NCBI GenBank assembly: GCA_020216655.1 | Contig: JAIWNU010000115.1 | Coordinates: forward strand, 1-19,294 | Origin: Treponema sp. | GTDB lineage: Bacteria; Spirochaetota; Spirochaetia; Treponematales; Breznakiellaceae | DNA length: 19,294 nucleotides | Direction of reading: 5' to 3' | Shown: piece after piece, positions 1 to 19,294 of the stretch | How positions within the stretch are numbered: position 1 is the first letter of the stretch | Layout of the letters: each line of letters begins with the position of its first letter | Made by a program: the position numbers and the translations under genes | The notes under the pieces: generated by a model | What the model saw: only the letters and a program-made list of their open reading frames with translations | The model's database searches: none | Told to the model about the DNA's origin: nothing

Positions 1-1
1 T

Positions 2-130
2 ATGTTTTTCTATGCCCTGTGTGCCAATGTTCCTTTTATTCTCATTCAGCGCTATAACCGGGCCAGGCTGCTTGGCCTGCCGATTCTAGCGCCTGACCCT
101 GAAACGCGTAAGCTTAAGCTTACGCGTTAG
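2..130 (+). CDS. 3' end of membrane protein, CrtO-like acyltransferase (partial)
   Basis: Only the last 42 codons are inside the window; the reading frame enters from the left edge and ends at TAG 128-130. The visible tail has a hydrophobic stretch (FFYALCANVPFILIQRYNR) followed by a short basic end. The pattern N-x-P-x-I-x-I-Q-R-Y-N-R-x-R is what I recall from the C-terminus of the glycosyl-4,4'-diaponeurosporenoate acyltransferase (CrtO) type of small membrane proteins. That family assignment is by memory of one motif only. The last residues (KLKLTR) are encoded inside a perfect palindrome, and the stop overlaps the end of the convergent aldolase gene by 11 bp. Confidence 0.5.
   Translation: MFFYALCANVPFILIQRYNRARLLGLPILAPDPETRKLKLTR
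103..128. repeat. Perfect 26-bp palindrome at convergent gene ends
   Basis: Bases 103-115 are followed immediately by their exact reverse complement at 116-128, with no loop. It contains two HindIII-type AAGCTT and two ACGCGT hexamers. It covers the last codons of both convergent genes, including the TAA of the minus-strand gene. It could act as a bidirectional stem at transcript ends, although neither side has a U-tract. Confidence 0.85.
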
Positions 131-914
131 GTGTTGATACGGGGCTTGGACTGCTTCGCCGGGCCAGCTTGTCCAACCGTTTTAAGTCCGGTGCGAGGAA
201 CCGTTCGCTTACTTCTTTGCGGGAAAGGATAAATAGTTCTTCGAACCAGAGGGCGTCTAAGAGGGCCGCGCGGTTTGCCAGGAATATTTCGGTCGGAATG
301 ATGACCTTGCGGGTTTCAACGTATTGCACCGTCCGGGCCGCCAAGGGGTACTGGGGCATACGTTCCTGGGTCGTGTTTGAAATGTTCCCGCCCACGGTAA
401 TAGCGAAGCGGTCAGCAGCGGTTTCGATGATGGCTTCTATGGTTTCCCAGATAAAGTGACTGTCAGGCGTAATGTCGGGATCAAAATAGGATGCGCTCAG
501 GTCGGTACGCCCGATCGTAATGGCATCGATGGCCGGATATGCCACGGCAAGAATATCAGATAGGAGCTGGACCGCCTGTTTTGTTTCTATATTGATGGCT
601 AAATGGTGGTCCTTAGCGGGGAACACCGACCCGTAGGCATCGAGAAATTTTTTAATGCCAAAGGGAGACTCCACCATGGGGGCGATGATGCCGTCGACCC
701 CCAGCTCAAGGCAGTCCTTAAGGTCCCGGACTGCCTCAACCCCGCCAATTTTAACAAAGAGCTTTACCCCCGCCTGCAAGGTGAGGCGTCTCAGCCGTAC
801 CATGTCCTGGTAGCTCGTACCTTCTGCCTCAAACTCAGCCTTAATGCCCTTAATCTGGTATTCTTCCTTCATTAAAAAAAGCTGATCAAGCAGTTTTTTC
901 TCAATTTCAATCAT
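120..914 (-). CDS. HpcH/HpaI (citrate lyase beta) family aldolase-like protein
   Basis: 264 residues, the usual size for a single TIM-barrel of the HpcH/HpaI aldolase and CitE superfamily, which cleaves or forms C-C bonds with pyruvate- or acetyl-type partners using a divalent metal. Recognisable segments are VKIGG (54-58), GVDGIIAPMVESPFGIKKF (72-90), INIETK (107-112) and ITIGRTDLS (132-140). By family analogy Glu110 and Asp138 would be the metal ligands. The basic residue on the early beta strand is Lys55 rather than the Arg often seen there, so this is a divergent subgroup and the substrate cannot be named. Start ATG at 914 is supported by GGAGG 9 nt upstream. It lies downstream of aspS on the same strand, but the hairpin at 978-1023 probably separates the two transcripts. 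Confidence 0.8.
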   Translation of the reverse strand: MIEIEKKLLDQLFLMKEEYQIKGIKAEFEAEGTSYQDMVRLRRLTLQAGVKLFVKIGGVEAVRDLKDCLELGVDGIIAPMVESPFGIKKFLDAYGSVFPAKDHHLAINIETKQAVQLLSDILAVAYPAIDAITIGRTDLSASYFDPDITPDSHFIWETIEAIIETAADRFAITVGGNISNTTQERMPQYPLAARTVQYVETRKVIIPTEIFLANRAALLDALWFEELFILSRKEVSERFLAPDLKRLDKLARRSSPSPVSTPNA

Positions 915-977
915 AGGGGAAAGCCTCCGATACTGTTTTTATTATCGAAGTATTTTGGCAAAGCTAAAATGGATTTG

Positions 978-1023
978 CAAATAAATGGGGCTGCCTGCAT
1001 TTGCAGGCAGCCCCATTTATTTG
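978..1023 (-). terminator. Strong hairpin terminator downstream of aspS
   Basis: Bases 978-999 and 1002-1023 are perfect reverse complements (22 bp), closing on a tiny TT loop (ATTT if the innermost pair is open). In the aspS direction the 3' arm ends in a T-rich run (CCCCATTTATTTG). It starts about 10 nt after the aspS stop and lies before the aldolase gene, so it should end or strongly attenuate the aspS transcript. Confidence 0.8.
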
Positions 1024-1032
1024 TAAGGGTTT

Positions 1033-2907
1033 TTATTCTTTCTTTTCGGGGTATTTTATCATCAGGTGCAGTTCATCAAGCTGTTTCTGGTCGACTTCGC
1101 TGGGGCAGTCATCCATGGGGCTGACGGCAAAGGAGTTTTTCGGGAAGGCGATGACTTCCTTAATGGAGGTTTCCCCTGCCATGAGCATGACGAGCCGGTC
1201 AAGACCGGGGGCGATACCGCCATGGGGTGGGGCTCCGTATTTAAAGGCTTCGGTAAGGAAGCCGAATTTCTTTTCCGCGTCCTCAGGATTAAAGCCTACG
1301 ATCTTGAATACCCGCTTCTGCAGTTCGGGGTCGTGGATACGAATGGACCCGCTGGCCAGCTCGAACCCGTTCAGCACCAGGTCATACAGGTCCCCCTTTA
1401 CTGAACCGGGATCGGTTTCCATGGTTGCATGGTACTTTTCCTGGGGCCAGGTGAACATGTGATGGGCCGCTTCCCAGTGGTTCTCCTCTTCGTTGAATTC
1501 GAACATGGGGAAGTCGATGATCCAGGCAAATTCAAAGCGTTTCGGGTCACAGAGGCCCAGATCTTTCCCCAGTTTGGAGCGAACCGCTCCGAGGGACACA
1601 TTGGCGATCTTTCGTTTGCTGTCGGCAACCATGAGGATCAGGTCTCCAACCTTGGCTCCAAGGCCGTTGATGATCCGGCCCGCCAGGTCTTCGGGGGCTC
1701 CTGAGCCATCGGCGGCGGGGAGGAAGAATTTGCTAGCCCCGCCTTCCAATGTTGCTTTACCATCGGGGCCGGCTACAACCTTCATCCAGGCCATACCCTT
1801 GGCCTTGTAAATCTTCGCAGCTGCTTCAAGTTCATCTATCTGTTTCCTGGAATAATCGGCCTTTCCGGGCACTACCAGGGCCTTTACGCCACCGCCGGGG
1901 ATGGTCACCCCCTTGGCAGCAGCGGCCTGCCGTTCTGCTTCACCGTTTGTCAGGGCATCCTTAAAGGCCTGGAAGGTAGAATCGGCCACATAGGGGGCAA
2001 AGTCCTGCATTTCCATGGCAAAGCGCAGGTCCGGCTTGTCGGAGCCGTAGAGTTCCATCGCTTCATCATAGCTTAAGCGGCGGAATTTTTCAGGGAGGGT
2101 AACACCCAGGGTTTTCTTAAAGACATACCCGAAGAGGCCTTCGATCATGGTAAGGATATCCTCCCGGCTCACAAAGGACATTTCTATATCAATCTGGGTA
2201 AACTCGGGCTGCCGGTCCCCCCGGGCGTCCTCATCCCGGTAACAGCGGGCAATCTGAAAGTATTTATCAAAGCCGGAAACCATGAGGATCTGTTTGTAGA
2301 GCTGGGGTGATTGGGGCAGGGCATAAAATTTTCCCGGATAGAGCCGGCTGGGCACCAGGTAGTCCCGGGCTCCCTCGGGGGTGGATTTGATGAAGGTCGG
2401 GGTTTCGATTTCATAGAACCCATGGGCCTGCATCCATTCCCGTACTGCGAAGGTTACATCGTTCCGGAGCTTAATACGGCGCTGCATACCGCCGGAGCGG
2501 AGGTCTAAATAACGGTACTTGAGACGCAGGTCTTCCTTTGCGTCCGATTCTTCTTCGATCTGAAAGGGGAGCACTTCGCAGCGGCTGAGAATAACCAGGT
2601 TCTTAGCCACTACTTCGATTTCACCAGTGGCCATCTCTGGATTCACCATATTGTCAGGCCGGGGCCGGACAACCCCTTCTACAGCGATACAATATTCGTT
2701 ATGCAGTTCGCTGGTAACCTGCTTGAGTGCTTCCTGGGCATCCGCATCGACTACCACCTGGGTAACACCATAACGATCCCGGAGGTTAATAAAAGAAATG
2801 CCGCCATGGTCCCGTTTGCGGTGGACCCATCCGTTTAAAATTACAGTTTTACCCGCATCGGCCTTACGCAGGTCCCCGCAGGTAACGGTTCGTTTCATTG
2901 TTTCCAT
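1033..2907 (-). CDS. aspS: Aspartyl-tRNA synthetase (bacterial type)
   Basis: 624 residues, typical for bacterial class II AspRS with the inserted GAD domain. It charges tRNA-Asp with aspartate in the cytoplasm. The N-terminal OB-fold (about 8-115) carries GWVHRKRDHGG. Motif 2 is seen as FQIARCYRDEDARGDRQPEF, followed by TQIDIEMSF. Motif 3 is PGLDRLVMLMAG near the C-terminus, with IKEVIAFPKN after it. His34 in the RDHGG loop corresponds to the residue found in non-discriminating AspRS enzymes that also charge tRNA-Asn, whereas discriminating enzymes have Leu. Start: ATG at 2907 has no Shine-Dalgarno; an in-frame ATG at 2898 (MKRTV) is an alternative. A promoter ends about 8 nt before 2907, so a leaderless message is likely. 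Confidence 0.97.
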   Translation of the reverse strand: METMKRTVTCGDLRKADAGKTVILNGWVHRKRDHGGISFINLRDRYGVTQVVVDADAQEALKQVTSELHNEYCIAVEGVVRPRPDNMVNPEMATGEIEVVAKNLVILSRCEVLPFQIEEESDAKEDLRLKYRYLDLRSGGMQRRIKLRNDVTFAVREWMQAHGFYEIETPTFIKSTPEGARDYLVPSRLYPGKFYALPQSPQLYKQILMVSGFDKYFQIARCYRDEDARGDRQPEFTQIDIEMSFVSREDILTMIEGLFGYVFKKTLGVTLPEKFRRLSYDEAMELYGSDKPDLRFAMEMQDFAPYVADSTFQAFKDALTNGEAERQAAAAKGVTIPGGGVKALVVPGKADYSRKQIDELEAAAKIYKAKGMAWMKVVAGPDGKATLEGGASKFFLPAADGSGAPEDLAGRIINGLGAKVGDLILMVADSKRKIANVSLGAVRSKLGKDLGLCDPKRFEFAWIIDFPMFEFNEEENHWEAAHHMFTWPQEKYHATMETDPGSVKGDLYDLVLNGFELASGSIRIHDPELQKRVFKIVGFNPEDAEKKFGFLTEAFKYGAPPHGGIAPGLDRLVMLMAGETSIKEVIAFPKNSFAVSPMDDCPSEVDQKQLDELHLMIKYPEKKE

Positions 2908-2915
2908 AGAAGGTT

Positions 2916-2945
2916 ACTATATATGGTCCCCGTCCCTGCGCGCAA
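2916..2945 (-). promoter_or_regulatory. Putative aspS promoter
   Basis: On the minus strand TTGCGC (2945-2940) is followed after 18 bp by TATAGT (2921-2916); an overlapping TATATA gives a 16-bp spacer. Only 8 bases separate the -10 box from ATG 2907, so transcription would start at or within a couple of bases of the start codon. Confidence 0.5.
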
Positions 2946-2954
2946 GGGGTGTTT

Positions 2955-3301
2955 CTAGTTGTTTTTGAACAGGTTCGCTTCTACCACATGACTCGTGCGG
3001 TCCTCGGAATTTTGAGCTAAGACGAGGCACCCTTTTACGAGTCCCCCCTTTGCAACTTCCAAAACCAACTGTTTGCCCACGAGCTGGAAACGGGAGCTCA
3101 CTAATTGATCACAAGAATCTGTAAAGCGAACTTTGGCTGATGGTTGTAAACTATGCACAGATATGTGATATGGTAGGGCCAGCCAACGGGTAGACCAATT
3201 CCTCCCGGATATTTACCCGGGTTTTTAAAGAACACTTCACGACAGTAACCGTAAATATTGTGGTCAGGCCGTCGTGTGATACATCCGAAGGTTCTCGCCA
3301 T
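2955..3301 (-). pseudogene. Possible frameshifted remnant, unassigned
   Basis: Two overlapping minus-strand frames both look protein-like. The upstream one runs from ATG 3301 through PDHNIYGYCREVFFKNPGK and LPVGWPYHI; the downstream one continues from PYHIS to a stop at 2955, ending VVEANLFKNN. They would join near 3165-3180 if one base were restored. The upstream frame has no clear Shine-Dalgarno, and its ATG abuts the decayed gene on the other strand. I do not recognise the family. It may be a truncated gene left upstream of aspS, or non-coding sequence with fortuitous frames. Confidence 0.25.
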
Positions 3302-3310
3302 GCTGGTTAA

Positions 3311-3978
3311 AACCCTTTTCGTATTTACCAAGATGAGGCTGGTAGGAAGGTGGATGAAGAAATCCCTTCCCCGCATGAAATATGGAGATTTTTGTCCTTG
3401 GTTTTTAGCGTGGACTCTTTATTGCTGCTGTTTTTTTAGCCCATTTCCTCATTGGTCTCGGCTTCCTGCAGGTACTCCGGGCCATCCTTTCGGCTGGTCG
3501 GGCAACCCTCATTGTAAAAGCTCTGGTCAGTGTTTTTGCCGTTTTTCTTGTGGTACTGAATCTCCGGGATGCCCATCTAGCCCGGCAGGGCAGGGTAAAC
3601 GAATCGGCCCTGCAACTGCCGGCTCCCCTCAAGAGGCTTACCCACCGGGTAATCCGCTCCTTTTCGGTGCTGCCCCTCTTTATGCTGGGAGCCGCCCTCT
3701 CGGGGTTCCTCGTTTCCATTATAGAACTGGCCTGTACGGGCCAGGTGTACCTGCCGACCCTGGTGTACCTGAACCAGTCCGCCCTGAGTCATTGGAGTCT
3801 TTTGCTGCTGCTCCTGTATAACACAGGCTTTATCCTGCCCCTCTCTCTGGTCTTCGTGTTCTATCTTTTCGGTCTCAAGCATGAAAAACTCCGCTCCTGG
3901 TACGGGAGCCGTATTGTACTGGTGCGGTTCTTCACCGCCGCTCTCTTTGCGGTGATGGCGGTGGTGGTATGGGTGTAG
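3311..3978 (+). pseudogene. Decayed CcdA/DsbD-like cytochrome c biogenesis membrane protein
   Basis: CcdA-type proteins carry electrons across the membrane through two conserved cysteines, one in an NPC motif in TM1 and one in a CTG/CTA motif later. Here the second half is intact in one frame from 3409 to TAG 3976: GLFIAAVFLAHFLIGLGFL, then VVLNLRD, then IIELACTGQVYLPTLVYL, then two more hydrophobic segments. The first part is in a different frame (NPFRIYQDEAGRKV to WRFLSLVFSVDS, 3311-3420). Where the family expects DSINPCAF and the rest of TM1-TM2, the two frames meet directly, so about 30 residues including the NPC cysteine appear to be deleted out of frame. No credible start codon with a Shine-Dalgarno sits at either piece. 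Family recognition is from motifs; the size of the deletion is inferred. Confidence 0.55.
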
Positions 3979-4002
3979 CTGTTACTTTTTTTAAGACGCC
4001 AC

Positions 4003-4044
4003 TTGACGGTTATCTAAAACCAATGAGATTCTTTGTATAGAATC
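4003..4044 (+). promoter_or_regulatory. Possible control region of the lipoprotein operon
   Basis: A TTGACG hexamer (4003-4008) is a good -35 match, but no good -10 lies at normal spacing (GATTCT at 18 bp is the best). An inverted repeat GATTCT-N6-AGAATC spans 4027-4044, just before the ribosome-binding site. It may be an operator or a leader hairpin. Confidence 0.25.
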
Positions 4045-4053
4045 ATAAATGTC

Positions 4054-4059
4054 AGGAGG
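4054..4059 (+). promoter_or_regulatory. Ribosome-binding site fixing the start at 4065
   Basis: A perfect AGGAGG is placed 5 nt before ATG 4065. It shows that translation of the lipoprotein gene begins at 4065, in the frame that is then interrupted by the G10 tract, and not at the later TTG 4087, which has no Shine-Dalgarno. Confidence 0.8.
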
Positions 4060-4064
4060 TTTAT

Positions 4065-5073
4065 ATGACGCATTACAAAAGTTTTATTGGTAAACTCATG
4101 CGGGGGGGGGGTACTCCTCAGCATCGGTTTAGTTCTTTCCTGCTCCCTTGGGAATACACCGGCTACTGTTAAGGCTACCCCGGCGATTCAAGATGTGCCG
4201 GCTATTATCTCCCAACCAAGTCCAAGCGGCGGTATAGACTCATTTCAGGCAAATGTAAAGGTGTATTCAAAGGTCGATCGTATGCCTGCATCGGCTAAGT
4301 TGGTAAGCCAGTACCGTATGGCTACGAAAATAATTGATGGACTTGTGTATACCAGGCTGGATTTCCCCGTGGATCAGGTACATAACATTGCGGCCCGTAC
4401 GATAGTCAGCAACGGCAATGAGATGATCGTGCTGGATTCTGCTAGTGGAAAAGTTGAGTACCGGTTACCCGTACCAGAACAGACCGCTGATTTAGTTAAA
4501 GGCGTCTCTCAAAAAACAACGAGTCTTTTTCAGAAAATAGATGTTCCCCTTTTACGAAAAACTTTTTCTGACCTTCAATGGGATATGGAGAGTAATGAAC
4601 AAAAAACTCATTGGGTTATTCACTACCCAATAGATATGCTTGCCCGTTACAATACCAATCCTGGCCAAAAGTTGCAGTCCTTTAAGCTATATCTGGATGA
4701 AGCAAATGGGACCGTTGCTGGTTATGAGCAGATAATGGTAGAAGAGGATGGAACGATAATTACCACAAAAAATACCACCTTGTACACCGAAAAAGATGGG
4801 GTCCCTATTCCTATAGGCACAGTCCAGGATACTCATTATGACAAACCCTATACCATCGATACAAGCGATTCTTCTGTTCCCCCTTACAACGAAGAGACCG
4901 CCCCTGAAATAAGTGCCGCGGAAGCCCAACAGCTCATAGAATCTGGCCAAGCCATAGAACTTAATACGATGAGCGGGGATCCTTCGAATCCGGATTATAC
5001 CGAACAAACGATTGCGGTATACGACAGTATAGAACTAAATACTGCTGCGGATATTTTATTTAAGGTCTTTTAA
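4065..5073 (+). CDS. Lipoprotein of unknown function, frame split by a G10 tract
   Basis: Translation should start at ATG 4065 (AGGAGG 5 nt upstream). With the ten G's present that frame ends at TAA 4170-4172 after 35 residues. With nine (or twelve) G's it joins the long frame to TAA 5071 and gives a classic lipoprotein signal: MTHYKSFIGKLMRGG followed by VLLSIGLVLSC. Read from TTG 4087 instead, the signal peptide would have no positive charge and no ribosome-binding site, so the split is real in this sequence. The mature part (about 310 residues) is rich in short beta strands (SFKLYLDEANGTVAGYEQIM and similar), faintly like LolA-type lipoprotein-binding folds, but I cannot assign a family. 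It is the first gene of a five-gene export-targeted cluster; the next gene starts 10 nt after its stop. Confidence 0.75.
4102..4111 (+). repeat. Homopolymeric G10 tract inside a lipoprotein signal sequence
   Basis: Ten consecutive G's lie between the basic N-region and the hydrophobic core of the signal peptide. Nine or twelve G's restore the frame; ten do not. Tracts of this type change length by slipped-strand mispairing, and poly-G phase variation is known in Treponema pallidum. Confidence 0.9.
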
Positions 5074-5083
5074 AAGGGGGAAC

Positions 5084-6442
5084 ATGATGAAACAGAGAAT
5101 TATTGCCTGTATAGTGCTCCTTGTATTTTCTAGCAGCCTTTTTGCCGATACCACGACATCTCTATACGGGATATTTTTTCCGGGTATTAAAACTAATTAT
5201 TCCGTGCCAGGCGAATCTACCAGTAAAAACACCGCATCGGTAGCTATGGAACAGCAATTAAAGGATGCCTATACCCTCTTCGGCAATTATCAACAACAGG
5301 TGGTAATTGGTCACAGTCAGGGTGGTTTTCGTGCTTTGGGCTATGCGAACTACCTAAAGGAAAAAGGAGAGGCGGATAAACTTAAGGCTGTAATATCCAT
5401 CGGAGCTCCTGCCCGAGGCTTTACGCCCCTTATAAAGGGGAAGGATGATCTATCGAGGAGAATTGATGACAAGGTAAAAGCAACCATAAACGGTATTAAT
5501 AGCTGTTTTAGTGTATTTGGTGTAGTAAATGCAGTGAGTGCATGGCCATTTTTAGGAGCTTTGAATACGACACTACAGGGCCTGTATCAATTTGTTTTTC
5601 CATTTTTTTTAAATGGTTTTAAATATAATGATTGGGCGTCTCCAAGCTCCGTTAAAATGATGATGAACGTACTTGGCGATGTGGTAAGCAATGATGTTAT
5701 GAGAGATTTTACACCTGGTAGCGATTATATACGTAACAGGATTGCTCCAACTTATATTCCAGCGCAAGGGCATTATGTTAAGATAAAAGTTGGAAAAATA
5801 TTATGGTTCGATATCTACAAAACAATTTGGGTGATGGATAAGCCGGCTCAAATGGAGTATAAAATGCCACCCAATTTAAATGTTGGTTTTGTTGTTGGTG
5901 AAGGAAATGTAAAGGATATGGTACTTGAATCAATAAAAAATAATGAATCTATGTATAATTTGGTAAATGCTTTTTTTTCGGGTATGCCACCATTAATGGC
6001 AATATCTGCAGAACTGAACATAGTATTAGCAGCAGTAGCTTTAAGTTCTGCATTGGCTTGTCCAATTAATTGGGGGGCCTGGGCTGCTGTAGGTTATTAT
6101 TCAGTACAAACATCATATGCATTAAATGCATTATTTATTTGGGCGGATTTTAATAATGTATTCAATCGTGATATCCTTCTTACCAACAGCTCCGATGGCT
6201 TTATCCCATATGCTGCCCAGAAATGGGACCCCGTAACAGAACTGGGCTGCAAAAGTATATCAGATAAGGGCAGTTACGTGGTCTACGACGTGAACCATTA
6301 CACCGAACTTGAGGACGACCGCATCTGGGGTATCGGGGGTGATGACTACAATCCAAAAGAAAATGGGAAAGTGCATGAGTGGACATACGAGACAACTAAA
6401 CAATGGTTTGGTTCGAATTATTTAATGATGATGAACCACTAA
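5084..6442 (+). CDS. Secreted alpha/beta-hydrolase (lipase/esterase-like)
   Basis: 452 residues with a cleavable signal peptide (MMKQRIIACIVLLVFSSSLFA, cut before Asp22). The nucleophile elbow is GHSQGG with Ser78, after the strand QQVVI and before the helix FRALGYANYL. A late SDGFIP (Asp371) and VNHYTE (His405) complete a likely Ser-Asp-His triad in the order and spacing of lipases. Between them is a large cap-like insertion with two hydrophobic stretches (near 160-190 and 300-345), which may bind lipid or membrane. The substrate is unknown; an ester or lipid at the envelope is the natural guess. AAGGGGG precedes the start, and ATG 5087 is an equally good alternative. Sequence coding the middle (about 5500-6180) is visibly more AT-rich than both ends of the gene. 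Confidence 0.75.
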   Translation: MMKQRIIACIVLLVFSSSLFADTTTSLYGIFFPGIKTNYSVPGESTSKNTASVAMEQQLKDAYTLFGNYQQQVVIGHSQGGFRALGYANYLKEKGEADKLKAVISIGAPARGFTPLIKGKDDLSRRIDDKVKATINGINSCFSVFGVVNAVSAWPFLGALNTTLQGLYQFVFPFFLNGFKYNDWASPSSVKMMMNVLGDVVSNDVMRDFTPGSDYIRNRIAPTYIPAQGHYVKIKVGKILWFDIYKTIWVMDKPAQMEYKMPPNLNVGFVVGEGNVKDMVLESIKNNESMYNLVNAFFSGMPPLMAISAELNIVLAAVALSSALACPINWGAWAAVGYYSVQTSYALNALFIWADFNNVFNRDILLTNSSDGFIPYAAQKWDPVTELGCKSISDKGSYVVYDVNHYTELEDDRIWGIGGDDYNPKENGKVHEWTYETTKQWFGSNYLMMMNH

Positions 6443-6447
6443 AAGAC

Positions 6448-6487
6448 TAGTAGCCCCCTGCAGGCTAGCCCCTCAGGTGGGCTACTA
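6448..6487 (+). terminator. Intergenic stem-loop
   Basis: TAGTAGCCC (6448-6456) pairs perfectly with GGGCTACTA (6479-6487) around a 22-nt loop, directly after the hydrolase stop. The run after it is A-rich (AAAA), not T-rich, so it is a poor rho-independent terminator for the + strand. It more likely stabilises an upstream message or tunes expression of the next gene. Confidence 0.4.
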
Positions 6488-6503
6488 AAAAGTATAAGGA
6501 CGA

Positions 6504-7859
6504 ATGATGAACACTAAAAACGATATGCGATGGCTAGTTATAGGTTCACTGCTTCTTATCAGCAGCTGTGGCTGTCACTTCCCCATTACGAGTCACAGCA
6601 ATGGAGAGGACGTTTCAACGATAATGACCGATGTGGTGCTGCAGCAGAAGGGGGTATATCATGGACCAATCTTTAATTTGCAGCAAGAAGATTCCTACGT
6701 ATATTTAAGAGGGAATAGTATTGTTAAATACGATCTTTCTCAACATAGTATAAAGTGGGAGCGAAAGGAAACAGAACTATTTGAACAAAATCACAATGCT
6801 GATTATGGAGTTTCAGACATTATACTTGCTGAAGAAATATATGCACCTATAAGAACATATGATGACAATATGTATTTCAAATCCCCCTACCTAGTTGCAA
6901 TAGATAAAGAGACCGGAGGTGTAATAAAAAGGATTCGCATATTAGACCAGAAATATATTTATAGTTATAGATGGGTAAAGTATAACAGTAAACTCTTCTT
7001 TGGCTATCGCGGTCAGAGTTATACCGATCGTGATGGCTTTGGGTACATCGACCTGAATGAGCTTAAAACAGATACAGAATCGACGGAGGAGAATGCCTAC
7101 ACTGCAGCGGTACATACGATTATGGAGATACCTCAAAATTGTGCTGCCCTTTATGGCGTTAGTGCCCTTCCGGGGGACAGTTATGGCTATGCTGTCTGGT
7201 ATCCCTGCAAGGACACCATTGCAAGCGGAGATGAAGGCCTGCCCCAGCATGGCATAATGGCGATTAACCTGCAGACCGGTGGGATTGAGTGGAAGGATGA
7301 AAGCTACCAGGCAGGTTTAGGAGCAGATATACAATCTATTACTGATAAATATGTGTTTGCCTTTGAACGGAACAAAGTCATAGATAAACGGGGTGTTGCA
7401 ATTTATAAAAAAGAAACAGGAGAGAGGTTAAAGAGTCTATGGAATGTATGGAGCGCCAATAAAGACTTTATTTGGGATAAAGAGAATCAAAGAATATACT
7501 TAACAACAGGTACCGCTATAGAAGAATTTCCTGAGGTTGCGGCTATCTACTGTTTGAATGCTGAGACTGGGGACATCATCTGGAGCCGTTACCGGGATTG
7601 GAGTGAACCCCAGATAGGGATGCAGCCTCAGGTGCACCAGGGGATTCTGTATGTGCCGACAGCCCGGTATCTCGAACTCTACGATGCTTCCAATGGGAAA
7701 CCGCTGGGGCGGGATGCGAGAGTCTGGGGTGATGGGGAGAACTTTGGGGACTCAGCGGTGTGGAACAACTGCATATTCTTTCATGACGGCAGAGACACCC
7801 TTTTTGGCGTTGCCATGAACTGGAAGGTTGTAAACGGCCAACTGGTAAAAGGAGAATAG
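6504..7859 (+). CDS. PQQ-type beta-propeller lipoprotein
   Basis: 451 residues. The signal peptide is MMNTKNDMRWLVIGSLLLIS with a lipobox ending at Cys22 (LISSC), so it should be a membrane-anchored lipoprotein. The mature part shows repeated propeller blades of the PQQ-like type, with strands such as LVAIDKETGGVIKRI, GIMAINLQTGGIEW, AIYCLNAETGDIIWSR and LYVPTARYLELYDASNGKPL, each with the A-x-(D/N)-x-x-T-G turn. Such propellers usually serve as binding scaffolds; I see no sign that PQQ cofactor is used, and the role is unknown. AAGGA sits about 5 nt before ATG 6504. Codons in 7540-7860 are more GC-rich than those in 6680-7060 and 7330-7530. Confidence 0.7.
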   Translation: MMNTKNDMRWLVIGSLLLISSCGCHFPITSHSNGEDVSTIMTDVVLQQKGVYHGPIFNLQQEDSYVYLRGNSIVKYDLSQHSIKWERKETELFEQNHNADYGVSDIILAEEIYAPIRTYDDNMYFKSPYLVAIDKETGGVIKRIRILDQKYIYSYRWVKYNSKLFFGYRGQSYTDRDGFGYIDLNELKTDTESTEENAYTAAVHTIMEIPQNCAALYGVSALPGDSYGYAVWYPCKDTIASGDEGLPQHGIMAINLQTGGIEWKDESYQAGLGADIQSITDKYVFAFERNKVIDKRGVAIYKKETGERLKSLWNVWSANKDFIWDKENQRIYLTTGTAIEEFPEVAAIYCLNAETGDIIWSRYRDWSEPQIGMQPQVHQGILYVPTARYLELYDASNGKPLGRDARVWGDGENFGDSAVWNNCIFFHDGRDTLFGVAMNWKVVNGQLVKGE

Positions 7860-7870
7860 GATTAAGGTCT

Positions 7871-8539
7871 ATGAAAAAAGTTATTATAATGCTCCTCACC
7901 TTTATGATGTTTTCATGTACCATGGAGGTAAAAACAATTTTAGTGCGGGCTATTTTTGAACATTCCTATGGCAGTCCGCTGGGAATTCAGGTTTTCGTGG
8001 AAAGTACAGAGGGATATTCCCTTGATGCCGCACGGGTTATTGTAAAGACTCCCTCTGGAATGACCCAATTACTACGATATAATGGAACCCGCGCCTATTA
8101 TGAGGGAACCATACAAAGTCCGGAAGGTGGTGTATATACAATATTCGCAGAAAGCAAGGCTATTCAGAATGGGATGCAACTTTCGGTTCCCTGTAATATT
8201 ATTGCTGGAACTCCTGATATTTTTGATATTCAAGATAGTGGTGGAAAATCTTCCTTAAAGGGAGAAAAACTAAATCATTCAAAAGATATCAGTATTAGCT
8301 GGAATACAATACAGAACACTACAACATACATTGTTAGGGTGTATCAAAATGCAGCTCTTGTATTTGTGAAGGTCCTTAAAGATCAAGCAGTATTAATTCC
8401 GGCGGATACCCTGAATGCCGGTACTTACTATGTTAGTGTAGAAGCCCAGAGCATCGCAGGCGATCCTTTGTTGGGAGATAAACCCTATTACACGCTTTCT
8501 AGTGGCACAGGGAGTAGTTTTGTATGTACCCTAGAATAA
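7871..8539 (+). CDS. Small lipoprotein with a fibronectin III-like C-terminal half
   Basis: 222 residues. It has a short signal (MKKVIIMLLTFMMFS) and a lipobox Cys16 in FMMFSC. Residues about 135-215 have the strand pattern of an Ig/fibronectin type III domain: ISISWNTIQNTTTYIVRVYQ, later NAGTYYVSVEAQ. The N-terminal half is also beta-rich (IQVFVESTEGYSLDAARVIV). No catalytic motif is visible; an adhesion or scaffold role would fit but is inference. It starts 11 nt after the propeller gene and its last 16 nt overlap the protease gene, so it is very likely co-transcribed and translationally coupled with it. Confidence 0.65.
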   Translation: MKKVIIMLLTFMMFSCTMEVKTILVRAIFEHSYGSPLGIQVFVESTEGYSLDAARVIVKTPSGMTQLLRYNGTRAYYEGTIQSPEGGVYTIFAESKAIQNGMQLSVPCNIIAGTPDIFDIQDSGGKSSLKGEKLNHSKDISISWNTIQNTTTYIVRVYQNAALVFVKVLKDQAVLIPADTLNAGTYYVSVEAQSIAGDPLLGDKPYYTLSSGTGSSFVCTLE

Positions 8540-10290
8540 GTATTATCATAGGGAGTTTGTTTTTAATAGTTTCCTGTAGCCATCCTGTAATGGAACTTAC
8601 CGAAACGGTACATATTCTTTTTCCCTCTGCACAGGCTTCTTATGAAGAAGGTAGTCCGGTTTCCCTTGTGGCTGATACAAATGTCCAATGGTATAGTACG
8701 ATCGATGGCTATCTGGGTGAAGGTAAAACCCTGTTGGTGTATCTTACAAGGGGATACCATACTATACGAGCTCAGAAGGGTGCAGCCATAGGTGAAATCC
8801 CTCTTACTATTACGCCGATACGCTTTATTCCTAATTCCTGGCGAACCGTATTGCTCCGTCAGGGCCAGCAAAATCTTGCTCTGCCATTGGGTACCTATAT
8901 ACCATTCCTCTGTGGAAACACTGCAGAAATGGCGGTAACCATAACATTAGCGCCAAACGCAAAGATGATACGGGTTGACACTAATAGAGATAGCTCAGAA
9001 CCCTTCCGTGATATTGCAATGGCTCTTCCCCCTGGAATAACAGCAATACAAAAGCGATTATTATCCCGCTCCAATTCATCGGTTTTATCCAAAAATACCA
9101 TCTCCCCAATTGAACCAGGGACAATAAGAGCCTTCCATGTGGCAGATCCTTCTAAAGGAACAAACGCTCCTGGTTGGGAAATAACAGCCCGCTGTGCATT
9201 TTCTTCGGACCAGTTTGTACTTTGGGTTGATACATCGGATGCTCTTTCAGATGAGGACCTCCATACCTTCTTTACAAAAATAACGACCCATGTCTTACCA
9301 AGGGTTCAAAAGATAATTGGAGTCCATCTAGATCCTGATGGCGATGGGGTGTTTAACATTGTAATGACAGGAAAATTAAATCAACAACGGCTTGCTATTG
9401 GGTTCTTTAATCCCTGTGACTTTTTCCCCTACAATAACAACGAACAAGATGTCGCATACAATCCTACCTCTAATGAGTTAGATAGTATATACTGCGGCAT
9501 TATCGATGAACAGGACTCGGCCTTTAGAATACCATCGTTACTAGCTACAATTGCCCATGAATATCAGCATTTGTGCCGGTTTAGCCGGAAAACTTATAGC
9601 AGATTATTGCAGGGATGGGATAATCCCCCGATAGAAGACACTTCATTTGATGAAGCCGCCTCCCATCTTATGGAGAACCTTGTCGGATATGGGATAAGTG
9701 GTGGAAACATTCTCTTTGTTCAAAAGTATTTACAAAATCCTGATCGGATTTCTCTTACTGCACGGGACAGGGATGGCAGCACCGATAGTGCCGGAAAACG
9801 GGGTATGGGAGCTCTCTTTTTGTTTTATTGTTTAGAACAGCAAGGTGGTTTCCATATATCTGGTGATGAGATCTATGATGATGGCGGGTTTGTTTTTTTT
9901 AAAAATAGTATCGATTATGCCGGTACCGGTTGGAATTATATCCAGCAACGTTTTAATATGGATCTCGCATCCATCCTCTTTATGTTTGGAAAGAGCATTG
10001 TTTCTTATCCTTTTAGTAATAAATCAATTTCTATTGTCTTGGACCCAGAAACAGGGGAGCCGATAACACTTAACCCATATTTAGGAACCATAGCTGCTTC
10101 AGAACCGAATATCCCTACCTATACCCTTAATGGACCAGCTAAGATTGAACTATCTGGTCCATTTACTGTGTTGGTAAATTCTGTTGTATTTCTTAAGGAT
10201 TGGCAACTTACAACCCAGAATCATATTACCTTGTCCCAGAATAGCAAGAATTGCACTGGTATACTTGGATTATTTATGGTGAATAATTAA
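8524..10290 (+). CDS. M30 (hyicolysin)-like zinc metalloprotease lipoprotein
   Basis: 588 residues. The signal (MYPRISIIIGSLFLIVS) ends in a lipobox with Cys18. The zinc motif HEYQH is at 345-349 within LLATIAHEYQHLCRF, and a downstream FDEAASHLMENLVGYG offers Glu377 as third ligand, the arrangement of the M30 hyicolysin group. A D-x-D-x-D-G calcium-type loop (DPDGDGVFNIVM, about 276-287) precedes it, as in relatives. Residues 25-100 form a beta-rich N-terminal domain and the end (from about 520) another. It should be a surface or periplasmic protease. GGAG lies 9 nt before ATG 8524, inside the end of the previous gene. No terminator is evident after the stop. Confidence 0.7.
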   Translation: MYPRISIIIGSLFLIVSCSHPVMELTETVHILFPSAQASYEEGSPVSLVADTNVQWYSTIDGYLGEGKTLLVYLTRGYHTIRAQKGAAIGEIPLTITPIRFIPNSWRTVLLRQGQQNLALPLGTYIPFLCGNTAEMAVTITLAPNAKMIRVDTNRDSSEPFRDIAMALPPGITAIQKRLLSRSNSSVLSKNTISPIEPGTIRAFHVADPSKGTNAPGWEITARCAFSSDQFVLWVDTSDALSDEDLHTFFTKITTHVLPRVQKIIGVHLDPDGDGVFNIVMTGKLNQQRLAIGFFNPCDFFPYNNNEQDVAYNPTSNELDSIYCGIIDEQDSAFRIPSLLATIAHEYQHLCRFSRKTYSRLLQGWDNPPIEDTSFDEAASHLMENLVGYGISGGNILFVQKYLQNPDRISLTARDRDGSTDSAGKRGMGALFLFYCLEQQGGFHISGDEIYDDGGFVFFKNSIDYAGTGWNYIQQRFNMDLASILFMFGKSIVSYPFSNKSISIVLDPETGEPITLNPYLGTIAASEPNIPTYTLNGPAKIELSGPFTVLVNSVVFLKDWQLTTQNHITLSQNSKNCTGILGLFMVNN

Positions 10291-10900
10291 CTCTGGGATG
10301 AGACAACAATATTGGGTTCCCTCTAGTAACCATCAATTAAGCCAGTTGAAAAGAGAATAGAGAGGCCCCCCAAAGTCGCTACCTGAAGCAAACGAGATCA
10401 GGTACCCTTTATAATAAATAATACCAAGCGGAGGATTAACCATGCTTATTATGAACGCTATCGTAACAGGAAAGACCCTGTCCAGTATAGAGTCATGCTT
10501 GTAGAGTATGAAATTTAAACAGACATGAATCCAACGGATATAGCCGGTATGAGGATCGGCGGTATGAACCACAGACAGATGCAGGGGGGCATTTGAACGG
10601 ATTCATCTTCCCAACCAGACTACTGTTTATTACCTATGCCCGATAAAAGATTTTACAGTCGGCATTTCTAGCCCTTGGGGCTCCTAACATTATCCCATGC
10701 CCTCGGAGGCTTAAAAGATAAGCCGCCCTTAAGCACCCCTTAATTTTTTTTGAGCAACGTATACAACCTTTTCAGAAAGGGCTTCCGTATTTGCTCTTGT
10801 CATCCTAGTCCACCTTGTCAACCTGCCTGTTACGAATAAAAGCGGAACTTGCTTAATTGGCTGCCTAATCCTTGGGATGGCTCCCATCCCCTGCTCTATT
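10291..10900. other. Gene-poor stretch with possible gene debris
   Basis: No convincing intact gene. On the minus strand a frame from about 10602 down to 10333 is protein-like (HLSVVHTADPHTGYIRW near its start, SDFGGPLYSLFNWLN at its end). Its only reasonable ATG (10606, MNPFKC) is out of frame because of a six-base homopolymer at 10584-10589; five bases there would join them. I do not recognise it. On the + strand, 10729-10751 has a weak 5-bp stem (TTAAG/CTTAA) followed by eight T's. The remainder shows nothing I can name. Confidence 0.3.
10729..10751 (+). terminator. Weak stem plus T8, possible terminator
   Basis: TTAAG (10729-10733), loop CACCC, CTTAA (10739-10743), then T8. The stem is only 5 bp, so this is marginal; it lies about 440 nt after the protease stop. 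Confidence 0.3.
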
Positions 10901-10921
10901 CAATAAATATTTTGCTAAAAC

Positions 10922-10950
10922 TTGACATATTCTTGACATGTGGGAATAGT
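10922..10950 (+). promoter_or_regulatory. Putative promoter of the 7TM-AraC gene
   Basis: TTGACA (10922-10927), 17-bp spacer, AATAGT (10945-10950). The TTGACAT heptamer is repeated 11 bp later (10933-10939), one helical turn away. A second candidate -10, TATAGT, lies at 10950-10955. The start codon at 10976 follows about 25 nt later. Confidence 0.5.
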
Positions 10951-10975
10951 ATAGTTAGTCAGAGTTACATACATC

Positions 10976-12023
10976 ATGTTGAATAAATTGTTGGTCCTTA
11001 TAATTGGAGCAAGCGGTTTTGCGTTATTCCTTTTTTCTGCTGGTTTGTTGCTGCTGCCTCGTAAAAGAGCTGTTACGTATGTAAGTTTTGCCTTTTTTTT
11101 ATATCTTGCTCTAGTATTTATTCTCTCTTCTGCGGTACATTCTAATTTTATCAATACTCCCGATTATATAGATCCTCCGATAATAACATGGGGTGGAACG
11201 CTTCTCTTTCTTTAACTTATCTTTTTAACCGAAAACGGTGATTTCTCTATTCGGAGAATTCTATACTTATTCATTCCACCCCTCTTACTTACCATGAGTT
11301 CATTAAGTACCTGCCTTCTCAAAGAACAGGTTCAGCAATCATTTTTTTTACTTCATATCAATCTATCAATTTTATGGGTCATTTTCTGCTGTTCACTGTT
11401 TATATTATACGCTATACGACACAAGACAAGGCTCAATCGAATTCGCTCCAAGAACACTGATTTTTACATTTTTATTGCCTTGAGTGTGCTAGTGTGGAGT
11501 ATATACTTTATCACAACGAACATTAAAGTAAATTATAATGTGGTTTCTGCTGCCGCAACCATTTTAATTCTGATGTTATATTTTTATCACCTGCGTCACC
11601 CAGAAATTTTGCTCATAGCAGATCAGGAAATTTACAAAACACCTAAACACGGAAGATCTAAAATTACCCATTTGGATAAAAACAAAACCATACATCACTT
11701 GCAGAATATTATGGAAGAAGAACAACCATATCTCCAGGAAGATCTTTCACTCCCCGACTTGGCAGATATGGCAGGTTTGAGTACCCATCAACTTTCGGAA
11801 ATACTCAACCACGAGCTCGGTATAACTTTTAAGACCTTTATCAACCGGTATCGAGTACGGGATGCCAAAATATATCTTGATAAAAAAAACGGAAGCCTCA
11901 ATCCTCAGCATTGCTCTCGAATGTGGCTTCCGTTCAAAATCAGCCTTTAATAAGCGGTTCTATGAAGAAACTGGAATGACCCCCACTGAATTTCGCCACA
12001 GAACACAGGATAGTCTCCTATGA
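10976..12023 (+). pseudogene. AraC-family regulator with 7TM N-terminus, interrupted twice
   Basis: Read as one gene it encodes seven hydrophobic segments (first LLVLIIGASGFALFLFSAGL, last near VSAAATILILMLYFYHL) followed by a complete AraC DNA-binding domain: LPDLADMAGLSTHQLSEIL for the first helix-turn-helix, then ALECGFRSKSAFNKRFYEET and TPTEFR for the second. Two lesions are present. An in-frame TAA at 11213-11215 (codon 80) falls in TM3, with the frame open on both sides. A run of eight A's at 11882-11889 shifts the frame between the two HTH motifs; seven A's would restore it through to TGA 12021. The family normally acts as a membrane-tethered transcription factor. No Shine-Dalgarno is evident before ATG 10976. 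Its end lies 21 bp from the convergent FG-GAP gene. Confidence 0.75.
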
Positions 12024-12044
12024 GGGGAACATGAATCTAGTAGC

Positions 12045-14603
12045 TCATTCCACCCAATAATTCACAACCCAATAGGTCTGAAGCGAATTGGGATCTTTAT
12101 AGGGATAGACAAAAAAGCCCGACGAGTAGCTGTATTGAGAATTCATAAAATAGGCAGTGGGAAGGTACCCAACAGTTCCTCCAAAGGAAGTTCCATCGGT
12201 AGTACTTGTTGTGTATTGATACCCTACATTAAATCCTGCTTCTATAGATGCTACAAAACCACCAGCACCTGCTCCTACTGAAAAGCGTCGTTCTTGATCT
12301 ATAGAAAAGCTTTTTTCCTGTCCCGACTCAACTTCTATTTCAAGTGCTGTTCCGTTGTTAGCTACTGAACCCGCCTGACCAGCTGGTTGAGCTGCAATAA
12401 AATAGTCGCCGTAGGTTGCGAGAAGACTGTTTTTATCGGCTGCGGTCGGGTATGTTTTAACCTGTCCCAGCGTGTGAGGTAAAGTTGTAGAACCAATATC
12501 CGCTAAGTCTCCGTTATGAGCATTAAAGAATTCCCGGGTAACCGTATAGGTGCTATAATCCCTTGGAATATTAATACGTAGCATTTTTCCCACCTCTTAT
12601 GGATCTGGGGATGTTAGTACCTTATAAAAATAAGTGTCTATTGGAACGGCGGTAAAAATCACCCTGTCTTCTCCCCCGTTACAGGTATAGGTGATACTTT
12701 TTATTATGGAATGGGAAATAGTCCATTCCCAGTTCATAGAATTTTCGAAAGATGCGGAGACTTTAAACGTTGCTATATTAAACCCGAAAATTGAAGCCCC
12801 TCCATCATATTCTAGTGATGCCCCAATACTAAAGCCTACTTTAGTGGTATCCGATCCTGACTGGGCTGTTTTTTTACCAAAGGTGGTTACCTAGTTATTA
12901 TACACATACGAAGAATCGGCGGCGGCGATATCCGCATAGTAGGGCGGAGATGCTAGTACTGCGATAACGATGGGATCGGAGAACTGAAGTTCGTGCCCTG
13001 CATACTGAACCCTGGGGGAATTATCAAAGCTATGGCCAATGGCTATACAGGATTCAAAGACAGAATGTTTATATGAGGCAGCTGTATCATTTGAAGGACC
13101 AGCAAGAGTGTTACAATAGACTTTTTTTTGTTGCAGATTGCTCAAGTTTCCTCCTGTAGGCACCCCAACTGCAACAATTCGGGAAAAAATAGTACCACTC
13201 GTGGTACCATCACTGTTGACAGATCCATATAAAACTAGATCTTCTTTCCCATCCGCATCGACATCACCTGCACCACCATTCACAATATGGTCCATTTCTG
13301 GAATAAGGGTGTTACCAATATTAAATTTTGTACATGCGGAAGGATCAAGTACCTTGCTGCACACAATGGGACTCAGAAACAATTCATCATCCCCATTGCC
13401 ATCAATATCCACCGCCACAGGCAAAACGGTGATGTTCGTCATCCGGTCAGGAAAATCGGTAGCATTTGTAATAGTATGTTTTAGGATCAAACTACCGTGG
13501 AGAAATTGATAGGTCTGGGCATTCCACCCTATAGGGCCTGAAACATTCACTACCAGATCATCTAGATTATCCCCATTAAAATCACCGAACGCAGCCTGGC
13601 TCACCACATCAGCCCAAGAAAACCCACTCCAACCACTGGTGACAAATTCGGGATTGCTAAGCGGTATGGAAAAGGAGCTATCATAGAGCGCAAAACCCTG
13701 CTCTTGCACGCAGATCGCGAACTCATCTTTGCCATCCCCATCAATATCACCGCCAGTAAAGGAACTAATCGGATTACTGTAGGTCTTAGATTCGATTATA
13801 GTGCAGGAAGCGCCGTCGGGAGAAATTTTTAAAACCAGCGCTTGCTTATAATTCACCATAAGGATTTCCTGCTTTCCATCTCCATCTACATCGGCGGAAC
13901 TTAATTGAAAATAGGGATATCGGGTGTTTCGAGGAACTGATCCGATGAAAAAGGCAGTCCTTTCATATTGCTCATCAAGCTTATCAGACGCTGTTATACC
14001 GTTTACCGTCTTGGGGGTGGAAAAAGACACCGTAGATCCTGCCGTAAGGTGCCCCACCGTTAAAGACAGCCCATTACCTCCATTGGTGGGGGTAAAGAGG
14101 ATAACCCATTCAGTGATTCCGTCTCCATCCAGGTCTGTAGATACGATTTTCTTAGAACAGCTATTAGCCCAGCTCGTTATACCCGTTCCGGAAAAAGGTA
14201 CCGCAGTAGAGTAATCTGGACCATTTCCCCATAAGGTGCTATAAGCCCCATTATAATTGATACCAACCTGCAAGACCTGGGCTGTAGGGTTAAACACCGC
14301 ATATGTTGTTTTAAGTGGCTGCCAGGAATCGGGGTTGTTGATCAGTACCGTTTCACCGGTTGTACTGGTAGTAGTCAGAACCGGTGGATTGGTAACCTCA
14401 TTGACATTAAGTAACTTGAGAATTTCGATAGCTTTCGCCGAACTAGAAGAATTGTTATTACTATTGTCTGTGCTGCCCCAAAATGGTACACAGCCCAACC
14501 CAGCAAAGAGCCATCCTATGCAAAGAATACCAATCCCTGCCTTATGAAGTAACCTAAAGCAGTATGTATTTTGGGATTTCCCTAAATCTTTCAAGATAAT
14601 CAT
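12045..14603 (-). pseudogene. FG-GAP/VCBS repeat lipoprotein, full length but with two in-frame stops
   Basis: One frame of 853 codons runs from ATG 14603 to TGA 12045, broken only by TAG 12891-12893 (codon 571) and TAA 12597-12599 (codon 669). The signal peptide carries a lipobox at Cys38 (WLFAGLGC). Six FG-GAP/VCBS calcium-type loops follow in 570 residues: DLDGDGITE, DVDGDGKQE, DIDGDGKDE, DFNGDNLDD, DIDGNGDDE, DVDADGKED, the pattern of a beta-propeller. The 97-codon middle segment begins directly after the TAG and has no plausible start codon of its own, so it makes sense only as part of one protein. The last segment (MLRINIPRDYSTYTVTREFF to VVNYWVE) is a beta-rich, Gly-rich domain. ATG 14603 has GGGAAG upstream; TTG 14624 and ATG 14618 lack one. 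Function is likely extracellular binding, possibly adhesion; this is inferred. Confidence 0.75.
12588..12596 (-). promoter_or_regulatory. Internal Shine-Dalgarno after the TAA stop
   Basis: GAGGTGGGA immediately follows the in-frame TAA and precedes ATG 12584 by 3 nt (about 8 nt from the GAGG core). It would allow translation restart and production of the C-terminal 179-residue domain as a separate, leaderless cytosolic polypeptide. Confidence 0.45.
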
Positions 14604-14736
14604 ATATCTTCCCACCATATACAAGCTAAGCGTAGCAATGAGGGGTAAAATTGTCGTCCTAGTTTATAATCGGGGACCAAAAAATTGCCGGTTCCTAGGG
14701 ATTTGAATTTGCCTTTGTAACAAGTATCGATGCTGA

Positions 14737-14766
14737 AGTGAACAACAAATTTAATCTCTGTTCACT
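14737..14766. promoter_or_regulatory. Inverted repeat upstream of the ABC operon promoter
   Basis: AGTGAACA (14737-14744) and TGTTCACT (14759-14766) are perfect reverse complements with a 14-bp spacer. The half-sites are 22 bp apart, two helical turns, and the repeat ends 17 bp before the -35 box. It has the geometry of a dimeric regulator site. Confidence 0.45.
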
Positions 14767-14783
14767 CAAATAAACCGATTTTC

Positions 14784-14811
14784 TTGCAAATTGAAAATAA
14801 TAGTGTACAAT
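14784..14811 (+). promoter_or_regulatory. Promoter of the ABC importer operon
   Basis: TTGCAA (14784-14789), 16-bp spacer, TACAAT (14806-14811). This places the start of transcription about 35 nt before ATG 14854, which rules out any start codon further upstream. Confidence 0.6.
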
Positions 14812-14853
14812 AAAGGGGTGTTCCTAATAAAAGGGATTGATGGAGGAGGTTTT

Positions 14854-15861
14854 ATGAAAAAGCGAATTGGACTACTGCTTATCGCGTTTGCAGTATCAGC
14901 ATCAGTGGCCTTTGCACAGAACAGCCTTTCGGCCTATACCACCCTGGAGGAACCCTTAGCAAAGGCCTTGTTTGAACAGTTTACCAAAGAGACAGGGATT
15001 ACCATTAACTTTGTACGGCTTTCAGGCGGTGAGGCGGTTGCCCGTATGGAAGCGGAGGCTGCAAACCCGCAAGCTTCTATCTGGGTCGGCGGTGTTGGTC
15101 TTGATCATATCACCGCGAAGTCCAAGGGACTCACCACTCCCTATAAGTCCCGGTTTGCTGCAAATACTCCTGCCCAATTTAAGGATCCGCAGGATTACTG
15201 GATCGGACTCTATGTAGGTCCCCTCACGTTTGTGGTCAACCTGGACAAGGCAAAAGAACAGGGCCTGCCTTCACCAAAAAGTTGGGCTGATCTGCTTAAA
15301 CCAATTTATAAGGGCAAGATCCGGATGGCCAATCCCAACACATCGGGAACCGCATATAATGTACTGACCACCATTCGGTATGTGTTTAATGGGGATGAAA
15401 ACAAAGCCTTTGATTATCTTAAAAAACTGGATGCGAACATTGACCAGTATACCAAATCGGGGTCCGCTCCCGGCAAGAGTGTTGCCATCGGTGAAATACC
15501 GATAGCAATTGGTTATGCCCATGACCAGGTAAAACTCAAGGTAGAAGGCGCTAATGTGGCTATTATCCCTCCTGCCGAAGGAACGGGTTACGAACTGGCT
15601 TCCATGTCCCTAATTAAGGGCGGCAAGGATGCGGTCAATGCTAAGAAGCTCTATGACTGGATACTTTCTTCCAAGGATGCCCAGAAAATCTTTACCAAAT
15701 GGTATGTGGTTCTTGTCGCCAAGGGGGCTGAGAAGCATCCTATGGCCCTTTCTATTGATGAAATTAAAACCGTTAACCAGGATATGGCCTGGGATGGTGA
15801 TAAGGCGAACAAAGACAGGCTTCTTAAACGCTGGAATGATGAAATCGGTGTGAACCGCTAA
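14854..15861 (+). CDS. ABC importer periplasmic substrate-binding protein (AfuA/FbpA superfamily)
   Basis: 335 residues from ATG 14854, which has GGAGGAGG at 14842-14849. It has a cleavable signal peptide (MKKRIGLLLIAFAVSASVAFA, cut before Gln22) and no lipobox. The fold is that of the iron/thiamine/phosphonate type (cluster D) binding proteins: LSAYTTLEEPLAKALFEQFT at the mature N-terminus, ASIWVGG (74-80), GLYVGPLTFVVN (118-129), RMANPNTSGTAYN (157-169), GEIPIAIGYAHDQ (213-225), PPAEGTGYE (239-247). The adjacent tyrosine pair used by FbpA to bind ferric iron is absent. The HD at 223-224 instead recalls the sugar-phosphate binder AfuA; this likeness is from memory. It is the first gene of the operon with the permease and ATPase. 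Confidence 0.85.
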   Translation: MKKRIGLLLIAFAVSASVAFAQNSLSAYTTLEEPLAKALFEQFTKETGITINFVRLSGGEAVARMEAEAANPQASIWVGGVGLDHITAKSKGLTTPYKSRFAANTPAQFKDPQDYWIGLYVGPLTFVVNLDKAKEQGLPSPKSWADLLKPIYKGKIRMANPNTSGTAYNVLTTIRYVFNGDENKAFDYLKKLDANIDQYTKSGSAPGKSVAIGEIPIAIGYAHDQVKLKVEGANVAIIPPAEGTGYELASMSLIKGGKDAVNAKKLYDWILSSKDAQKIFTKWYVVLVAKGAEKHPMALSIDEIKTVNQDMAWDGDKANKDRLLKRWNDEIGVNR

Positions 15862-15878
15862 AACTAGTTCGCAGTAAA

Positions 15879-15926
15879 ATGGGGACTGTTCAGCTCCTTC
15901 TGCAGCGGATCTGGACTTGTCCCCAT
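15879..15926 (+). other. Stem-loop between binding protein and permease genes
   Basis: ATGGGGAC (15879-15886) pairs perfectly with GTCCCCAT (15919-15926) around a 32-nt loop. No T-run follows. In binding-protein operons such hairpins commonly protect the upstream message and reduce read-through, giving excess binding protein. Confidence 0.5.
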
Positions 15927-15946
15927 ATCCTTTATGGAGCCCCAGT

Positions 15947-18154
15947 ATGATACCCCCCAAAAAATGGATTAAATTGCTCGGAGTAAGTCTCCTTTTTGCA
16001 GTGATTGATTTCTGGATATATTCTTCCTTAATTGGATCCTTCCGGTCCCTGACCGAAAAAGCCCAGTTCAAGGAGATTACCCTTTTTGCTAAAACTGCTC
16101 CTCAGGATGCCAACCTTTTTGATACATGGATCATGGAATTATCCCAGACCATTGAAGGCAGCAAAGGTCTTTATGTGCAGATGTCGCCAGAGACAGGGGC
16201 CTTTATTAATCCTACCGGCGATAAAATGGCCCTTTCGTTATGGGAACAGTTTAAGGATACGGCGGATTTTAAAAAAGGACTTGAAAGTGTATATTACCTC
16301 GAACCCTATGCGGGCAAACAGTCCGTATCAGATAGAAACGAACACTCCGGTCCGCTCAAGGTGTTTTTTGCCCCCGTGCCGGACGAAAATGGTGCTGATT
16401 TGCGGGGCGCACTAGTGGTGTTTACCATTCCTGGATCTGCTGCGGAATTTGAAAATCTATTGCGCAATCTTTGTCTCTTGGCCCTGCTGCTTTTTATCAT
16501 CATTTATAGTGTGGTTCTCTTTGCGCGGGACCCCTTAACAGGCTATGGAATACTCATTCTTTTTGGCATAGCCCTTGCGTTTATTGCATACCCATTGCTG
16601 GAAGCGGTAAGGCTTACCTTTGTAAAGGACGGCATTTTTACCTGGGAGATTTGGAAATCTACCCTATCTGCACGTTATCTGGTGTCCCTTTGGGGCTCCA
16701 TGCGCCTCGGCATTATAACCGCCAGTATATCAACAATCATCGGATTCTTGTTTGCCTTTGTAACCGAACGGACCAGTATCCGGGGCAAACGGCTTATCAG
16801 CACTCTTGCAACCATGCCGGTTATTTCCCCTCCCTTTTCTTTAACCTTGTCTATTATTCTCCTTTTTGGAAATAACGGTCTTATTACCAAGCAGCTGCTG
16901 GGCCTGCAGAACTTTAGCATCTATGGTCTTGGTGGACTGGTCTTGGTTCAGACCATCGGAATGTTCCCCATCGCGTTTTTAACCCTCTCCAGCGTTCTTA
17001 AATCCATCGATTCAACCGTGGAAGATGCTGCCATGGATTTGAACGCAGGCCGTTTCCATACCTTTTGGACTATTACCCTGCCCCTTGCCATGCCCGGTAT
17101 ACTTTCCGCATGGCTCTTGGTTTTTACCAACTCGCTGGCGGATTTCGCGAATCCCCTGCTTTTAGCTGGCTCCTACAAGGTTCTTTCGGTAGAAGCCTAT
17201 ATCGAAGTAACGGGCCGCAACAACTTAGGCGGAGGGGCTGCCTTGTCGCTGCTGCTGCTGCTTCCGACCCTGACTGCCTTCTTTACCCAGCGGTATTGGG
17301 TAAACCGCAAGAGCTTTGTTACCGTGACAGGCAAACCTTCAGTCAGGCTTACTGAGCTGGCGTCCAAGCCGGTACGGATCGCGCTTACCGCCTTTGTGGT
17401 TATCAGCCTCGGTTTTATCGTTGCCCTTTATGGAACGATTGTAGCCGGCTGTTTCGTAAAGAACTGGGGTATCGATTATACCTTTACCACCGCAAACATC
17501 GGGGAAGCCCTGTCTCGGGGCTGGCAGGCTATTCGGGACACGGTAACCCTGGCAACAATTGCGACCCCTCTGGCGGGGATCATCGCAATGGCAGCAGCCC
17601 TTATTCTTGTCCGGCGCAGTTTTATAGGAAAACGCCTTTTGGAAGTCCTGCTTATGACTCCCTTTGCCGTCCCCGGAACACTCGTGGGTATCGCCTATAT
17701 TCTCGCCTTTAACAAGCCCCCGCTGCTTCTGGTTGGAACCGCTGCTATTATTGTTATCAACTATATTATCCGTGAACTACCGGTAGGTATGGAAACGGGA
17801 ATCGCGAGCCTTAGGCAGATCGATCCCTCTATCGAAGAAGCTGCCCAGGATCTTGGGGCCGATATGCCTACGGTGTTCAAATCCATCGTACTTCCCCTTA
17901 TCCGGCCGGCCTTTTTGTCCAGCATGTCCTATACCTTTGTCCGTTCCATGACCGCGGTCAGCGCGGTCATTTTCCTCATTTCTGCCCGCTGGTACCATTT
18001 AACGGTGCAGATTTACAATTTCTCTGAAAATCTGCGTTTTGGGCTGGCCAGCGTGCTGGCCACTACGCTGATCCTGATTGTATTAGCCGCCTTTGGCATT
18101 ATGCGGCTTCTGGTGCGTGACCAGGGGCTTACCGAAAAAACAGTGTCTCAGTAG
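15947..18154 (+). CDS. ABC importer permease, two fused membrane units plus N-terminal extracytoplasmic domain
   Basis: 735 residues from ATG 15947, preceded by GGAG at 7 nt; a TTG 30 bp upstream lies inside the hairpin and is less likely. Two permease units are fused as in FbpB, ThiP and AfuB. Each has an EAA loop that docks to the ATPase: EDAAMDLNAGRFHTFWTITL (359-378) and EEAAQDLGADMPTVFKSIVL (630-649). Unusually, a TM helix (about 9-30), a hydrophilic domain of about 140 residues (32-170, including GLYVQMSPETGAFINP and SGPLKVFFAPVPDENGAD) and a second TM helix (172-193) come before the first permease unit. The hydrophilic part should face the periplasm and resembles small sensor or Cache-like ligand domains only in general shape. 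Its stop is 9 nt from the ATPase start. Confidence 0.9.
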   Translation: MIPPKKWIKLLGVSLLFAVIDFWIYSSLIGSFRSLTEKAQFKEITLFAKTAPQDANLFDTWIMELSQTIEGSKGLYVQMSPETGAFINPTGDKMALSLWEQFKDTADFKKGLESVYYLEPYAGKQSVSDRNEHSGPLKVFFAPVPDENGADLRGALVVFTIPGSAAEFENLLRNLCLLALLLFIIIYSVVLFARDPLTGYGILILFGIALAFIAYPLLEAVRLTFVKDGIFTWEIWKSTLSARYLVSLWGSMRLGIITASISTIIGFLFAFVTERTSIRGKRLISTLATMPVISPPFSLTLSIILLFGNNGLITKQLLGLQNFSIYGLGGLVLVQTIGMFPIAFLTLSSVLKSIDSTVEDAAMDLNAGRFHTFWTITLPLAMPGILSAWLLVFTNSLADFANPLLLAGSYKVLSVEAYIEVTGRNNLGGGAALSLLLLLPTLTAFFTQRYWVNRKSFVTVTGKPSVRLTELASKPVRIALTAFVVISLGFIVALYGTIVAGCFVKNWGIDYTFTTANIGEALSRGWQAIRDTVTLATIATPLAGIIAMAAALILVRRSFIGKRLLEVLLMTPFAVPGTLVGIAYILAFNKPPLLLVGTAAIIVINYIIRELPVGMETGIASLRQIDPSIEEAAQDLGADMPTVFKSIVLPLIRPAFLSSMSYTFVRSMTAVSAVIFLISARWYHLTVQIYNFSENLRFGLASVLATTLILIVLAAFGIMRLLVRDQGLTEKTVSQ

Positions 18155-18163
18155 GAGTTGTGT

Positions 18164-19276
18164 ATGACAGCAAAACAGAGCGTATCCGTTACCCTCCAGG
18201 GAGTTACCAAACGGTTTAAGAATACAAAAGGCAGGCCCGATGTCGTCGCGGTCCATGAGTCGAATTTTGTTGTTGCCCCGGGCGAACTTGTCACCTTGCT
18301 TGGCCCTTCAGGCTGTGGCAAGACTACAACCCTGAGAATGATTGCCGGTTTTGAGCTTCCTTCTTCCGGAAAAATCCTTATTGGCAACGAAGATGTTACC
18401 ATGCTCCCCCCCAATGCCCGGGATACGGCCACGGTGTTCCAAAGTTACGGCCTTTTTCCCCACATGACGGTGGCGGAAAATGTTGCCTATGGCTTACGCT
18501 TGCGGAAACTGGATAAACAGGAAATTGAACGCAAAGTGAAAGAAACCCTGGCCCTTGTCGGTCTGGAGCATCTGTCGGATCGCGCTCCGGGGCGGCTGTC
18601 AGGCGGCCAGCAGCAGCGGGTAGCCCTGGCCCGGAGCCTCATTGTAGAGCCCTCGGTACTGCTCCTGGATGAGCCCCTCTCCAATCTGGATGCCCTGCTT
18701 CGGGAACAGATGCGGATAGAAATCCGGCGGATCCAAAAAAGCCTCGGAATAACCGCAGTGTATGTAACCCATGACCGTATAGAAGCGATGAGCCTTTCCG
18801 ACCGGGTTATCGTGATGAAAGATGGTGAAATTCAACAGATTGGGACTCCCCAGGAAATTTACGAGGACCCGGTATCCTCCTTTGTCGCTGGTTTTGTCGG
18901 CAAGGTAGTCCTGTTTCCTGTGGAAGTCCTCGGCGGAAATGGCGCAACCTGGACATGCAGGCTTGGTACCCGGCAGCTCACCGTGAGCCGAAGTGCGGCG
19001 AACATCACGGCCAATTCTAAGGCCCTCGTGATGGCCCGGCCCGAGTCTCTGAGGCTCACAGAGCCTGGCTCAGGCCTTGTGGATGGGCGGGTTAAAATGA
19101 ACGTCTATCTGGGACACAGCATCGAATCCTTTATCGAAACACCCTTTGGGGAAATGCTGGTTCAGATTGATGATCCGGCGTCCAAAAAAGTATATGCCGA
19201 AGGGAGTTCCGTAGCCATCACCGCAGATGAAGGCTGGCTGCGGCTCCTGCCTGCCGCGCCTGGTGATAATCAGTAA
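18164..19276 (+). CDS. ABC importer ATPase (AfuC/FbpC/PotA-type, with TOBE domain)
   Basis: 370 residues from ATG 18164; AGGAG (18153-18157), overlapping the permease stop, lies 6 nt upstream, so translation is probably coupled. All nucleotide-binding elements are present: Walker A GPSGCGKTT (47-55), Q-loop Gln93 (VFQSYGLFPH), signature LSGGQQQR (145-152), Walker B VLLLDEP (165-171), D-loop SNLD, and His203 in VTHDRIEAMSLSD. That last segment reads HDRIEA where most relatives have HDQEEA. A C-terminal TOBE region of about 120 residues follows (VMARPESLRL near 285-295, then VYLGHSIESFIETPFGEML). It powers the permease from the cytoplasmic side. No terminator is visible in the 18 bases left after the stop. 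Confidence 0.93.
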   Translation: MTAKQSVSVTLQGVTKRFKNTKGRPDVVAVHESNFVVAPGELVTLLGPSGCGKTTTLRMIAGFELPSSGKILIGNEDVTMLPPNARDTATVFQSYGLFPHMTVAENVAYGLRLRKLDKQEIERKVKETLALVGLEHLSDRAPGRLSGGQQQRVALARSLIVEPSVLLLDEPLSNLDALLREQMRIEIRRIQKSLGITAVYVTHDRIEAMSLSDRVIVMKDGEIQQIGTPQEIYEDPVSSFVAGFVGKVVLFPVEVLGGNGATWTCRLGTRQLTVSRSAANITANSKALVMARPESLRLTEPGSGLVDGRVKMNVYLGHSIESFIETPFGEMLVQIDDPASKKVYAEGSSVAITADEGWLRLLPAAPGDNQ

Positions 19277-19294
19277 GACCGTGATCCACAAGGG

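Follow-up and report, generated by a model that had tools for sequence, protein, structure and literature searches.

A poly-G tract in the signal-peptide coding sequence of a spirochaete lipoprotein gene as a probable phase-variation switch

The gene that we name lipo1 lies in a 19,294-nucleotide stretch of spirochaete DNA (hereafter the window) and carries ten consecutive G's in the sequence coding for its predicted lipoprotein signal peptide. This G10 tract is best explained as a reversible on/off switch of lipo1 acting through slipped-strand copying errors, a reading that we consider probable. lipo1 is likely to be switched by chance copying slips because the tract splits the export signal and because relatives bear like or different short repeats at its 5' end. 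Phase variation had been proposed in a preliminary description of the locus. It is now supported by a G tract at the matching site in a genome of another genus (G017), by repeats of different kinds at the start of lipo1 in three more genomes, and by homologues whose lipoprotein signal peptide is ordinary and in frame.

Organization of the lipo1 locus

The window corresponds to contig C127 in a draft genome of 2,660,714 bases in 251 contigs (89.6% complete) from a genus that we take to be Gracilinema. The preliminary description stated that the G10 tract splits a lipoprotein signal; the ribosome-binding site, the ATG, the tract, the stop codon and the one-base offset were all confirmed on the window sequence (Table 1). 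As sequenced, the upstream frame yields a product of 35 residues and is displaced by one base, across the tract, from the lipo1 main frame. The latter contains the hydrophobic core, has its lipobox Cys codon at 4141–4143 (counted by eye) and ends with the codon at 5071–5073. The tract begins 37 bases past the ATG, between the basic N-region and the hydrophobic core of the signal peptide. The earliest start codon in the main frame is TTG at 4087. Inspection by eye shows no ribosome site ahead of it, and neither lysine nor arginine is encoded from there to the lipobox. The tract thus combines above-threshold length within a reading frame with a length that sets the frame, as in phase variation by simple sequence repeats. 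A consensus promoter scan of the window returned 16 sites vs 16.9 in shuffles, none of them just upstream of lipo1 on its strand.

Table 1. Features of the lipo1 locus (positions in the window)
Feature	Position	Strand	Remarks
Ribosome-binding site	4054..4059	+	AGGAGG
Upstream frame	4065..4172	+	ATG at 4065, basic N-region, G tract, stop TAA at 4170-4172
lipo1 main frame	4069..5073	+	predicted LolA/LolB-like domain after lipobox Cys
G10 tract	4102..4111	+	proposed switch
hyd2	5084..6442	+	alpha/beta hydrolase, signal-peptide-like start and GHSQGG
RNA hairpin between hyd2 and pqq3	6448..6487	+	-25.8 kcal/mol, z -3.07
pqq3	6504..7859	+	predicted lipoprotein; Pfam PQQ_2 just above cut-off
lp4	7871..8539	+	small predicted lipoprotein
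zn5	8524..10290	+	predicted lipoprotein; HEYQH as in zinc peptidases (motif by eye)

The product of lipo1 is predicted to be a lipoprotein with a LolA/LolB-like domain, since the protein models as a LolA/LolB-like half-barrel. Its identity with members of the LolA/LolB superfamily is 8–10% in the three rows compared; one of 19 lipo1 members matched Pfam LolA at E 0.01 or better (E 6.5e-4), and a nine-sequence lipo1 profile found no match among PDB chains at E up to 1.

Repeats at the 5' end of lipo1 in related genomes

The 5' ends of lipo1 were read in 24 copies, using the repeat thresholds given in the accessible part of PMC5953494 (e.g. at least nine for G/C runs). Omitted from this set were L011 and L012 (the same records as G403 and G320), L028 and L032 (match beginning in mid-protein or without the signal-peptide region), L173 (located at a contig edge), L200 (which is the latter half of the G714 copy), the weakly matching L174 and L201, and the fragments L029, L033 and L202. 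An above-threshold repeat is present in four of the 24 copies, namely those of the window genome (G000), G017 and G019 and the first copy of G289. The T9/T8 pair of G246 adds two copies whose A/T runs are shorter than the threshold usually applied, and 18 copies show no such repeat.

The G017 orthologue, from another genus of the same family, encodes a protein 54–55% identical to that of the window and has a C followed by nine G's at the matching signal-peptide position, 43 nt past an ATG with GGGAGG. Its frames are likewise one base apart, and its main frame has no start codon ahead of the lipobox. The window and G017 copies, the two poly-G copies read as DNA, are both off and in the same register. 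Homopolymers of ten are error-prone and the window genome is a draft, so an assembly or sequencing error could be suspected, the true tract being in frame and lipo1 simply on. We judge this improbable: G017 was assembled separately and carries its same-site tract also one base off, and a mistake in length would leave the tract itself in place.

The comparison of the same two genes also bears on whether lipo1 is a decaying gene, in which the frame break would be a dead mutation and the tract incidental. lipo1 is indeed off as sequenced, and two downstream genes are broken in G017 (L034, about 6384-8498), where lp4 (frameshifted) and zn5 (internal TGA) are each in two pieces, neither break lying at a long repeat or homopolymer tract. 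Against decay, the main frame is open for 320 codons in the window and for about as many in G017, and the two differ at fractions of 0.35, 0.27 and 0.64 at codon positions 1, 2 and 3, a bias that, on this sequence comparison, is that of a conserved protein. Among three cassette genes compared, lipo1 is moreover the best conserved (54% identity, against 47 and 39%), and the four genes downstream of it in the window are all open. Decay is accordingly the account to which we give the least credence, and a very unlikely one.

Repeats of other kinds occupy the front of lipo1 in further copies. In G019, contig C93 ends with a ribosome site, a lysine-rich start and then (TTCC)n, and contig C120 starts with (TTCC)n followed by the remainder of lipo1. 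Runs of at least four TTCC units occur in this 4.9 Mb genome at these two places only, and we infer that the two contigs are neighbours. In G289, an octamer array, (GAAGTATT)10.4, ends 40 nt upstream of the lipo1 ATG. These two cases weigh against programmed slippage, in which the DNA would remain out of frame by one base and a fixed full-length fraction would arise from slips of RNA polymerase or the ribosome on the G run. The shared off register of the window and G017 copies fits such a scheme, but the TTCC array and a repeat placed upstream of the start codon cannot act by homopolymer slippage. Programmed slippage is disfavoured because these non-homopolymer repeats also front lipo1, and we rate its chances as low. 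Lastly, G246 contains a tandem duplication of 4,792 bases whose copies are 99.0% identical, with 46 mismatches and 2 gaps. One of the gaps is the T9/T8 difference in the lipo1 signal peptide; the T9 copy is in frame and the T8 copy out. This difference may be an assembly error; if real, it would be, like the contig break at the G019 array, an indirect sign that repeat length varies. Past the T tract the two copies differ at two codons of lipo1 and at none of hyd2.

In many lipo1 homologues the protein opens on an ordinary lipoprotein signal peptide that is read in frame. The copies read as DNA gave no instance of homologues beginning downstream with a different signal peptide, the observation that the preliminary description had named as contrary to a switch. 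A protein 71% identical (P0002) has SCGGGV at the matching point, which points to a G tract there as well. The annotated starts of P0003 and P0004 lie inside the lipo1 main frame, as a gene caller would place them if the gene were off; that of P0005 does too, but its contig is 1,211 bases long. Judging by where P0001, P0003 and P0004 start, gene callers seem to lose the signal peptides of such genes in the off register.

How unusual the repeats are

In dinucleotide-preserving shuffles of the window, G10 or C10 appeared somewhere in 54 of 500, which means that, at this base composition, such a run is not in itself extraordinary. In the whole window genome three G/C runs reach nine or more: the lipo1 tract, which is the sole run of ten, and two nines. 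A chance run was considered as the origin and rejected, since the tract alone could be chance but its conservation at the same site is hard to explain so. Chance fails to explain the position of G10 within the signal peptide together with its conservation in another genus. A general richness in poly-G was likewise set aside as the cause of the shared tract. Overlapping G9 positions number four in the window genome and 34 in G017, vs hundreds in many family members (573 + 672 in G013), and because they are so few in the two genomes concerned, the shared site is not a by-product of G-rich genomes. Within G004–G034, counts of overlapping G9 positions run into the hundreds in many genomes and peak at 1,245 in G013; some of these positions are at the ends of contigs, possibly as sequencing artefacts, and others lie well within contigs.

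The window and 18 fetched regions together span 276,685 bases, in which five repeats pass the thresholds, four of them at the 5' end of lipo1 and the fifth, a three-copy hexamer, in L037. The background, sampled from parts of three genomes only (G246, G019 and G289), has 11 such repeats in 1,016,566 bases. At this rate, 23 lipo1 copies of 200 nt each (the window copy being excluded, as it prompted the search) would be expected to hold about 0.05 repeats, vs three observed. The corresponding probability is about 2 in 100,000, calculated by hand with copies that are not independent and with a three-genome background. The window and G017 tracts may have a single shared origin. For G017 taken alone, 14 poly-G tracts in about 3.2 Mb give a probability of about 2 in 10,000 that one falls in the lipo1 signal peptide.

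The five-gene cassette and its distribution

lipo1 had been described as the head of a five-gene cluster, and this cluster (lipo1, hyd2, pqq3, lp4, zn5) is real and conserved. The window genes were compared by BLASTP (E 1e-3) with the open frames of the 18 regions. All five were found in five regions (L034, L035, L036, L038 and L042), four without a pqq3 match in seven, three in one, two in one, lipo1 alone in three and none in one; some of the gene-poor regions sit at contig ends. In hyd2, GHSQG, Asp371 and His405 are invariant in 13 of 13 sequences, the pattern of alpha/beta-hydrolase lipases or thioesterases with a GxSxG nucleophile elbow, Asp and His, and these residues are presumably catalytic. 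A Foldseek search with hyd2 had no match at E <=0.001; lipases were its top fold matches (best E 1.1e-3). zn5 scored below the cut-off of Pfam DUF2268, and none of the five cassette proteins matched NCBIfam at E <=0.01. The hairpin that follows hyd2 is not succeeded by a T run and may set lipo1 and hyd2 apart from the three genes that follow. Further along the window, at 11294-11950, is an ORF whose C-terminal part resembles, by eye, an AraC-type DNA-binding domain; it may end early.

A search with the single lipo1 sequence matched 4 of 58 relatives and 4 of 195 family genomes, its own genome counted. A profile matched 17 of 390 genomes from the order, 14 of 200 from G050's genus, 17 of 392 from the phylum (some of them weakly) and one of seven from G319's genus. 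The distribution is thus sporadic, few genomes being matched at each rank. A collection of 5.8 billion proteins contained six of the lipo1 family, one being the window's own. lipo1 had no match in G001, of the same genus as the window genome, or in a first contig scan of named relatives; a second scan found it in two gut spirochaete MAGs, which are the G403 and G320 records. Titles and abstract openings, with few subscription papers among them, yielded nothing on the cassette, the gene family or repeat-driven switching in this family.

Other repeats in the lineage

Several further repeats are recorded here as observations in their own right. In the window genome (C219; L004 1311-1319) a G9 tract lies between TTGACA and TGTAAT, ahead of a gene for a small exported protein. 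Apparently the same gene (by eye) has G13 after TTGACA in G017 (L089, L091) and G001 (L177), where the tracts precede TATAAT or ATACAAT. These G9–G13 tracts, in three species, form a candidate promoter switch, and they resemble the promoter tracts of tp0126 and tprL of Treponema pallidum as given in the accessible part of PMC7864442. Another G9 of the window genome (C88:3204-3212; L001 1501-1509) abuts the ATG of an FtsZ-like gene (by eye), at the position expected for the ribosome site. In G017, two nearby genes for short double-glycine-leader peptides, bacteriocin-like by eye, each have G10 after TTGACA (L083 and L084; G017:C12:126337 and 128006). The same genome has an in-frame (TTCC)5 within the signal peptide of a different and larger predicted lipoprotein (L095 1501-1520; G017:C53), whose gene adjoins a beta-barrel-like ORF. 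G246 contains a (CACAG)12.2 array at another locus (L112 12303-12363), a candidate contingency repeat. Several of the 14 tracts of G017 and 16 of G001 are mid-gene, antisense or intergenic, and not all look regulatory.

Proposed mechanism and comparison with known systems

In the mechanism that we propose, slipped-strand mispairing during replication would alter the length of the G tract, which would then vary among cells. At some lengths the two frames would be joined, and the product would be a LolA/LolB-like protein that is exported and anchored by lipid. With the switch off, loss of the signal peptide would mean that no lipoprotein is made, and translation of hyd2, ten bases downstream, may drop by polarity. 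Such an effect on the last three cassette genes is less sure because of the strong hairpin between hyd2 and pqq3. The likely outcome would be a mixed population in which only some cells carry the lipo1 protein in their envelope.

A mechanism of this type is already known. In Neisseria pilC, a G tract is located in the signal-peptide region. It is listed as genic, with 9–20 G's, in the accessible part of PMC5953494. Likewise, in the available portions of PMC3960869 and PMC4534519, Neisseria opa has CTCTT repeats in its signal-peptide coding sequence, and the frame decides whether this exported surface protein is made. A repeat within the signal-peptide coding sequence is what we found in the window and in G017, and opa is most closely matched by the TTCC array of G019. 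The systems differ in that the predicted lipo1 protein is unrelated to Opa and the repeat type varies among lipo1 relatives; pilC, too, concerns a different protein and another phylum. Expression switching has been shown for pilC, whereas for lipo1 it is proposed from sequence. In T. pallidum, tprL and tp0126 have poly-G tracts of 7–11 G's whose length varies within isolates, according to the accessible part of PMC7864442. Those tracts belong to promoters, whereas that of lipo1 is in coding sequence, past the ATG.

Biological significance

In the abstracts consulted, phase variation by simple repeats is described chiefly in host-adapted pathogens. T. caldaria H1T, which apparently belongs to the genus of the window, is a hot-spring isolate that is free-living, non-pathogenic and of biosafety level 1 (PMC3739177). 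The variety of repeats at lipo1 (poly-G, a TTCC array, an octamer array and perhaps poly-T) raises the possibility, which we advance tentatively and hold to be less likely than not to be correct, that the cassette was put under hypermutable repeats several times independently and that its surroundings keep selecting for random switching. If so, a phage, a predator or a bacteriocin using the cassette product could be the selecting agent, and selection for switching would perhaps act outside any vertebrate immune system. If the lipo1 switch works as proposed, spirochaetes outside the pathogens would share this bet-hedging tool, one gene cassette would be marked as its target, and the selection behind switching could be studied in a safe setting.
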